DNA from: Cytophagaceae bacterium
GTDB taxonomy: Bacteria; Bacteroidota; Bacteroidia; Cytophagales; JAIYAX01
Length of the DNA stretch: 64,000 nt
Assembly: GCA_027488815.1 (NCBI GenBank)
Contig: JAIYAX010000012.1
Span: 124,001 to 188,000, forward strand
Direction of reading: 5' to 3'
Under the pieces are notes generated by a model. It worked only from the letters and a program-made list of their open reading frames with translations, was not told where the DNA came from and made no database searches. Positions 1 to 64,000 of this stretch are shown one piece after another. The position numbers were made by a program, and so were the translations under genes. Position 1 is the first letter of the stretch; each line of letters begins with the position of its first letter.

Positions 1-684
1 GTAACGACTTCATATCTGATCGATGATGAGAGTAATGAGGCAGATGATAAAGTAAAGGCAGCTCTTATCAAGGGATTAGAACCATTCAAAGACTCTAATC
101 CTCAGATACTGAGCTCTACTAAAGTGGGAGCAACGATTGCCGATGACATCAAGAACACCTCACGTACGGCGATCATTTTGTCCCTAATTGTTATCTTCCT
201 ATACATTTTGGTGCGTTTCAGAAGCTGGCAGTTTGGACTGGGGGCCTTAGTGGCATTGGCTCACGATGTGCTTGTTGTTCTTTCGTTTATAGCCATCGCA
301 AGGGCTATAGGTGTTGTATATGAAATTGACCAGGTATTTATCGCTGCAATGCTGACCGTAATAGGTTATTCCATCAATGATACGGTGGTGGTGTTTGACC
401 GTATTCGGGAAAACTTCGCCGAATATTCCAGGCATGATACCAAGTGGACTCTAAACACAGCCATCAATACAACCTTTAGCCGTACAGTAATCACTTCACT
501 GACCACTTTGCTGGTAGTTGTGGTATTGTTCTTTTTTGGTGGGGAGGTATTGGGTAACTTCTCGTTTTCCCTATTGATCGGAATTTTATTTGGTACGTAT
601 TCGTCCATTTTCATTGCTTCACCTGTGGTATATGATACTTACCTGAGGTTGGAGAAACGTAAGGAGAAGACTCAAAAAAAATAG
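1..684 (+). CDS. secDF: Protein translocase SecDF, C-terminal (SecF) part, 5' truncated
   Basis: The frame is open from base 1, so the gene begins outside the window; about 227 codons are visible. SecDF is an inner-membrane RND-type protein that uses the proton gradient to help pull secreted proteins through SecYEG. The visible part contains the SecF hallmark around SSTKVGATIADDI, followed by about five hydrophobic helices including the conserved stretch with GYSINDTVVVFDRIREN. The protein ends in a basic tail (KRKEKTQKK), as expected for a cytoplasmic C-terminus. In Bacteroidota SecD and SecF are usually fused, which is why I call it SecDF; the fusion itself cannot be seen here. A hairpin terminator follows directly. 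Confidence 0.95.
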   Translation, partial: VTTSYLIDDESNEADDKVKAALIKGLEPFKDSNPQILSSTKVGATIADDIKNTSRTAIILSLIVIFLYILVRFRSWQFGLGALVALAHDVLVVLSFIAIARAIGVVYEIDQVFIAAMLTVIGYSINDTVVVFDRIRENFAEYSRHDTKWTLNTAINTTFSRTVITSLTTLLVVVVLFFFGGEVLGNFSFSLLIGILFGTYSSIFIASPVVYDTYLRLEKRKEKTQKK

Positions 685-706
685 ATTAGAAAAGTAGATG
701 AAGTGT

Positions 707-737
707 AGTGCCGCCCGGAGGGCGGCACTGCTTATTT
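707..737 (+). terminator. Rho-independent terminator after secDF
   Basis: A perfect GC-rich stem (agtgccgccc pairing with gggcggcact, 707-716 with 720-729, loop gga) is followed by a T-rich tail. It starts 22 bases after the secDF stop codon. Confidence 0.85.
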
Positions 738-976
738 TAGGCTTTGCGTTTTTCATCTGGAAACAATTTACAACTTGTCATAAATAAAATCAGCCCCGGA
801 AGTACGGGGCCGATTTGCGTTGTAACCACTCCTGAGAGCGTTTTCACTTGTCCAGAAGGACTGTGGTGTGGCCTAGACACCACGAAACAAAGGTGGAACA
901 ACCCAGTAGGGCTTGCAATAATTTGTTTTCCCGATTCTCGGATGAATTTTTCTGTCAAAGGATTAGGAAAAGGCAC
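738..976. other. Intergenic stretch with several hairpins; possible structured RNA
   Basis: There is no convincing gene here: the open frames on both strands show no recognisable protein. There are instead several short inverted repeats. The strongest is around 789-815 (gccccg/cggggc, extended by aaatc/gattt with one mismatch). Another is gtggtgt/acaccac around 862-882, with weaker ones at gtcc/ggac near 850-862 and ccga/tcgg near 931-942. The stretch ends in a strong bidirectional terminator. It could be a small RNA gene (a 6S-like RNA was considered but not confirmed), or only a run of terminator-like hairpins between two genes. Confidence 0.3.
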
Positions 977-1012
977 AAAAAAGGCCTTCAGATCATCTGA
1001 AGGCCTTTTTTC
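977..1012. terminator. Bidirectional terminator between secDF region and photolyase gene
   Basis: A long perfect stem (aaggccttcaga with tctgaaggcctt, loop tca) is flanked by an A-run on the left and a T-run on the right, so it can act on both strands. It lies 36 bases beyond the stop codon of the - strand photolyase gene and also closes any + strand transcript from 738-976. Confidence 0.85.
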
Positions 1013-1047
1013 CAATAATCGCTAAGGGCGTTTTCTACAAAACTGTG

Positions 1048-2586
1048 TTATAAACTTTCTGCATCAGAGCGGTATTCTGCCGCTTGAGCAAGAATACTCT
1101 TTTGCTCCTCAGCAGTGAACCTGTCCCAACTACGGTAACCCATGCCGATGCGTGGATTCTTCTCCAAAAGTGTCCTGTGCCGCTGGTGAAAATCCCAATA
1201 CAAGCTATTGAAAGGGCAGGCATCTTTTCCGGTTCTTTTCTTCACATCATAAGCACAGTCTTTACAGTAGTTGCTCATTTTGTGGATGTAATTCCCGCTG
1301 CTGACATAGGGTTTTGTACCTACTATTCCACCATCGGCATATTGACTCATCCCTCTGGTATTGGTGATCTCAACCCACTCGATCGCATCGATGTAGATAC
1401 CCAGGTACCACTGATCTACTTCATCAGGATGAACCCCTAGCAGCAAGGCAAAGTTACCTGTGACCATCAGTCGCTGGATATGGTGAGCCCAGGCCTTTTC
1501 GAGTGATTGGTGAATGGTATTTTGTAGGCAATTCATCTTTGTATTACCCGTCCAGTACCAGTTGGGTAACCTTGCTTTATGATTGAAAAAATTCATTTGA
1601 GCAAAGCCGGGCATTTGCTCCCAGTAGATTCCTCTCATGTACTCCCGCCAACCCAGTATTTGCCGGATGAATCCCTCAGCCTGAGGCAAAGTGATGTCCT
1701 CAGGGTTTGAATGGTACGCCTTTTCAACTGCCTTGATAACTTCGAGAGGCTGGAGCATCTTGGAATTCAAAGCCAGCGATAGCCTGCTATGGAAAAGCGT
1801 AAGCTCACTGGAATGCATTGCATCTTCATAAACACCAAATTTTGGAAGCAGATGCAGCACAAAAAAATCAAGCATTTTCACTGCCTCTTCCCGACAAAGT
1901 GGCCATTTAAAATGTTGAGCATCCGTTTTTCCAAAGTGTTTTATCTGATGTCTGTTGATTCGTTCCATGATCTCTCGAAGGTCGTGATCGAAAACAAGAG
2001 GCTCTGGAACTGAAATGCCATCGGGCAAAGCTTTACGGTTTTCAGCATCAAAGTTCCAGCGGTCACCTTCCGGCTGAGACCCATTCATCAAAACCTGATA
2101 CTTCTTCCTCATGTACCTATAGAAAGGCTCCATCAAGTAGGTTTTACGTCCTGTAAAGAATTGGGAGAACTCCTTTGTCTCGATAAGAAAGTGCTCCGTA
2201 TCCCAGCATTTTACCTGATCCTTCCCCAGAGATTGAGCTAATCGGTTCAGCTCCTGTTTTAAACGGTATTCATCAGGACATTGGTATTCTAAGCGGGTAC
2301 AGTTCCATGTAGTTAATAAAAGTGGAATTGTCTCTTCAAGTGTTTTTTTGTTCAAAGGATGGTCCAGATTCAGGTGAACCACCTGATGTCCTTCGCTTTT
2401 GAGCCATTGAGCAAATTGCTCCATCGCTCCGAAAAAGAACAGGATTTTCTGAAGGTGATGTCTCACATAATCGGTTTCGGATCTGAGCTCTATCAGGACA
2501 TAGATCACCTCTTCTTCCTTTAGAGTATACCAGGAGTGTATTTTGTTTAGCTGATCACCCAGCACTAGCCTTAAGGTTTTTCCCAT
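1048..2586 (-). CDS. Iron-sulfur bacterial cryptochrome/photolyase (PhrB-like, deoxyribodipyrimidine photolyase-related)
   Basis: A 512-residue FAD protein of the FeS-BCP family, whose characterised member PhrB of Agrobacterium repairs (6-4) photoproducts with light. The N-terminus (LRLVLGDQLN) is the Rossmann-like antenna domain; the C-terminal helical half binds FAD. The four cysteines known to hold the [4Fe-4S] cluster in PhrB are all present with matching spacing: one in NCLQNT (about residue 353) and three in CKDC plus DACPF (about 443-460). The start is an ATG followed directly by the family N-terminus. It is transcribed divergently from the hydrolase at 2634. Whether it repairs (6-4) lesions or acts as a photoreceptor cannot be told from sequence alone. 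Confidence 0.93.
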   Translation of the reverse strand: MGKTLRLVLGDQLNKIHSWYTLKEEEVIYVLIELRSETDYVRHHLQKILFFFGAMEQFAQWLKSEGHQVVHLNLDHPLNKKTLEETIPLLLTTWNCTRLEYQCPDEYRLKQELNRLAQSLGKDQVKCWDTEHFLIETKEFSQFFTGRKTYLMEPFYRYMRKKYQVLMNGSQPEGDRWNFDAENRKALPDGISVPEPLVFDHDLREIMERINRHQIKHFGKTDAQHFKWPLCREEAVKMLDFFVLHLLPKFGVYEDAMHSSELTLFHSRLSLALNSKMLQPLEVIKAVEKAYHSNPEDITLPQAEGFIRQILGWREYMRGIYWEQMPGFAQMNFFNHKARLPNWYWTGNTKMNCLQNTIHQSLEKAWAHHIQRLMVTGNFALLLGVHPDEVDQWYLGIYIDAIEWVEITNTRGMSQYADGGIVGTKPYVSSGNYIHKMSNYCKDCAYDVKKRTGKDACPFNSLYWDFHQRHRTLLEKNPRIGMGYRSWDRFTAEEQKSILAQAAEYRSDAESL

Positions 2587-2633
2587 CTCTATGGAAACCC
2601 GAAGGAATATGCAGAAGTTTGCGCCACAGAAAA

Positions 2634-3476
2634 ATGAAGGATCAACTGTACCCCCTTTTTCGATATTGGATCACCCTGATGGCCTTATTGGGGTTTTTAA
2701 CCGGTTGTATGGAATCGAGGGTGCCACCGGATAAGCTAAGCCAACGGTATCCTGGGTTTAAGAGCCACCGGTTTATGCTCCCAATGGGAACCATGCATGC
2801 GATTACGTATGGAACGGTAGGCAAACCTTTGTTGCTGTGGATTCATGGCTCACCAGGTAGCTGGACCGCATGGAAAGGATTAATGCAAGACAGTGCTCTT
2901 TCAGGAGATTATTTTCACATCGCTGTAGACCGTCCCGGCTTTGGGTATTCTATGCAAGACAGCCCGGTTGCTTCCCTGAAGACACAATCAGAACTGCTCT
3001 ATGGACTTTTGGATAGTTTAAAATTTAAGGGCAACTATATAGGAATAGGGCACTCAATGGGCGGGCCTGTTTTAGCTCGTATGGCCATTGATCAGCCGGA
3101 TAGATTTAAAGCAATCATTCTGGTAGCGCCGGCCCTCGATCCAGATCTTGAAGTCATTCATTGGTACAATACTTTGGCCTCAAAAGCATGGTTTAACTGG
3201 TGGCTGCCAAAGGAAATGATCACCTCCAATGAAGAAATGATTCCATTAAAAGAGCAGCTGCAATTAATGAATAACCTATACGGCAGGATCAGTTGCAAGG
3301 TGCTGGTGCTACAAGGAATGAAAGACCAGTTGGTCAATCCTGAAAACGAACTATTTGCCCGAAAAAAGATGCTGAAAGTGCCTGTAGAAGTTTGGCTCGA
3401 TCCTAATGAAGGCCACCTGATTCCCTGGACTCAGCCCGCCCTCATCCGGCAGGCCATTTATCATGTACGTGACTAG
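2634..3476 (+). CDS. Alpha/beta hydrolase, predicted lipoprotein
   Basis: About 280 residues. The N-terminus is a lipoprotein signal (hydrophobic stretch ending LTGC), so the enzyme is probably membrane-anchored. Visible alpha/beta-hydrolase signatures are HGSPGSW (oxyanion region), GHSMGG with the nucleophile Ser, the acidic residue in GMKDQLV and the catalytic His in NEGHLIPW. I chose the ATG at 2634; an in-frame TTG at 2619 adds five residues but gives a less typical signal. The substrate is unknown. It is the first gene of a + strand run that continues into the DUF5916 gene about 70 bases on. Confidence 0.85.
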   Translation: MKDQLYPLFRYWITLMALLGFLTGCMESRVPPDKLSQRYPGFKSHRFMLPMGTMHAITYGTVGKPLLLWIHGSPGSWTAWKGLMQDSALSGDYFHIAVDRPGFGYSMQDSPVASLKTQSELLYGLLDSLKFKGNYIGIGHSMGGPVLARMAIDQPDRFKAIILVAPALDPDLEVIHWYNTLASKAWFNWWLPKEMITSNEEMIPLKEQLQLMNNLYGRISCKVLVLQGMKDQLVNPENELFARKKMLKVPVEVWLDPNEGHLIPWTQPALIRQAIYHVRD

Positions 3477-3545
3477 CGTTTATTGCAGGCTCTTCAACAA
3501 AAAGCGATTATTCTTGTTTCTCAAAAGTCCGGGCACCAGTACTTC

Positions 3546-5810
3546 ATGAACTTCAAGCAAAGCGGGATTCGCTTTATCATTATTTTATTCTCATTCTGTC
3601 CATTGCTCTCTTTTGCTTCAGTTCAATCGAAAGAGGGGACTGTTGAACCAAGAACAGTTGAGATCAAGCGTACCAAGGTAAACATGACAATGGACGGTAG
3701 GGCTTTGGAAGAAGCCTGGCAGTCAGCTGAATGGACAGGAGCATTCCATCAGAATTTTCCGTTTGACACTTCCCAGGCAGTCATTCAGACCAAAGTTGCT
3801 TTGTGCTTTGATGACAAGTTTGTCTACATCATGGCGATATGCTATGATCCTCAGCCCGGGCCGTATGTAGTGCAAACCCTGAGGCGAGATTTCCGCCCGG
3901 CATTCTCCGACTATTTCGGAGTATTTATCGACCCTGTGGGTGATTTGACCAATGGTTTTGCTTTCATGGTGAACCCTTATGGTGTCCAGTCTGAAGGATT
4001 ATTAACCTCTGGGGGAAGCTTTGGGCCTAATCTGGATTGGGATAATGTATGGTATGCTGAAACAGAGCGTAACGACAGTTCCTGGATTGTGGAGATGGCA
4101 TTGCCTTTCAGAACCCTTCGCTACCGAGAAGGCCAGTCTACCTGGAACATCAATTTCGGACGAAACAATCTCAAAACCAACGAGATATCCACCTGGATGC
4201 CTATCCCCCGCAATTTTGAGATTTCAGCACTCGCCTTTGCCGGTAAATTGCTTTGGGCGGAACAAGTGCCTCACCCCGGTAAGAACATTGCCTTGATTCC
4301 TTATGGAATTCACAGTGGCTCCATCAATCAGGCTCAGGGGACAGGTTTTAGCCAGAAGCCCGGTGCTGGTCTGGATGCAAAGATCGGTATCACCCCTACA
4401 CTCAATCTTGACTTAACTGTCAATCCGGATTTCGCACAAGTAGATGTAGATCGTCAAATCACCAATCTGTCAAGATTTAGCCTTTTCTTTCCGGAGCGCA
4501 GAGCCTTTTTTCTCGAGAACTCTGACTTGTTCTCCAATTTTGGTTTCTCCCGGATCAGACCCTTTTTTTCACGACGCATCGGGCTCGATGACGGCCGTAT
4601 CATTCCGATTTATGCAGGAGCCCGATTAAGTGGCAAAGTGGGGGAAAGTTTGCGTATCGGAGCGATGACCATGCAAACCGCTGAACAAACAGTCATATCA
4701 GGAAGTGACACCAGCACCACTCGTGGGCAAAACTATAGCGTGGCAGCTTTTCAGCGTGATGTCTGGGGTAATGGGTCCAATATCGCCATGATCTTTGTGA
4801 ACCGGCAGGCAATGGTGGCTTCCAACGATAAGTTCAATGAAGATGACTACAACCGAATTATTGGCATTGATTACAATCTGGCAAGCAGAGATAACCGCTT
4901 TAGAGGGAAGCTGTTCTACCATCAGTCATTCAGCCCAAAACAAAGCATTAACACCGAAGCTCATGCTTCCTGGCTTCGTTACCGAGACCGAAAACTTAGC
5001 CTGGAGTGGAACCATGAATATGTTGGGGAAAATTACAATGCTGAGGTTGGCTTTACACCACGCTTGTTTGTGTTTGATGCTGCCAGCGGTAAGAACAGAA
5101 GAATTGGTTATTGGAGGCTGGAACCGGACATAAATTATACTTTTTTCCCAGGGGTTGGAGGCATCAATAACATGGGCCCCGGACTTTACTACAATGCCTT
5201 CTTTAACACAGACCTTTCTGAAAACGAATGGACAGTGAATCCTTATTATTTCTTCAATTTTCAAAACTCAGCAGAGCTTAACTTCTTCTATCAGGAGCAA
5301 TTTACCCGTCTTCTTTTCCCTGCTGAGATCACAGGCTCAGAAAAGGAGCCCTTGCCTGAAGGAGGTTATCGCTACCGTAGTGCAGGATTTGAGTGGGTTT
5401 CAAACATTCGCAGGCCTTTGAATTATTCGTTTAGCGGAAATGCCGGGTCTTTTTTCAATGGAAACATTTATAGTCTGAGTGCAGAGATCAATTACCGGGC
5501 TCAACCCTGGGGTAATTTTGCACTCTCAGTTGACCACAACAGGGTCTACTTTCCCGAGAAGTTTGGCAATGCTGAACTGTACCTGATTTCTCCAAGGGTC
5601 GATCTTACTTTTCATCAAAACGTTTTTTTTAGTGGCATACTTCAATACAATAACCAGGTCTCAAACGTAAACACCAACCTTCGCCTGCAGTGGCGATTCA
5701 AGCCGATGTCAGATCTTTTTGCTGTTTACACCGACAATTACTTTTCAGAAACCTTCAGAGTCAGAAACCGATCCTTCACCATAAAACTGGTATATTGGCT
5801 CAACGTTTAA
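3546..5810 (+). CDS. DUF5916 outer-membrane protein with CBM9-like N-terminal domain
   Basis: About 754 residues from the ATG at 3546, which directly precedes a signal peptide (FIIILFSFCPLLSFA); an upstream in-frame TTG at 3483 is less likely. After the signal comes a carbohydrate-binding-9-like beta-sandwich (about residues 30-220, MDGRALEEAWQSAEWTG start). The rest is the DUF5916 region, with the conserved LTVNPDFAQVDVDRQ and FFPERRAFFLEN motifs, then alternating aromatic beta strands typical of an outer-membrane barrel. The family is common in Bacteroidota; its substrate is not known. The next gene starts 9 bases after the stop, suggesting co-transcription. Confidence 0.88.
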   Translation: MNFKQSGIRFIIILFSFCPLLSFASVQSKEGTVEPRTVEIKRTKVNMTMDGRALEEAWQSAEWTGAFHQNFPFDTSQAVIQTKVALCFDDKFVYIMAICYDPQPGPYVVQTLRRDFRPAFSDYFGVFIDPVGDLTNGFAFMVNPYGVQSEGLLTSGGSFGPNLDWDNVWYAETERNDSSWIVEMALPFRTLRYREGQSTWNINFGRNNLKTNEISTWMPIPRNFEISALAFAGKLLWAEQVPHPGKNIALIPYGIHSGSINQAQGTGFSQKPGAGLDAKIGITPTLNLDLTVNPDFAQVDVDRQITNLSRFSLFFPERRAFFLENSDLFSNFGFSRIRPFFSRRIGLDDGRIIPIYAGARLSGKVGESLRIGAMTMQTAEQTVISGSDTSTTRGQNYSVAAFQRDVWGNGSNIAMIFVNRQAMVASNDKFNEDDYNRIIGIDYNLASRDNRFRGKLFYHQSFSPKQSINTEAHASWLRYRDRKLSLEWNHEYVGENYNAEVGFTPRLFVFDAASGKNRRIGYWRLEPDINYTFFPGVGGINNMGPGLYYNAFFNTDLSENEWTVNPYYFFNFQNSAELNFFYQEQFTRLLFPAEITGSEKEPLPEGGYRYRSAGFEWVSNIRRPLNYSFSGNAGSFFNGNIYSLSAEINYRAQPWGNFALSVDHNRVYFPEKFGNAELYLISPRVDLTFHQNVFFSGILQYNNQVSNVNTNLRLQWRFKPMSDLFAVYTDNYFSETFRVRNRSFTIKLVYWLNV

Positions 5811-5819
5811 GCCCGTCAA

Positions 5820-6362
5820 ATGCAAAAACAGACTATTTTTCAAGCCCTCGACCGGGAAGACAAAGTGTTGGAGCACTACTTTGAGCGTTGGAAGACACTT
5901 GGGGATGTGCAGATGAAAAAGAGACTCCCAAATGAAGGCTGGACACTGATGCAGGCTGCAGCCCATCTTGTTCAGGCAGAAACAGCAGCATTACTGTATA
6001 TCCGAAAGAAATCAATGGCGGAAGACCTGCCGGATGCGGGTCTCAGCTCAGCATTCAGGCTATGGCTGGTGGAAGTGGTGCTGGCACTTCCTATCAAAAT
6101 GAAAGCCCCGGCGGTAGTGGCCGTTCCCCCTGAATATGAGCGGGTGGAGCAACTTATTGAAGATTGGAAACAAACCAGACGTCAAATCCGGCAGTTTGTA
6201 GAAGTACTCGATGATCATAAGCTGCACAAAACATTTTTTCGTCATCCTTATGCAGGCTTGTTAAGCCTCCGGCAAATGGCACAGTTTTTCATCAATCACC
6301 TGAGCCATCACCAGCGACAATTTGACAGACTTGAGGCTAAACTTTTAAGCACCACCAAATGA
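5820..6362 (+). CDS. DinB/YfiT-like metalloenzyme-fold protein
   Basis: A 180-residue predicted four-helix-bundle protein. The fold is suggested by the N-terminal helix, the tryptophan-containing segment NEGWTLMQAAAHLVQAE and the C-terminal histidine cluster FINHLSHHQRQFDRL. In the DinB superfamily three histidines bind a metal; here AAHLV, NHLSH and HHQRQ supply candidates. Some members are bacillithiol or mycothiol transferases, but the substrate here is unknown. The stop overlaps the start of the next gene (ATGA), so the two are translationally coupled. Confidence 0.75.
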   Translation: MQKQTIFQALDREDKVLEHYFERWKTLGDVQMKKRLPNEGWTLMQAAAHLVQAETAALLYIRKKSMAEDLPDAGLSSAFRLWLVEVVLALPIKMKAPAVVAVPPEYERVEQLIEDWKQTRRQIRQFVEVLDDHKLHKTFFRHPYAGLLSLRQMAQFFINHLSHHQRQFDRLEAKLLSTTK

Positions 6363-7093
6363 AAACCATGCGATTAAGATTTCTTTCGGTTATTTTAATT
6401 ACACTCGCTGCAAGCACCTCTTGCACTCAAGAAGAACTTGATCAGTTCCTCAGCCCGGGCCTCAGCCAATCTGAAGTCATCAGCGGCTTGAGGGAAGCAC
6501 TTAAAGTAGGGACCGATACTTCAGTTGGTAGGTTAAATGCTCTGAATGGATATTTTACCGATCAGGCAGTGAAGATTCTTTTACCTCCTGAGGCTCAGGT
6601 TATTCAGCAGTATGTAAGCATCGTTCCCGGTGGTCAGTTACTAATCGATGAAGTAGTGCTGAAGGTCAACAGAGCCGCAGAACAGGCTGCCTCGCAGGCT
6701 AAACCGATTTTTGTTAATGCCATCACTACCATTACCATTCAGGATGGATTTACTATTTTAAGAGGTGGCGATACTGCTGCTACAGAGTATCTCAGAGGCC
6801 GGACTATTGATTCTTTACAAGCCAGTTTTACCCCACCAATTACACAGGCACTTGGTACTCCGATTGTAGGAAATATTTCAGCGGAGAGCGCATATGCCAA
6901 CCTTGTAAACACCTTCAATCAGATCGCCCCATTTATCCAACAGCCCCAAATCACCCAAAATTCATTGGCGGCCCACACCACCCGCCGGGCGCTTGATGGG
7001 CTCTTTGTCAAAGTGGCTGATGAAGAGAAGAAAATCAGAAGAGATCCACTTCACAGGGTGACAGAAATACTCAAGAGAGTGTTCGGTGCCTAG
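6359..7093 (+). CDS. DUF4197 domain lipoprotein
   Basis: A 244-residue protein with a lipoprotein signal (LAASTSC) and the DUF4197 family pattern: GLSQSEVISGLREALKVGTD near the start, then PPEAQ, a central helical repeat, and ITIQDGFTILRGGDTAATEYLR. The domain is widespread in proteobacteria and Bacteroidota and has no assigned function. It overlaps the DinB gene by four bases and is probably the last gene of the run that starts at 2634. Confidence 0.85.
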   Translation: MKTMRLRFLSVILITLAASTSCTQEELDQFLSPGLSQSEVISGLREALKVGTDTSVGRLNALNGYFTDQAVKILLPPEAQVIQQYVSIVPGGQLLIDEVVLKVNRAAEQAASQAKPIFVNAITTITIQDGFTILRGGDTAATEYLRGRTIDSLQASFTPPITQALGTPIVGNISAESAYANLVNTFNQIAPFIQQPQITQNSLAAHTTRRALDGLFVKVADEEKKIRRDPLHRVTEILKRVFGA

Positions 7094-7104
7094 CGTTCTG
7101 CCAT

Positions 7105-7112
7105 TACATTTG
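7105..7112 (+). promoter_or_regulatory. Candidate Bacteroidota -7 box (TACATTTG)
   Basis: An exact match to the Bacteroidota -7 consensus TAnnTTTG, 24 bases before the start codon of the cytochrome gene at 7136. The -33 element is poor (no clear TTTG at the expected distance), so this is only a candidate. Confidence 0.45.
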
Positions 7113-7135
7113 CAACGATTTTACTAACTCCCTTC

Positions 7136-7804
7136 ATGTACACTGGTTTTTACCATACCCATAAACTTGCAGTTTTACTTTTTGTCCTGCTTTACCTGAT
7201 CAAAACGGTCCTTTTGGTGGCCAATCAACACGCTGCCTTAGAGAAGTTGAAAAAATTTACTCGTATTCCTGAGATGGTTATTTCAGGTTTGTTTTTACTT
7301 ACCGGAGGCTATTTGCTGGTCAAGTCAGCAGAAATCTCCACGCTGCAGATCATCAAACTGGTATTGGTGTTTAGTGCTATCCCGGTAGCGATTATTGGCT
7401 TTAAGAAAAACAATAAAATTTTAGCTGTCGTGTCATTGCTGCTCATCACAGGGGCTTATGGGCTAGCTGAAATCAATAAGAAGAGGGCAGGGAAGATCGC
7501 CATCCCGGAGGCTAGCCTGCCAGCGGAGGCACAGAACCCTGCTGCAGGAGAGGAGCCACAGGCTTATGTAGCTGTCGGAAAGATCGTCTACGAGCAAGCT
7601 TGTATATCTTGTCATGGCAAGAATGGAGATGCATGCCTCGCCGGAGCGAAAAACCTACAGGTAAGCAAACTTGATGATGCCGGAAAGATTGCCATCATTC
7701 GGAATGGTAAGAACACCATGCCCGCCTTTAAAAACCTGACGGACACTCAGGTTGAAGCACTTGTGGCTTATGTTAATACCCTCAAAGACAGGCTAAACAA
7801 ATAG
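7136..7804 (+). CDS. SirB-like membrane domain fused to a cytochrome c domain
   Basis: A 222-residue protein. Residues 1-125 form about four transmembrane helices resembling the SirB2 family (starts YTGFYHTHKLAVLLFVLLYLIK). A short linker rich in Ala, Glu and Pro follows. Residues about 145-222 are a class I c-type cytochrome with one haem-binding CISCHG motif and a distal Met in NTMPAFKNLTDTQVEALVAYV. The haem domain should therefore sit in the periplasm on a membrane anchor. It may carry electrons to a respiratory complex, but the partner is not shown here. A terminator follows closely. Confidence 0.82.
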   Translation: MYTGFYHTHKLAVLLFVLLYLIKTVLLVANQHAALEKLKKFTRIPEMVISGLFLLTGGYLLVKSAEISTLQIIKLVLVFSAIPVAIIGFKKNNKILAVVSLLLITGAYGLAEINKKRAGKIAIPEASLPAEAQNPAAGEEPQAYVAVGKIVYEQACISCHGKNGDACLAGAKNLQVSKLDDAGKIAIIRNGKNTMPAFKNLTDTQVEALVAYVNTLKDRLNK

Positions 7805-7816
7805 CCATGATAAATG

Positions 7817-7848
7817 AAAAGCCCCCTACATGGCAGGGGGCTTTAACA
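7817..7848 (+). terminator. Terminator after the cytochrome gene
   Basis: Hairpin aaagccccct/agggggcttt with loop acatggc, 13 bases after the stop codon. The T tail is short. Confidence 0.75.
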
Positions 7849-7933
7849 GATTGAAAACTAACTAAACCAACTAATCTCGTTTCAGTCTTGCAAATACTGT
7901 GCAGAACCAATTCAAAAACGAAAAATTCTTATT

Positions 7934-8188
7934 TTATTGTATTGAGCTCGTAATGAAATTCATTTTGGGCAACATAGAACCAAATATTCGTTCCAAAATC
8001 GAGCGATAAAGCGACTCATATTTTTCAAAGGCCCAGTCTCTAAGCTCATCCAGATCGTCCGGCAGAATAGCACGTACCGCCTTACGCATCTCTTTCTCAA
8101 ATAGATACGCCGAAAAACTCACTTTGTCGATCACCTGCTTATAGTAAGCAAGCATTTTTCTTCTTTGTGTTAACATGGCTTTTCTCAT
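7934..8188 (-). CDS. Small hypothetical helical protein
   Basis: About 84 residues from the ATG at 8188; an in-frame TTG at 8224 would add 12. The protein is basic at the N-terminus (MRKAMLTQRRKMLAYYK) and helical throughout, with an acidic middle (LPDDLDELRDWAFEKYE). There is no signal peptide and no known domain that I recognise. It stands alone between two + strand genes. The composition looks like a real protein rather than a shadow, as there is no gene on the other strand. Confidence 0.6.
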   Translation of the reverse strand: MRKAMLTQRRKMLAYYKQVIDKVSFSAYLFEKEMRKAVRAILPDDLDELRDWAFEKYESLYRSILERIFGSMLPKMNFITSSIQ

Positions 8189-8323
8189 GCTCGTGAACAA
8201 GTTTGAACCTTTATTACTTACCAAATTTTATACCACTTACGTAAAAAACGCTTGTAGTTTTCATGGGTTATCCACCAATTTGCCAAAGAATACTTTTCCC
8301 CAATCCTCAAAGCCGACCTTGTT

Positions 8324-10459
8324 ATGCGAAAAATCCTCTTCCTTTCAGTCCTGATGGCAGTTTTTACAAGTTGTGAAGACAAGAAACAGACCATGACCGA
8401 GAAACTTAACTATCCGGAAACCCGAAAAGACAGCATCGTTGATAACTACCATGGCGAGAGTGTGTCGGATCCATATCGCTGGCTGGAATTCGACACGGCT
8501 GCTGATGTTGAAGCTTGGGTTAAAGCACAAAACGAATTGACTTTTGGCTATCTGGGTAAAATCAGTTCCAGAGATCGTATCAGAGCGAGAATTGAGGAAT
8601 TCTATAACTACCCGAAATACAGCCTTCCCTCAAAAGTAGGTAAGTACCTGATATACACGAAAAACGATGGCTTGCAGAACCAATCCGTCTATTACATTCA
8701 GGAAGGGGACAGCGGTACCGCACAAGTTTTACTTGATCCGAATGCGTTTTCTAAAGACGGGACAGTTTCCATCAGTATTTTAGGATACAGCAAAGACAAA
8801 CGCTACATGGCCTACACCCGATCAGAAGCAGGCTCTGACTGGCGTGTCATCAAAGTGATGGATCTGGACAGCAGAACGGACCTCAAAGATGAATTGAAAT
8901 GGGTGAAGTTTTCCGGTGCAGCCTGGGACAAACAAGGGTTTTATTACAGTTGCTATGATGCCCCTGCCCAGGGAAAAGAGTATTCCGGAAGGAACGAGTT
9001 TCACAAAGTGTATTACCATAAGCTAGGCGATCCACAGGAAAATGACCGACTGGTGTATGAGGATAGGAAAAATGCGTTGCGTTACCACTCCGCCGGCCTC
9101 ACTGAAGACCTTCGTTTCCTGTTGCTTTATGTTTCAGAAGGCACCGATGGCTATGAAGTACACTATCAGGATCTACAGGAAAAGAAACCTTCTTTCAAAC
9201 CTCTGTTTACCGGTTTCGCCAGCAAAAGTAGTGTCATTGAAAATGTTGGTGACCAATTTTTAGTGTTAACCAATATCAATGCACCTAATTATAAAGTGGT
9301 TCAGGTTGATCCAAAGAATAACAGCCCGGAGAAATGGCAGGAGATTGTTCCTCAAAAAAGTGAATACCTCGAAGGAGCCAATACGGCCGGAGGTAAGTTG
9401 TTCACCATCTACCTGAAAGATGCAACCAACAGAGTGTATATGCAAAATCTGGATGGTAGCAGTCCTCAGGAAGTAAAGCTTCCGGGTCTTGGAACTGCTT
9501 ATGGCTTCTCAGCTGAAAAAGAAGACAAAGACCTTTACTACGCTTTTGTTTCTTTTCTTAATCCCAGCCTGCACTATACGTTTTCCATTGCTTCAGGCAG
9601 CTCAACTTTGTTTAGGAAATCAGAGATCAACTTTGACGCAGAGGCTTATGAGGTCAAGCAGGAATTTTTCAACAGTAAGGACGGTACCAAAGTGCCCATG
9701 TTCATCGTGCATAAAAAGGGATTGAAAATGGACGGCAAAAACCCCACCTTACTTTATGGATATGGAGGGTTTAACATCAGTCTGAGCCCCTTCTTTGATC
9801 CAATGAACATTGTACTGCTGGAGAATGGAGGTATTTATGCACTTGCTAACCTGAGGGGTGGTGGTGAATATGGTGAGGATTGGCACAAAGCCGGCATGCT
9901 TGAGAAGAAGCAAAACGTGTTTGATGATTTCATAGCAGCAGCAGAGCACCTGATCAATAAAAAGTACACCTCACCTGACTATTTGGCAATCGAGGGCGGC
10001 TCAAACGGCGGGCTATTGGTGGGAGCATGCATGTTGCAAAGGCCGGAGCTTTACAGGGTAGCTTTCCCTCAAGTTGGCGTGCTGGATATGTTACGCTTTC
10101 ACAAGTTTACTGTAGGCTGGGGCTGGATCCCAGAGTATGGCAGCAGCGATACGGCGGAGCATTATACCTTTTTGAAAAAGTATTCTCCGCTGCATAATAT
10201 TAAGCCCGATGTAGAATACCCTTCAACGATGATCTTTACTGCCGATCATGACGACAGGGTGGTTCCGGCTCACAGCTTTAAGTTTGCGGCACAGCTACAG
10301 GCCACCTACAGCGGAAGTAGGCCCATGCTGATCCGCATCCAGACACAGGCTGGCCATGGGGCAGGCAAACCAACCAGTATGATCATTCAGGAAGATGCCG
10401 ACAAGTGGGCCTTTATGTTTGCAGAGATGGGGTTGGAACCTTATTTGCCAAAGCCATGA
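8324..10459 (+). CDS. Prolyl oligopeptidase family serine peptidase (S9A), lipoprotein
   Basis: A 711-residue protein with a lipoprotein signal (MAVFTSC), so it probably acts in the periplasm or on a membrane surface. Residues about 25-430 form the seven-bladed propeller, opening with the family start YPETRKDSIVDNYHGESVSDPYRWLE. The C-terminal alpha/beta-hydrolase domain has the catalytic Ser in GGSNGG, the Asp in ADHDDRV and the His in AGHGAG. The length matches prolyl oligopeptidases, which cleave short proline-containing peptides. A terminator follows. Confidence 0.95.
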   Translation: MRKILFLSVLMAVFTSCEDKKQTMTEKLNYPETRKDSIVDNYHGESVSDPYRWLEFDTAADVEAWVKAQNELTFGYLGKISSRDRIRARIEEFYNYPKYSLPSKVGKYLIYTKNDGLQNQSVYYIQEGDSGTAQVLLDPNAFSKDGTVSISILGYSKDKRYMAYTRSEAGSDWRVIKVMDLDSRTDLKDELKWVKFSGAAWDKQGFYYSCYDAPAQGKEYSGRNEFHKVYYHKLGDPQENDRLVYEDRKNALRYHSAGLTEDLRFLLLYVSEGTDGYEVHYQDLQEKKPSFKPLFTGFASKSSVIENVGDQFLVLTNINAPNYKVVQVDPKNNSPEKWQEIVPQKSEYLEGANTAGGKLFTIYLKDATNRVYMQNLDGSSPQEVKLPGLGTAYGFSAEKEDKDLYYAFVSFLNPSLHYTFSIASGSSTLFRKSEINFDAEAYEVKQEFFNSKDGTKVPMFIVHKKGLKMDGKNPTLLYGYGGFNISLSPFFDPMNIVLLENGGIYALANLRGGGEYGEDWHKAGMLEKKQNVFDDFIAAAEHLINKKYTSPDYLAIEGGSNGGLLVGACMLQRPELYRVAFPQVGVLDMLRFHKFTVGWGWIPEYGSSDTAEHYTFLKKYSPLHNIKPDVEYPSTMIFTADHDDRVVPAHSFKFAAQLQATYSGSRPMLIRIQTQAGHGAGKPTSMIIQEDADKWAFMFAEMGLEPYLPKP

Positions 10460-10466
10460 TTAAAAC

Positions 10467-10506
10467 TAAGCAGTGGGTATGACTTACACTGCTTACCAAG
10501 TTTTTT
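10467..10506 (+). terminator. Terminator after the prolyl oligopeptidase gene
   Basis: A perfect nine-base stem (taagcagtg with cactgctta) followed after five bases by a run of six T. Confidence 0.7.
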
Positions 10507-10645
10507 GAGCGTTAGGATAACGATCAAGCAGGCTCAGACAGGTTAATGGCAGGATAATTTAGTATTTTGGCAATATTTGTTGTCCTACAGTTGCTGGATT
10601 CAATTTTGAGGTTTAATTTAGCGGAGAACTCGAAACCTTTGAATA

Positions 10646-12715
10646 ATGAAAACTACTGTCAATTACCTGAAAATCAATCCCTACCATTTTTTAGCATTTG
10701 TCTCAACTTTTTTTCTTTTTTCCAGTCCCCGGCAAATACATGCGCAGCAATTAGTTCTCGATCCTGGCTATAATGTTCAGGCGGGTTTAAATGATGTTGT
10801 ATGGGCTTCACAAATTCAATCGGATGGAAAAATAGTAGCGGGTGGAGATTTTACATCTTACAACTCAAGCCCGATAAATAGAATTATTCGATTGAATACC
10901 AATGGCACTTTGGATAACTCTTTTAGTGTTGGTCAAGGATTTAACAGTACTGTTTGGGCAATAGCTATTCAAAGTGATGGGAAGATCATCGTTGGCGGCC
11001 AGTTTTCCAGTTATAATGGTATGCCTTACAATAGACTTATCCGCCTTAATCCAAATGGCACTCCGGATGCCTCTTTTACACCAGCAGCAATTGTAAATGG
11101 CATCGTTCGCTCAATATTAATCCTCCCTGATAATAAAATATTAGTAGGAGGTTACTTATCAAATAGAATTGTCAGATTAAATCCAAATGGACAGCAAGAT
11201 CTAAGTTTTACATTTACTCCACTTAACTTAACAAGTATTGTTGCTATCGCTAGACAAACAGATGGTAAGATATTAGTAGGGGGTGAATCATATAATAGGA
11301 TATATAGGTTGCATGTTAACGGAAATGTAGATTTCTCTTATAATCCCGTGCTGAATGGCACAGTGAGGACCATTACTTTGCAACAAGATGGCAAGGCGAT
11401 TGTAGGCGGAGATTTCACTTTTTCAACCAACTCAGGTTTTGTAACCCGTTTAGACACAAATGGAACAATAGATAATGGCTTTAATGTCGGAGTAGCTGCA
11501 AATTCAAATATTTGGACAACAAATGTGTTAAGCAATGGTACAATAGTTATAGGCGGAGCATTTACCTCTTTTAATGGTAGTACTCCCCAAAGGTATTTAG
11601 TCGCCTTAAACAGCAACGGTTCCTTCAGTAATCAATACACATTTGGAAATGGTTTTAGTTATGGCTCAGCTGTAGGTGCTGTTTTAAGTAGCAATATTCA
11701 AAGTGATGGTAAGATTGTCGCTTTCGGTCAATTTTCAACGTACAACTCTAGTCCTAGCTTAAGAATAGCCAGACTTTCTAATCCATGTCCTCCCCCGGTT
11801 TTGAACAATGGCTTGACTGACACAACTATATGCTCAGGAATTTCCAAAATCTTTACAGTAACAGCAAACGGTGGGGGCTTAACTTACCAGTGGTTTTATA
11901 ATAATTCTATAATTCCTAGTGCTAATGGCAATTCAATTACTGCAAATAGCCAAGGAGTATACACTGTCACAGTTACAAATGCTTGTGGTTCAAGTGTCTC
12001 TTCAACAGCTGAGTTAAAAGTTCGCCAAAGTCTAACTACACCTTCCTACCCATCTTGCGCCCTAAGTGCAACAAAAATTTGCACGACTTCAACCGGAGAA
12101 AGATCATTTAATCTTATGTGGCAGTCTGGATCAGGCAATAAGCAATTAGTAGTTGTAAGTACAAGTCCTATTGGTGATTTCCCTTTGTCTGGAACATCTT
12201 ATGCGGCAGATGCCATTTTTGGGATGGGCGATGATCTTGGTAATAGCACTTTTGTGGTATTCAATGGTGCCGGAAACTCTGTCTATGTTACTAATGCACC
12301 ATCTATTTCTTCAAGATTATTTTTTGCAGTTTTTGATTACAATGATTTATGTGGCCCACCCATGTATTTGGTAAGCTCATTTGCTTCAGGTTTTATGAGA
12401 GCAAAGGACAGTGTTTCACTTTGTAGTAGTAATGTAGACCTAACAAAGTCAAATGGGTTGAATTCTTCTTCAAATGAAGGGTTTAGAATCTACCCCAACC
12501 CTAATAATGGATCATTTAGAGTTCAGGCAGCGGGTTTGTCTCCAGAAGAGAAAGTTCAATACCGAATAGTGAATTCTACAGGTAAAGTTGAAGCTACCGG
12601 TCAGTTAACAGGTTCTGATCAGATAATTGACTTAAGTGAGAAAAGTTCCGGTGTATATTTTATTCACCTTTCAACAAGTCGTAGTAGTACAGTCAAGAAG
12701 GTTATTGTTGATTAA
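10646..12715 (+). CDS. Delta-60 repeat protein with Ig-like domain and T9SS sorting domain
   Basis: A 689-residue secreted protein. A signal peptide (ending HAQ) is followed by about seven delta-60 repeats, each with a core like QSDGKIVAGGDF...RLNTNGTLD, up to about residue 380; these form a beta-propeller-like surface. An Ig-like segment follows (CSGISKIFTVTANG...YQWFYNN). The C-terminus is a type A T9SS domain (IYPNPNNGSF, ending TVKKVIVD), which directs export across the outer membrane and is then removed. Cysteines in the middle region could form disulfides. It is A+T-richer than its upstream neighbours, and the function is probably adhesion or matrix. The upstream 185 bases hold only the previous gene's terminator. 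Confidence 0.92.
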   Translation: MKTTVNYLKINPYHFLAFVSTFFLFSSPRQIHAQQLVLDPGYNVQAGLNDVVWASQIQSDGKIVAGGDFTSYNSSPINRIIRLNTNGTLDNSFSVGQGFNSTVWAIAIQSDGKIIVGGQFSSYNGMPYNRLIRLNPNGTPDASFTPAAIVNGIVRSILILPDNKILVGGYLSNRIVRLNPNGQQDLSFTFTPLNLTSIVAIARQTDGKILVGGESYNRIYRLHVNGNVDFSYNPVLNGTVRTITLQQDGKAIVGGDFTFSTNSGFVTRLDTNGTIDNGFNVGVAANSNIWTTNVLSNGTIVIGGAFTSFNGSTPQRYLVALNSNGSFSNQYTFGNGFSYGSAVGAVLSSNIQSDGKIVAFGQFSTYNSSPSLRIARLSNPCPPPVLNNGLTDTTICSGISKIFTVTANGGGLTYQWFYNNSIIPSANGNSITANSQGVYTVTVTNACGSSVSSTAELKVRQSLTTPSYPSCALSATKICTTSTGERSFNLMWQSGSGNKQLVVVSTSPIGDFPLSGTSYAADAIFGMGDDLGNSTFVVFNGAGNSVYVTNAPSISSRLFFAVFDYNDLCGPPMYLVSSFASGFMRAKDSVSLCSSNVDLTKSNGLNSSSNEGFRIYPNPNNGSFRVQAAGLSPEEKVQYRIVNSTGKVEATGQLTGSDQIIDLSEKSSGVYFIHLSTSRSSTVKKVIVD

Positions 12716-12913
12716 ACTGCTTCTTTAAGATAGTTGGTTTCTCCCTGGTCATATCTGATGTGATGAGGGAGTTATCAATCAATAGCTCATTTTTGTACCT
12801 TTCGGGCCTAATGGTTTTAATTTATAAAACTTACCAGATTTATTCTGTAGTTAGGTTATCAAGAAGCCTAATTCCATTTTAGTATCCCGGCAATTGATCC
12901 ATAGTTCCCGAAA

Positions 12914-13792
12914 ATGATGAGTGACTTATTCGAACAAAAGAGCTACGAAGCTCATGAGAAGCATATTGCAATCCATGGAGACCTCTCCAGATTGAGTAAC
13001 CAGACTTCTATCGATTTCTGGAGGCATGATCAAATGTATAAGCACCTTGCTCCTCTGCTTCATGAGGGTGATAAATGGCTTACCATTGGAGATGGAATGG
13101 GAACTGACGCCAACTGGCTCTTGGCACATAAAGTTGATGCAACTGCATCAGACATTGCTGACTCAGTCTTGAAAGAAGCCAGTAAGGAAGGTTACATACA
13201 AAAATTCAGTAAGGAGAATGCAGAGAAAATTAGTTTTCCTGACAATTCTTTTGATTACGTTTTATGTAAAGAGTCCTACCATCATTTTCCCAGGCCTTAC
13301 ATAGCCGTTTATGAAATGCTTCGGGTATCTAGCAAGGCAATTGTATTAATGGAGCCGATTGATGTAGGTATTCATATGCCAGTTATCCTTTTTTTGAAAA
13401 ATGTTTTAGACAAGATATCCCCAACCCTCATCGATAAGATCTGGAAAAATAGGTACTCGTTTGAAAGCTCAGGTAACTATGTTTACAAGACATCAGAGAG
13501 GGAAATGGAAAAGATTGCAATGGGTATTAATTTACCTTATGTAGCATTTAAAGGACATAATGATTACTATACAACTCAATGGGATTTGTCTCAACATCAG
13601 AGCAATACAAAAATTTTCAATAAAGTTAAATCAAAGATCTGGCGCAAGAACTTACTTAGCAAATTGGGAATTACTCCACATCAAATTCTAATATCCGTAA
13701 TATTTAAAAGTCAACCAACTGATGACATCGTACATAGGCTTAAGCTGGATGGGTATAAAGTTATCAAGTTAAGGAAGAACCCTTATTTGTAG
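12914..13792 (+). CDS. Class I SAM-dependent methyltransferase (Methyltransf_11 type)
   Basis: A 292-residue cytoplasmic protein. A Rossmann methyltransferase core is visible: KWLTIGDGMGTDANWL is motif I (SAM binding), ATASDIADSVL is motif II, and NSFDYVLCKESYHHFPRPYIAVYEMLRV holds motif IV and after. The C-terminal third is family-specific and lysine-rich. The acceptor is unknown; small molecules, quinones or sugars are typical for this group. It lies in the A+T-rich accessory stretch between two T9SS cargo genes and 82 bases before a second methyltransferase, so a role in modifying surface glycans is possible but only inferred. Confidence 0.85.
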   Translation: MMSDLFEQKSYEAHEKHIAIHGDLSRLSNQTSIDFWRHDQMYKHLAPLLHEGDKWLTIGDGMGTDANWLLAHKVDATASDIADSVLKEASKEGYIQKFSKENAEKISFPDNSFDYVLCKESYHHFPRPYIAVYEMLRVSSKAIVLMEPIDVGIHMPVILFLKNVLDKISPTLIDKIWKNRYSFESSGNYVYKTSEREMEKIAMGINLPYVAFKGHNDYYTTQWDLSQHQSNTKIFNKVKSKIWRKNLLSKLGITPHQILISVIFKSQPTDDIVHRLKLDGYKVIKLRKNPYL

Positions 13793-13838
13793 TTATACTT
13801 TGAAAATAGGTTCCTACTCTTTCTTTAACCTCTTTCAT

Positions 13839-13846
13839 TAACTTTG
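13839..13846 (+). promoter_or_regulatory. Candidate -7 box (TAACTTTG)
   Basis: An exact match to TAnnTTTG, 28 bases before the start of the methyltransferase gene at 13875. No good -33 TTTG is seen, so confidence is modest. Confidence 0.4.
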
Positions 13847-13874
13847 TTTAATCAAAATTTAACTTTTAATTTAA

Positions 13875-14642
13875 ATGACAACTGATTCTATCCTTAAAGA
13901 AATGCTGGTTGAAGGAATTGCTTTTGACCGCAATGGAGACAAACATCAAGTTCACTCAAATCTTGATAGAAAGGAAAGCGATTTTCTAAGATCACTAGTA
14001 AGGAAGCATCAGCCCAAGCAAACGATTGAAGTAGGTTGTGCTTTTGGTATTTCCAGCTTATCGATTTGTGAGGAATTGAAAAGTATTGAAGGGGCAAGAC
14101 ATACTTCTTTGGATCCATTTCAAAGAACGCAATGGCATGACATTGGAAGGTATAATCTTGAAAAGGCGGGGTTTGATTTTTTTGATATCATAGAAGAGAA
14201 ATCAGAAATTGCTTTACCCAGACTATTATCCGAGGGGAAGAAGTACGACTTTGGATTTATTGACGGCTGGCATACTTTTGATCACACCTTGATTGATTTC
14301 TTTTATTTGAATAGAATGCTAAATGTTGGAGGAATTATCGTTGTAGACGATGTTCATTATCCTGGGATTAGTAAGATGATGAGATATGTTATGAATTACC
14401 CATGCTATGAATTATTGGGTTGTGTTGAAACTCCAATGACTAGAAATCAAATAATATTTGAATTTATTATTCAAAAGCCATTAAGAGTGATCTCATCTTT
14501 ATTTCCTGAGTTAATAAAGAGAGAGATATTCTCTGCAAAAGTTATTAAAAGCAATAAAGACATCGGTGTACAAGCTTCTATGGTTGCATTGAGAAAGACA
14601 AGAGAAGATGAAAGGTCTTGGAACTGGTTTGCTGAGTTTTGA
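13875..14642 (+). CDS. Class I SAM-dependent methyltransferase (Methyltransf_24 type)
   Basis: A 255-residue protein. Motif I is QTIEVGCAFGISSLSI, the acidic SAM-ribose position is in HTSLDPFQ, and the family marker is the IDGWHTFDHTLIDFFYLNRMLNVGG stretch ending in VVDDVHYPG, where the acidic pair is typical of metal-assisted O-methyltransferases of the Methyltransf_24 group. The substrate is unknown; related enzymes act on sugars or small phenolics. It follows the other methyltransferase on the same strand and converges with the tail-fibre gene. Confidence 0.85.
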   Translation: MTTDSILKEMLVEGIAFDRNGDKHQVHSNLDRKESDFLRSLVRKHQPKQTIEVGCAFGISSLSICEELKSIEGARHTSLDPFQRTQWHDIGRYNLEKAGFDFFDIIEEKSEIALPRLLSEGKKYDFGFIDGWHTFDHTLIDFFYLNRMLNVGGIIVVDDVHYPGISKMMRYVMNYPCYELLGCVETPMTRNQIIFEFIIQKPLRVISSLFPELIKREIFSAKVIKSNKDIGVQASMVALRKTREDERSWNWFAEF

Positions 14643-14648
14643 AAAGTA

Positions 14649-14670
14649 GGGGTCGAATTGTTTCAACCCC
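14649..14670. terminator. Weak hairpin between convergent genes
   Basis: ggggt pairs with acccc around an inner gaa/ttc pair, six bases after the methyltransferase stop. There is no strong T-run, so termination is only likely. Confidence 0.4.
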
Positions 14671-14699
14671 CACCATTGTAAATATGTCTTATTTAAGTA

Positions 14700-16529
14700 T
14701 TATTCAACAATCATGCTTTTTTGATCAACCAACTGGTTGTCAATAACCAAAGCATACATGTAAAGTCCTGAAGAAAGGCTATTACGGTTTATTTCAAGGG
14801 AATATGACCCTACTTGATAAAGCTGATGTTTAGCAATTGGTTTACCAGTAGGCTCAAATATTTGAATATAAGCAGAATTGAATCCTTCGGACAATGTGTA
14901 CTCAATTATGGTGTTATTACTGAAAGGGTTAGGGCGATTTTGTTTCAGAATGTTTTTATTTTTAACAGTCCCTGAACCATTGTTACCTATAAATGAGCTT
15001 CTACTCTCTGAAGCTTTTTCTACCTGTTCTTGTAATGACTCGACCTCACCTTTAAGTTCTTTAATGGATTGAACTAAGAAAGGAATAAGTTCAAGATAGT
15101 TAACTGATTTATATCCATCAGAATTTGTATTGACTATTTCGGGAATTACTTTTTCTAATTCTTGTGCAATTAAGCCATAGCTAACTCCATCGGGAAAGTT
15201 TCTTGTTTTAAATTCTTCTTTTCGCCATTGGTATTGAACTCCCTCCAAACTACTTACTTTCTCAAGGGCCTTATCAATTTGTTTGATATCCTTTTTAAAC
15301 TTAACATCTGAAGGGCCACCAATATTATTAGCATATACATCCCCATTTACTTGTAGAATTTCTGTACTACCTGGAGGGGTTGTGGCTCCTATTAGTACTT
15401 TCCCATCGTTGAGCAATCTCATTATCTCTGTTGTTGGACTTCCCCCATAGGTATTAATATAGTTAAAAACCATATCTCTAGGAGGGTTGAGGTCACTGTA
15501 CCAATTAATGCTTGGTACATTTGAAGTGCTAGTAACATCAGTTCCTAATCCCATTTCTACAGCACTACTACTGGAGTTAGCCATGTGCCCATTGTAAAGG
15601 GTAAGGCTTGAATCTATTCCAATCAAATTCCAATTGCCATCAGTCGAGGGATAGGAATTAGATTCTTGCAAGATGCTACCCTTTGAAACATGAAGCATTT
15701 CTTTTGGCGATAACACATTAATTCCAACAAAACCGTTTGAAGTGATTTGCATTCTATCAGATCCAGTTGTTGCAAACCTAATATCTGCATCAGATTGAGA
15801 AGCGGAGTACACACGTGAATTTGATGTTCCAGAACTTAACAATACACCTGCCCCAAGACTGTTTGTTGACTCAACTCTCAAGTTTACTACTCCAGAATTG
15901 CTAATATGTAGCTGCTCAGTTGGGACTGGTGCGGAGTTGCCTATCCCAACTCTACCATTGGTTTTTATAACCATTTTATTTGCAGCTGAAGTGTTTTCCC
16001 AAAAGGTGAAGTCTGATGCAGTGTTCTGCCCAATTATGAAACCACCAAATCCATTAGATTTAAAATGCATATCAGCTTGATTGTTAGTTGATTCTAAATA
16101 TATACGCTGAAGACCAGACCCTCTAATGTCTAGTGTTCCAAAAGGGCTTGTGTTGGTAGTGCCTATCCCGAGTCTTCCACCTGCCGTAAATGTGAATCGT
16201 TGAGTGCCTGACATCGCAATGCGTAAATCGTCTGAGGTGCTAGGTGAAAAGATGTCTACTAAACCACTTCCATTTGATTGAAGTAGCAATCCAGCTCTAT
16301 TGTTGCTTGAGTTAATACGAAGGTTCTGGATTGAGTCGCCTGTGATATCAACCCTTTGTGTTGGACTTGAAGTACCTATACCAACAGATGCTGTAGAGGT
16401 GCTAAGATAGACGGGAGATAAGCTTGCGTTCCATTGACCATACACTGGAGTTAAAAAGGTTGCAAAGAGAATAATTGTAAATGTGCCAAAAGCAAAAATT
16501 GACTTTGAAGGTTTCTTAAAGGTTTTCAT
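14700..16529 (-). CDS. Tail-fibre (S74 intramolecular chaperone) protein with T9SS sorting domain
   Basis: A 609-residue secreted protein. After the signal peptide (ending VYGQ) come repeats of the form VGIGTSSPTQRVDITG and LRINSSNNRAGLLLQS, typical of trimeric beta-helical fibres. A peptidase S74 chaperone domain follows (about residues 400-505), beginning SDVKFKKDI and containing GLIAQELEKVIPEIV; the Ser and the Lys five residues later match the self-cleaving dyad of phage endosialidases. A coiled coil (KELKGEVESLQEQVEKA) and a T9SS type A domain (RPNPFSNNTIIEYTL) close the protein. It is likely a surface fibre or adhesin of Bacteroidota type rather than a prophage gene, as no other phage genes are present. 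Confidence 0.9.
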   Translation of the reverse strand: MKTFKKPSKSIFAFGTFTIILFATFLTPVYGQWNASLSPVYLSTSTASVGIGTSSPTQRVDITGDSIQNLRINSSNNRAGLLLQSNGSGLVDIFSPSTSDDLRIAMSGTQRFTFTAGGRLGIGTTNTSPFGTLDIRGSGLQRIYLESTNNQADMHFKSNGFGGFIIGQNTASDFTFWENTSAANKMVIKTNGRVGIGNSAPVPTEQLHISNSGVVNLRVESTNSLGAGVLLSSGTSNSRVYSASQSDADIRFATTGSDRMQITSNGFVGINVLSPKEMLHVSKGSILQESNSYPSTDGNWNLIGIDSSLTLYNGHMANSSSSAVEMGLGTDVTSTSNVPSINWYSDLNPPRDMVFNYINTYGGSPTTEIMRLLNDGKVLIGATTPPGSTEILQVNGDVYANNIGGPSDVKFKKDIKQIDKALEKVSSLEGVQYQWRKEEFKTRNFPDGVSYGLIAQELEKVIPEIVNTNSDGYKSVNYLELIPFLVQSIKELKGEVESLQEQVEKASESRSSFIGNNGSGTVKNKNILKQNRPNPFSNNTIIEYTLSEGFNSAYIQIFEPTGKPIAKHQLYQVGSYSLEINRNSLSSGLYMYALVIDNQLVDQKSMIVE

Positions 16530-16747
16530 GTTTTGTTTAGTTTAAAGGTTTTTGAAACAAGATCTTTTAAGGGTTGATCTCATTAACCCATGTCTCTGAT
16601 ATTAATGGCATTTTAGTAAAGCCTACTCTAGTGAAGCGCATTTTCGGCATCCTGCGATCTCTAGCCGAAATATTTTCATTATATAGTTAACTAAAAAATA
16701 AAAATAATCATATATTATAAGTTATTATTAAATCAACTAAATTATTA

Positions 16748-17002
16748 TTATAAGTTATACTTGTGCTTTTTGGATTCATCTTTGAGCTCTTGACTTATAA
16801 CATCAAATGGCAATTCAAGTAGCATAAGGATAGTAATTAGTCTTGAAACAGACATGTTCAGTGGACGTTTCTCAAGATTGCTATAGGCGGGTTGAGTAAT
16901 TCCAATTTTTGAAGCAATGTACTCTTGAGAGTACCCTTTGATCGCCCTTTGTGCCCGAATAAGTTCCGAGAACTGCTTATTATATTTTTGTATAGAGCAC
17001 AT
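16748..17002 (-). CDS. Small XRE-type helix-turn-helix regulator
   Basis: An 84-residue protein with a complete Cro/CI-type HTH: FSELIRAQRAIKGYSQEYIASKIGITQPAYSNLEKRPLNMS, where the recognition helix lies in TQPAYSNLE. There is no extra ligand domain. It starts at an ATG and lies about 220 bases upstream of the S74 fibre gene on the same strand, across an A+T-rich gap. It could control that gene, or be a remnant regulator of a mobile element; neither is shown. Confidence 0.8.
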   Translation of the reverse strand: MCSIQKYNKQFSELIRAQRAIKGYSQEYIASKIGITQPAYSNLEKRPLNMSVSRLITILMLLELPFDVISQELKDESKKHKYNL

Positions 17003-17317
17003 ATAGATTAAGGTGAAGACGATATGAATCTAACGATTATCTTAAGATTTGGTTGATTAGCAATTGATTCTTAATAATTAATTAACATGAGATCATCCTC
17101 AGGAGGCTTGAATACCAAATTTCTATCTACAACCGTTTCTTTCCGTTAACACAAATCTTTATAAAAAGACTTTGGATCTATCATAGCTATTTGACAATAG
17201 CCTCATTGCAGTTGGATCTATTGAAAACTTTATTCTAAGCAGTGTAAATTAACAGCCCAGTTACCAAACTTTATGCCTCCAGTAGGTTCAATTCCTCTGA
17301 AATGCTTAGACTCGCCT
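17003..17317. other. A+T-rich intergenic region
   Basis: About 315 bases between the divergent XRE and outer-membrane protein genes. I see no gene, strong hairpin or clear TAnnTTTG box. It must contain the promoters for both neighbours. Confidence 0.4.
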
Positions 17318-18205
17318 ATGTTTAGAGTATACTGGTGCTTGCTCATAGGTTGGCTGTGTTTGCCTTACAGTTTGTTCAGCCAAGACCAAAGCTTTTGGGC
17401 AAAGCATAAAGTTGCTGTCAAAGCCCGTGAAAAGTATTTTGCAGACGGTTACTTTTTCGGTGAACAAAGGGTGCTCGATACCTGGCAATCTCCATTGATT
17501 TATTCCGGCACTTCATTGGGATACTCCAAAGCCTACATCAGTCGGTCTAAGGGCTTTTACAAAGAAATTGCCTTGCAGTTCTTTTTTAGCCCTATGGCCC
17601 ATAGCCGTTCAGCACCCTGGGACCCTGACCTTACCCGTAGCTTTTATCCCCAATTCTTTATACAGTATTTACCTATTCAGATTAAAAAAGACAGCAGTCT
17701 TTACCCCATATGGCTTGGGCTTAACATCGATATGGGGTGGCAGTTCAGGATCAATGACAGACTTCAGAATTCGGCAATAGCCTATGAGTTTTGGTTACCA
17801 GCTATAGGGCCTTCCATGCGGATCGAGCATGCTTTTTCATTCAGGGAGCGCAACTATAGGCTTTTTCGAAAAGATCGCAAGCTGGGACCCGGCAAGTTCA
17901 AAGCCTATGCCTCCATGACACTACCCTTGGTAGCATGGGCGTCAAGGCCTCCTTTTTCTTCACTGGCTGATTATGTTGGAGGGGATGACCTGTTCTCAAC
18001 GGCCTGGGATCAACGGAAAGCAGCTTCCTTGGGCAGCTATCGCCGGGTGTTGATAGACTGGGGCGTTTGGTGGCAAGGTCGTGAGAGGAGGTCGGTAAGC
18101 TTAGGCTATCGTTGGGAATTTTATCAAATTGACCGACCGGGACACCGGGTTCAGTCAGGCACCTCAGTTGTTTATGTACGTTTTCACTCCTTATTCAGGC
18201 CATGA
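17318..18205 (+). CDS. Hypothetical outer-membrane beta-barrel-like protein
   Basis: About 295 residues from the ATG at 17318, which precedes a signal peptide (VYWCLLIGWLCLPYSLFSQ); an in-frame ATG at 17273 would bury the signal. The mature part has amphipathic strands rich in Tyr, Phe and Trp (YSGTSLGYSKAYISR, WLGLNIDMGWQFRI, SLGYRWEFYQID) and ends in Phe-Arg-Pro. This fits a small outer-membrane barrel, but I recognise no family. The gene overlaps the S41 peptidase by four bases (ATGA), so they share a transcript. Confidence 0.75.
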   Translation: MFRVYWCLLIGWLCLPYSLFSQDQSFWAKHKVAVKAREKYFADGYFFGEQRVLDTWQSPLIYSGTSLGYSKAYISRSKGFYKEIALQFFFSPMAHSRSAPWDPDLTRSFYPQFFIQYLPIQIKKDSSLYPIWLGLNIDMGWQFRINDRLQNSAIAYEFWLPAIGPSMRIEHAFSFRERNYRLFRKDRKLGPGKFKAYASMTLPLVAWASRPPFSSLADYVGGDDLFSTAWDQRKAASLGSYRRVLIDWGVWWQGRERRSVSLGYRWEFYQIDRPGHRVQSGTSVVYVRFHSLFRP

Positions 18206-19212
18206 GAAAACGAATTTTACTCTTGCTTTTCATTGGAACAGTGCTCAACAGTTGCACTTCGCTGCTTCTGGATGAAGAGCCCGCTCAAAACCCACAGGCC
18301 ATTTTTGAATTCACCTGGAAAGAGGTCGAAGATAAATACCCATTTTTTGAACTTAAAGGGATAAACTGGCAGTCCGTAAAACAAAAATATCAGCCAAGAA
18401 TAGCCCCTCAAATGTCAGAAGAGGCACTTTTTGATGTTTTGGCAGAAATGGTAAATGAAACCCGTGATGCCCATGTGAATTTGGCTTCTCCCTTTAATGT
18501 GTCCTTTTATACGCCAGTGTTTTTGAATGCTCCTGAAAATCTCAACGCCAGATTGGTCGAACAATACTACCTCTTCCCAAATGATTATTACCTCACGGGT
18601 GGGTTTGATCATAGTTTGCTGGATAGCAATGAAGTGCTTTATCTCAGGTATGAAAGTTTTGCTCTTGCCTATACCCAGCAACAACTGGATTATGTGTTTA
18701 ACAGAGCTTCGGGTAAAAGAGGATTAATCATTGACCTCAGGAACAACCTGGGCGGCTCGATCAGCAGTGCTTTTGATCTGGCCTCCAGACTTGCGGATAA
18801 GTCCAGGCCTGTCATCGTATCACAAGTAAAAAATGGACCCGGAGCCCTGGACTATGAAGTTCCTGTCAACGGAAGTGTTGTTAAGCAAAGCCCGGGATAC
18901 ACAGGGCCTACTGTCGTGCTTGTCAATAGGAAAAGTTACAGTGCCACCAACCTGTTTGCAGCAATGGTGCGTGAGTTTCCGCAAGTGACACTTATGGGCG
19001 ATACTACCGGAGGTGGTGGAGGAGTACCGGTCTCCCGTGAGTTGCCAAATGGTTGGGTGCTGCGTCTTTCAGGTACCAGAACTTTCGGTCTGGATGGCCT
19101 GAACCTCGAACAAGGTGTGCCACCAGACAGGCTAGTGTACCTTTCAGCTGACAGTGTGGCTGCCAACCGGGACAATATGATCGAGGAGGCTCTCAGGTTG
19201 TTGCGCCCTTGA
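18202..19212 (+). CDS. S41 family (C-terminal-processing-like) peptidase, lipoprotein
   Basis: A 336-residue protein with a lipoprotein signal (GTVLNSC). The S41 core is visible in GLIIDLRNNLGGSISSAFDLASRL and in VVLVNRKSYSATNLFAAMVREF, where the Ser after KSY is the expected nucleophile, followed by GDTTGGGGGVP. An N-terminal helical segment (FTWKEVEDKYPFFELKGINW) is common in Bacteroidota S41 proteins. No obvious PDZ domain is seen. It should act in the periplasm. It is coupled to the barrel-like protein upstream. Confidence 0.88.
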   Translation: MRKRILLLLFIGTVLNSCTSLLLDEEPAQNPQAIFEFTWKEVEDKYPFFELKGINWQSVKQKYQPRIAPQMSEEALFDVLAEMVNETRDAHVNLASPFNVSFYTPVFLNAPENLNARLVEQYYLFPNDYYLTGGFDHSLLDSNEVLYLRYESFALAYTQQQLDYVFNRASGKRGLIIDLRNNLGGSISSAFDLASRLADKSRPVIVSQVKNGPGALDYEVPVNGSVVKQSPGYTGPTVVLVNRKSYSATNLFAAMVREFPQVTLMGDTTGGGGGVPVSRELPNGWVLRLSGTRTFGLDGLNLEQGVPPDRLVYLSADSVAANRDNMIEEALRLLRP

Positions 19213-19272
19213 GATTGGGTCTGAACTTTTTTTCTTTCGGAGTATCTGCTCCTTTCTGTTCAAATTTGCCCG

Positions 19273-20151
19273 ATGTTTAGCCCGGGCGTTCGCTACATTT
19301 TGCTTTCTACGGTGTTTTTTTCGATCATGAATGTGTGTGTGAAATACCTAGAGCATATTCCCTCCGTTCAGATTGTCTGGTTCAGAAGTTTGGTTACCCT
19401 GCTCATATCGATATACTTCCTCCGAAAGAATCATCTTAAGCCCTTTGGAAACAACACCTGGCTTCTTTTAGCCCGGGGTGCAGTAGGTGCTGTTGCACTG
19501 CTATGCTATTTCTATAGCCTGCAACATATGCCTCTGGCTTCAGCAGTCACCATTCAATATCTGGCACCTGTGTTTACAGTGGTGTTATCGGTTTTTATCT
19601 TAAAAGAGCCGGTAAAATGGGTGAGCTGGTTAGTGCTGGGCATCAGTCTGGCTGGGGTTTTTTTAATCAAAGGGTTTGATCCAAGAATTAGCAATTATGC
19701 ACTCGGGGTAGGTCTTTTGGCCGCTTTTTCATCTGGACTGGCCTATAATTTTGTTCGCAAGCTAAAAGACCATGACGACCCCTTGGTGATCGTCTTTTAT
19801 TTTCCTTTGGTCACTTTCCCGGTCGTCACGCCGATCATGATTGGCAAATGGGTGCCCCCTACACTTTACGACCTTGGGCTTCTGCTTTTGGTGGGCATCT
19901 TTACCCAATTTGGGCAGGTCTACCTCACCCGTGCGTACATGTTGGAGCCTGCCTCCAAGATTGCAGGTCTTTCGTATGCAGGGCTGCTCTTTGCAATGGG
20001 TTTTGGCTATTTTCTATTTGGTGAAGAAATTGGCACCGTGAGTATGTTTGGTATCATGCTCATCATTGGCGCAGTGATGTTCAGTATTTATATTGACCAG
20101 CAAAAAATGAAAACAACCCGGGAGGCAAATGAGCAAGTCGGCAAAACTTAA
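19273..20151 (+). CDS. DMT-family (EamA) transporter
   Basis: A 292-residue integral membrane protein with about ten hydrophobic helices in two EamA repeats. Family features are the N-terminal SIMNVCVKYLEHIPSVQIVWFRSLV and ARGAVGAVALLCYFYSLQHMPLASAVTIQYLAPVFT in the first repeat, with the matching second repeat ending FGYFLFGEEIGTVSMFGIMLIIGA. It probably exports or imports a small metabolite; the substrate is unknown. The 3' end overlaps the next gene by 23 bases. Confidence 0.92.
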   Translation: MFSPGVRYILLSTVFFSIMNVCVKYLEHIPSVQIVWFRSLVTLLISIYFLRKNHLKPFGNNTWLLLARGAVGAVALLCYFYSLQHMPLASAVTIQYLAPVFTVVLSVFILKEPVKWVSWLVLGISLAGVFLIKGFDPRISNYALGVGLLAAFSSGLAYNFVRKLKDHDDPLVIVFYFPLVTFPVVTPIMIGKWVPPTLYDLGLLLLVGIFTQFGQVYLTRAYMLEPASKIAGLSYAGLLFAMGFGYFLFGEEIGTVSMFGIMLIIGAVMFSIYIDQQKMKTTREANEQVGKT

Positions 20152-20941
20152 GCTGGGGATCATAGGCAGTGGCAACCTCGCTATTCAATTGGCGCCAGCG
20201 CTTGAAAATGCCGGGCATCGGGTAATGGCCTGTCACAGCCTGCATTTAAACAAAGCGAAACAACTGGCAGATCGTATGTACCAGTGTGAAGTGTTGCATG
20301 AGCCTGATTTTGCTGCTTATCCTTTGGATTTGGTTCTAATGGCCGTCAGCGATGAAGCTATCGAAACCTTAGCTGCCGAGATGACGGTTCCGGAGAATTG
20401 TTCAGTTGCCCATACAGCAGGAGGTGTCTCCATCGAAGCTTTAGCTGTTTTTGGCGAACATGCAGGAGTTTTTTACCCTGTTCAGTCATTCAGCAAAGGG
20501 CGTAAAGTGGATTTTGAAATGATCCCAATTTGCATTGAAGCCATAGGCAAGACAACAGAACAACGCTTGTACCAACTGGGGAGTTCCTTGTCAAAAGAGC
20601 TTTATTACCTGAATTCTGTCCAGCGCAAAGACCTGCATATTGCCGCAGTGTTTGCCTCCAACTTTACCAATTTTATGCTCAGCATCGCCTGGGAGTATCT
20701 CCATGAGCAAGATTTGACACCGGATTTATTGGTTCCTTTGGTCAGAGAAACCATTGCAAAAGCCATTCAATCTGGGCCAGAGTCCATGCAGACAGGCCCG
20801 GCACGTAGAGGAGATTTAGAAGTGGTGGAGGCCCATTTGTCAAGGCTAAAGGCTCATCCGGCCTGGCAGAGGCTTTATCAGGAAGTCAGTGCTGCCATTC
20901 AAGACCACTACCGATTGGGTCACAAGGGTGATTCTTTGTAG
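20129..20941 (+). CDS. Rossmann-fold and DUF2520 domain protein
   Basis: A 270-residue cytoplasmic protein. The N-terminal half is an NAD(P)-binding Rossmann domain (LGIIGSGNLAIQLAPALENAGH). The C-terminal DUF2520 helical domain includes HTAGGVSIEAL, GVFYPVQSFSKGR, and AVFASNFTNFMLSIAWEYL. The arrangement is like pyrroline-5-carboxylate or 3-hydroxyisobutyrate-type reductases, but the substrate is unassigned. It starts inside the end of the EamA gene. Confidence 0.88.
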   Translation: MSKSAKLKLGIIGSGNLAIQLAPALENAGHRVMACHSLHLNKAKQLADRMYQCEVLHEPDFAAYPLDLVLMAVSDEAIETLAAEMTVPENCSVAHTAGGVSIEALAVFGEHAGVFYPVQSFSKGRKVDFEMIPICIEAIGKTTEQRLYQLGSSLSKELYYLNSVQRKDLHIAAVFASNFTNFMLSIAWEYLHEQDLTPDLLVPLVRETIAKAIQSGPESMQTGPARRGDLEVVEAHLSRLKAHPAWQRLYQEVSAAIQDHYRLGHKGDSL

Positions 20942-20974
20942 GTTTGAGCATTATTCACTGATACAGCTTATCCT

Positions 20975-21505
20975 ATGGCTATCATTCCCAGGGAGGAATA
21001 CGCAGATTTCCATGAAAATTATATCAAGTTGCTCCCGGATGGAGAGCCGCTCGATTTGTTAAAGGCTCAAACCAATCGTTTTTTTGAACTCTACTACCGT
21101 ATACCTGCCGATAAAGAAGATTACCGATATGAGGCCGGCAAGTGGTCGGTTAAAGAAATCATCAGTCATTTGGCTGATACTGAGCGGATCATGTCCTACA
21201 GAGCCTTGAGGTTTTCCAGAAACGATACGACAGCTTTACCGGCTTTTGATCAAGATTTGTATGTAAGTGAATTCCCCGGGGCACAGGTTAGTCTGGCAGA
21301 ATTGCTGTCCGAATTCAGGGCCATCAGGTTGTCAACGTTTACACTTTTCAGCAACATGTCAGCAGAGATGTTGCTCCGCAAAGGTCAGGCAAGCGGACAT
21401 CAGGTAAGTGTACGGGCATTGCTGGGCATCATTGCAGGCCACGAAAGGCATCATGCAGGCATTTTAGTCGAGCGATACGGCCTGGACATGCCAGAGCTTG
21501 ATTAA
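20975..21505 (+). CDS. DinB family protein
   Basis: A 176-residue four-helix-bundle protein with the DinB pattern: YEAGKWSVKEIISHLADTERIMSYRALRFSRND and the C-terminal IIAGHERHHAGILVERYG. The three metal-binding histidines are expected in SHLAD, GHERHH and HAGIL. Members include thiol transferases and damage-induced proteins; the substrate is unknown. It follows the DUF2520 gene by 33 bases on the same strand. Confidence 0.88.
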   Translation: MAIIPREEYADFHENYIKLLPDGEPLDLLKAQTNRFFELYYRIPADKEDYRYEAGKWSVKEIISHLADTERIMSYRALRFSRNDTTALPAFDQDLYVSEFPGAQVSLAELLSEFRAIRLSTFTLFSNMSAEMLLRKGQASGHQVSVRALLGIIAGHERHHAGILVERYGLDMPELD

Positions 21506-21602
21506 GTCGTTTAAATTCGCAGCAATCCTTTACAATTCGCTGATTTATGTAAATATTTGTACCCGTTACCTACTCAATTTAAGTTAACCTACAACATCAG
21601 CC

Positions 21603-22904
21603 ATGAGCCATTCAGCTAACTACGAAGAACATGGAATGGAACTTAGGGAACAAAGTTTTTCTCTACCATTCATCGTTCTAACCTCTTTGTTTTTCATGTG
21701 GGGCCTAGTGATCGGTTTAAATACCGCCCTTCTTGAAAACTTTAAACTCGTCTTCTCTTTGTCGATCAATCAGGCACTGATCATGCAGTTTGCTTTTTTT
21801 GCCACCTATTTTGTGGTGGCAGTACCAGCAGGCAAGCTGATCGACAGCCTGGGTTATAAAAATGGTATTGTCGTTGGCCTGGTGACATCAGGTGTAGGGG
21901 CCTTGATTTTTTTACCTGCGGCTGACAGTCAATCTTTTAATTTATTGATGGTAGCCATTTTTGTGCTGGCTTCTGGAATTACCATTTTGCAGGTCGCAGC
22001 TAACCCTTACATTGTACTTTTTGGTGATCCAAATTTGGCTGATGAACGCCTCAGTCTTAAGCAGGGCTTCAACGCTTTAGGTTCAATGATTGCTCCGATC
22101 ATTTTGGCATTTGTACTTTTTTCGCCAGTACATGCGAGGCCTGAGCTGCTGGCTGAGATGACTCCAGACCAAATCAAAGATGCTTATGCAAGTGATGTCA
22201 AATTGCCTTACATGGTGATTTCAATCCTCATGTTTGTGTTAGCTGCGCTCATGTTTTTCAGCAAGCTGCCCATGTTCAATACCAAGAATTTTGAGCCTAC
22301 AGTGGTTAACAAATCAGGAAAGCCTTTCAAGTTTGTGATTGAGTTTTCACACCTACGTATGGGTGCAATCGCCGTATTTGCCTATATGGGCGCAGAAATC
22401 GCTTTGAGTGTCTTTTTGAACAGTAATATCTCCAGGCTTTCAGGTGCCAATGAGCTTCAGGCACTCAACTACCTCGCTTTTTATTATGGAGGAATGATGG
22501 TAGGTCGATTTGCCGGAGCCTATATCCTTCCAAGTTTTGACTTGCACAAGGCTGTGGCTTTTTGTGCTGCCGGGGCAGTTGTTTTAACCATCGTAGGGGC
22601 ATTCACTACAGGTATGGTGTCCATGTGGTCTCTTTTATTGGTTGGCTTGTTTAATGCCATTCTCTTCCCTGCTATTTTCACCCTTGGTCTAAGCGGTTTA
22701 GGCAAGTTTTCTGAAGAAGGAAGCTCGGTACTCATCATGGGTAGTGTTGGCGGAGCAGTAGTTCCTTTGCTGGTAAGTCAGGTACTGGCAAGCGGCTCAG
22801 GAAGCAGCATGGCCCTGCTCATCCCCGCAGCATGCTATTTGTTTGTGGTTTACTTTGGGCTCGTAGGTTCCCGCTACACCAAAGTGGAGCAAGTAAAAAA
22901 TTAA
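21603..22904 (+). CDS. Sugar MFS transporter (FucP / glucose-galactose type)
   Basis: A 433-residue, twelve-helix major facilitator protein. The family signature is in the first helices (TSLFFMWGLVIGLNTALLENFK), followed by AGKLIDSLGYKNGIVVGL and ANPYIVLFGDPNLADERLSLKQGFNALGSMIAP, all typical of the FucP and GluP proton-sugar symporters. The central loop is soluble (EMTPDQIKDAYASDVKLPY). It probably takes up a hexose or fucose across the inner membrane; the exact sugar cannot be read. A terminator follows. Confidence 0.92.
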   Translation: MSHSANYEEHGMELREQSFSLPFIVLTSLFFMWGLVIGLNTALLENFKLVFSLSINQALIMQFAFFATYFVVAVPAGKLIDSLGYKNGIVVGLVTSGVGALIFLPAADSQSFNLLMVAIFVLASGITILQVAANPYIVLFGDPNLADERLSLKQGFNALGSMIAPIILAFVLFSPVHARPELLAEMTPDQIKDAYASDVKLPYMVISILMFVLAALMFFSKLPMFNTKNFEPTVVNKSGKPFKFVIEFSHLRMGAIAVFAYMGAEIALSVFLNSNISRLSGANELQALNYLAFYYGGMMVGRFAGAYILPSFDLHKAVAFCAAGAVVLTIVGAFTTGMVSMWSLLLVGLFNAILFPAIFTLGLSGLGKFSEEGSSVLIMGSVGGAVVPLLVSQVLASGSGSSMALLIPAACYLFVVYFGLVGSRYTKVEQVKN

Positions 22905-22927
22905 GCATTTGATATGATTTAAGAATG

Positions 22928-22953
22928 AAAGCCGGTATTCACCGGCTTTTTTT
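22928..22953 (+). terminator. Terminator after the sugar transporter gene
   Basis: A perfect stem aaagccgg/ccggcttt with a six-base loop and a T-run, 23 bases after the stop codon. Confidence 0.88.
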
Positions 22954-22968
22954 ATTATATATTGGTTT

Positions 22969-22976
22969 TAAATTTG
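22969..22976 (+). promoter_or_regulatory. Candidate -7 box (TAAATTTG)
   Basis: An exact TAnnTTTG match only seven bases before the ATG at 22984, which would give an almost leaderless mRNA. There is no clear -33 box because the transporter terminator occupies that position. Confidence 0.35.
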
Positions 22977-22983
22977 GCTCCAT

Positions 22984-23781
22984 ATGAGAAGCTATCTATC
23001 AGAGTATCACCTTAAGAATTTCGGATTTAAACTAAGAGGAACTCAAATCACCAGAGTAGAAGGCTTTAGTGATTCAGTTTTTGCTATTGCCATCACCTTA
23101 CTCATCTTCGCCAATCAGGTGCCGAAGAACTATGCCCTTATACGGGAAAGCATGCAGGACATCATCCCTTTTGGCCTATGCATTGCTCTCTTGATTTCAC
23201 TGTGGTACAGTCATTTTGGTTTTTTTGTGCGCTATGGACTGGAGGATGCGAAAACAGTGGCTTTAAATACGGTTTTTCTGTTTCTCTTACTGATTTATGT
23301 ATTTCCATTGAAGTTCCTTACCACTTTTCTGTACGAGGTTTACCGTTGGCTGTTCATCCGGTGGTGGTTTGACCCTACTTATCAGAGTGAAAGGCTCGGA
23401 GAAATGTTTGACTATGGTGACATGCCGGAGTTGATGGTTTTTTATTCTTCAGGAATAGCAGCCATCTATCTGGTGATTATGTTTATGTACCGTCATGCAC
23501 TTTCATTGAGGACATCGCTTGAACTAAATGAAAGGGAAGTATTTGAGACCAAAATGAGTATACAGAGCCTGCTTGTTATGGCACTGGTCCCTGCTATATC
23601 TGTGGTCATGGTCTTTGTAGGAGGGAGAAATTATGGGCCGATGATTGCCGGCTTTAGCTACTTCCTATATTTCCCGTTTATCTTTATCAATCTCAACATT
23701 ACCGAGAAAAAGCGAAAAGCGCTTTTGACGAAAATGAGACAAGTGGCAGAAAGTGCAGCACCAACACCCCTTGATTCCTGA
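22984..23781 (+). CDS. TMEM175-like (DUF1211) membrane protein
   Basis: A 265-residue membrane protein with six hydrophobic segments. The first carries the family signature RVEGFSDSVFAIAITLLI, in which the FSD motif and the following pore helix define prokaryotic TMEM175 potassium-permeable channels. A second channel repeat is not obvious, so one full-length six-helix unit is likely, as is usual in bacteria. Function as a leak potassium channel is inferred from family. It converges with the serine hydrolase gene, only three bases away. Confidence 0.85.
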   Translation: MRSYLSEYHLKNFGFKLRGTQITRVEGFSDSVFAIAITLLIFANQVPKNYALIRESMQDIIPFGLCIALLISLWYSHFGFFVRYGLEDAKTVALNTVFLFLLLIYVFPLKFLTTFLYEVYRWLFIRWWFDPTYQSERLGEMFDYGDMPELMVFYSSGIAAIYLVIMFMYRHALSLRTSLELNEREVFETKMSIQSLLVMALVPAISVVMVFVGGRNYGPMIAGFSYFLYFPFIFINLNITEKKRKALLTKMRQVAESAAPTPLDS

Positions 23782-23784
23782 TTC

Positions 23785-25314
23785 CTAAGGCCTCTTTTCT
23801 GCGTTCAGCTCTTCAAACCAAAAGTCATCGTTAGGAACATCAAACTCAATACCTGTTACTTTCATTTCAGCATTGATCTTGAATTGCAAGGTACCAAAGG
23901 TGTACCATGGGCTTGGATTGAGCCATCGCAACTGCCAGGTATCAAAGTGGAAATGGTCAAGTGCCGCTGATAGGAAGGGTGTATGCTCAAAGTCAACCTG
24001 CAGCTGTTTGTCCTTAAGGCTCACCTTTATATCTCCATAGGATGGGCAGTGATAAGTTCCGACATACTTTTCAAGGGAAAATGATGGCTTAGTCCCTTTG
24101 ATTTGAGCTGCTTTTTTATTGCTGATACGCTTGTCATTGGCTTTTGCTGCTGCATTCCGTTCCAATGAAATCTGGCTCCAGTCTTTTTCCGGTTTTCCCA
24201 GGAGTGCCTCATTCAAATAATGAAAAACAGGGTTCATGGGTGACTCCAATCCATTGGTTAGGACAATGACACCCGCCTTCAGGTCAGGAAATATAGAAAC
24301 GGCAGTGATCATTCCATCATATCCACCGGTATGCATGGCCATCATTTGTCCATGATAGTCTCTTAAAATCCAACCCAGCCCATAGCCGTCAAAATTGACA
24401 TTGAAATTTCCGTAAGCACTATGATTGGCCGGAAAATGATTGTGCATGTCCCAGAATGCGCTATAGCTGCTTTGTCTTAAAAGGGTGTCCTTGCCATGGA
24501 TGCCTTTGTTCAAGTGCAAGATTAGCCATTGGCTCATGTCATTGACACTTGAGTAAAGTCCGCCGGTTGCAGCGATTTCCTCCCAGTCAGAAAAGGGTAT
24601 TGGTACATTTTTTCCATCCACAAGGGCATGGGGAAGGGCATAATTCCCAAGGCTGGTGACCTCACTGATTTTGTAGGTCGTTCGATTCATTCCCAGTGGG
24701 TTAAGAATGCGTTCCTTAACTTGTTCCCCCCAGGATTTTCCTGACACCTTTTTTAGCACTTCCCCTGCTGTGATGTACATAAGATTGGAGTACCCAAATC
24801 CATCCCTGAATTCATACTTATTAGGAAGATGTCTTACCCTACGGATGATCTGCTCAGAAGTGAGTTTGCTTTTATACCAAAGAATATCCCCACTAAAGGT
24901 GCCCAGTCCAACCCTGTGGCTAAGAATATCATACATATTGGCTTTTTCAGATACACCGGCCTCGTAAAGTCTGAAATAGGGTAAGTAATCGACTACTTTA
25001 TCAGTCCATTTTAATTTCCCATCCTGAACATGCATCGCCATAAGTGCCGAGGTAAAGGCTTTGGAATTTGAAGCAATGGCAAATAAGGTATTGGCGTCCG
25101 GTCGTTCCGGCTTTCCGGCTTCTTTTTGTCCATACCCTTTGCTGAATATCAATTTGCCATCCTGAATGACACCAACTGAAAATCCCGGACAGTTCCAATC
25201 CTTTTGGGTTTTCTCCAGATAGCGGTCTATTTTTTCAAGATCAAGGGTGGTTTTGTCCTGAGCTTTAGCTACAAAACCAAAGAGGAAGAGCAGTAAGCAA
25301 ACGAAATAACGCAT
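23785..25314 (-). CDS. Serine hydrolase (beta-lactamase/class C-like) with DUF3471 C-terminus
   Basis: A 509-residue secreted enzyme with a signal peptide (ending VAKAQ). The class C-like catalytic set is visible: SNSK (SxxK) near residue 80, YSN as the tyrosine motif, and HTGG late in the domain (MAMHTGGYDGM). The C-terminal ~110 residues (SLEKYVGTYHCPSYGDIKV) form the lipocalin-like DUF3471 domain. Such enzymes are esterases or D-aminopeptidases more often than true beta-lactamases. It is last in the - strand run with the ABC exporter. Confidence 0.9.
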   Translation of the reverse strand: MRYFVCLLLFLFGFVAKAQDKTTLDLEKIDRYLEKTQKDWNCPGFSVGVIQDGKLIFSKGYGQKEAGKPERPDANTLFAIASNSKAFTSALMAMHVQDGKLKWTDKVVDYLPYFRLYEAGVSEKANMYDILSHRVGLGTFSGDILWYKSKLTSEQIIRRVRHLPNKYEFRDGFGYSNLMYITAGEVLKKVSGKSWGEQVKERILNPLGMNRTTYKISEVTSLGNYALPHALVDGKNVPIPFSDWEEIAATGGLYSSVNDMSQWLILHLNKGIHGKDTLLRQSSYSAFWDMHNHFPANHSAYGNFNVNFDGYGLGWILRDYHGQMMAMHTGGYDGMITAVSIFPDLKAGVIVLTNGLESPMNPVFHYLNEALLGKPEKDWSQISLERNAAAKANDKRISNKKAAQIKGTKPSFSLEKYVGTYHCPSYGDIKVSLKDKQLQVDFEHTPFLSAALDHFHFDTWQLRWLNPSPWYTFGTLQFKINAEMKVTGIEFDVPNDDFWFEELNAEKRP

Positions 25315-25335
25315 ATGAATTTGGGATTTAAGGGA

Positions 25336-26370
25336 TCAGTACCATTTGAAAATCTTTAAGCCTAAACTTAAGCAAATCAGGCCCAGCATACCAAGTAAGA
25401 GACTTGGGAATGCCACTTGATCAAGACTTGCTCCTTCGTTAAAAACCATCCTGATATGATCAGCCAGAAGACTCAAAGGTAGCCACTGAATAATGCTTAC
25501 CATCCAATCGGGGAAGCCCTGGTAACTAAAAAAAATGCCGGAAACGATACTCATCGGAAGGTAAACAGCATTGATCAGGCCATTCCCAATCTGGCTATTG
25601 GCAGCCCTGCTGGCAATAAGAACAGCCATGCCAGAAAAGGCAAAAATCCCACTGGCAAAAAGAACCAAAATGGCCAGCCAGTTTCCCTGAACAACAACCC
25701 CAAACAAAAAGTAGGCAAAAAGATAAACCACCATAAACTCAAAGGCAGCAATGAGGCCCCTTGTGATCAGCTGAGAAGCAAGAAAAGTAGTTTTAGGCAT
25801 AGGAGTCGCCACCATACGGCGCAATAGTTTCTTGATCCTATAGTCGATCAGGGTGTAGCCAATTCCCCATAAGCAAGAGTTCATAATTCCCATCGCTAAG
25901 AGCCCCGGAATGAGGAAGTCGATGTACCTCATACCGCTTTGCTTAATCACCTCCCTTTTCAGAGGGATTTGAACCGTATTTGTTCCTTTTAGAAGGGAAA
26001 GTTCAATTTGCAAAGCAGCCTGGTGAGCGGCCTCATGCTGAGGGTCATAAGCAAAAACAAGACTGTCACCCAGTTGCCTGATGATGATGTCGACCTTTCC
26101 TCTTTTTAGCAACGTCAGGGCTTCTGACTCAGTGGCCATGCTCAACCGGACAGTACTTATTTCCCTGAGCCTTTCATTCAAGTCGTTGGGTTGATCAGAG
26201 GAAACCCAGGCAACCCTGATTTCTTTTTCAGGACTGCTTTTTGAAAAGGCAAAACCCAAAACTGCCGCCAGAGCCATAGGAAATAGCAATGACCAAAATA
26301 AAATACCCGGCTCACGCCAGAACTCCTTGAATTGAAGCAGAACAAGATTGAGTAGCGTACTATTCTTCAA
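25336..26370 (-). CDS. ABC-2 type transporter permease
   Basis: A 344-residue membrane protein with one N-terminal helix (ILFWSLLFPMALAAVLGFAF), a periplasmic domain of about 130 residues, and five C-terminal helices starting YIDFLIPGLLAMGIMNSCLW. This is the DrrB/YhfP-like exporter layout. The start is a TTG overlapping the ATPase gene by 11 bases, which places the first helix correctly. With the ATPase it forms an exporter of unknown substrate; drugs or lipids are common in this family. Confidence 0.9.
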   Translation of the reverse strand: MKNSTLLNLVLLQFKEFWREPGILFWSLLFPMALAAVLGFAFSKSSPEKEIRVAWVSSDQPNDLNERLREISTVRLSMATESEALTLLKRGKVDIIIRQLGDSLVFAYDPQHEAAHQAALQIELSLLKGTNTVQIPLKREVIKQSGMRYIDFLIPGLLAMGIMNSCLWGIGYTLIDYRIKKLLRRMVATPMPKTTFLASQLITRGLIAAFEFMVVYLFAYFLFGVVVQGNWLAILVLFASGIFAFSGMAVLIASRAANSQIGNGLINAVYLPMSIVSGIFFSYQGFPDWMVSIIQWLPLSLLADHIRMVFNEGASLDQVAFPSLLLGMLGLICLSLGLKIFKWY

Positions 26371-27280
26371 GTCTGCGTCCGGTAAGGTTTAAAAACAGGT
26401 CGTCAAGGGTGCTTTTCCGGCATTCCAGGCTCAATAGTTCGGCTGATTCCGATTGTAACAAACTGAGCAAAGGGGGAAGTGCTATGGCACTTTCTTTTAC
26501 CTTCAGTCGCACAAAGCCCGGCTCAGCTGCCGGAAGCAAAGACATAAAACCCTGGAGCTTTTCTAATTTAGAAAGTGACATTGGCAAAGGGGTCTTAAAC
26601 TCAATATACTCCCCCGGAGCAAAGGTGTTGAGCAATTGGCGCAGGTTACCATCGGCCAGCACCTGTCCCTTATCCATGATCACGATGCGGTCGCAGAGAT
26701 AAGAGGCCTCTTCCATATAATGTGTTGTCAGCACCAGAGTAGTTTTTTCTTCCTGATGCAGTTGCTGTAACAAATACCATATTTCTCTACGGGCATGAGG
26801 GTCCAGTCCTGTGGTAGGTTCATCAAGCAGAAGCAAAGCAGGTTTGTGCAGCAATGCCACCGCCAGGGCAAGTCTTTGTCTTTGGCCCCCGGACAGTTGA
26901 ACTGTATAGGTCTTTGATTTTTCCTGCAATTCTACCATCTGCATCACTTCATCAGACCGACTTCTGGGGAGGTTGTAGAAGCTAGCAAATAGATCCAGAG
27001 TCTCTTTGACGGTTACCTTTTCCATGAAGCGAGTTTCCTGCAGAGAAAGACCCACTAGTTTCCTAAGCTGCTGACCATGTTCCTTCCAGTTGAGGCCATC
27101 GATTCTGATCTCGCCTTCATCCGGAACTTGCAGCCCTTCAATCATTTCAACCAAGGTTGTTTTTCCGGCACCATTCGGACCCAGAAGTCCCAGAAAACTG
27201 CCTTTGGGCACTTCCAGACTTAACTGCTGAACAGCGGTAAGTGATTTGTAGCGTTTCGTTACTCCGGAAAGCTGGATCAT
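26360..27280 (-). CDS. ABC transporter ATP-binding protein (drug/lipid exporter type)
   Basis: A 306-residue ATPase with Walker A (GPNGAGKTT), Q-loop (SLQETRF), signature (LSGGQRQRL), Walker B (LLLLDEPTTGLD) and the switch His (TTHYMEE). The C-terminal ~90 residues match the DrrA/CcmA-like regulatory tail. It pairs with the overlapping permease. The gene begins two bases after the stop of the T9SS beta-helix gene, which suggests read-through from upstream. Confidence 0.95.
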   Translation of the reverse strand: MIQLSGVTKRYKSLTAVQQLSLEVPKGSFLGLLGPNGAGKTTLVEMIEGLQVPDEGEIRIDGLNWKEHGQQLRKLVGLSLQETRFMEKVTVKETLDLFASFYNLPRSRSDEVMQMVELQEKSKTYTVQLSGGQRQRLALAVALLHKPALLLLDEPTTGLDPHARREIWYLLQQLHQEEKTTLVLTTHYMEEASYLCDRIVIMDKGQVLADGNLRQLLNTFAPGEYIEFKTPLPMSLSKLEKLQGFMSLLPAAEPGFVRLKVKESAIALPPLLSLLQSESAELLSLECRKSTLDDLFLNLTGRRLEE

Positions 27281-27282
27281 AA

Positions 27283-28722
27283 CTACCTTCTGATCATCAG
27301 CTTTGATGTACTTTCTAGGGTTTTAACCAGGTAAAGGCCTTCCGGTAGTTCATGGATTTCTGCTTTGCCCAGCTCATCAACACGTAGCAGCCATACACGA
27401 CCATCCATGCTCAGCAGGTTGATAAGCCGGTTTGGAGGAGTGGGCCAGATGACGATTTCAGTTGAAGCAGGATTGGGGTAAACCTGAATTAAATTCGGAA
27501 TGAGAGGGTCCAGAGGTGTACTCAATGGTTGCGTACGCCAGGGAGCGTAGATGAGAACTCCAAGTGAAGCAAGATCCGGCTTATGGAAAAGGGTTGCTTC
27601 TACATTAAGACTGTCATACACCCCAAAATCATTGTTTTGGGCAAAAATGGTATCCGGAGTGTTGTTGTAAATATGGTACGTCTGACCCCCGTTGCCATTG
27701 TTGCTGAAGATGTTCAAACCTATGTTGGAGGTGTCAGGGCTAAGTCTGCCGATGTTTGGCTTTGCCAGGTTTTGAATGGTTATGCCCCATAGGTTTCCCC
27801 GAATGGTATTCCCCTGAACAATTACTGAAATAGGTGAACCGTTAAAATTGATGCCTGAGCCACCTAAGTTTGGATTGTTTTGAATGTTGTTGTTCTCGAT
27901 TAAGTTGTTCTTAATCACCCCTCGGTTCGTACCGTTTTGGCAGACGATACCGTAGCGGTTGTTTTTTATCTGGCAATTCTCAATTCTGAAGAAAGAAGAG
28001 CCAATCGGGAATATGCCGATTCCACCGGCCATTGTGTACAGTCCTGTTATTTCGGTGTCAATGATCAGTATGGAGTCAGTAGTAGAGGCTCCCAGATTGA
28101 TCTGAGGCCTGTTGGTGTTGCCGGATACATTTTCAATCATCTTGCAGCGAATGATCTTAGGCCCGTTTTGAATGTTAGCCCCTCCACCTATGGCGGAACC
28201 TGCATTTCTGAAAAAATAACAATCCCGTATTGTCGGGCTGCTTTGGAATAAGTTAAGCGCATTGCTGTTTACTGCTGTATTGTTGAACAAAAAGCGACAA
28301 CTGTCAACCAATATGTTCGCATTAAGTAACCTTAAACCCCCTCCCTCATAGATCTGAAGTTTACGCAAGCTGCTGAGCGGAGAGTTGTTGATCTCCAACC
28401 CTCTGAAGTTCTTTCCGGAAACTCTGGCTTTGATCACGAGGCTATCCGGAGGGTTTATTAAAAGAGTCCCGAAAATGCGGATGTCACGTCCACTATCAAC
28501 TTCAACGACAGCGTTTTGAAAGCACTTAAGGGTGTCGCTGGTTTCGATGGTCACATTCTGCGAGATGCGATAAATGTTTCCGGTTTTGGTAACTACGCCA
28601 CCAGAGTTTGCCACAAGAGAGTCCAGGTTCCAATTTTTACTTGAATTGGGGCTTATGAATTGGGCCTTTGCGCTGGTTTGGATGAAAAGGAAAAGGACAA
28701 GAAGGGAGATAAACGTTTTCAT
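27283..28722 (-). CDS. Right-handed beta-helix protein with T9SS sorting domain
   Basis: About 479 residues from the ATG at 28722, which precedes the signal peptide (TFISLLVLFLFIQTSAKAQ). The central region contains parallel beta-helix repeats rich in Asn and Ile (SCRFLFNNTAVNSN, CQIKNNRYGIVCQNG, IVQGNTIRGNLWGI), as in pectate-lyase-like or adhesin proteins. The C-terminus is a T9SS type A domain (VYPNPASTEIVIWP, ending KLMIRR). No lyase active site is evident. It sits between nitronate monooxygenase and the ABC exporter on the same strand. Confidence 0.88.
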   Translation of the reverse strand: MKTFISLLVLFLFIQTSAKAQFISPNSSKNWNLDSLVANSGGVVTKTGNIYRISQNVTIETSDTLKCFQNAVVEVDSGRDIRIFGTLLINPPDSLVIKARVSGKNFRGLEINNSPLSSLRKLQIYEGGGLRLLNANILVDSCRFLFNNTAVNSNALNLFQSSPTIRDCYFFRNAGSAIGGGANIQNGPKIIRCKMIENVSGNTNRPQINLGASTTDSILIIDTEITGLYTMAGGIGIFPIGSSFFRIENCQIKNNRYGIVCQNGTNRGVIKNNLIENNNIQNNPNLGGSGINFNGSPISVIVQGNTIRGNLWGITIQNLAKPNIGRLSPDTSNIGLNIFSNNGNGGQTYHIYNNTPDTIFAQNNDFGVYDSLNVEATLFHKPDLASLGVLIYAPWRTQPLSTPLDPLIPNLIQVYPNPASTEIVIWPTPPNRLINLLSMDGRVWLLRVDELGKAEIHELPEGLYLVKTLESTSKLMIRR

Positions 28723-28753
28723 TTTGCTGGTTTGTTTCAGTTTAAAAATGGTC

Positions 28754-29698
28754 TCACAACCCACAGAGTTTTTGATTGGTAGAAAGAAACTCTTGCCAGA
28801 TATCCTGTACTATGCTTGCGGCCGGTTCTATTTGCCTGATCATGGCGGAAACTTGTCCGATTTCAAGCTCACCCTCCTCCAGATCACCTTCAAACATGCC
28901 TTTTTTCGCACGGCGCTTGCCTAGAATTTCAGCCAGTTCTTCAGTACTTGCTCCCCTCAGTTCGGCTGACTTTATTTCCTGATAAAATTTGTTTTTAATA
29001 AGCCGAACGGGAGTGAGTTGCTTGATGGAAAGCTCGGTACCTCCTTCATCCGTCTCGGTAATTTTTTGCTTAAAGTTCAGATGAGCTGAGCTTTCCAGAC
29101 TTGCTGCGAAGCGGCTACCGACTTGCACCCCTTCTGCACCCAGAGCGAATGCAGCGGACATCGCCCTGCCGGAACCTATGCCCCCGGCGGCGATTACAGG
29201 AATATCGAGAGCATCAGCAACCAATGGAATCAGGCAAAGGGTAGTTGTCTCTTCACGGCCATTGTGGCCTCCTGCCTCAAATCCTTCTGCCACCACAGCA
29301 TCTACCCCTGCCTCCTGGCTTTTGATGGCAAACTTCCGGGATGAAACCACGTGCACTACTTTTCGGCCTTCTTTTTTAAGTAAGGGGGTGTAGGTTTTAG
29401 GATTGCCCGCAGAGGTGAAAATGATCGGTACTTTTTCTTCCAGAATGATGTTGATCACCTGGTCAAGATCAGGATAAAGCATGGGCACATTCACTGCAAA
29501 AGGCTTATCTGTCGAGGCTTTGTATTTTTGAATATGCTCTCTCAATACATCAGGGTACATGGAGCCACTACCGATGATGCCCAGACCGCCTGCCTGAGAG
29601 ACAGCACTCGCCAGTCTCCAGCCACTGCACCAGATCATTCCTGCCTGTATGATGGGGTAATCGATCCCAAATAGAGAGCAGATCCTGTTGTTCGTCAT
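28754..29698 (-). CDS. Nitronate monooxygenase / 2-nitropropane dioxygenase family protein
   Basis: A 314-residue FMN-dependent TIM-barrel enzyme that oxidises nitronates, or in some cases acts as an enoyl-ACP reductase (FabK-like). Visible features are GIDYPIIQAGMIWCSGWRLASAVSQAGGLGIIG at the N-terminus, the catalytic His in EAGGHNG, and the FMN phosphate loops AAGGIGSG and EGVQVGSRF. The length fits the family. It starts five bases after the nucleotidyltransferase stop codon. Confidence 0.9.
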   Translation of the reverse strand: MTNNRICSLFGIDYPIIQAGMIWCSGWRLASAVSQAGGLGIIGSGSMYPDVLREHIQKYKASTDKPFAVNVPMLYPDLDQVINIILEEKVPIIFTSAGNPKTYTPLLKKEGRKVVHVVSSRKFAIKSQEAGVDAVVAEGFEAGGHNGREETTTLCLIPLVADALDIPVIAAGGIGSGRAMSAAFALGAEGVQVGSRFAASLESSAHLNFKQKITETDEGGTELSIKQLTPVRLIKNKFYQEIKSAELRGASTEELAEILGKRRAKKGMFEGDLEEGELEIGQVSAMIRQIEPAASIVQDIWQEFLSTNQKLCGL

Positions 29699-29703
29699 TG
29701 CAA

Positions 29704-30714
29704 TTAGCTGTTGTTAAAATTGATCTCGGTATTATCCCCTATGTTCAGGCTTTGGTTGGGGCCTTTCAACACACTGTCGTTGCCCACAATTGAGTTTTCC
29801 AAAACAGCAGTTTCCAAAGCGGAATAGGAACCAATGATGGTGTCTTTGATGATTGAGTAGCTGATGGTTGTTTTTTCTCCGATCGCTACATTGGGACCGA
29901 TAATGCTGTGGCTGATTTTACAACCTTCGCCTATGCTTATGGGAGGGATAAAGATGGTGTTATCATGGTCCTTGCAAGGCTTGTTGTGAAAGTCAGGTCG
30001 GCTCATCAGGATGGCATTGGCTTCCAGCAGGTTTTCTTTACGTCCGCAGTCAAACCAATTGTCGACAGCGTAGGTTCGGATCACAGCACCCTTGTTGACC
30101 ATGTACATCAAGGCATCGGTGAGTTGATACTCGCCCTGATTGATCTCCTGCTTTTGGATCAGAAGTCCGCAGGCCTTGATCAGTTCATCAGGCTGGTTGA
30201 TGAGGTAAATTCCCACGAGTGCCAGGTTGGATTTGGGGATTTTTGGCTTTTCTACCAGACGTTTTACGGTACCATCCTCGTTGAGCTCAGCTACTCCAAA
30301 CAAACCCGGTTGATCCACCTTCTTTACACCTACCACATGGTCATTTGAACGCAGAAATTGATCCAGATCAAGTTTGACGATAGTGTCACCCAGAACTATT
30401 AAAAGTTTAGGGCTATTTTTCAGATGTTCTTTAGAGACCCATACCGCCTGAGCCAGGCCCTCACGAGGGTCTTGTACAACAAAAGCAAGCCTTACTCCTG
30501 AATTCTGGCCGTATTGCTCTCTGATGTATGACTCAATCTTATCACCTAAATAACCAATCACAAAGACCAAATCACGGATGCCCGACTCAAGCAAAGAGTC
30601 CACAATATGGGCGATGATAGGTTTACCTGCCACGGGCACCATCGCCTTGGGCTGGGTGTGGGTATGAGGGCGGAGTTTGGTGCCGATACCGGCTACAGGG
30701 ATCAGGGCTTTCAC
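29704..30714 (-). CDS. Sugar-phosphate nucleotidyltransferase (glucose-1-phosphate type) with left-handed beta-helix tail
   Basis: About 336 residues from a GTG at 30714, so that the protein begins with the family start MKALIPVAGIGTKLRP; a TTG at 30720 would add two residues. The nucleotidyl-transfer signature continues with TQPKAMVPVAGKPI, and YQLTDAL is also present. The C-terminal ~70 residues hold hexapeptide repeats (ISIGEGCKISHSIIGPNVAIGE). Such enzymes make NDP-sugars for cell-surface polysaccharide; the specific nucleotide and sugar are not determined. It heads the - strand run that ends at 23785. Confidence 0.88.
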   Translation of the reverse strand: MKALIPVAGIGTKLRPHTHTQPKAMVPVAGKPIIAHIVDSLLESGIRDLVFVIGYLGDKIESYIREQYGQNSGVRLAFVVQDPREGLAQAVWVSKEHLKNSPKLLIVLGDTIVKLDLDQFLRSNDHVVGVKKVDQPGLFGVAELNEDGTVKRLVEKPKIPKSNLALVGIYLINQPDELIKACGLLIQKQEINQGEYQLTDALMYMVNKGAVIRTYAVDNWFDCGRKENLLEANAILMSRPDFHNKPCKDHDNTIFIPPISIGEGCKISHSIIGPNVAIGEKTTISYSIIKDTIIGSYSALETAVLENSIVGNDSVLKGPNQSLNIGDNTEINFNNS

Positions 30715-31175
30715 AAGCAAAGTGGTTGAGAGAGGAGGAGCAAATCCAAGGGAATGTGTGGCTGGTTTCAGGGGCTTAAATTACGACCTTCGGCAGTTTC
30801 TCAGAGATAAATTTACGTCAACAATGTAAATCAGGAGCTGAAAGGGCTTGTCAATAGGATGTAAGAAAAGAGGCCTCTTCGAGGTGGAATTAACATTGAA
30901 GTAACAAAATGGTAAGGATAAATGAGAGAACATATTGAAAATGAAGCATATTTAAAAGCGGACTCGAAAAAAAAATGGGCTTTTTCCACAGAAAATAAAT
31001 CAGAACTTAAATTACGTAACTGACTATTTATCAATACTTTAAAAAGGAAATGTTTGATAGGCTGTGGATAACTGCTTCAAAATGTGGATTACCCTATTCT
31101 TTTTGCCATCATCATAATTTGTTTTGGCTTTACAGGTCGGAGAAGGCTCGTTTTGTGTAATATTACCTGCAAGTT
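30715..31175. other. Intergenic region between divergent genes
   Basis: About 460 A+T-rich bases containing promoters for both neighbours. The only reading frame of note (- strand, 30831-31034) shows no family resemblance and is probably chance. I see no strong hairpin or exact TAnnTTTG box close to either start. Confidence 0.4.
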
Positions 31176-31697
31176 ATGTCCAAGATGTACCGGATCAGTC
31201 AAATTGCTGTCCTTCTTTTTTTCTTTTTGAGCTGCTATCCTCAAGGGTCAGTGGCGCAGGTAAAAGTGATCCGTTTGCCGGAGCTTCAAAGCATGATGAA
31301 GAGCCCTGGAGATAAGCCTTTGATGATTAATTTTTGGGCAACCTGGTGTAAGCCTTGTGTGCAGGAGCTTCCGTATTTTCAGCGACTGGCTGACAGCCTT
31401 CCGGACCGTTTTGAACTGGTATTTGTCAGCCTGGATTTTGCCGCCGACCTGGAGAAAAAGGTGATCCCCTTCGCTCAACGACGGCAGATGAAACAGAAGG
31501 TATTCTTGCTCGATGAGCCGGACTATAACTCCTGGATCGATCTGGTAGCCAAAGAGTGGAGCGGGGCTATTCCCGGAACCCTGATGCTAAGCGCTGACCG
31601 AAGCACCAAAGTTTTTTTTGAAAAAGAGTACCACAGTTCGGCACAGATATGGCTGGACTTTTTACATTCTAGTAATCAACAAACAATTAAACCATGA
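31176..31697 (+). CDS. TlpA-like thioredoxin-fold protein
   Basis: A 173-residue exported protein. After a signal peptide (IAVLLFFFLSCYPQGSVAQ) the thioredoxin domain shows LMINFWATWCKPCVQELPYF, with the WCKPC active site, and the cis-proline region near GAIPGT. Such TlpA/ResA-type proteins reduce or oxidise disulfides in the periplasm, for example for cytochrome c maturation. The Cys in LSCYP could also be a lipoprotein site. It overlaps the next gene by four bases (ATGA). Confidence 0.9.
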   Translation: MSKMYRISQIAVLLFFFLSCYPQGSVAQVKVIRLPELQSMMKSPGDKPLMINFWATWCKPCVQELPYFQRLADSLPDRFELVFVSLDFAADLEKKVIPFAQRRQMKQKVFLLDEPDYNSWIDLVAKEWSGAIPGTLMLSADRSTKVFFEKEYHSSAQIWLDFLHSSNQQTIKP

Positions 31698-32311
31698 AAA
31701 AAACCTTCTTTTCAGCCTTGTTCACAGGGCTTATGATGATCTCATTGATGGCAGCAGGCCCTGGGCCGGGTTATAAGCCTGGAGACAAAGCCATCGATTT
31801 TAACCTCAAAAACATCGACGGGCAAATGATGAGCCTCAAAAGCATGGAGTCGGCCAAAGGCTTTATCGTCGTGTTTACCTGCAACCATTGCCCTTTTTCA
31901 GTGAAATACGAAGACAGAATTATTGCTCTTGATAAGAAATACAAGTCAATGGGATACCCGGTAGTGGCGATCAATCCAAACGACAAGACCAAAGAGCCGG
32001 ATGACAGCTTTGACAAAATGGTAGTCAGAGCGAAGGAAAAAGGCTTTAGCTTCCCTTACTTGTACGACGAGAGCCAGGCGATTGCAAGTGCCTTTGGAGC
32101 CAGCCGTACCCCTCATGTATATGTGTTACGTAAGGCAGGGAGTGACCTGGTGGTTGAATACATCGGTGCTATTGATGACAATGCCAATGATGCCGTCTCG
32201 GCAAAAAATAAATACGTAGAGCAGGCAGTAGATGAGTTGCTTGCCGGCAAAAAGGTAAGCATGGGCTTCACCAAAGCGATCGGCTGCACGATCAAGTGGA
32301 AGGATGCCTGA
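31694..32311 (+). CDS. Redoxin/AhpC-TSA family thioredoxin-like protein
   Basis: A 205-residue exported protein with a signal peptide (FTGLMMISLMAAG). The redoxin domain begins with YKPGDKAIDFNLKNIDG and carries the active-site CNHCPF after FIVVFT, then VAINPNDKTKEPDD and the cis-Pro segment SRTPHVYVL. The CNHC motif replaces the usual CxxC of TlpA and marks a distinct subgroup of 'thioredoxin family' proteins. It is coupled to the TlpA-like gene upstream. Confidence 0.9.
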   Translation: MKKTFFSALFTGLMMISLMAAGPGPGYKPGDKAIDFNLKNIDGQMMSLKSMESAKGFIVVFTCNHCPFSVKYEDRIIALDKKYKSMGYPVVAINPNDKTKEPDDSFDKMVVRAKEKGFSFPYLYDESQAIASAFGASRTPHVYVLRKAGSDLVVEYIGAIDDNANDAVSAKNKYVEQAVDELLAGKKVSMGFTKAIGCTIKWKDA

Positions 32312-32332
32312 GTTAGCAAAGTCTTGAGAGGA

Positions 32333-32357
32333 AAGCCACCGAAAGGTGGCTTATTTG
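32333..32357 (+). terminator. Hairpin terminator after the redoxin gene
   Basis: A perfect stem aagccacc/ggtggctt with a gaaa tetraloop, 21 bases after the stop codon. The T tail is weak. Confidence 0.6.
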
Positions 32358-32485
32358 TTGGTCTTCAGTTCGAGTATACGCTTAAATCTGTCGAAATACA
32401 GTTTAGAAACATTCTTTTCCAAGTTTCTACTTGATCTGTTTTTACAGTACGAAACATTCCTATCAAACAGGGGTAAGCTTAATTA
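32351..32485 (-). pseudogene. Unidentified coding remnant, no start codon
   Basis: A - strand open frame of about 43 codons ends at the stop 32351-32353 and has protein-like composition (SRNLEKNVSKLYFDRFKRIL). It is closed upstream by an in-frame stop and has no ATG for the whole stretch. I do not recognise the family. It partly overlaps the hairpin at 32333-32357. It may be the tail of a lost gene, or chance. Confidence 0.3.
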
Positions 32486-32512
32486 ATATTTGAGAAAGAG
32501 GAATTGTTGTCA

Positions 32513-32653
32513 TTAGTTTTTTGGAGGCGAACGTCTGTGTGGGTCAACAGGAACTGTCTTTGGTACTGGTTTTGGTGCATCAGGATTTTTTCTTGGTGTT
32601 GGTGATGGTGTGGACCTTTTGTGTGGTTTTACTGGAACTGTCTTTTTTGCCAT
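32513..32653 (-). CDS. Proline-rich basic mini-protein, copy B (46 residues)
   Basis: An ATG-to-TAA frame of 46 residues. It is very rich in Pro and Lys, with few acidic residues and no hydrophobic core. A block KTVPVKPHKRSTP near the N-terminus recurs near the C-terminus as KTVPVDPHRRSPP, 28 residues later. It is the partner of the copy at 34055 (39 of 46 residues identical), and of the 19 codons that differ, 12 are purely synonymous, which argues for a translated gene. Copy B starts five bases after the stop of a methylase C-terminal remnant. No endonuclease gene follows it. The function is unknown. Confidence 0.72.
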   Translation of the reverse strand: MAKKTVPVKPHKRSTPSPTPRKNPDAPKPVPKTVPVDPHRRSPPKN

Positions 32654-32658
32654 TTTAT

Positions 32659-32760
32659 TTAGTTTTTAGTATTCTCAATATTTCTTATTTCTTCATCTGT
32701 CAACTCGTAAAGCTGATAAACCAATTGGTCTATTTGGTTTTCTCTCTCGGTTTTAAGGAG
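32659..32760 (-). pseudogene. C-terminal remnant of a second Eco57I-type methylase
   Basis: The - strand frame here reads QIDQLVYQLYELTDEEI and ends ENTKN, closely matching the last residues of the complete methylase at 34201 (QIDQLVYQLYKLTEEEI, ENSKN). Similarity ends abruptly about 30 codons from the stop, and the sequence beyond is unrelated. It shows that a second methylase once preceded mini-gene copy B and was mostly deleted. Confidence 0.75.
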
Positions 32761-33122
32761 AGACAGACACAGGCTGCCGCCAAGTTTTGGCTTGCGGATC
32801 GGCTGGAGTGACTTTGTCCCGCAATGAGAGGGATGTGTGGCTGTGAAGCGTTGGCTTGGGTGCTTCGTTCCTTAAGTGACCCGAAACGTTCCTTATTTGC
32901 ATATTCTAACTGATATTCAATGACATGCGCTTATATTGTAGCGTTCCTTAAAAGGATTTTATAGTTTCTTAAAGGCATACTTGGCATTCCTATCTCTTTG
33001 TTTTTCACTTAATCGCTCTAAGATTTTTTCATTATCCATAAATTGGTTCAAGTACAGCCTTACATTTTTCTCATGAATTCACCCACTGGCGCAAGCATCC
33101 GCTTGTGTCAAGACAGTTTTTT
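32761..33122. other. Degraded accessory sequence downstream of the Mrr gene
   Basis: About 360 bases without an intact gene. A short - strand frame near 32974-33076 (encoding MDNEKILERLSEKQRDRNAK and ending AFKKL) looks like a gene fragment that I cannot place. Short inverted repeats occur at about 32764-32784 (ccgccaag/cttgcgg) and at 33090-33108. Confidence 0.4.
33089..33109. repeat. REP-like small palindrome
   Basis: Near-perfect hairpin cgcaagc/gcttgtg with an atcc-centred loop, directly beyond the Mrr gene. There is no T-run, so it is more like a dispersed palindromic element than a terminator. Confidence 0.4.
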
Positions 33123-34052
33123 TTAGTCATTACTACCTAAAAAATAGATTGAGTGCAATGGAAGCATATTCTTGTCATCGTCAGATAGCTTGTTGTAAAA
33201 CTCTTGCCAAAGGTCAATGAAATTATCAATGTCTATTAGCTTGATATGTCTGTGGCTTTCTCTTGCTGAACGTTCAGCTTCAGAAGTAAAAGTGCCTGAT
33301 GTTACAAATAAACCGATGTCGCCATCTTTGTTGAGAAGCCCTGTCAAACTACGAATGTCGTCAACCGGAACCGATGCATCAGGTCGGTGTTTTATTTGAA
33401 CCTTCAGCCGTGGAGATGTTGCACCTAAAGGGTCGTTATATGCCACAATATCTAAACCACCGTCTTTGCCTTTTGGTGAAATAAAGGGTGTATGATATTT
33501 CATTGCTCTCAATAATGCGGCAACCATATCTTGAAACTCATAAGCATTTTTGCTTCTGATATAGTCTTTTATTCCTGCAATGGCTTGTTCTTCTAATAAG
33601 TCAAGGTTTGCTTTTTGGGTTTGAGTTTTATTTTCCTCAAGTTCAGTTGGCTCGTCATCTGTTTCCTTTCCTTTCTTAGGTTTCCTTTCCTTATTGTCGG
33701 CAACCCAAGTCCTGTAAAGTTGTGAGGCGGTCTCAAGAAGTTTTGCTGGCCCGAGTTTTATTGCTTTTTCACCTTCTTCTGTTAAATACCAAATGCCTTT
33801 ATTTTTTCGTAGAAAACCTGCTTTAATTCCGTCAATGGTGTAGAAATGTAAAATTGATTCCCACCTAACATAGCCTGTCTTCTCATAAATTTGTTTTTCC
33901 CAATCAGTTAGTTCAACTGTCTCACGTATTTTGTCAATGACTTTTTTTCCGGGTAGCTGCCCACCTGCTTCTTTTAATATTTTAAAAGTCGCATACATTG
34001 TCTTGGCTGCTGACTGTTTTGAAGGAGCTAATTTTTCTAATTCTTTATCCAT
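33123..34052 (-). CDS. Mrr-type restriction endonuclease
   Basis: A 309-residue protein. Residues about 10-100 form the winged-helix Mrr N-terminal domain (QLPGKKVIDKIRETVELTDWEKQIYEKTGYVRWE). A charged linker (KERKPKKGKETDDEPTELEE) leads to the PD-(D/E)xK nuclease domain, with GLDIVAYND supplying the Asp and VQIKHRP the QxK motif, as in Mrr enzymes that cut methylated DNA. Its ATG lies two bases after the stop of mini-gene copy A, so it is co-transcribed with it and the methylase. It may cut modified foreign DNA, or act as the nuclease of a combined system. Confidence 0.9.
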   Translation of the reverse strand: MDKELEKLAPSKQSAAKTMYATFKILKEAGGQLPGKKVIDKIRETVELTDWEKQIYEKTGYVRWESILHFYTIDGIKAGFLRKNKGIWYLTEEGEKAIKLGPAKLLETASQLYRTWVADNKERKPKKGKETDDEPTELEENKTQTQKANLDLLEEQAIAGIKDYIRSKNAYEFQDMVAALLRAMKYHTPFISPKGKDGGLDIVAYNDPLGATSPRLKVQIKHRPDASVPVDDIRSLTGLLNKDGDIGLFVTSGTFTSEAERSARESHRHIKLIDIDNFIDLWQEFYNKLSDDDKNMLPLHSIYFLGSND

Positions 34053-34054
34053 TG

Positions 34055-34195
34055 TTACTTCTTTGGTGGTGTTCGTTTATGTGGCTCAACAGGAACTGTC
34101 TTTGGTCCTGGTTTTGGTGCATCAGGATTTTTTCTTGGAGTCGGTGATGGTGTAGACCTCTTGTGAGGTTTAACGGGGACTGTCTTTGTTGGCAT
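34055..34195 (-). CDS. Proline-rich basic mini-protein, copy A (46 residues)
   Basis: An ATG-to-TAA frame of 46 residues set between the methylase (5-base gap) and Mrr (2-base gap). It contains 14 prolines, 9 lysines and 3 arginines against only 2 acidic residues. The block KTVPVKPHKRSTP is repeated as KTVPVEPHKRTPP 28 residues later, with a middle TPRKNPDAPKPGP. It has no signal peptide or known domain. Spacing and conservation in two copies point to a functional small protein of the restriction locus, perhaps one that binds DNA or a partner enzyme; that role is inference. It is below usual gene-calling length limits. Confidence 0.78.
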   Translation of the reverse strand: MPTKTVPVKPHKRSTPSPTPRKNPDAPKPGPKTVPVEPHKRTPPKK

Positions 34196-34200
34196 TTAAT

Positions 34201-37200
34201 CTAGTTTTTAGAGTTCTCGATTATTTTTATTTCTTCTTCCGTCAACTTGTAAAGCTGATAAACCAATTGGTCGATTTGGCTTTCTAAATCAGTGGTGTCG
34301 GCTGACGGGTTTTGTTTTTTCATTGAAATAATAATGTTTGTTAATTTCTCAACAGATTCTTTTTGTTCATCTGCTGGCTGAACAATTGGTAGAAGCTCAA
34401 TTTTATATTTCAACCATCTATTTGTTCCCATTCCAGAGCTTGTTGAGATTTCATTAAAATACCATTTAGCAACTTTTGAGTTTAAAATAGACAAGAGATA
34501 TTTCAAATTATTTCCAGTGATAAAGAAGATCGTATTGTTTGCATACATTCCACTATCATCATAAGCGAATTTTTGACTGTCAGATAGTTCTCCCCAAACA
34601 ATCTTTGATTTTTCAAATTCATCATAATAAACACAAGGTCTTAATTCCCACCAATAATCACCTTGGTCATCACGGGCATAAAGTCCTTTGCCTTTACCCT
34701 TTATAGAATCGCCAATTTCTTTTAAATGGCTGTAAATTGATGGATACGAATTACTAAAAAACTTCTCAGGGTTAATGCCACTTATATTTTGTTCATTAGT
34801 CACCCCTTGTTTAATGAGTAAAACCCAAATATCTTTCCAAACATAATTAAACTTTGAAACATCTTTTCCTCTCAGTGCAGGTTTAATAAAGTCAGCATTT
34901 GAACTATCATCAGAAACTAACTGATTTCTCTTTTCAGTAGTCATAAAAAAGGCTTCGTTAAAACCTGTTTTAAGACCATAGTTTATTTGATAGTCTAAAC
35001 CGCAAAGCCTTACCCCTAAACTTTCGATTTTAAATTTCAGTTCTGCTTCCTCCTGATTTCCTATTGTCCATCCATTTTCATTAAGATTATAAATGATTAT
35101 GTTGTTATCAATAAAGTATGATTCTAAGGATTTACTTAAATTAAAATCTGATTTTAATGAGATTGCTTTCAGCTGTGAATTCCATTCAGATTTCTCAACT
35201 TCAATGATAATTGATTCAACGGTAGCATCCTCAAATACTTGAATGTCTTCAATGTTGATAAGTTGCATTGGGTTGGCATTTTCAACTAAAAACTTTCTTA
35301 AAAATTGCCCATATTGAGTTCTTAGCCAAGAGTTAGAAGATATGTAGGTCAGAATACCTTTAGGCTTTAATAACTGGACTCCTTTCTCATAAAACAAACA
35401 ATATATATCGGCAGACTTTGAATAGGTTAGATAGCCTGCATTTTCAAAATAAGAACTTTGTTCTTTAATCTTTGACATTGAAAAATAAGGCGGATTTCCA
35501 ATCACCACATCAAATCCCACAAAATCGCCAGCATCATTTAACACTTCTGGAAACTCAAAGCGCCATTCAAAAGCGTTTTCAAAAATTTTGTTGGCTTTTA
35601 TTTCTTCTATTTTAGCATTTAATTCTTCAATTTCATTCTCCAACTTTTGCTGTTCAGCCTTTCTTTTCTTTTCTAATTTTTTATCGGTTTCGTTGTAAGG
35701 AGCTTCTGGTTCAAAAAGGTATGTACCAGTAAATCTATGATATAACTCACTAGCTAACTTGTCTAGTCGTTTTTTGATAGGATCGTTTCTTCTAATCTCG
35801 AAGGTAAAATTTTGTTTAATCTGGAGAATAAGTCTCTCCATTTCTTTTTTCTCTTCTTTGTTTCTAGCCTCCCGATAGGATTGAACAGCCAGTTTATAAG
35901 TTTCAATTGTCCACTTATTTTTCTGTAAAGCTTGTTTCAGGTCAGCATCAATGGCAAAACGGCTCACTAAAGAGTTTCCGCATTTTATATTGATGTCAAT
36001 GTTTGGAAGTGTTTCTAACACACCCCCTTGCCCCCTCTCAAGAGGGGGAGTTTTGTAATAGGCATTTTTCAAAAGCTCAATCCACAAGCGCAATCGGCAT
36101 ATTTTTACCGAGTTTGAATTGATGTCCACACCAAAAAGACAGTTTTCAATAATGGTTTGCTTTTCGTGAAAAAGCGTTTCTTGTATTCGCTGGCTTTCTC
36201 TGTTGCTTGGATTGTATTCAAAAAGTTCTCCTTCTTCGTCTGTTACAATCAGCTCATCATTTACCACTTCCACCTGATATTCTTTCAATCGTTTGCCTTC
36301 TCGGTCTTGCAGAATTTTCAAGTCGTTTTTAACGGCTATCATTTCATTGAGTGCCGAAACCAAGAAGTGCCCTGAACCAACGGCAGGGTCGCAAATTTTG
36401 ATGCTGTTTACAATTTTGTTGGCTTCCTTACGGTCTTCAATTTTGTCGTAAAGTTCTTCAAGTGTTGTGCAGCTCCATTTTTTAGTTTCGTTGAATTTCT
36501 GCACAACCGCTTTGCGAATGGTTTCACGGCACATATACATGGTGATAAAACCCGGAGTGAAAAACGAACCGTCTTTATAACCGTTTATTTTCTCGAAAAT
36601 CAAACCGAGAACCGAGGCGTTAATCAGCGTTTTGTTGTCTTCCTGAATGTCTTCCCCGCCTTCTGCTCCAAAATCGTAAGCTTCTAAAAACTCAAACAAG
36701 TATTGAAGTGTGGAAAGGTTACCTGATCTTTTTTTGCCTTGCTGGTCTTTCAGTACTGTTTGCGAAAAAATCGGAATGGTTTTATCGTCTTTCAGGTTGC
36801 TAATAAACAAGGCGACCTGCTCTAATTCTGTTGGCTCGAAAAGCGAAGAATTAAGGTATGGGACTTTCTCAAAAGCTTTTTTTACATCTTCGTTTCGCTC
36901 ATCATACTTTCGTGCCAATACCTGAAAAAACAAGCTGTTCAGGTCGTCATAGCTTTGGATTTTATCAAGGTTGAGAAATTTATATTCTGACACACCTCCA
37001 GCCCCTCTCGAGAGGGAAGTTTTGTGATAGGTGAGGAGTTGGGCTTCCAGCAACTTCAAAAACAAAATCCTGTTGATCCAAGTGATGGAAAGTTCGAGAG
37101 CAACATTAAAAAGTCTTTCTTGTTGGGCGTTACCAAACTGGTTTGGCTTTTCCAACCGGCTAATCTTATCAAGGCTATCAAGCTGAATGATGGCATCTTC

Positions 37201-38091
37201 AAGTATCGTTCCTGTGTGTCGTTCACCTGCTTTGTGTCGTTCAATCAGTTTTTTGCTTCCCTCTTTGGTTTCTGTAAGTCCGATGATGTGCAGCAACTCG
37301 CTGTAAAAGCGTTTGTCAAGACTGTTGCTGTCGTTTGTGAACGGAAGTTTTAAAAGATGCTCAGGTGATAAAAGTTTGAATAATGCAATCAGAGAATTAT
37401 CGTCTGCTTTCTCGGCATTGCGTAATGGTTTTTGAAAGTCCTGAATGTTGAAGTATGTAAATTCAATGTCAGAAGTGATGCTGTCAATAAACGGCTCGGC
37501 AATTTGTTTGTAGAAAAAATCGGTTTTGGTGTCTGCCAAACGTCCTGCTTCAAAGTCGTTGAATTGCTTTACGAGATTTTTGTTTTGTGCAAAAAGTCTG
37601 TCAAACAGGGTAGCGTCAAAAATGAACCATTCGTTGATGTTGGTCGCAACCAAATGCTTTACTTCAAGATTTTTGTGCGTTATTCTTTCTCGTAAATAAT
37701 ACAAAACCAATTCCTGAAAGGCTTTCACATTCAGTTTCGAAATCATTTGCTTTTGGCTATCGCCTTCTGCCAATGATTTTATCATTTCGGATTTGTTAGT
37801 CGGTTTTTTGGCTTCGATAATTACCCCAACTGTTGAGTTTGCGTGGGGCCCGTTGTGAATAACTAGGTCGTTTCGCCCTTTGGTATTTATAAAATGGTTT
37901 TGCTTGTAATAAGTATCTTTAAGAAAGTCAGAAACTAAGTTTTTATGGAACTCTTCGCTTTCTGTGTCATTTGTCCTGTCGAGTAAAGTAATCAGATGGG
38001 TCTTGAAACCTTCAATTTCTATCCTGTTCGGTTTTACTTTTAAAAAAGCTTTGTTTAGTGCCTTTCTTGGTTTCAATACTCTGCAAATCAT
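34201..38091 (-). CDS. Type IIG-like restriction-modification enzyme (Eco57I-type methylase with nuclease domain)
   Basis: A 1296-residue protein. The N-terminus (about 20-150) contains a PD-(D/E)xK-like nuclease: NDLVIHNG followed by VIIEAKKP. The adenine-methylase core has motif I in DPAVGSGHFLVSAL (about residue 560) and motif IV in GNPPYFSM (about 860). The C-terminal third resembles the TaqI-type target-recognition domain. One polypeptide therefore both modifies and cuts DNA. Two in-frame palindromic insertions are present (see repeats), encoding TPPLERGQGGVL and TSLSRGAGGVS. It heads a tight - strand operon with the mini-gene and Mrr. The target sequence is unknown. Confidence 0.9.
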   Translation of the reverse strand: MICRVLKPRKALNKAFLKVKPNRIEIEGFKTHLITLLDRTNDTESEEFHKNLVSDFLKDTYYKQNHFINTKGRNDLVIHNGPHANSTVGVIIEAKKPTNKSEMIKSLAEGDSQKQMISKLNVKAFQELVLYYLRERITHKNLEVKHLVATNINEWFIFDATLFDRLFAQNKNLVKQFNDFEAGRLADTKTDFFYKQIAEPFIDSITSDIEFTYFNIQDFQKPLRNAEKADDNSLIALFKLLSPEHLLKLPFTNDSNSLDKRFYSELLHIIGLTETKEGSKKLIERHKAGERHTGTILEDAIIQLDSLDKISRLEKPNQFGNAQQERLFNVALELSITWINRILFLKLLEAQLLTYHKTSLSRGAGGVSEYKFLNLDKIQSYDDLNSLFFQVLARKYDERNEDVKKAFEKVPYLNSSLFEPTELEQVALFISNLKDDKTIPIFSQTVLKDQQGKKRSGNLSTLQYLFEFLEAYDFGAEGGEDIQEDNKTLINASVLGLIFEKINGYKDGSFFTPGFITMYMCRETIRKAVVQKFNETKKWSCTTLEELYDKIEDRKEANKIVNSIKICDPAVGSGHFLVSALNEMIAVKNDLKILQDREGKRLKEYQVEVVNDELIVTDEEGELFEYNPSNRESQRIQETLFHEKQTIIENCLFGVDINSNSVKICRLRLWIELLKNAYYKTPPLERGQGGVLETLPNIDINIKCGNSLVSRFAIDADLKQALQKNKWTIETYKLAVQSYREARNKEEKKEMERLILQIKQNFTFEIRRNDPIKKRLDKLASELYHRFTGTYLFEPEAPYNETDKKLEKKRKAEQQKLENEIEELNAKIEEIKANKIFENAFEWRFEFPEVLNDAGDFVGFDVVIGNPPYFSMSKIKEQSSYFENAGYLTYSKSADIYCLFYEKGVQLLKPKGILTYISSNSWLRTQYGQFLRKFLVENANPMQLINIEDIQVFEDATVESIIIEVEKSEWNSQLKAISLKSDFNLSKSLESYFIDNNIIIYNLNENGWTIGNQEEAELKFKIESLGVRLCGLDYQINYGLKTGFNEAFFMTTEKRNQLVSDDSSNADFIKPALRGKDVSKFNYVWKDIWVLLIKQGVTNEQNISGINPEKFFSNSYPSIYSHLKEIGDSIKGKGKGLYARDDQGDYWWELRPCVYYDEFEKSKIVWGELSDSQKFAYDDSGMYANNTIFFITGNNLKYLLSILNSKVAKWYFNEISTSSGMGTNRWLKYKIELLPIVQPADEQKESVEKLTNIIISMKKQNPSADTTDLESQIDQLVYQLYKLTEEEIKIIENSKN
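36019..36062. repeat. In-frame palindromic element, copy 1
   Basis: A GC-rich palindrome (ccccctct/agaggggg, 36031-36048) with flanks acaccccctt and gttttgtaatagg lies inside the methylase reading frame and encodes YKTPPLERGQGGVL. It matches copy 2 near 37010 over about 40 bases in the same orientation. Confidence 0.8.
36990..37031. repeat. In-frame palindromic element, copy 2
   Basis: Same element as at 36019, with palindrome ccctctcgagaggg and flanks cacacctcca and gttttgtgatagg. It encodes YHKTSLSRGAGGVS in the methylase. The copies differ at several bases, so insertion was not very recent. Confidence 0.8.
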
Positions 38092-38250
38092 CGAACTCTA
38101 GGATATTCAATTTAGATCGGTTAAGATAAGATTTTCATTTGAGTTATTGATAACCCTGTGAATGCTCTATCCAAATTCTTCCACCATGTGATAAAAATAT
38201 GGTTAATTCAGCCTATTTGCCATAAATTATTGATGCAATAGATGATGTAG

Positions 38251-38730
38251 CTATTCTTTTTTCAACCTATTCACCTTCCACACAAACCAGCCGACCGGTA
38301 CTAAAATCAATACAAGAAGTACAGGAAGGATGAACGGCTTGGGTACCAGGTCAATGCCTTTGGCGGTGCTAATGATATGCAGGGTAGCAAAGCTGAAAAT
38401 GCCACTCACGATAAAGGACAAGTAAAGCAACAGCTTGCGGGCAAGAGCTCCGATCTTTTCAGCGGCAGCCTCAGTTTCTGGCTCTTTCAAGGTAAAAAAA
38501 GTGCTTCCCGAAGCGATCACGCCCAAAAGGATGCTGATGAAAAAGGTCAACATCGGGAACATCCACAAAGTAGACGGACTCCCATACCCATCCGCTTTCC
38601 CTGATGCATTAAAGTGGGTAGGAATCTGTTCAGGTAAATCAGATAGGTTCAGCAATATAAAAAGCACCTGAAATAAAATATGACCCAGACCGATAAAGCC
38701 AATCCATTGGGAGTAGGGGTTATTACTCAT
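38251..38730 (-). CDS. DUF1648 domain membrane protein
   Basis: About 159 residues from the ATG at 38730 (MSNNPYSQW); an upstream in-frame start at 38790 is less likely because it overlaps the terminator of the preceding gene. Four hydrophobic segments are visible. The first is followed by LSDLPEQIPTHFNASGKADGYGS, the DUF1648 signature of SdpI-like immunity or transport proteins. The function is unknown. It lies just outside the restriction island. Confidence 0.82.
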   Translation of the reverse strand: MSNNPYSQWIGFIGLGHILFQVLFILLNLSDLPEQIPTHFNASGKADGYGSPSTLWMFPMLTFFISILLGVIASGSTFFTLKEPETEAAAEKIGALARKLLLYLSFIVSGIFSFATLHIISTAKGIDLVPKPFILPVLLVLILVPVGWFVWKVNRLKKE

Positions 38731-38784
38731 GGTTCCTGGTAAATCAAGGATGAAACTTAAAGATAAGTAGAACTTACACATGTA

Positions 38785-38808
38785 AAACAAAAGGGGCCTA
38801 AGCCCCTG
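38785..38808 (-). terminator. Terminator of the acidic protein gene
   Basis: On the - strand, caggggcttaggcccctttt forms a stem aggggc/gcccct with a four-base loop and a T-rich tail, just after the stop codon at 38811. Confidence 0.75.
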
Positions 38809-38810
38809 AA

Positions 38811-39110
38811 TTACATCTCGTCTTCAAAATCTTCGTTATCCTCCGCTTCGTCCTGCTCCTCATCAAAATCTTCCATTTCTTCAAAGGGCTCATCGAGGTC
38901 ATCGTCATCAAATCCTAGTTCGTCTTTGTCGAGCTCTTCAAACTCTTCATCAAAATCTTCAAGAGGATCGTCATCAAGGTCATCATCAAACTCATCGTCC
39001 TCGCCTGCAATATCATCTTCATCTTCCCAACTGTCTCGTACTGTCACTCCATCGTTAGAAAGTAAGAGCTGTGGCAATTCCTGAAAGGGTTCAATCTCAA
39101 GGGTTCTCAT
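38811..39110 (-). CDS. Small, extremely acidic protein
   Basis: A 99-residue protein. The first 25 residues are ordinary (MRTLEIEPFQELPQLLLSND), then residues about 29-99 are almost entirely Asp and Glu with spaced Phe, Leu and Met (FDDDLDDDPLEDFDEEFEEL). No signal peptide or named domain is seen. The hydrophobic residues at regular spacing suggest it is not simply disordered filler. Possible roles include a chaperone-like or DNA-mimic partner, but nothing in the sequence decides this. It is divergent from the Fur gene and has its own terminator. Confidence 0.75.
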   Translation of the reverse strand: MRTLEIEPFQELPQLLLSNDGVTVRDSWEDEDDIAGEDDEFDDDLDDDPLEDFDEEFEELDKDELGFDDDDLDEPFEEMEDFDEEQDEAEDNEDFEDEM

Positions 39111-39268
39111 AGGGTGAATCTACGATGTAAATATAAGTGTAGGGCATACATGCCTGTCAAGGGCAAAATCAATTTTTTTCGATGGGGTCTAGAGGTAGTT
39201 TGGAACATGAATTTGAGCGCATGCAATGTAGTTTATGCTAAATTTACCCCTTAGCCACAGCTGTTTCT

Positions 39269-39682
39269 ATGAATGCTCCACAACTGCTCAAAGAATTTGA
39301 TCTGCGCAACACCCAATCCAGGCTGGAGATTCTTCAGGCCTTTGAAGATGAGCACAAGGCACTTTCTCAGGCAGAAATTGAAGGCCATCTGACAGGGCAG
39401 TTTGACAGGGTTACCGTTTATCGAACTCTGAGAACATTTTTACACAAAGGCATTCTTCATAAAGTACTCGATGATGAGGGTACACCCAAGTATGCCCTGT
39501 GCGGTGATCATTGCATTCAGGAAACCCATCGTCATGAGCATGTCCATTTCAAGTGTGTCAAATGTGGAAATACTACTTGCTTGGAGCAAGTCATGATACC
39601 GGGTGTGGTGCTTCCTGCCAAATACAGTATTCAGGAAATGAATCTCCTCATCCAAGGTGTTTGTGGAGTATGTCATGATTAA
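39269..39682 (+). CDS. Fur family transcriptional regulator
   Basis: A 137-residue metalloregulator. The winged helix spans residues 1-80 (LRNTQSRLEILQAFEDE, RVTVYRTLRTFLHKGI). The metal-binding part has the His cluster HRHEHVHFKCVKCGNTTCL and a second zinc pair CGVCHD at the end, so two CxxC pairs form the structural zinc site. The short C-terminal domain and His pattern fit a Zur- or PerR-like member as well as Fur; the metal cannot be assigned. Confidence 0.92.
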   Translation: MNAPQLLKEFDLRNTQSRLEILQAFEDEHKALSQAEIEGHLTGQFDRVTVYRTLRTFLHKGILHKVLDDEGTPKYALCGDHCIQETHRHEHVHFKCVKCGNTTCLEQVMIPGVVLPAKYSIQEMNLLIQGVCGVCHD

Positions 39683-39721
39683 AGTAAGCCTTTCTAAATT
39701 CAGTTAAAACATTCAACCTCG

Positions 39722-41752
39722 ATGAAAAAGATAGCGTTTCCTCAATTGTTGCTTCTTGTTTTTTGCATCTCAGCAAATGCCCAACAACCCATTACGGCAG
39801 AGTGGCTCTGGAGTCTGGGCCGTATCTCCGACCCTCAGGTAAGCCCTGACGGAAAAAACGTTTTGTATGGAGTTACCTACTATGATTTGAAGGAGAACAA
39901 AGGAAACCGTGATTTGTATGTGATGGCGTTGGAAAGTACTGTTCAAACCCGCATTACCCAAACTCCTTTTTCAGAAAACAATGCAAGATGGAGACCTGAT
40001 GGCCAATGGATTGGCTTTCTATCAGCAGAAAGTGGCAGCTTACAAATATGGGAAATGAAGCCTGATGGTAGTGCCAAACGTCAAATCAGCAACATTCCCG
40101 GTGGGGTAGAGGGCTTTAGCTATTCACCTGATGGCAAGTCGATCGCATGGGCTTCTTCTGTGAAGCTGGACCAGACCTTGGCTGAGAAGTATCCGGATCT
40201 GCCAAAAGCGAATGCTTTTCTGACGGATCAACTCATGTACAGACACTGGGATAGCTGGCATGATTACAGTTACCACCACTTTTTCTTTGCACCCTATCAG
40301 GAGGGCGTGAGCATCAGTGCAGGCAAGGATTTGCTCGAGGGCGAGAGGTTCCATAGCCCGCTGATGCCTATGGGAGGCATGGAAGACATGACCTGGAGCA
40401 GCGATGGCAAATCAATAGTTTACAGTTGTAAGAAAAAATCAGGCATTGCTTACGCAGTTTCAACGAATACAGACCTTTATCGCTATGAGCTGAGCACCGG
40501 AAAGACCCAAAACTTGACGGAAGGGATGATGGGCTATGACATGCTACCCGGCTTTTCACCTGATGGCCGGTATTTGTCCTGGCTAAGCATGGCACGAGAC
40601 GGATTTGAGGCAGACAAGGAAGTGCTGTATATCAAAGAGATGTCCACAGGTAAAAACATCGCCTTAAGTGCAGCATTTGACGAAGGAGTTCAGAATTACT
40701 CCTGGAGTAAAGACAGTAAGAGCCTGTACTTCACGAGTTATCAGAAAGGAACCAAGCAAGTCTTCTCCATCCAACTTGCTGATCAGAAAGTAAGGTTGAT
40801 CAGCAACGGGGATCATGACATTAATGAAGTACTCGTAGCAGGAAATAAATTGGTAGGCACCCGCAACACCATGATACAGCCGGCGGAGTTGGTGCAAATC
40901 GACCCTAAAACCGGTGTCTGGAGCCCTTTGACAAAAATAAATCAGGAGGCTGTCGCTAAAGTTAAATGGCCTACGGTGGAGAAACGAATGGTTAAAACGA
41001 CCGATGGAAAGGACATGATCACCTGGCTGATCCTTCCGACAGATATGGACCGCAACCGCAAGCACCCTGCCTTACTTTATTGTCAGGGCGGCCCGCAAAG
41101 TGCTGTCAGTCAGTTTTTCAGCTATCGCTGGAATTTTGCCTTGATGGCTTCCCAAGGCTATGTGGTGGTGGCACCCAACCGCAGAGGCCTGCCGGGCTTT
41201 GGCAGAGAATGGAATGATGCCATTAGCGGTGACTGGGGAGGGCAGGCTATTCGGGACTATCTCTCAGCGATCGATGCGGCTGCAAAGGAGCCGTTTGTCA
41301 ACAAAGAGAAATTGGGTGCTGTTGGTGCAAGCTACGGGGGCTATTCGGTGTATCAGCTGGCAGGTGTTCATGAAAAGCGATTTAAAGCATTGGTCGCCCA
41401 CTGTGGTTTATACAATCTGGAAAGTTGGTATGGTTCAACCGAAGAGCTGTTTTTCGCCAACTGGGACATGAAAGGTGCACCCTGGGATCAGCCAAGGCCT
41501 GTCAGCTACGACCGCTTTTCACCCCATCTTTTTGCTCGCAATTGGGACAGCCCCATTCTGGTTATTCATGGAGAAAAGGATTTCAGGGTTCCGATCACAC
41601 AGGGAATGGAGGCCTTTCAAGCGGCTCAAGTGCGAAATATTCCTTCCCGTTTCCTCTATTTCCCTGAAGAAGGGCATTGGGTGATGAAGCCACAAAATTC
41701 CGTTCTATGGAACCGGGTGTTTTTTGAATGGCTCGATCAGTGGTTGAAATAA
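39722..41752 (+). CDS. S9 family peptidase (dipeptidyl/acylaminoacyl-peptidase type)
   Basis: A 676-residue secreted peptidase with a signal peptide (LLVFCISANAQ). Residues about 25-410 form a WD40-like beta propeller (ISDPQVSPDGKNVLYGVTYYD, ARWRPDGQWIGFLSAES). The catalytic alpha/beta-hydrolase domain holds GASYGGYS with the nucleophile Ser, Asp in HGEKDFRVP and His in EEGHWV. It probably trims peptides in the periplasm. It starts 39 bases after the Fur gene and may share its transcript. Confidence 0.93.
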   Translation: MKKIAFPQLLLLVFCISANAQQPITAEWLWSLGRISDPQVSPDGKNVLYGVTYYDLKENKGNRDLYVMALESTVQTRITQTPFSENNARWRPDGQWIGFLSAESGSLQIWEMKPDGSAKRQISNIPGGVEGFSYSPDGKSIAWASSVKLDQTLAEKYPDLPKANAFLTDQLMYRHWDSWHDYSYHHFFFAPYQEGVSISAGKDLLEGERFHSPLMPMGGMEDMTWSSDGKSIVYSCKKKSGIAYAVSTNTDLYRYELSTGKTQNLTEGMMGYDMLPGFSPDGRYLSWLSMARDGFEADKEVLYIKEMSTGKNIALSAAFDEGVQNYSWSKDSKSLYFTSYQKGTKQVFSIQLADQKVRLISNGDHDINEVLVAGNKLVGTRNTMIQPAELVQIDPKTGVWSPLTKINQEAVAKVKWPTVEKRMVKTTDGKDMITWLILPTDMDRNRKHPALLYCQGGPQSAVSQFFSYRWNFALMASQGYVVVAPNRRGLPGFGREWNDAISGDWGGQAIRDYLSAIDAAAKEPFVNKEKLGAVGASYGGYSVYQLAGVHEKRFKALVAHCGLYNLESWYGSTEELFFANWDMKGAPWDQPRPVSYDRFSPHLFARNWDSPILVIHGEKDFRVPITQGMEAFQAAQVRNIPSRFLYFPEEGHWVMKPQNSVLWNRVFFEWLDQWLK

Positions 41753-41760
41753 TTCAGGCC

Positions 41761-41796
41761 AAAAAAAGGGAGCAGATGTGAACTGCTCCTTTCTTT
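41761..41796. terminator. Terminator between convergent genes
   Basis: A-run, stem ggagcag/ctgctcc with loop atgtgaa, then a T-rich run. It can serve both the S9 peptidase gene (+) and the gene at 41816 (-). Confidence 0.75.
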
Positions 41797-41815
41797 TGAT
41801 AATTGATTCAGGAAA

Positions 41816-42370
41816 TTAAATCAGGTTATCGATGAAATAGCTTTTCACTTTCTCCTCCAGGCCATAAGGAGACTCAGTTACATCATGGTAGATCTTTCCT
41901 CCCGGGCCATAGAGAGTGATGTTGCGGATTTTGGATTCACGCAATTGATTCACCTGACCTTCAGTAAGTTTATAAACCACCACATAGTTGTGCTTTCCAA
42001 AGATGGGGTGTTCGATCAGCTTACCACAGTTTTTCTTTTCGAGGCTGAGTTCTACCAGGTTTCCGTTTTCCAGCCTGATGCCCAATGAAGCCTTTTTACC
42101 CGGGACACATCCTATTTCGGTATGGGTTTTTACCACTAGCTCGATGTATCGTTCTTCGCCAAGATCCATCACATCGACACTGAGTTTTTCATGATGGTCA
42201 CGCAGATGAATGGGATGGTGATGGTTGTAATGCAATTGCTTATGCTCAACTACATCTTCATCAACAGGGGCAAGCGGGTTTGCCGGAGCCTGGGCTGGTG
42301 CATTTTGTCCTGACACAACAGAAACCGAGAGCAGGCATAAAAAACTTACTAAATAGAGATTCTTGATCAT
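41816..42370 (-). CDS. Hypothetical exported protein
   Basis: A 184-residue protein with a signal peptide (YLVSFLCLLSVSVVSG) and a Pro/Ala linker. An unusual His-rich patch (HKQLHYNHHHPIHLRDHHEK) lies at residues about 43-62 and could bind metal. The rest is mixed beta (YIELVVKTHTEIGCVPGKKASLGI, HNYVVVYKLTEGQVNQLRES). Two cysteines might form a disulfide. I recognise no family. Confidence 0.72.
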   Translation of the reverse strand: MIKNLYLVSFLCLLSVSVVSGQNAPAQAPANPLAPVDEDVVEHKQLHYNHHHPIHLRDHHEKLSVDVMDLGEERYIELVVKTHTEIGCVPGKKASLGIRLENGNLVELSLEKKNCGKLIEHPIFGKHNYVVVYKLTEGQVNQLRESKIRNITLYGPGGKIYHDVTESPYGLEEKVKSYFIDNLI

Positions 42371-42475
42371 GGGTTTTGCTCGTTACTTGAATGAACTGTT
42401 TTGAATTCAGATCACAAGGTAATGATTTCTACAGGAGTGAAAAAAACAGCACCTTTGTCTATGGCCCTTTCCCTA

Positions 42476-42994
42476 ATGCTGAAACAGAGAAATTTGTTTT
42501 TACGGAGCTTATGCATTTTGGTGCTGGCATTCACCCTTAGCCAGGCTTCATGCCAGCAAAAGAAAGCGATCACAAACGCTGCACCTCAGGAAAAATCAAG
42601 CCCCTACATCTTAAAAGCCTACAAGGAGCCGGTTGGCGGAAATGAATATTGGTTTTTTAGTATTGAGAACAATTCCAGCCAGACCCTCACTTTGTATCAT
42701 CCTTATGAGATACTCTTAATACCGGAAGGCAAAGAAAGGCCGGTTTCCATTCGGGATTGCCCTTGCAACGCCCCTTGTGCCCGTCGACCAGAAACCATGA
42801 GCCTTGAAGCAGGGCAAACGCACCGGGTAGGTTGGGACAGAATGCAGACCACATGCGCCCCAGTGGAGAACAACTCAGAGCTAAATACGATCAGAAGCTA
42901 TGTGCAAAAAGGTAAATATCAGATCGTTTGGCTATTGCAATTTCCAGACTCAGCTGACCATACCCGCCTGAGCCATGAATTCTGGCTTGACTAA
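42476..42994 (+). CDS. Hypothetical lipoprotein
   Basis: About 172 residues from the ATG at 42476, chosen because it directly precedes the lipoprotein signal ([15 protein letters not shown]); an ATG at 42422 and a TTG at 42401 are also in frame. The mature protein is a small beta-rich domain ([28 protein letters not shown]) with a Cys-rich loop ([13 protein letters not shown]). No family is recognised. Its last four bases overlap the end of the convergent kbl gene. Confidence 0.7.
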
Positions 42995-44181
42995 GAGCGG
43001 ATGACTCCCAGTTTTTTGCCAGTACTGATGAAGGCTCCTATCGCCTGATCCAAATGATGCTGGTCATGTGCTGCTGAAATCTGTACTCTGATCCTTGCTT
43101 TTTCCTTGGGAACAACAGGATAAAAGAAGCCGATGACATAGATTCCCTGCTCCAGCATTTCAGAGGCAAAGTCTTGAGCCAGCCGGGCATCGTAAAGCAT
43201 GACGGGTACGATAGGGTGAATTCCGGGCTTGATGTCAAAACCGGCAGCGGTCATTTCTTTTCTGAAGTATTGGGTGTTGCGCTCTAGTTTGTCCCTCAGG
43301 TCTGTTGTTTCAGAAAGCATGTCAAGAACAGCAATCGATGCACCGGTGATCGATGGAGCAAGGGTATTTGAAAAAAGATAGGGTCTGGAGCGCTGCCTGA
43401 GGAGTTCGATGATCTCCTTACGTCCGGAAGTGAAGCCTCCGCTGGCGCCACCCAAGGCTTTACCAAGCGTACCTGTTATGATATCCATTCGGCCCATCAC
43501 CCCGCAGAGCTCATGAACACCCCTGCCAGTGCGGCCCATAAATCCGGAAGAGTGGCATTCATCACTCATTACCAGGGCTTTGTAGCGATCTGCCAGATCA
43601 CAGATTTTGTCCAGTTGGGCCACAGTGCCGTCCATGGAAAAAACACCATCGGTGACAATTATTCTATGCCTCAGGTGCTGGGTCTCCTTTAGCTTAGCTT
43701 CCAGGTCTTCCATGTTGTTATGGAGGTAGCGAAGTCGTTGCGCCTTGCACAATCTGATGCCATCAATGATCGAAGCATGGTTAAGCTCATCTGATATGAT
43801 AGCATCCTGTTCGTTAAACAAGGGTTCAAACACCCCGCCATTGGCATCAAATGCAGCTGCATACAGGATGGTATCTTCTGTTCCTAAAAACTCGCTGATT
43901 TTACGCTCCAACATTTTATGAATGTCTTGTGTTCCGCAGATGAAACGCACACTTGAAAGGCCAAATCCGTGGCTATCGATCGTTTTTTTAGCTGCCTCCA
44001 GCACTTGGGGATGAGCACTAAGGCCCAGGTAATTATTGGCACAAAAGTTCAATACTTTTCTGCCATTGACCATGATTTCAGCACCTTGCGCAGAGCTGAT
44101 AATTCGTTCGTTTTTAAAAAGTCCAGCGGCTTGTATCTCGGCAAGCTCTTTTTCAAGTTGGGGTTTTAGCGTTTCGTACAT
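42991..44181 (-). CDS. kbl: Glycine C-acetyltransferase (2-amino-3-ketobutyrate CoA ligase)
   Basis: A 396-residue PLP enzyme that joins acetyl-CoA and glycine, or splits 2-amino-3-ketobutyrate in threonine breakdown. Alpha-oxoamine synthase features are [16 protein letters not shown] at the N-terminus, [12 protein letters not shown], the PLP-phosphate Asp in [13 protein letters not shown], and the lysine in [14 protein letters not shown] that forms the Schiff base. The length and start ([25 protein letters not shown]) match Kbl well. The usual partner threonine dehydrogenase is not in the window. Confidence 0.95.
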
Positions 44182-44186
44182 AGGGA

Positions 44187-44444
44187 TTAACTGGGTCTCT
44201 TAAAAACGGGTTTGGGAGCGGGTTTGGCGATAGTTTCTTTCACCTCAGGCTCTGCAGCTTGATTGAAATGGGTCAATTGAAAGCGTCTGCGCAGGTCATT
44301 GATGAAAAACTTCTTCTGAGAAGTAAAGCTGTTGGGATGCATTTGTAAAAATTCAGACTCAAACCGAAGATATAGCTCATTTTCGGCACTTTGAAATTTG
44401 ATGGGATCGATGTTTTTCTCCCTGAGGTATTCTTCAAATCGCAT
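44187..44444 (-). CDS. Small hypothetical protein upstream of kbl
   Basis: About 85 residues from the ATG at 44444 ([14 protein letters not shown]); a TTG at 44465 would add seven. It is soluble, helical and acidic in the first half ([20 protein letters not shown]), with a basic segment ([15 protein letters not shown]) and a Pro/Lys tail. It lies five bases before kbl on the same strand, so it is probably co-transcribed. I recognise no known domain. Confidence 0.72.
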
Positions 44445-44530
44445 GAATGCCTCAAAAATAGGCAAAAGCAGCTATTCAACTCCGAACGAGAGCCTTTCAT
44501 TTTTAAGCGCTGATGAAAAATGCCATCCGT

Positions 44531-44561
44531 TTTGACTCAAGGTGGTTTTGGTGTAGGTTTG
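44531..44561 (+). promoter_or_regulatory. Promoter of the isocitrate dehydrogenase gene
   Basis: A -33 box TTTG (44531-44534) and a -7 box TAGGTTTG (44554-44561) are separated by 19 bases, an almost ideal Bacteroidota promoter. The start codon is 37 bases downstream. Confidence 0.75.
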
Positions 44562-44598
44562 TAGACTTTACTTTTTTCATCAATTAACAGTCAACCAC

Positions 44599-46053
44599 AT
44601 GTCGAAGAATACCCCCATTACAGTAGCCTATGGCGACGGGATTGGCCCGGAGATCATGGATGCCACTTTACGAATTATACAAGCAGCCGGCGCACGCATT
44701 GATATTGAAACCATTGAGATCGGCGAAAAAGTTTACATGAGAGGTGAAAGTTCAGGGATCGAGCAAAGTTCCTGGGACTCACTTCGTCGTACTAAGGTAT
44801 TCCTCAAAGCACCAATAACTACGCCACAGGGTGGTGGTTTCAAGAGTTTAAATGTGACTACTCGTAAGACCTTAGGTCTTTATGCAAATATTCGCCCTTG
44901 TGTTTCTTATCCACCATATGTAGAGACTAAGCACCCCAATATGGATGTGGTCATCGTAAGGGAAAATGAGGAGGACCTGTATGCAGGTATTGAGCACCGG
45001 CAAACAGAACAGGTTTACCAGTGTTTGAAACTGATCTCCAGACCAGGTACAGAAAAAATTGTCAGATATGCCTTTGAGTATGCGGAGCAAAACAACCGTA
45101 AAAAAGTAACCTGCTTCACCAAAGACAACATCATGAAGTTCACTGATGGTTTGTTTCACAAGATTTTTGATGAAATCGGTGCTGAATATCCCAATATCGA
45201 GAAGGAACACTGGATCGTCGATATAGGTGCAGCTAAATTGGCCGATACCCCTGAGGTCTTTGATGTGATCGTGATGCCAAACTTGTATGGCGACATTCTT
45301 TCAGATGTAGCGGCTCAGATTGCCGGATCAGTAGGTTTGGCTGGCTCAGCGAATATCGGTGACCATGGAGCCATGTTTGAAGCGATACACGGATCAGCAC
45401 CTCGCAGGGCAGGGCAAAACATGGCTAATCCAAGTGGTTTGCTGCTTGGTGCAGTGATGATGCTTGTGCACATAGACCAACCCGACATTGCAACCAAAGT
45501 GCATAACGCCTGGCTGAAAACGCTTGAAGATGGTATACATACGTATGATATTTTCAATGAAGGCCTCAGTATAGAAAAGGTAGGTACCCGTGAGTTTGCC
45601 GATGCTGTGATTGCCAGGGTAGGTCAGCAACCACAAAAACTTAAGCCTGTCAGTTACAAAACAGGTGATGTGAAGAAGTTCAGACAGCAAGAGATCAGAA
45701 AAATTGAAGTTGACAAACAACTGGTTGGAGTCGATGTTTTTCTTGACTGGAGTGCTGGCTCTGCAGAAGAGCTAGGCAACAAGCTGGGCAACATGAACTT
45801 GAAGAATGCCTTCCTGTACATGATCAGCAACAGGGGTGTGAAGGTATGGCCTAATGGAGCTCCTGAAACATTCTGCACAGACCATTGGCGCTGTAGGTTC
45901 AAAAGTAAAACCAAGGTTGGCGACCCAATAAGCCATGATGACATCCTTGAGATACTTCAAACCTTCAGAAACATGGGTATGGATTTCATCAAAACGGAAG
46001 GGTTGTATTCCTTTGATGGTGTGAAAGGCTACACCGAAGCACAAGGGCAGTAA
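44599..46053 (+). CDS. icd: NADP-dependent isocitrate dehydrogenase (Thermus-type long form)
   Basis: A 484-residue TCA-cycle enzyme converting isocitrate to 2-oxoglutarate. The beta-decarboxylating dehydrogenase fold shows at VAYGDGIGPEIMDATLRI, the substrate loop FKSLNVTTRKTLGLYANIRP and the metal-binding motif NLYGDILSDVAAQIAGSVGLAGSANIG. The extra C-terminal ~130 residues are typical of the Thermus-like long isocitrate dehydrogenases. It is transcribed alone from a strong promoter to a strong terminator. Confidence 0.93.
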   Translation: MSKNTPITVAYGDGIGPEIMDATLRIIQAAGARIDIETIEIGEKVYMRGESSGIEQSSWDSLRRTKVFLKAPITTPQGGGFKSLNVTTRKTLGLYANIRPCVSYPPYVETKHPNMDVVIVRENEEDLYAGIEHRQTEQVYQCLKLISRPGTEKIVRYAFEYAEQNNRKKVTCFTKDNIMKFTDGLFHKIFDEIGAEYPNIEKEHWIVDIGAAKLADTPEVFDVIVMPNLYGDILSDVAAQIAGSVGLAGSANIGDHGAMFEAIHGSAPRRAGQNMANPSGLLLGAVMMLVHIDQPDIATKVHNAWLKTLEDGIHTYDIFNEGLSIEKVGTREFADAVIARVGQQPQKLKPVSYKTGDVKKFRQQEIRKIEVDKQLVGVDVFLDWSAGSAEELGNKLGNMNLKNAFLYMISNRGVKVWPNGAPETFCTDHWRCRFKSKTKVGDPISHDDILEILQTFRNMGMDFIKTEGLYSFDGVKGYTEAQGQ

Positions 46054-46076
46054 GTCACCCGAACCTCTTTCAATAG

Positions 46077-46100
46077 AACCCGCTCCTGCGGGTTTTTTTT
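46077..46100. terminator. Terminator after icd
   Basis: Perfect stem aacccgc/gcgggtt with loop tcct and a run of eight T, 23 bases beyond the stop codon. The convergent gene at 46111 begins on the far side. Confidence 0.9.
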
Positions 46101-46110
46101 ATGACTTGCC

Positions 46111-47010
46111 TCAAAACAGTTCGGCCAGCATACACCGGATGCCACCGCCACCTACATATTCGATAGTGGGAATTTCGGCAACTAAAAGCTCATAGTGCTT
46201 TTCGAGTATGCTTCTTTGATCGATTCGAAGAGCGTTGTAAGCAGTCGAGGAGATAAACATCACAAGTGATTGCCTCCCCTTCACCACCAGCACATTTGCG
46301 GCAAAAGCCATCATTTGTTCGAAAGAGATCAAAAGCAGGTCCCTTTCGCTTTGTTCAAAAGGCCTGATGCATGCAGCAGGGTCTGCTAGTACTTCATCGC
46401 AGCAAACAATGGCATGTGGGCCTATGCTAAGCAGTACATTGGTATGATAGACTGGTTTTCCAGCTGGGCCCATGCTATCAAAATACACGGGATGGTAGCC
46501 TAGATGACCGCACAATTGATTAAGAACGGTCTGATCGCTTCGTACTGACCGGGCCATATAAGCTCGTTTTTGAACATGATCAAACACCACACTGCCCGTG
46601 CCTTCCAGAAATAACCCTTTTTGCTCAAAAGACCTTAAATCAAGTATCTTATCGGAAGGATGAATTTCCTGCAAATAGCCCAACACTTTTTCGTTGCATT
46701 CCAGCCTTCGGTTAGCCGCAGCCATTGGGTAGAGAACCAAAGTGCCATCATGATGGGTGCTAAACCAGTTATTGGGAAAAATGGCGTCCGGTTTAGGAGG
46801 AGTATCCTGGTCCTGCCATACATGCACCTGAATCCCCTTATTAGTCATTTGATCGATAAGCCGGTCAAATTCTGACAGAACTTTGACTAGAATATCTCCC
46901 TCCTCGTGGTGTTGGAAGGGGTTACTCTCAAAGGTTTCTGAGTTGAACCCGAACGCAGCGGGTCTCACCATCAACAGTTCAGCTGCTGCCTGTTCAGCTA
47001 AATTGCCCAC
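46111..47010 (-). CDS. Arginine deiminase-related hydrolase (CtlX-like)
   Basis: About 299 residues. The amidinotransferase/dimethylargininase fold is seen in LLMVRPAAFGFN, the substrate motif PDAIFPNNWFSTH, the Glu in FLEGTGS, the His in PVYHTNVLL and the catalytic Cys in GGGGIRCMLAELF. This matches the CtlX (citrulline utilisation) group. I placed the start at a GTG at 47010 so that the first beta strand is complete; a TTG at 47022 and an ATG at 46971 are alternatives. It slightly overlaps the upstream DinB gene, so they are co-expressed. Confidence 0.85.
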   Translation of the reverse strand: MGNLAEQAAAELLMVRPAAFGFNSETFESNPFQHHEEGDILVKVLSEFDRLIDQMTNKGIQVHVWQDQDTPPKPDAIFPNNWFSTHHDGTLVLYPMAAANRRLECNEKVLGYLQEIHPSDKILDLRSFEQKGLFLEGTGSVVFDHVQKRAYMARSVRSDQTVLNQLCGHLGYHPVYFDSMGPAGKPVYHTNVLLSIGPHAIVCCDEVLADPAACIRPFEQSERDLLLISFEQMMAFAANVLVVKGRQSLVMFISSTAYNALRIDQRSILEKHYELLVAEIPTIEYVGGGGIRCMLAELF

Positions 47011-47467
47011 GTGCAAAGCCAATAAAGTCGGTGCTCATCGGTGCGATACCTGATTGTCTCAATCGGGTAGCGATCTGACCACGGTGGTACGTGGCATGCA
47101 TAAATACGTGACTAATGATATCCTCCACCGTATTTTCAAAAGCCTGCCCCTGAACATTTTGATACTTGATTTTGCTGTTGAAATCAGGGTTCGATTTTAA
47201 GAAACTTTCCCAACGGCTTTGGCTTAATTGTTCAGCTTGTGTTAAGCCAGCAGCATCATATATTTTCCAAACCTCATTAAACGGCTCTATATCAGATTGC
47301 AATCTTGAGATCCAAACCAAATGGGCATTGATCACATGAGAAATCAGCTTGAAAATGTCCGGATCGGCATTGGGGTGATCTTTCAGTAAGGTAATTACCC
47401 TTAGTTGCGCAAGGTGATGGTACTGCAGTACACGAAGAAAATGGGCGTTCAAATCTGAAACAGTCAT
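46994..47467 (-). CDS. DinB family protein
   Basis: A 157-residue four-helix protein. The DinB pattern is LRVLQYHHLAQLRVITLLKDH at the start, HVINAHLVWISRLQ in the middle and DIISHVFMHATYHRGQIATRLRQSG at the end, giving candidate metal-binding His residues in NAHLV, HVFMH and TYHRGQ. The last segment is a clear family signature. It precedes the CtlX-like hydrolase and is the third DinB-type gene in the window. Confidence 0.9.
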   Translation of the reverse strand: MTVSDLNAHFLRVLQYHHLAQLRVITLLKDHPNADPDIFKLISHVINAHLVWISRLQSDIEPFNEVWKIYDAAGLTQAEQLSQSRWESFLKSNPDFNSKIKYQNVQGQAFENTVEDIISHVFMHATYHRGQIATRLRQSGIAPMSTDFIGFARGQFS

Positions 47468-47525
47468 GGTGTTTGCGTTTTTTTTGATTTGTTGTAATGG
47501 TTTGGATTTAATCCAAACCTAACGA

Positions 47526-47552
47526 AAAAAGCCACCCGATAGGTGGCTTTTC
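47526..47552 (-). terminator. Terminator of the gene at 47576
   Basis: Stem aaaagccacc/ggtggctttt with a four-base loop; the - strand product ends in a T-run. It follows the stop codon at 47576. Confidence 0.85.
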
Positions 47553-47575
47553 CGTTGATCTGAAAGTACGAATTG

Positions 47576-47998
47576 CTATCTCTTGAAGCCCAGAACACTC
47601 ACACCACAAGGCTCGAAGTTATTCTGGAAGCTGATGGTGAAGTAATAAATACCTGTTGCACCACAGCGGTAGCCAATGGCAGGCAGGTATTTGTCGCCGA
47701 TCAGGTTCGAAGCGATTTTATTACGGTTGGCATCATATAAGGTGACTACCATGTTTTGCGACTCACCATTCTTATTGCAAAGGTTGAGCAGGTAGTTCGT
47801 GTCTTTGGTGAAAACATAGGAATACTCTATTTCCTTTTCACCATTGATCTTATAGCTTTTCAAAAAGGTGTATCCGGCAGCTAGTTTTGAAACACAGCCA
47901 CTCATTTGTTTATCAGGATCACACTGTGCTTGTGCCCTTTGTATGCCAAAGCATATTAATAGGGCGATCAGGTATTGGATCTTCATGGCGTTCTTCAT
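47576..47998 (-). CDS. Hypothetical exported Cys-containing protein
   Basis: A 140-residue protein with a signal peptide (IALLICFGIQRAQAQ). The mature part contains about five cysteines (QCDP, GCVS, LCNK, YRCGA, PCGV), probably paired in the periplasm. The beta-rich body (YSYVFTKDTNYLLNLC, NMVVTLYDANRNKIASN, IYYFTISFQNNFEP) resembles small extracellular sandwich domains, but I recognise no family. It follows the lipoprotein at 48010 by 11 bases and shares its transcript. Confidence 0.78.
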   Translation of the reverse strand: MKNAMKIQYLIALLICFGIQRAQAQCDPDKQMSGCVSKLAAGYTFLKSYKINGEKEIEYSYVFTKDTNYLLNLCNKNGESQNMVVTLYDANRNKIASNLIGDKYLPAIGYRCGATGIYYFTISFQNNFEPCGVSVLGFKR

Positions 47999-48009
47999 CT
48001 GATAACGTC

Positions 48010-48915
48010 TTAGCTAGTGACCTTGTTCCTGATTTCTAAAGTTTTGTTGGCAATGGCCTCCAAAGTCTCCGGGCTGATCTCAACCACACTTCGGGTTTTG
48101 TTGACCACCATCAAAATACCGTCTACCTCTTCCACGGTTGGCTCTTCGTTGATGTAGGAAATATTCACCTTCTGAAAGTGACCATTGAGCTCGGCGAGGT
48201 CTTTGTTTAGCTGCACAAAGTTTGCGTCTTTCTGGTAATATTCCAACAGCTTGAGAATTTGAGAGAGGATGATTTTCTGTTCTCCAATTCTTTCTTTCAG
48301 CTTTTCATTATCACTGATTTTGCTGACTTGGCAGGTGATATGCAATGCTTCAAGCCAACCACCGGTCAGGATCAGGATGCTGAGATTAGCCCGCTTTTGT
48401 TCCTGAAGGGAGAGGTTGATACGTTCAAAATTGGTAGTGGTCGTGAGCAGCAATGAGTCAAGGTTATTGGCGCTGGTTGCTAGTTTTTTGATGGTTTGAA
48501 AGTCGAAAAACTGCCCAATGTTCAGTTGATCAGCCAAATCACGTACTCCGTTGAGATAAAAAAGAGCATCCTGGTTTTGGTTGTAGATGTTGGCATAACC
48601 CAGATCCGTTCCGTAAATCCCCAGGTTAAAGGCACGCTTGAAATTGGTGTTGTATTTTGAGATGTTTTCGGTGCTGTTCAGGATCTCTTTGTTGTATTTA
48701 CCCCCGGCATCTTTGATCAAAAAGGAGATTTCCAATGGAGATGGGATCGATGCGATGATATTTCGAATGGCCTCATCGGCTATTGCCGGGCCGCCGCTGT
48801 TCATGGAGTCAAGCGCAGCGAGCATTTCTTGCTGCTTTTCTTTTTTGCTATCTCCACAGCCCGACCAGAGGAGCATGCTGACAAACAAAAAGAAGATCAT
48901 TGGATAGGATTTCAT
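48010..48915 (-). CDS. Hypothetical helical lipoprotein
   Basis: About 301 residues from the ATG at 48915, which starts a clear lipoprotein signal (MIFFLFVSMLLWSGCGDS); the reading frame is open further upstream but that part is not protein-like. The mature part is almost all alpha-helix (AFNLGIYGTDLGYANIYNQ, ANLSILILTGGWLEALHI), with no known catalytic motif. It is probably periplasmic. No domain is recognised. Confidence 0.78.
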   Translation of the reverse strand: MKSYPMIFFLFVSMLLWSGCGDSKKEKQQEMLAALDSMNSGGPAIADEAIRNIIASIPSPLEISFLIKDAGGKYNKEILNSTENISKYNTNFKRAFNLGIYGTDLGYANIYNQNQDALFYLNGVRDLADQLNIGQFFDFQTIKKLATSANNLDSLLLTTTTNFERINLSLQEQKRANLSILILTGGWLEALHITCQVSKISDNEKLKERIGEQKIILSQILKLLEYYQKDANFVQLNKDLAELNGHFQKVNISYINEEPTVEEVDGILMVVNKTRSVVEISPETLEAIANKTLEIRNKVTS

Positions 48916-49073
48916 GTAGGGTAGGATTATCCGGGTAGGTTGGTTAATGTCAATAGGGAGTGGTTTATACTGGACTGGAAAAATACAGCAACAAATCTGT
49001 ATTTCGAGTTCAAAACGGTTACTCTTTGCGAACAAGCATGTAAGAAGCAGGTTGATTTCATGACTTTGATTTA

Positions 49074-52000
49074 TTAAAACTGCTGCTTCCCTTTGATGCG
49101 GCCTCCCAATTGACCTATTCTGTCGATCAAAACCTTGAGTGCTTCGAAATAGAGGGTAAAGTATAGCAGAATAGTCATGAACCAAATCACTGTAAGGTTA
49201 AACCAAAATGTGTCAATGTATTGACCGAACAGATGCTTGGTTGGAGCCAGAAAATGAGCACTGTAATCCATAGACCCCCTGATGTTTTCGGGTTGCTTGT
49301 AAATCGGGTCGATCTGCTGGATGAGCTTTCCTTTGAACTCTTCAATTCGGTTTTTGGCCTTCAGGTTTTTTACCAGATCCATCAGACCCTCATTATGGTG
49401 TTTGTTCATAAGGTCATTCAAGTTGCTGCCTTCCACCATGGTTTCCATGTAGTTGAGGGCTAGCTCTTTTTTGTCAGATGCTTTGTTTTGCACCTCTGTG
49501 AAATAGTCAGATACCTGTTCAAAAAAACCATATAAGCGATTGAATACCGGGCCGGCATCTTCCTTCAAAGGATCGAAACCATCGGGTACCGGGTTGGCAA
49601 TGTTTTCCTGTGCCAGCTTGCCTGCCTCATGGGCGATGATGGCAAACTCTTCTGCCCCCTTTCTTTTTTCTTCAGGATGGATGCTCTTCAGCAAGCTGCG
49701 TGACCTTTCAATCCGGGACTGAAGTTCTGGAATCAGGTAGGATTTTACATAGGCTGAGCGGCTTTCAATGGCTTCAAAGTCATAGATCATGAATTCATAA
49801 TCATTGTTTTTGTATTGATGTACAGCCAAGGCTTCAAAGGCCCATCTTGACGCCATAAAATCAGCAATCACAGGAACTCTGCCTTTGGTACTTACCGCAT
49901 CATTTAGCTTGTCAAAAGAGAATATCGCCCCGCTCAGGATCATTTGCGGGATGAGCAACAAGGGGATAAGAATGTAGATGGTAACTGCACTGTTGAAGCT
50001 GGCGGATATGTTTAAACCCAACAGGTTCGCAAAACATGACACACTGAAAAGGATGAGCCAATAGTGGAAAGTCATGCCATGGATTTCCAGAATTACATTC
50101 CCGATAAGCACAAAAGTGAGTGTCTGTATGGCACTTAATAAAAATAAGATCGTGACTTTCGAGAGCAGATAGCTGGATCGGCTCAGGTTGAGGAAGGACT
50201 CCCGCTTTTGAATTTTACGGTCTTTGATGATTTCCTCCGCACTTACCGTCAGCCCCATGAACAGGGCAATGATGACAGCGATCAACAAGAAGGCTGGGAG
50301 GTTTTCATTGAAGCGAAACAAATAGCCTGTCCCTTCTGAGTTGTTGTTGTATCGGATGATAAATGCCAGCAACAATGCCAGAAGCGGAGCCTCAAGCAAG
50401 TTGATGAGCATGTATTGCACATTGGTCACCTTGGCCAGCATGTCCCTCAGCACAAAAATGCTCAACTGGCGGAAGCGATTGGGGATGGCCAGCGATTTCG
50501 GAGGCTCTTCCTTAACTTCCTCGACATGCTTCAGCACAAATCTCTCTTTGAAAAGATCACCCCATTGTACCGGAGTTACCTTGCGCTGATTGGTGTATTG
50601 GCCATATTCATTGACAACTTTAGCCTCAATGATGTTGAAGATCTGCTCCGGGTTTACGTTACCACAGGTATAGCATTGCCCACGCTCAGAGTCCACCTGG
50701 TTGGTGGCCTTTTTAAAATAAGTGACAGCATCGATGGGGTAGCCGTTGAAAATGGGATATCCACCCGTGTCCATAAAGAACATTTTGTCAAACATCTTGT
50801 AGATGTCAGAGGAAGGCTGGTGGATGACCACAAAAATCAGCTTGCCCTTCAGCGTAAGTTCTTTCAGCAACTCGATCACATTTTCCGAGTCTCTTGACGA
50901 AAGTCCTGAAGTAGGCTCATCAACAAAAAGTATAGATGGCTCCCTGATAAGCTCCAATGCAATGTTCAGACGCTTTCTTTGCCCTCCGCTGATTTTTTTA
51001 TTGAGTACATTTCCCACCTTGAGCTCCTTGATGTGCAGCAAGCCCAGACTGGAGAGGGTCTCCTCGACCAGCTGCTGCAACTCTTCTTTGCTCTTGTCTT
51101 TGAAGCAGAGTTGGGCATTGAAGTACAGGTTTTCAAAAACAGTAAGGTCTTCAAACAGAATATCGTCCTGGGCGATGTAACCAATCACCCCTTCTATTTT
51201 TTCTTGCTCGGTATGGATGTTGATGCCGTTGATCAGGACTTCACCTTTGGAAGGTTTTTCAATACCAGCAAGCACATTGAGCAGGGTAGTTTTACCTGAT
51301 CCTGAAGCACCCATGATCCCGATGAGGCTTCCGGGGCCCTCGGAAAGGTTGATCCCTCTCAGGCCTAAAGCTCCGCTTGGAAACCTGAATTCCAGGTCAT
51401 TGACATGGAAGGAGAGATTTAGTTTTTTACCATCGCTCTGGAAACCAGCTATAATTTCGTTGTAGTAAAAAGGAGCACCTGAACTGGGCTTTACGACCGA
51501 GCCGTTGGAAAAGAGGTTTACCTGACCTGCCATCATGGCAAAGCCATTGAGCTGCACCTCACTGCTACCCAGATAGCGGACAAAATACAGGTCTACTGAG
51601 TGAGATCTGAAAAAGGCCAGCTGACCTTTGAAGCCCGAAACATGTATGCACTTTGCCACCTGAAAAGGCCTACGTTCCTCACCATCAACGATGAGGATAT
51701 TAGGGTAATCCATCTGGGTGATGTCCTCCTGGGTAACAAAGCTTTCAACAATCTTAAACTCATCTTTGTCGATATTGAAAACCTCAGCTACGGTGTCGAT
51801 GATTTGCATGCGCAAAGGGCTAATCACTTCATCAACATTCACCAGCTCAAGCAACTTCATGAGCACGACTACTTTCTGCTTTTGTGTAAGAGTCTTGTTG
51901 ATCTTTTTACACATGGCAAGGGTGCGGACGGAGTCTTTTACCGAGGTGAGCTTGGTTTTACGTACCTCTGCCCCTTCAACCAATACCTCTTCCGGCTTAT

Positions 52001-52172
52001 TAACCTCTGCCAGTTCATCGTACATGGCAAGGTATTCCCCAACAGCATCCTGAGGGAGCTGTGACTTGAAAAACCTTAGCACAAACTCACGCTCCTTCTC
52101 AGAGGTTCCTTCTTCTTGCTTGGTAATGATGGCAAACAGCGTGGTAAGTGCTTTGAGTATTTCCTCACTCAT
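49074..52172 (-). CDS. Large ABCG-type transporter with TerB-like N-terminal domain
   Basis: A 1032-residue half-transporter. Residues 1-150 are helical and resemble TerB-type domains (LFAIITKQEEGTSEKEREFV, KLLELVNVDEVISPLRMQII). The ATPase follows: Walker A GASGSGKTT (about 290), signature ISGGQRKRL (about 397), Walker B LFVDEPTSGLSSRDS (about 417) and switch His VVIHQPSSD. After a linker come five hydrophobic helices (about 605-770) and a helical insert of about 200 residues before the last helix at 995-1015. The layout is ABCG/White-like. It is the last gene of the Sia-like operon and is therefore a likely target of the switch. Confidence 0.9.
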   Translation of the reverse strand: MSEEILKALTTLFAIITKQEEGTSEKEREFVLRFFKSQLPQDAVGEYLAMYDELAEVNKPEEVLVEGAEVRKTKLTSVKDSVRTLAMCKKINKTLTQKQKVVVLMKLLELVNVDEVISPLRMQIIDTVAEVFNIDKDEFKIVESFVTQEDITQMDYPNILIVDGEERRPFQVAKCIHVSGFKGQLAFFRSHSVDLYFVRYLGSSEVQLNGFAMMAGQVNLFSNGSVVKPSSGAPFYYNEIIAGFQSDGKKLNLSFHVNDLEFRFPSGALGLRGINLSEGPGSLIGIMGASGSGKTTLLNVLAGIEKPSKGEVLINGINIHTEQEKIEGVIGYIAQDDILFEDLTVFENLYFNAQLCFKDKSKEELQQLVEETLSSLGLLHIKELKVGNVLNKKISGGQRKRLNIALELIREPSILFVDEPTSGLSSRDSENVIELLKELTLKGKLIFVVIHQPSSDIYKMFDKMFFMDTGGYPIFNGYPIDAVTYFKKATNQVDSERGQCYTCGNVNPEQIFNIIEAKVVNEYGQYTNQRKVTPVQWGDLFKERFVLKHVEEVKEEPPKSLAIPNRFRQLSIFVLRDMLAKVTNVQYMLINLLEAPLLALLLAFIIRYNNNSEGTGYLFRFNENLPAFLLIAVIIALFMGLTVSAEEIIKDRKIQKRESFLNLSRSSYLLSKVTILFLLSAIQTLTFVLIGNVILEIHGMTFHYWLILFSVSCFANLLGLNISASFNSAVTIYILIPLLLIPQMILSGAIFSFDKLNDAVSTKGRVPVIADFMASRWAFEALAVHQYKNNDYEFMIYDFEAIESRSAYVKSYLIPELQSRIERSRSLLKSIHPEEKRKGAEEFAIIAHEAGKLAQENIANPVPDGFDPLKEDAGPVFNRLYGFFEQVSDYFTEVQNKASDKKELALNYMETMVEGSNLNDLMNKHHNEGLMDLVKNLKAKNRIEEFKGKLIQQIDPIYKQPENIRGSMDYSAHFLAPTKHLFGQYIDTFWFNLTVIWFMTILLYFTLYFEALKVLIDRIGQLGGRIKGKQQF

Positions 52173-52228
52173 GGCTTAGGGGTAGATGTAGGTAATGAAC
52201 GGTAGTTTATTTACCTGATCAATGACGA

Positions 52229-52591
52229 TCAGTAGGTTTTCATTTCAAAAGTCAGTTCAACGAGTTCTGAAAACTCTTCGCCTGCCTCTTGCATATCTTC
52301 ATCGTCTTCGTGGTAATACCAGTGAATGGTAGTGCCGGCGATGTCTTCCAGTCGGCTCAAGACATCGAGGATAATTTTAGAGGATGCAGTGTTGAAATAT
52401 TCCAGTTTAAAAACGAAATCTGTCTTGGCATTTGGGCTTGCAGAGTAGTCATCAAGCCATTCAAACACAGGTGAGTAAAACTCTGCTGCGTCTTCGGGCA
52501 ATGAGCGACCGGAAAGTTCAAAAATGCCGTTTCCTTTATCGAGTAAAATTCTAGGGGTATCTTCAGTGCCCTCCAGATTGAGTATATTCAT
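52229..52591 (-). CDS. SiaC family (DUF1987) regulatory phosphoprotein
   Basis: A 120-residue protein starting at the ATG 52591. The DUF1987 signature is complete: TEDTPRILLDKGNGIFELSGRSLPEDAAEFYSPVFEWL, then KLEYFNTASSKIILDVL, where the Thr in FNTASSK corresponds to the phosphorylated Thr of Pseudomonas SiaC. In that system unphosphorylated SiaC binds its effector. Here it follows SiaB-like kinase by 33 bases and precedes the ABC transporter by 56. Confidence 0.9.
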   Translation of the reverse strand: MNILNLEGTEDTPRILLDKGNGIFELSGRSLPEDAAEFYSPVFEWLDDYSASPNAKTDFVFKLEYFNTASSKIILDVLSRLEDIAGTTIHWYYHEDDEDMQEAGEEFSELVELTFEMKTY

Positions 52592-52624
52592 AGTAGTGCT
52601 GATTAACAAGTTGGGTGGTGAGGA

Positions 52625-53182
52625 TTATTCTTCTTTTGAGCGAGAGATTTTAGTTTTCAATGAAAAGAAACTGTACTTGTCATCAATTTTATTGAAATGG
52701 TACTCCAGCTTTTGACCGGATTTACGGGCCATATCAACAAAACCCAGTCCTGCGCCGCCCTTCTCTGACAATTGGGTGCTTTTGATGATGCTTTTGTAAA
52801 GTTCCTTGAGGCCCTCTTTGTCGAGAGAGTTGATTTCCGAAAGTTTGCTATCGAGAAAGTTCACATTTTCGGTGTACATGAAATTACCAGAGGTAATGGT
52901 GTACTCGCTCTCTTCTTTTCCGATCATGAAGATGGCCGTATTCAGGTGGCGGTGCTCCATAGCTACTTCATCAGCGTGTTTGCAAATGTTTTGGAGGCAT
53001 TCTACCATCACGTTAAATACTTTACGCTTGATGTTGGAGTCTTCTCCCACAGAGTCGAGGTTACGCTCTGCCATGGAAAGCACCGATTTGGTGATTTCCT
53101 GGGTAAACTCACCCTCATAAACCAGGATGAGTTTTCGCTCAACCATGGTGGTATGGAGGTCATAAACAAAGTCTGTTTTCAT
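52625..53182 (-). CDS. SiaB family protein kinase
   Basis: A 185-residue cytoplasmic kinase related to GHKL ATPases. The N box is in FNVMVECLQNICKHAD and the glycine box in GGAGLGFVDMARKSG. SiaB in Pseudomonas phosphorylates SiaC on Thr, opposing the phosphatase SiaA. It is located between the SpoIIE phosphatase (50 bases) and SiaC-like genes, the same set as in sia operons. Confidence 0.9.
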   Translation of the reverse strand: MKTDFVYDLHTTMVERKLILVYEGEFTQEITKSVLSMAERNLDSVGEDSNIKRKVFNVMVECLQNICKHADEVAMEHRHLNTAIFMIGKEESEYTITSGNFMYTENVNFLDSKLSEINSLDKEGLKELYKSIIKSTQLSEKGGAGLGFVDMARKSGQKLEYHFNKIDDKYSFFSLKTKISRSKEE

Positions 53183-53232
53183 AAGGGGTCAAAAATTGAG
53201 GGTTATTGTTTGCGGGGTTTATCATTAAGGGT

Positions 53233-56200
53233 TTAAAATCCGATACCGATCATGAGCACATCGTCAAGCTGTCGGGTATCTCCACGCCAGCCTTCGAACT
53301 CTTTGTCAAACACATCATACATCTCATAAACAGGGATGTCATGATGTTGCTGAACGAGCTCACGAATTCGTTTTGGTGAAAACTTGCGGTTCTCTGCATT
53401 AAATTGATCAGGGAATCCGTCTGAACAGAAGAAGATACGGTCTCCTTCTTCAATTTCTATTTCATGGTTGGTGAACTCTGTACGGGTTTTGTATTGAGCT
53501 CCACCGATGGGGAACTTATCGCCTTTGAACTCAAGCAATTCCCCGTTTTTAAGCATATAGAGCGGCCTGTGTGCTCCTGCATATTCCAGTTTCTTGTTCT
53601 TTATGTTGATCTTACAGAAGGCCACATCCATACCATCACGTGTCTGGGAGTTTTCAGTATCCTGCTTTAGCGTTTTGGTAACTTTCTCATCCAGAAGGGT
53701 AAGGATGCCGCCCGGGGTTTTCATCTTTTCACCCCCTACAATATCGTTAAGCAGGAAGTAACCAATCAGTGAAATCAGAGCGCCTGGAACTCCATGACCG
53801 GTACAGTCAACGGCTGCGATGTAGATATCATCACCCTTCTGCATAAACCAGGGGAAGTCGCCGGACACAACGTCTTTGGGTTTGTAAAGGATGAACGAGT
53901 CCTTCAACACACGCTTGATGGTGCGGTTGTCAGGAAGTATGGCTCCCTGAATACGCTTGGCGTAATTGATGCTCTCGGTGATTTTCTTGTTTTTACTCTG
54001 GATATCAAGCTCTATCAGCTTGCGGCTGGTGATATCATGCAAAACCAAAAGAACTGACTCCAAGGAATTGTTTTCAGCATACTCTGGTATAGCATTCACG
54101 TTGAATACCCGCTTGCCAAGCTCTGATGGGAAGTCGATTTCGGTATTCAGCTTTTCTCCGGTCGATACCACCTCATCGATGATGCGACTCCAACCATCAA
54201 TTACAGCAGGTTGTACAGGTACTTCTTCCAGGTTGCGTTGCAGGAAGCTGTCTGGATCTTGCCCGGTATACGTACTGATGATGGGATTGATGTAGAAAAT
54301 CTCTTTGTTTTTGCTCAGTCGGGTGATGATATCCGGTGAGTTTTCAGAAAGAGCCTGCATCTGTCCACGCATCCTAGCCTCTTTTTCTGCCCTGCGGCGT
54401 TCAGTGATATTACTGGTATTCACCACAAAGCCATCGATGGCTGTATCATGCAGCATGTTTTTGCCGGTGGCTTCAAGCCATATCTGCTCCTGATTTTTAC
54501 GGGTATAGCTAAACTGTATGGTGACATGCTCTCCCGGATTGTTCCATAGCTGATTGAACATATTCCTGAAGTCTTCAGCACCTTTAGGGTGGAAGTGCTC
54601 AATGTCACTTTTGCCCACCAGCTCTTCCGGTGAGTAGCCTAAAATAGAAGTGACAGATGGGGAAATATAGCGGATAGTTCCCTCGGGCTCATAAATGGTG
54701 ATGACCTCAGAGGCATTTTCCAACAAGACCTGCATACGCTTTTGTGTCCTGTTTACCTCTTCGACTTGCTCTTCCAAGAGCAGGTTTGATTTTTTAAGTT
54801 CTTCTTGTGTTTCCTCCATCTCAATGGCATTGCGACGCAGGTCTTCTTGCTTTTCCTGTAGGTCGTTGGCCATTTTTTGAGACTCTTCAAGCAACTGCTT
54901 TGTGCGTTCATTGACAGTGATGTTGAAGATGGTCCTTGCAATGATTTCTGCAGTTTCTTCAACAAATCGGATTTCCCGGCTACTCAGTTTTTCAAAAGCG
55001 GCAAACTCAAGTACCCCAAAAACCTGCTCATTGGAAATGAGCGGTACAATCAGAATGTTGTTGGGTCTTTGCTCATTGATCAATCCGCTGGTGATTGTCA
55101 CATAATCTTTTGGGATCTCAACTCTGTAGATAGTGGCTTGCTCTATCGCTGCCTGGCCAGCAAGACCTTCACCTAAGCGTAATCTCTGTTTGTGGTGTTT
55201 TTTACGGCTATAGGCATAGCAGGCTTTGAGTTCAAGCAAATGTTGCCCATGCTCCTCGTGGCTGAGGTAGAATGCTCCCTGAACAGCTTTAATACGGGTA
55301 ACCATGTAAGAGACCACATCATCACCCAGCGTTTCCAGGGCACTGTGACTACGAAGAATCTGGCCGATTTCAGCAATACCACTCACGATCCAGTTGCGCT
55401 CGTTATCTCGATGTTCAGAGTCCTGAAGGCTGTCCCTCATTTCGATAAGTGCTTTGCCCAGGGTGTCCTGATCACTGAGTGGAGTAAATTCAGCATCAAA
55501 GTTTCCTTTACCAATCTTATTGGCAAATACAGCCGTACGCTTCAGGCCATCTACTAAGGTGTTTACAGTATTGCTCATTTCCCCCACTTCATCCATGGAA
55601 TGAACTTCGATAGGTTCAGGTAGAACCCCTTGCCCAATGACTGAAAGCTTGGTTTTCAGCTGGGTAAGAGGCTGAACCATCAGATTAGAGAAAATCGTGG
55701 CGGCCAGAAAACTTAAGATCAGTACAACTGCACCCGATAGGAGAAATACATTCACCAAACTGTTCACCGGTGCCAGCACGACTGCCAAAGGTACTTGGGT
55801 GATTAACCCTCCCTGAATGGTAGGCAGGGCAGTCCAGGAAGCCACTTGCATTTCACCTTCAGACTCTATCTGGCTTGAAGTTGATTTGCCGTCGATAATG
55901 TCCTGAATATATCCGATCGATTTTGCTTGTTCACCAGTAAAGGTTCTCGCCTGATCATGCGAAATCAATACCACTCCGCCACCCTGTAAACTCAAGATCA
56001 CCGATGAGGATACTTCCGGGTTTTCCTTATTCTTTTTGATCCAGGCATTGAGGGCTTTGGTAGCGTCGAGCGTGAGGCTCATTGTTTCGCCCTGAGTATT
56101 TTTAAAGAACAGGGGAATCAACAAACGATCCTCCAGGTAAATAAATTTACCCACCATGCTTGGTGCACTCTCTGCTATTGTGGCTTTTTGTATGGCCAGA

Positions 56201-56568
56201 AGGGATTCCAGTCCATTCATTTCATGTCCCCAGGTGTTTTCACCCTGATGCATACTCACTGGAAGGTAGGTCTCACCTGAAGTAGGTAACTGACTTTGAA
56301 TCTGCTCCCAGCTGGAGATTGAGTTATAGTTTAATGCATGAAAGAAGCTGGAAGCATCTTTCATGTAAGCCTCAGCTTCAAGGAGTAGCTCAGCTATTTG
56401 CTCTTCCCGGTAATGATTGGTGAGGGTCATCTCCTTATCGCTCTCTGAAATAAGGGCCTTCTTAAAAATCACATAAGTGGTGTATGCCAGCAGAGCAAAT
56501 ACCATGAGCACCATGGTTACTACCAGCATCTTGATTTTATTGGCGATTCGAAGCTTATTCCAGATCAT
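53233..56568 (-). CDS. Membrane sensor phosphatase: HAMP-GAF-PAS-PAS-PP2C (SpoIIE/SiaA type)
   Basis: A 1111-residue protein. Helix 1 (about 13-35) and helix 2 (about 267-290) frame a periplasmic sensor domain; a HAMP segment follows (about 293-350, LTQLKTKLSVIG). A GAF domain (about 395-555), a long coiled coil, two PAS domains (about 612-735 and 738-850) and the SpoIIE-type PP2C domain (about 880-1110) complete it. The phosphatase residues are intact: VVSGDF, AVDCTGHGVPGA, DGMDVAF and CSDGFPDQF. It should dephosphorylate the SiaC-like protein. It overlaps the GAF gene upstream by four bases. Confidence 0.93.
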   Translation of the reverse strand: MIWNKLRIANKIKMLVVTMVLMVFALLAYTTYVIFKKALISESDKEMTLTNHYREEQIAELLLEAEAYMKDASSFFHALNYNSISSWEQIQSQLPTSGETYLPVSMHQGENTWGHEMNGLESLLAIQKATIAESAPSMVGKFIYLEDRLLIPLFFKNTQGETMSLTLDATKALNAWIKKNKENPEVSSSVILSLQGGGVVLISHDQARTFTGEQAKSIGYIQDIIDGKSTSSQIESEGEMQVASWTALPTIQGGLITQVPLAVVLAPVNSLVNVFLLSGAVVLILSFLAATIFSNLMVQPLTQLKTKLSVIGQGVLPEPIEVHSMDEVGEMSNTVNTLVDGLKRTAVFANKIGKGNFDAEFTPLSDQDTLGKALIEMRDSLQDSEHRDNERNWIVSGIAEIGQILRSHSALETLGDDVVSYMVTRIKAVQGAFYLSHEEHGQHLLELKACYAYSRKKHHKQRLRLGEGLAGQAAIEQATIYRVEIPKDYVTITSGLINEQRPNNILIVPLISNEQVFGVLEFAAFEKLSSREIRFVEETAEIIARTIFNITVNERTKQLLEESQKMANDLQEKQEDLRRNAIEMEETQEELKKSNLLLEEQVEEVNRTQKRMQVLLENASEVITIYEPEGTIRYISPSVTSILGYSPEELVGKSDIEHFHPKGAEDFRNMFNQLWNNPGEHVTIQFSYTRKNQEQIWLEATGKNMLHDTAIDGFVVNTSNITERRRAEKEARMRGQMQALSENSPDIITRLSKNKEIFYINPIISTYTGQDPDSFLQRNLEEVPVQPAVIDGWSRIIDEVVSTGEKLNTEIDFPSELGKRVFNVNAIPEYAENNSLESVLLVLHDITSRKLIELDIQSKNKKITESINYAKRIQGAILPDNRTIKRVLKDSFILYKPKDVVSGDFPWFMQKGDDIYIAAVDCTGHGVPGALISLIGYFLLNDIVGGEKMKTPGGILTLLDEKVTKTLKQDTENSQTRDGMDVAFCKINIKNKKLEYAGAHRPLYMLKNGELLEFKGDKFPIGGAQYKTRTEFTNHEIEIEEGDRIFFCSDGFPDQFNAENRKFSPKRIRELVQQHHDIPVYEMYDVFDKEFEGWRGDTRQLDDVLMIGIGF

Positions 56569-57359
56569 AATGCTTCAGCAATTTCAAGTGTTTCAGAAAG
56601 TTTCTGACTTACTTCTTTCATCAGTTTTTCATGTTCTGAGTGAAATGGGGTAAAGGATCCCAACTCGATGACTCCAAGTGTTTTGTGTTGATTGACCACT
56701 GGTGCAAGTATCAGATGGCTTGGAGATGATTTGCCAAGACCGGAACTGATGGTGAACGATTGTTCGGGTACCTGATGCAGATTCAGCAAGCGCTGCTCTT
56801 TGGCACATTGACCGGGTAAGCCCTCTCCAAATTCAAATTCGACGACCTCACTATCTGGCATAACAACGGCATAGCTCGATACCATTCGCAAACTTCTGTT
56901 TCCTTCGTTCTGTGCTTTGTAGAGCATGCCTTGTCCGGCATTTAGCTCATTGCATAGCAGGGAAAGAGCCTTGTTAATTTTTTGATGATGTTCCGTCTTT
57001 TGGTCCAGAAGCAGATGGTCAAGCTGGTTAAGAATGTGCTGCTCTGTCTTTTTAAAATCGTCTATCTGATCGATTTTATGCTGTATATCGGATTTATCCT
57101 GACCTTCACTCATTTGTTGGATGACTAGCTTGCTGGTGTCCTGCATTCTGGAAAACAACATGGTAATGAGGAGCAGACCTATAAAAAGCACCGCTATAGA
57201 GAAGTACTCCAGCGGAATGACCCCAAACAAATCGTTTCCCGTCAAGGAGCCTTGATTTTGGACAGTGTATCGGTTGAAAGCGGCCAAACCAACCGCTACC
57301 GTTCCTGAAAAGTATATCAGGAGGAGCAGATAGGTAATAAAAGTGCCAAGTCTCTTCAT
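56565..57359 (-). CDS. Membrane-bound GAF domain protein
   Basis: A 264-residue protein with two transmembrane helices (about 7-28 and 50-68), a coiled coil (MSEGQDKSDIQHKIDQIDDF), and one GAF domain (about 105-262, GQGMLYKAQNEGNRSLRM to LGVIELGSFTPF). It has no output domain. The GAF sequence resembles that of the next gene (both contain GEGLPGQCA or GEGLAGQAA and ITSGL). It overlaps the phosphatase start, so the two are likely partners in sensing. It is the first gene of the Sia-like operon. Confidence 0.88.
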   Translation of the reverse strand: MKRLGTFITYLLLLIYFSGTVAVGLAAFNRYTVQNQGSLTGNDLFGVIPLEYFSIAVLFIGLLLITMLFSRMQDTSKLVIQQMSEGQDKSDIQHKIDQIDDFKKTEQHILNQLDHLLLDQKTEHHQKINKALSLLCNELNAGQGMLYKAQNEGNRSLRMVSSYAVVMPDSEVVEFEFGEGLPGQCAKEQRLLNLHQVPEQSFTISSGLGKSSPSHLILAPVVNQHKTLGVIELGSFTPFHSEHEKLMKEVSQKLSETLEIAEAL

Positions 57360-57756
57360 ATTTTGATTTTTCAGTTGGTTGGTTAAAAATTCAGCCTGGG
57401 TTTTGAACCTGTTAGCACAGCAATTGACTCCTTTTGTAAAGCGCTTGTAAGATTAAGTTGCTTCGCTTTTTGCTTGATAAAGGGGCTTTTAAATGAGTGC
57501 AAGGGCTTCCGGTGTGGTGTTTTATTATGATCAAATATCCTTGGGGTGTAGCGGAAAAAAAATGTAAAACCTATGCTTTCATTACATTGAAGGGTATTTG
57601 AGCAAAGCGGTGCTACTGCATTTGAACAGAGCCGGACAAGGCCATTCTAAGCTCAATTTTTTCGGTTTTTTCGTTATCCAGTGCCAGATACCTTGGGCAA
57701 AAAAAATCCCTCCGGCTGTTTAAACCGAAGGGAGTTCAGATGATTGCCTTAGGTGT
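57360..57756. other. Intergenic region upstream of the Sia-like operon
   Basis: About 397 bases holding the terminator of the upstream gene at 57700-57735 and presumably the promoter of the operon. I see no gene and no exact TAnnTTTG box on the - strand. Confidence 0.5.
57700..57735 (-). terminator. Terminator of the GAF/PAS gene at 57757
   Basis: On the - strand, ctcccttcgg pairs with ccggagggat (one wobble), followed by a T-run. It separates this gene from the Sia-like operon. Confidence 0.8.
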
Positions 57757-59850
57757 TTATTTTTTTGTAGACAAGAGGCTTTCCAACTCACTGATCCGCT
57801 TGAGCAATTCAGACTCCTTGGATTGAAAGTCATGATTCAATGCTTTTAGCTTTTCATCAGTTTTCTGAACATACTGGGTCATAAGCTTCTTCTGGCTTTC
57901 GATCTGTTGTTCAGCTCTTTGCTTTTCAATCACACGGACATCCTCAATTTCCTTGGTTAACCTTTGCATCTCTTCCTGTGTGGCTTGCATTTCCTCCATG
58001 TTTTGGCGCAGTTCTTCTTCCTGGGCTCGCAACTCTTCTGTATGCTGCCTCATTTCTTCGATCAGTGACTGACTTTGTCTGGATTTGTGGGCTATGGTGA
58101 TGATATCCGCTACGGAACGGAGGAAGTCCACATGTTCTTCAGACCAGTTTATGGTTTCTTCCTGGTTTTCGCAACAAATGACACCGCCAAGCTTTCCATC
58201 AACGAAGTAAGGAGCATCGAGCATCGATTTGATGTTCAGCACGTCGAGGTAGCCTTTGCGGAATTCAACCAGGGCCTCATGACTGAACACATCAGGAGCA
58301 TTGATGATCTCCTCCGATTCAACCGCCTTGAAATAAGCGGGAAGGTCTTTTTTGAACAACTCACCTCCATTGCTGAACGTGTTTTTCTGGCGCTCATATA
58401 GTTTTTCAAGCACAATCGATCCTGTTACGGGATTGTAGCTCCAGATGGAGGCACGAGTGTTACCCAATCGATCAGACATAGTTCTTGTTAAGAGCTCAAC
58501 CGCTTTGTCCCAATCGCCATTTTGAATATGCTCATCTTTGGTGAGAGCGTTCAGCACAGCTCTGTTCAGGTTTGCTTCCCTGGCTTTTTCCTGTTGAATT
58601 TTTAAAAGTTCCTCGGTTTTTAAGGTAAGCCTCACATCTTCAGTGATGTCTTTGGTGAAGACGGTGGCTCCAATGATCAGACCCTGATTGTTGAGAAGGG
58701 GCGAATAGCTGGCCTGATAGTGCCTTCCAAAATAATCACTTCTTTCCAGGAATGACTCTCCTTCAAATACTCGCTCATACTTTCTTTTGACTTGTTCTCG
58801 GGGTTCTTTTTCAAGTTGGAATATTTCCATCCCTTTGCTCAGATTCACTCCCTGGGCTTTGAAGTTGTCTGCAAGTGCCTTATTGAAAAGAACAACTTTG
58901 AATTGTTTGTCAATCGTAAGGATGACATCTGAAGAGGCATTGATCAGGTTGGTCATGTAGGCCTCTTTATCTTGTACTTCTGTGAGCACACGTTGCATTT
59001 CCTCCTGAGTCGCTGCCAGTTCCTCGAGGTTTTGCCTTACTTCTTCTTCTTGAGATCGAAGCTCTTCTGCTTGTAGCTGGCTTTGCTCCAGCAGTCTCTT
59101 GGTTTTTTCGTTAATCTTTGAAGTGGCAATGGTTGAAGCGATACTTTCTCCCAGCTTTTTAATGAAATCAATCTGGTAAGGTTTGAATTCTTTGAATGAG
59201 GCCAGTTCAACTATACCCAGCACCTCTTCGTTGAGCTTGAGCGGCACCAAAAGTACGTTTCTGGGTGTGGAACCACCTAAGCCTGAGGTAATGGTGATAT
59301 AGTCCTTGGGCACATGGTTCATGTAAATGATATCTTGCTCCAAATAGCATTGACCCACCAGCCCTTCGCCTACTTTAATGACTTTGTCGATGTATTTTTT
59401 TCGCTCATAGGCATAGCAGGCAACCATCTCAATCGTGGTCTCTTGCTCTTCGTGATCATTGACTATAAACAAGCCTCCCTGGTTGGCTTCGAGGTATTTT
59501 ACAAGGTTTCGAATGATGTTGTCTCCGAGTTTGCTTACCTCATTGGTATTGTCTCTAAGTATTTCCACAAAGCGGGCGAGGCCCTCAGTTGCCCAGTTAC
59601 GCTCATACTCCTGCTCAGCTATCAGCTTCATCTGAGAGCGCATGCTTAAAAGAGAGGAGAGGAGTTCACTTTGTTGATCTGTTTCATCACTCCCATAAGC
59701 AGCGTCGAGATTGCCTTTTTCTATGTCTTTTATGAATAGGGTGGCATGTTCAATCTGCCTTTTATTGATGTCGTTTTCAAGTCTTGTCTCGAGGAGTTCT
59801 TGAAAGTTCTTGGTTTTGATGATTTGTAAGGGAAATTTACCGGCTTTCAT
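57757..59850 (-). CDS. Soluble GAF-PAS-GAF sensor protein with coiled coils
   Basis: A 697-residue cytoplasmic protein: helical N-terminus, GAF 1 (about 85-265, GEGLVGQCYLEQDI and ITSGLGGSTPRNVLLVPL), a coiled coil, a PAS domain (about 300-415, MTNLINASSDVILTID), GAF 2 (about 445-600, IICCENQEETINWSEEH region) and a second coiled coil. Both coils have the pattern EELR-QEEE-RQN-EE-ATQEEMQR. No kinase, cyclase or phosphatase domain is present, so it must signal through binding to a partner. It has its own terminator. Confidence 0.88.
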   Translation of the reverse strand: MKAGKFPLQIIKTKNFQELLETRLENDINKRQIEHATLFIKDIEKGNLDAAYGSDETDQQSELLSSLLSMRSQMKLIAEQEYERNWATEGLARFVEILRDNTNEVSKLGDNIIRNLVKYLEANQGGLFIVNDHEEQETTIEMVACYAYERKKYIDKVIKVGEGLVGQCYLEQDIIYMNHVPKDYITITSGLGGSTPRNVLLVPLKLNEEVLGIVELASFKEFKPYQIDFIKKLGESIASTIATSKINEKTKRLLEQSQLQAEELRSQEEEVRQNLEELAATQEEMQRVLTEVQDKEAYMTNLINASSDVILTIDKQFKVVLFNKALADNFKAQGVNLSKGMEIFQLEKEPREQVKRKYERVFEGESFLERSDYFGRHYQASYSPLLNNQGLIIGATVFTKDITEDVRLTLKTEELLKIQQEKAREANLNRAVLNALTKDEHIQNGDWDKAVELLTRTMSDRLGNTRASIWSYNPVTGSIVLEKLYERQKNTFSNGGELFKKDLPAYFKAVESEEIINAPDVFSHEALVEFRKGYLDVLNIKSMLDAPYFVDGKLGGVICCENQEETINWSEEHVDFLRSVADIITIAHKSRQSQSLIEEMRQHTEELRAQEEELRQNMEEMQATQEEMQRLTKEIEDVRVIEKQRAEQQIESQKKLMTQYVQKTDEKLKALNHDFQSKESELLKRISELESLLSTKK

Positions 59851-59988
59851 GTCAGGGCATTAGTGGTTTTTTACCCTGCAAGATTACTAAGGCTTTTCAG
59901 GCCATTCTTTTCAAAAGAGGACTGCGCCTTACATGGGTGAGTATTATAGGCCAGTTGATAAAAAAACGGGATTTCCCGCCTGCTGACG

Positions 59989-62499
59989 CTATTTTTCCTT
60001 TGAATAGATGCAGACACCGGTGATTTCTGCGTTTTTAAAGACAGGATAGATATGGTATTCGATCGTCCTTTTATCAAAAGTCTTTTCAACATACACGTGG
60101 CTACCGAGGAGTGCCTTTTGGTAAAGAGCAACCCAATCTTCCAATTCAGAAGGGCTGATCGGTAAATCCGAAATGCTTAAACCGATTTCAGGACTGGATC
60201 CGTAAAGCTCAATCATCAACTGGCTGAACCTTTTGTTGACCTCAACAAACCTCAAGTCCTTATCCAGTGACCAAATGTAGAAGGGGTTTGAATTGAGTAG
60301 GTTCTGTAGATTTTCTTCTTTTAACCTTATCAGTTCCTCGAAGTGGGCAATTTTGCTTAAATCTCTGGCTACGATGAGCATATAGGCTTCTTCCCCAATT
60401 ACGAGTTCGGAGGCCTCAAAATGGGATTCAAAAGAGCTTCCGTTTTTGCGCTTAAGCTTGCAGAATAGACTTACCTGACCTTTGTATCCAAATTCTTTGA
60501 TGAAAAAGTCACGGTCGGTATGTTCAACCCAAATATCAAGTTCATAGGTTTTTGAACCGAGCAATTCATCACGGGTATAGCCGAACAACTGCTCTGATGC
60601 CAGATTGGTGTCTTTGATGGAGAGGTCGCTTTGTCTGACCAGATTGATGGAATCCGGGCTAAGGTTAAACGCTTTGAAGAATTTCTCCTCTGAATACCTA
60701 ACCCTCTTTTCGATCTCTTTATAATAGGTGATGTCCTGGGTGATTCCTCTAATGGCAACCACTTTGGAGTTGGCAAAAACAGGTTGGCCCGCCATTCTTA
60801 CGCATTTGGTCATGTTGGAGGGCAATTCAGCGAGTAATTCTATGTCAAATGACCTTCCTATGTTTTTACAATCTTGTAAAGCCTGATTGTATTTCTTGAG
60901 CTGCTCATCATTAAAGAAGCTTCTGGCATAGTTAAAAGAAACTACATCTTTGTAAGGCTCATTTCCAAAAATTATAAACATATTTTCAGACCAAGTACCT
61001 TCTCCGCTGCTGACACTAAACTGCCAGTTGCCCAGCCGAGCCTCTTTCTCTGCTTCCTTAAGTAAAAACTCTCTTTGACTTAAGCGGTCAAGGGATACCC
61101 TCAAATGCTCGTTGAGTTGAAGAAGTTCCTCTTCGCTCGCAGCAAGTTCCTCCTCACGTGTGGAAAGCTGTTCGTTTAGTCGCTTTTCGACATCTAGTGC
61201 TTCTAGAAGGGTGGCCTCGTATTGTTTTAGTTTGGAGATATCCCTCATGCCACCAATCATTCTCAGGGCCTGACCATTTTCATTACGTACAAATTTGCCG
61301 GTGTCAGAAACAATACGTGTCCCACCTGTATACATTTTAATGGTATACTCCTCCTGCCAAAAGCTGATCTCAGGGTCATCGATTCCTCGCTGAAGTGAAA
61401 GTAACACTCTGCTGCGATCACTTTCTGCAATGCATTCTGCCCACATGTTTACCGGGAAGTCACTCAACTCCAATGCTCCATACATGGCAGCAGTGGTATG
61501 GCCCCATTTTATGTAATCATTGGGAATGTCCCAGTCATAGATAGCATCGGTTGACATTTCCACGATGGTACTGAGCTTAGACTCACTCTCAGCAAGTTTA
61601 AGCTCAGCGAGCTTGGTTTCAGTTATATCAAAAACAAAACCTGTGAGGCAGTTCAGGCCTGTTTGTTCTGATCTACCTAAGGTGAGGTATAGCTTTTGCC
61701 AAACCCGAGCCCCGGAGCGAAGTTGTTTAGGAAATTCATACGAAAAGGGTTTCCCACCCTGTCTTAGTTTTTCAGAATTACTTTGAAATTCAAGTAAATC
61801 AGCCTTGCTCACCCCTTCTGTAAGAGTTAATATGGATACTTCATTCGAAGGTTCTATTTCATTGATAATCAACAAAGAGTCAGAACACTCAAAGACATTT
61901 GTTTCAAACTGGTAAGAGAAAGTGCCTATTTTGGCAAATTCCTGTAAACGTTTTAATAGAATTTCGTTTTCCTCTCTCCTTTTAATTTCTTTTTCGAGCT
62001 CCTGATTTTTTAGTGAAAGCTCTTTTTCACGTTCTAAAAGTAGCAAGCGCCGACGCTCAAGCTCATTGCTCAGCTCGGTTTCTTTATCAAGACGTTCAGT
62101 AAGTTCCCGCTGCTTCTCATATCGCTCGGTAATGTCAATACCATAAATCGTGGCCCCTACTACTTTACCGTCGATGAGCAGGGGTGAAAAGTGCTGCTCC
62201 CGATAGAAAATCTTTCCATCCACTGGAGTATTAACTTCCAGCATGAATTTTTCACCGCCAAGCACCCTGGCATATAAGGATTTGTAATAAGTGGCGATTT
62301 CATCCAGACCGATACTGCTGAAGGCTTCCGGCAGGCTCATGCCTTTCTTTACTTCAATACCCAGAATGGAATTTAGTTCTAGCTCCATCTGTTTATTCCA
62401 AAACAGCACCCTCATCTCTGTATCAATGGCCCAAAACTCACCTAGCGCATTGCTCATCGCAAGGTTCAGCATTTCCATTTGATCAATAGGTGCCGGCAT
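59989..62499 (-). CDS. Multi-PAS protein without output domain
   Basis: About 836 residues from the ATG at 62499; a TTG at 62505 is also in frame. Six PAS-like units are visible in order, for example AIDTEMRVLFWNKQ (unit 1), DITETKLAELKLAESESKL before unit 3, GGMRDISKLKQYEATL after it, FNLSPDSINLVRQ (unit 5) and WSLDKDLRFVEVNKRF (unit 6). Coiled coils lie at about 130-180 and 425-480. It stops right after the last PAS domain and no histidine kinase follows. It lies between CheB and the GAF/PAS gene. Confidence 0.88.
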   Translation of the reverse strand: MPAPIDQMEMLNLAMSNALGEFWAIDTEMRVLFWNKQMELELNSILGIEVKKGMSLPEAFSSIGLDEIATYYKSLYARVLGGEKFMLEVNTPVDGKIFYREQHFSPLLIDGKVVGATIYGIDITERYEKQRELTERLDKETELSNELERRRLLLLEREKELSLKNQELEKEIKRREENEILLKRLQEFAKIGTFSYQFETNVFECSDSLLIINEIEPSNEVSILTLTEGVSKADLLEFQSNSEKLRQGGKPFSYEFPKQLRSGARVWQKLYLTLGRSEQTGLNCLTGFVFDITETKLAELKLAESESKLSTIVEMSTDAIYDWDIPNDYIKWGHTTAAMYGALELSDFPVNMWAECIAESDRSRVLLSLQRGIDDPEISFWQEEYTIKMYTGGTRIVSDTGKFVRNENGQALRMIGGMRDISKLKQYEATLLEALDVEKRLNEQLSTREEELAASEEELLQLNEHLRVSLDRLSQREFLLKEAEKEARLGNWQFSVSSGEGTWSENMFIIFGNEPYKDVVSFNYARSFFNDEQLKKYNQALQDCKNIGRSFDIELLAELPSNMTKCVRMAGQPVFANSKVVAIRGITQDITYYKEIEKRVRYSEEKFFKAFNLSPDSINLVRQSDLSIKDTNLASEQLFGYTRDELLGSKTYELDIWVEHTDRDFFIKEFGYKGQVSLFCKLKRKNGSSFESHFEASELVIGEEAYMLIVARDLSKIAHFEELIRLKEENLQNLLNSNPFYIWSLDKDLRFVEVNKRFSQLMIELYGSSPEIGLSISDLPISPSELEDWVALYQKALLGSHVYVEKTFDKRTIEYHIYPVFKNAEITGVCIYSKEK

Positions 62500-62584
62500 A
62501 AGCAATTGCAGGAGTAGTTGGGTAAGCCATTGTAAACATATTGAAAAATTATTTACCTAATAATGTACAGGTGGAAGTGCCTGG

Positions 62585-63199
62585 CTATACAACATTGCCT
62601 TTATTTATCTCGGCAATTCTCAACAAAAATCTGGTGATTTCATCTGAGCGCATGACATAATCTATACGGGTGATGGCCAAAGCTGCTTCTGGCATGGTGG
62701 TGATGGTACATTCTTTAGGGTCTTGAACAATGGTAAGCCCGCCTTTATCAGCAATTTGCTTCATCCCCAATGCCCCGTCCTTATTGGCTCCACTGAGCAA
62801 AATCCCAATCAACTTGTCTTTGTAATTGTATGCTGCCGTTGCCAGAGTTATGTCGATGGCGGGCCTGGAGTTGTTGATCATTTCTTCTGTCGAAAGTGCC
62901 ACTGAGTTGCCGAGTTCAATGTGCATATGATAGTTAGCAGGTGCGATATACACTTTTGACTTTCGGAGGGTTTCTTTGTCATCTGGCTCTATAACAGGCA
63001 GTTTACTTTTGATTGAAAGGGCTTCCACAAAGCCGTTTCGTATATGTTTAAGCCGATGCATACAGGCGATGATGGGCAAGGGGTAGTCAGCCGGCAGTTG
63101 AGTGAGCATCTTGTTCATCACCTGAAAACTACCTGCAGAGCCACCGATTACAATGGCTTTGTAGGGTCGCAAAAGATCTTTTTCCTGAATGCTTGGCAC
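62585..63199 (-). CDS. CheB-type protein-glutamate methylesterase, no receiver domain
   Basis: About 204 residues from a GTG at 63199, eight bases after the CheR stop codon; the frame is open further up, but that part overlaps CheR. The methylesterase core has the Ser in GGSAGSFQVM, the His in CMHRLKHIRNGF and the Asp in LSGANKDGALGM. The usual N-terminal receiver domain is missing, so activity must be controlled differently. It pairs with CheR upstream and a PAS protein downstream. Confidence 0.88.
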   Translation of the reverse strand: MPSIQEKDLLRPYKAIVIGGSAGSFQVMNKMLTQLPADYPLPIIACMHRLKHIRNGFVEALSIKSKLPVIEPDDKETLRKSKVYIAPANYHMHIELGNSVALSTEEMINNSRPAIDITLATAAYNYKDKLIGILLSGANKDGALGMKQIADKGGLTIVQDPKECTITTMPEAALAITRIDYVMRSDEITRFLLRIAEINKGNVV

Positions 63200-63206
63200 T
63201 GCGGGA

Positions 63207-64000
63207 CTAGTCTTTAATCTTTTTATACACCTTTTCCTCGTTATTGACCACAAGGAATTTGTTGGCTGAGTCACACCAGATCATTGATTCCTTTGAGCCT
63301 ATGGCCAGGTAGCCAAATCGGTGTAGTGAGCTGTGAATTAAATTCAGTACCCTGTTTTGCAGGTTTTGGTTGAAATAAATCATCACATTGCGGCATAGCA
63401 CAAGGTCAAACTTGATCTCCTGTGGCATCTTTCCGTTTACCAGACTTTGCTCCCGGAAGGTGACTTTTTTCAGTAAATTTTTGTCCAATTCAGAGTGACC
63501 ATCTTTGTATTTGAAGTAGTTCTCCAGTTTCTGGCTGCCGGCAAAACGGATATAGTTTTTCTCGTTGACCTCCATATTTTTCAAAGGAATGCGGGCGGCA
63601 GTTGCTCTTTTAAGGATTTCAATGTCGATATCTGTGGCTATGATGTTGGCCTTTTCAAGCATGCCTAACTCGGAAAGTAAAATCACCATGCTGAAGACCT
63701 CTTCCCCTGAGCTACAGCCGGCATGCCAGATATTAATGGATTGCTGGTTAAGGAAAATATTAGGGAATACCTTATCCCTCAGCTCCCTCCAAAAAGAAGG
63801 GTCTCTGAACATTTCCGTCACATTTACGGTGATTTCAGAAAGCACATACTTAAAAAAAGCCTGATCGGTTTCTATCCTCTTGGTGAGAGTGGCCATGTTA
63901 CTCATCTTGTTCAGCTCAAGGATACGCAGCAGCCTTCTCTTGAAAGATGAAAGCGCATAATCACCGAAATCATACCCATAAAGGGTTTTTACTCTTTCAA
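63207..64000 (-). CDS. CheR-type methyltransferase, 5' end outside window
   Basis: The frame stays open to the end of the window (visible start KTLYGYDFGDYALSSFKRRL), so the true N-terminus lies beyond base 64000; about 264 codons are seen. CheR uses SAM to methylate glutamates of chemoreceptors. The core shows NVTEMFRDPSFWREL, motif I in IWHAGCSSGEEVFSMVILL, FDLVLCRNVMIYFNQ and GYLAIGSKE. The CheB gene follows within eight bases. Confidence 0.93.
   Translation of the reverse strand, partial: ERVKTLYGYDFGDYALSSFKRRLLRILELNKMSNMATLTKRIETDQAFFKYVLSEITVNVTEMFRDPSFWRELRDKVFPNIFLNQQSINIWHAGCSSGEEVFSMVILLSELGMLEKANIIATDIDIEILKRATAARIPLKNMEVNEKNYIRFAGSQKLENYFKYKDGHSELDKNLLKKVTFREQSLVNGKMPQEIKFDLVLCRNVMIYFNQNLQNRVLNLIHSSLHRFGYLAIGSKESMIWCDSANKFLVVNNEEKVYKKIKD

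Follow-up and report, generated by a model that had tools for sequence, protein, structure and literature searches.

The described systems that come closest to the genes reported here are the apidaecin-type antimicrobial peptides, the type IIG restriction-modification (R-M) enzymes with a DUF7149 domain, the R-M controller (C) proteins, and tmRNA together with other translated structured RNAs. Apidaecin carries the sequence PRPPHPRL, and its type II pharmacophore is situated at the free C-terminus (PMC11549390). Here we analysed two mini-genes in a stretch of 64,000 nucleotides from a Cytophagaceae bacterium (hereafter the window), one of them directly behind a DUF7149-type enzyme. They very probably belong to a previously unnamed, horizontally moving family of extended, basic, proline-rich proteins of ~35–50 residues, a sub-branch of which resides in defence operons.

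Copy A (34055..34195, minus strand; MPTKTVPVKPHKRSTPSPTPRKNPDAPKPGPKTVPVEPHKRTPPKK) and copy B (32513..32653, minus strand; MAKKTVPVKPHKRSTPSPTPRKNPDAPKPVPKTVPVDPHRRSPPKN) each encode 46 amino acids. Both translations were verified and, just as a preliminary description of this DNA had stated, they are identical at 39 of 46 residues (85%), the 19 differing codons comprising 12 synonymous and 7 replacement changes. The same description placed the block KTVPV-PHKR twice in each copy, 28 residues apart. The blocks begin at residues 4 and 32, so this spacing is right, as is the sequence for copy A, but the second block of copy B reads KTVPVDPHRR. PHKR/PHRR is followed by five residues in both copies. 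The protein consists of 28–30% Pro and 26% Lys/Arg, and the mini-proteins are strongly basic (pI ~11.3–11.6, net charge ~+10). The predicted model contains no secondary structure, helices included, and the GRP core of AT-hook peptides is found in neither copy.

Upstream of copy A lies a type IIG R-M enzyme of 1296 aa (34201..38091, minus strand) with the Pfam architecture DUF7149-DUF7814-Eco57I-TaqI_C and a PADLOC REase_MTase_IIG match at E 1e-288, and directly 3′ of it an Mrr-type nuclease of 309 aa (33123..34052, minus strand; Mrr_N + Mrr_cat in Pfam, PDC-S02 in PADLOC). Five bases separate the methylase stop from copy A and two bases separate copy A from the Mrr gene, exactly as first reported; the three genes form an IIG–mini–Mrr operon. 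Five bases again separate copy B from a remnant before it (32659..32743, minus strand): a second DUF7149-type IIG methylase of which the C-terminal tail is left (...QIDQLVYQLYELTDEEIRNIENTKN). A hairpin-like repeat element (CCAACGCTTCACAGCCACACA...; 32755..32854, minus strand) is present in a single copy in the genome. A recurrent hairpin (CAGCCACACACATTGCCAAG...CTTGTCAAAGAGTGTGTCTG, with compensatory differences) is seen there and at the 3′ end of other defence modules with or without a mini-gene (L014, L015, L016, L018, L019, L023, L026, L027, L140, L142, L143).

The DNA similarity between the copies extends over 231 bp at 85.7%, covering the last methylase codons, the 5-base gap and the mini-gene, and stops at the mini-gene stop codon. 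In the 3.37-Mb genome only these two matches were found (E 2.5e-22 and 2.0e-18). Their synonymous divergence is pS = 0.38; the nearest relatives of copy A are in a Bacteroidales MAG and Cecembia (98% identity), and those of copy B are L020/L021 (91%) rather than copy A. A simple recent tandem duplication of A into B is ruled out by this divergence and the tree placement. Since copy B is closest to L020/L021 and is accompanied by a methylase tail, the two together look like the remainder of a separate, second mini-bearing operon.

Among ~395 genomes of the same class (Bacteroidia), four further convincing homologues were found; matches at E ≤ 0.01 occurred in 8 of the 395, but three were close to the threshold and were dismissed as spurious. 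Homologues in other families scored from E 6e-17 to 3e-9. An alignment-based scan of the GTDB species collection yielded 64 loci; L007–L009 and L117 were treated as spurious (low scores, 35–41% identity, stops in some), and L129 was left out of the counts. For 34 two-block homologues in the same register, the mean pS was 0.68, which is near saturation, and the mean pN was 0.11 (pN/pS 0.17), with pN exceeding pS in no pair. Two peptide patterns had been selected for in the scan, and the linker, which lies outside both, was therefore tested separately; its pN/pS was 0.22, and that of the blocks 0.11–0.12. The earlier suggestion of selection at the protein level, which a dN/dS near 1 would contradict, is thus strengthened, and both frames are, by these substitution patterns, genuine genes.

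The family spans at least six bacterial phyla as well as phages; its members come from Bacteroidota, Pseudomonadota, Nitrospinota, Planctomycetota, Spirochaetota, a cyanobacterial lineage and viral contigs. Its nearly invariant core, KPGPKTVPVKPH[KR]RSxP, occurs once or twice per protein. Members with two blocks (38–51 aa) are known here from Bacteroidota, Gammaproteobacteria, Planctomycetota, Spirochaetota and a single viral contig of 194 kb. Those with one block, which have cysteines near both the N- and the C-terminus, are from Alphaproteobacteria, Nitrospinota, a vampirovibrio and viral contigs. No family match for the mini-protein was obtained in Pfam, NCBIfam, PHROGs, Rfam or PDB sequences, and a full-text literature search with the core peptide found no family. 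PDB profile matches to bL35m and histone H3.3C were rejected as chance (E > 2), and tblastn against plasmids and phages gave nothing useful, though the BLAST low-complexity filter may mask such a query. We count the family as new because it is absent from every family and system searched, a judgement by exclusion with no function demonstrated.

The genes next to two-block minis are highly varied. About 20 of the 49 two-block rows on the tree carry a defence label, assigned from Pfam/PADLOC for representatives and via sequence clusters for other loci, and nearly all of these rows have a co-directional gene just upstream (median gap ~12–15 nt). The mini-gene follows the DUF7149-type IIG class of the window in L014, L016, L017, L019–L021 and L025, type-ISP IIG enzymes in L018, L023, L028 and L029, a ResIII-Eco57I IIG enzyme in L015, and an Eco57I-TaqI_C enzyme in a Planctomycetales MAG (L049). 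It also occurs with Shedu SduA (L016, L017, L025), TIR proteins, PDC-S66 included (L010, L019, L021, L027), a patatin plus metallo-beta-lactamase (MBL) locus (L027), DISARM-like helicase/methylase genes (L038 and the related L013) and an M78 peptidase module (L026); L019, whose operon is that of L021, carries a Clostridia label that may stem from misbinning. A DUF7149 enzyme adjoins the mini-gene in 8 loci (the window counted once) vs. ~0.01 expected within 5 kb, our estimate from the DUF7149 density (36 in 395 genomes). Homologues beside Eco57I-type methylases thus do exist in other genomes, which upholds the proposed link to restriction genes; as worded, this link was too narrow, since the neighbours also include TIR, SduA, patatin/MBL, DISARM-like and non-defence genes, and related forms are carried by phages. 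Of 51 two-block loci, 30 have an upstream open frame within 30 nt of the mini start. At these loci the same holds for 43% of ordinary gene starts and 10% of random positions; the minis are thus placed operonically, although this is not unique to them.

Outside defence operons, 18 flavobacterial and related rows place the mini-gene in a cluster of small genes beside a response regulator; non-defence neighbours in Flavobacteriia are YidD, DUF1508 and DUF4236 genes. Alphaproteobacteria have lone copies, and related forms also occur without any restriction gene. A read-through fusion with the upstream gene was rejected, as the frame relation changes with the gap. Several further arrangements were seen at these loci. 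In a Spirochaetales MAG (L050:8755–10224), the mini-gene is on the opposite strand inside a type I restriction locus (HsdM, likely HsdS). Litoribacter populi (L032, L033) has two copies in one genome; the same two small genes come behind each of them, and an OLD-like TOPRIM ATPase or DUF5131 + GMT-wHTH genes lie nearby. A small HEVH-containing protein (YYVNxNAQ..G.HEVH...C) with no Pfam family is encoded beside the mini-gene in Flavobacteriales and Billgrantia (L030, L031, L055, L057). A second, different proline-rich mini-gene (MSxxKPxxPKP...VPGPRxPPPPPxK; L013:5490–5625, L038:9003–9132) lies in both loci directly 3′ of a gene for a membrane-protein-like product of ~170 aa; neither has a Pfam family.

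The defence label requires 5 changes on the tree vs. 15.6 in shuffles, for a mini tree that is weakly resolved over 46 columns. Near-identical minis occur across different bacterial families, and the closest relatives of copy A come from different orders. This clustering together with the cross-order relatives indicates that the mini-gene probably spread horizontally, one sub-branch becoming tied to defence operons. L020 and L021 have the mini-gene and downstream genes in common and differ upstream, while L015 and L020 have the upstream gene and mini-gene in common and diverge once the mini stop is passed. This stop is the precise end of the shared DNA both in L015/L020 and between copies A and B, and the same mini is found behind different upstream modules. 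Judged from these junctions, the two-block form of Bacteroidota is usually a single detachable gene located a few bases after the stop of another gene. On the enzyme side, DUF7149 IIG genes are followed by exchangeable genes, among them SduA, a membrane protein of 288 aa and another of 224 aa that may or may not come with TIR (L143, L148, L139 and L016, L020, L021), which suggests a modular IIG-plus-effector system.

The sister branch of one-block minis is encoded within a structured RNA. This RNA of ~200–240 nt (L065–L069 and L074–L076, ~6890–7110; L112:6899–7132; L137:3757–3998) has a covarying closing stem, a hairpin before a near-full anti-16S Shine-Dalgarno sequence, and further hairpins inside and after the ORF, one of them within the PGPKTVPV codons. 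The GGAGGTGA-type or AAAGGAGGTGAT-like sequences 5′ of the start codon make this Shine-Dalgarno element nearly full-length. The enclosing stem, in which pairing is kept while the sequence changes, was found in 13 of 16 one-block loci (≤2 of 100 shuffles) vs. 3 or fewer of ~50 two-block loci (2 by the shuffle criterion); it was looked for around copies A and B and is absent there. Single-sequence folds gave z-scores from −4.1 to −8.4, values helped by choosing the RNA ends at the stem. RNAalifold on six Rhodobacterales RNAs showed a clear structure with compensatory changes in 10 of 49 consensus pairs; on 11 divergent RNAs the consensus collapsed because MAFFT misaligned the variable stems. Rfam covariance models and ARAGORN tmRNA searches gave no match for this RNA. 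In viral contigs, the mini-gene precedes a tRNA-Pro gene by 53 nt (the L109 group) and a different tRNA by 45 nt (L135), or is located within a 16-tRNA region (L108); no tRNA was found near it in L136 and L137. The structured-RNA form of Rhodobacterales is a second novelty, one that can be tested independently.

Binding to RNA or the ribosome is our best guess for the function, based on the charge, the extended shape, the cross-phylum conservation and the link of the sister branch to translation. The mini-protein would bind through its extended Pro/Lys/Arg blocks and, co-made with defence genes as an accessory, would modulate translation or protect RNA while the cell is infected, whichever defence enzyme it accompanies. 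We favour this because the same block also appears in phage tRNA regions and in a structured alphaproteobacterial mRNA whose ribosome-binding site is almost perfect. The link to translation comes from the sister branch, outside the branch of the window, and for the latter the binding step is tentative. The explanation as a whole, a mobile basic proline-rich family acting as an RNA/ribosome-binding defence accessory, we consider plausible at somewhat below an even chance.

Almost as likely as the RNA/ribosome reading is that the mini-gene is cargo, either passive or self-interested. It would then be a small mobile gene that serves the cell in some general way, happens to settle behind expressed genes in horizontally exchanged islands and does nothing for the defence genes. 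Its optional presence, the flavobacterial placements beside YidD, DUF1508 and DUF4236, the lone alphaproteobacterial copies and the module junctions at the mini stop are all consistent with such cargo; the clustered sub-branch of defence-linked minis and the estimated excess of adjoining DUF7149 enzymes argue against it. A role devoted to the type IIG enzyme or to Mrr, whether as partner or inhibitor, both considered in the preliminary description, or as specificity factor, would fit the five- and two-base gaps in the window and the three IIG architectures found upstream elsewhere, the Planctomycetales MAG included. However, in 35 of 36 Bacteroidia genomes with the DUF7149 IIG class no mini-gene adjoins the enzyme, the window's genome being the only one where both are adjacent, and the 20 DUF7149 enzymes inspected had none beside them. 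Moreover, one finds the same mini behind TIR, SduA, patatin/MBL and M78 genes, and L143 has an IIG-SduA operon without it whose SduA is 84% identical to that of the mini-bearing L016. Given the varied neighbours, the many methylases without a mini and the phage forms, a role dedicated to the methylase or Mrr is therefore unlikely; with the mini-gene missing from nearly all same-class IIG operons and the flavobacterial branch outside defence, a role in defence is optional at best.

A net charge of ~+10 without a fold would suit DNA binding equally well, so a DNA-compacting or DNA-binding accessory, a nucleoid-type basic peptide that helps or restrains nucleases, was also weighed; lacking an AT-hook core and similarity to known nucleoid proteins, and with the phage and RNA contexts pointing to translation, it appears improbable. 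Slightly more doubtful is a cis-acting regulatory ORF (arrest peptide or RNA element) in place of a trans-acting protein. The one-block forms do sit in a conserved RNA structure with a hairpin in the PGPKTVPV codons, but in Bacteroidota the mini is in many cases the final cistron and has no nearby downstream gene to control, there is no enclosing stem and synonymous sites are free; a leader or attenuator of the downstream gene was rejected for Bacteroidota because of this frequent terminal position. Least probable of all is a self-encoded analogue of the ribosome-blocking proline-rich antimicrobial peptides, that is, a translation-inhibiting effector: the Pro and Lys/Arg content and a PHxR element in common with apidaecin (PMC11549390) point that way, but in the mini-protein this element is internal and repeated rather than at a free C-terminus as in the type II pharmacophore, and a toxin co-expressed with its operon without an immunity gene would be hard to keep.

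Returning to the RNA/ribosome-binding reading, its broadest form, a micro-protein family shared between phyla that acts on the translation machinery and serves as a common accessory of bacterial immunity across unrelated antiphage operons, is a little more doubtful than the binding step itself. What makes it worth considering is a short conserved protein absent from family databases, yet encoded next to antiphage genes of at least six kinds and also by phages. Should it function there, it would be a common small component of defence operons, and operon reconstructions may have omitted it.

In comparison with the described systems, tmRNA and other translated structured RNAs resemble the sister branch, whose ORF lies inside a conserved RNA stem and near tRNAs in some phages. 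Besides matching no Rfam family and giving no ARAGORN tmRNA call, the sister branch differs in that tRNA-like ends were not seen and that it has a real Shine-Dalgarno sequence, a start codon and an ORF of ~34–40 codons. The C proteins of R-M systems are likewise encoded by small genes linked to restriction genes, but have a helix-turn-helix, which the mini-protein, with no Pfam/NCBIfam family and no helix in its model, lacks; moreover, the mini-gene is behind and not before the enzyme and also accompanies non-R-M defence genes. Apidaecin-type peptides are similarly short, extended, Pro- and Lys/Arg-rich and contain a PHxR element. In the mini-protein, PHxR is not C-terminal, there is no -RL/-RI end and the blocks are two and internal, so that it fails the defining C-terminal feature of these peptides; the minis are bacterial and phage genes, and no homology is claimed. 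The type IIG R-M systems with DUF7149 are part of the window's own operon, and several homologous minis follow such an enzyme; most of these systems are without a mini, which is no subunit of them, and we regard it instead as a family of its own.
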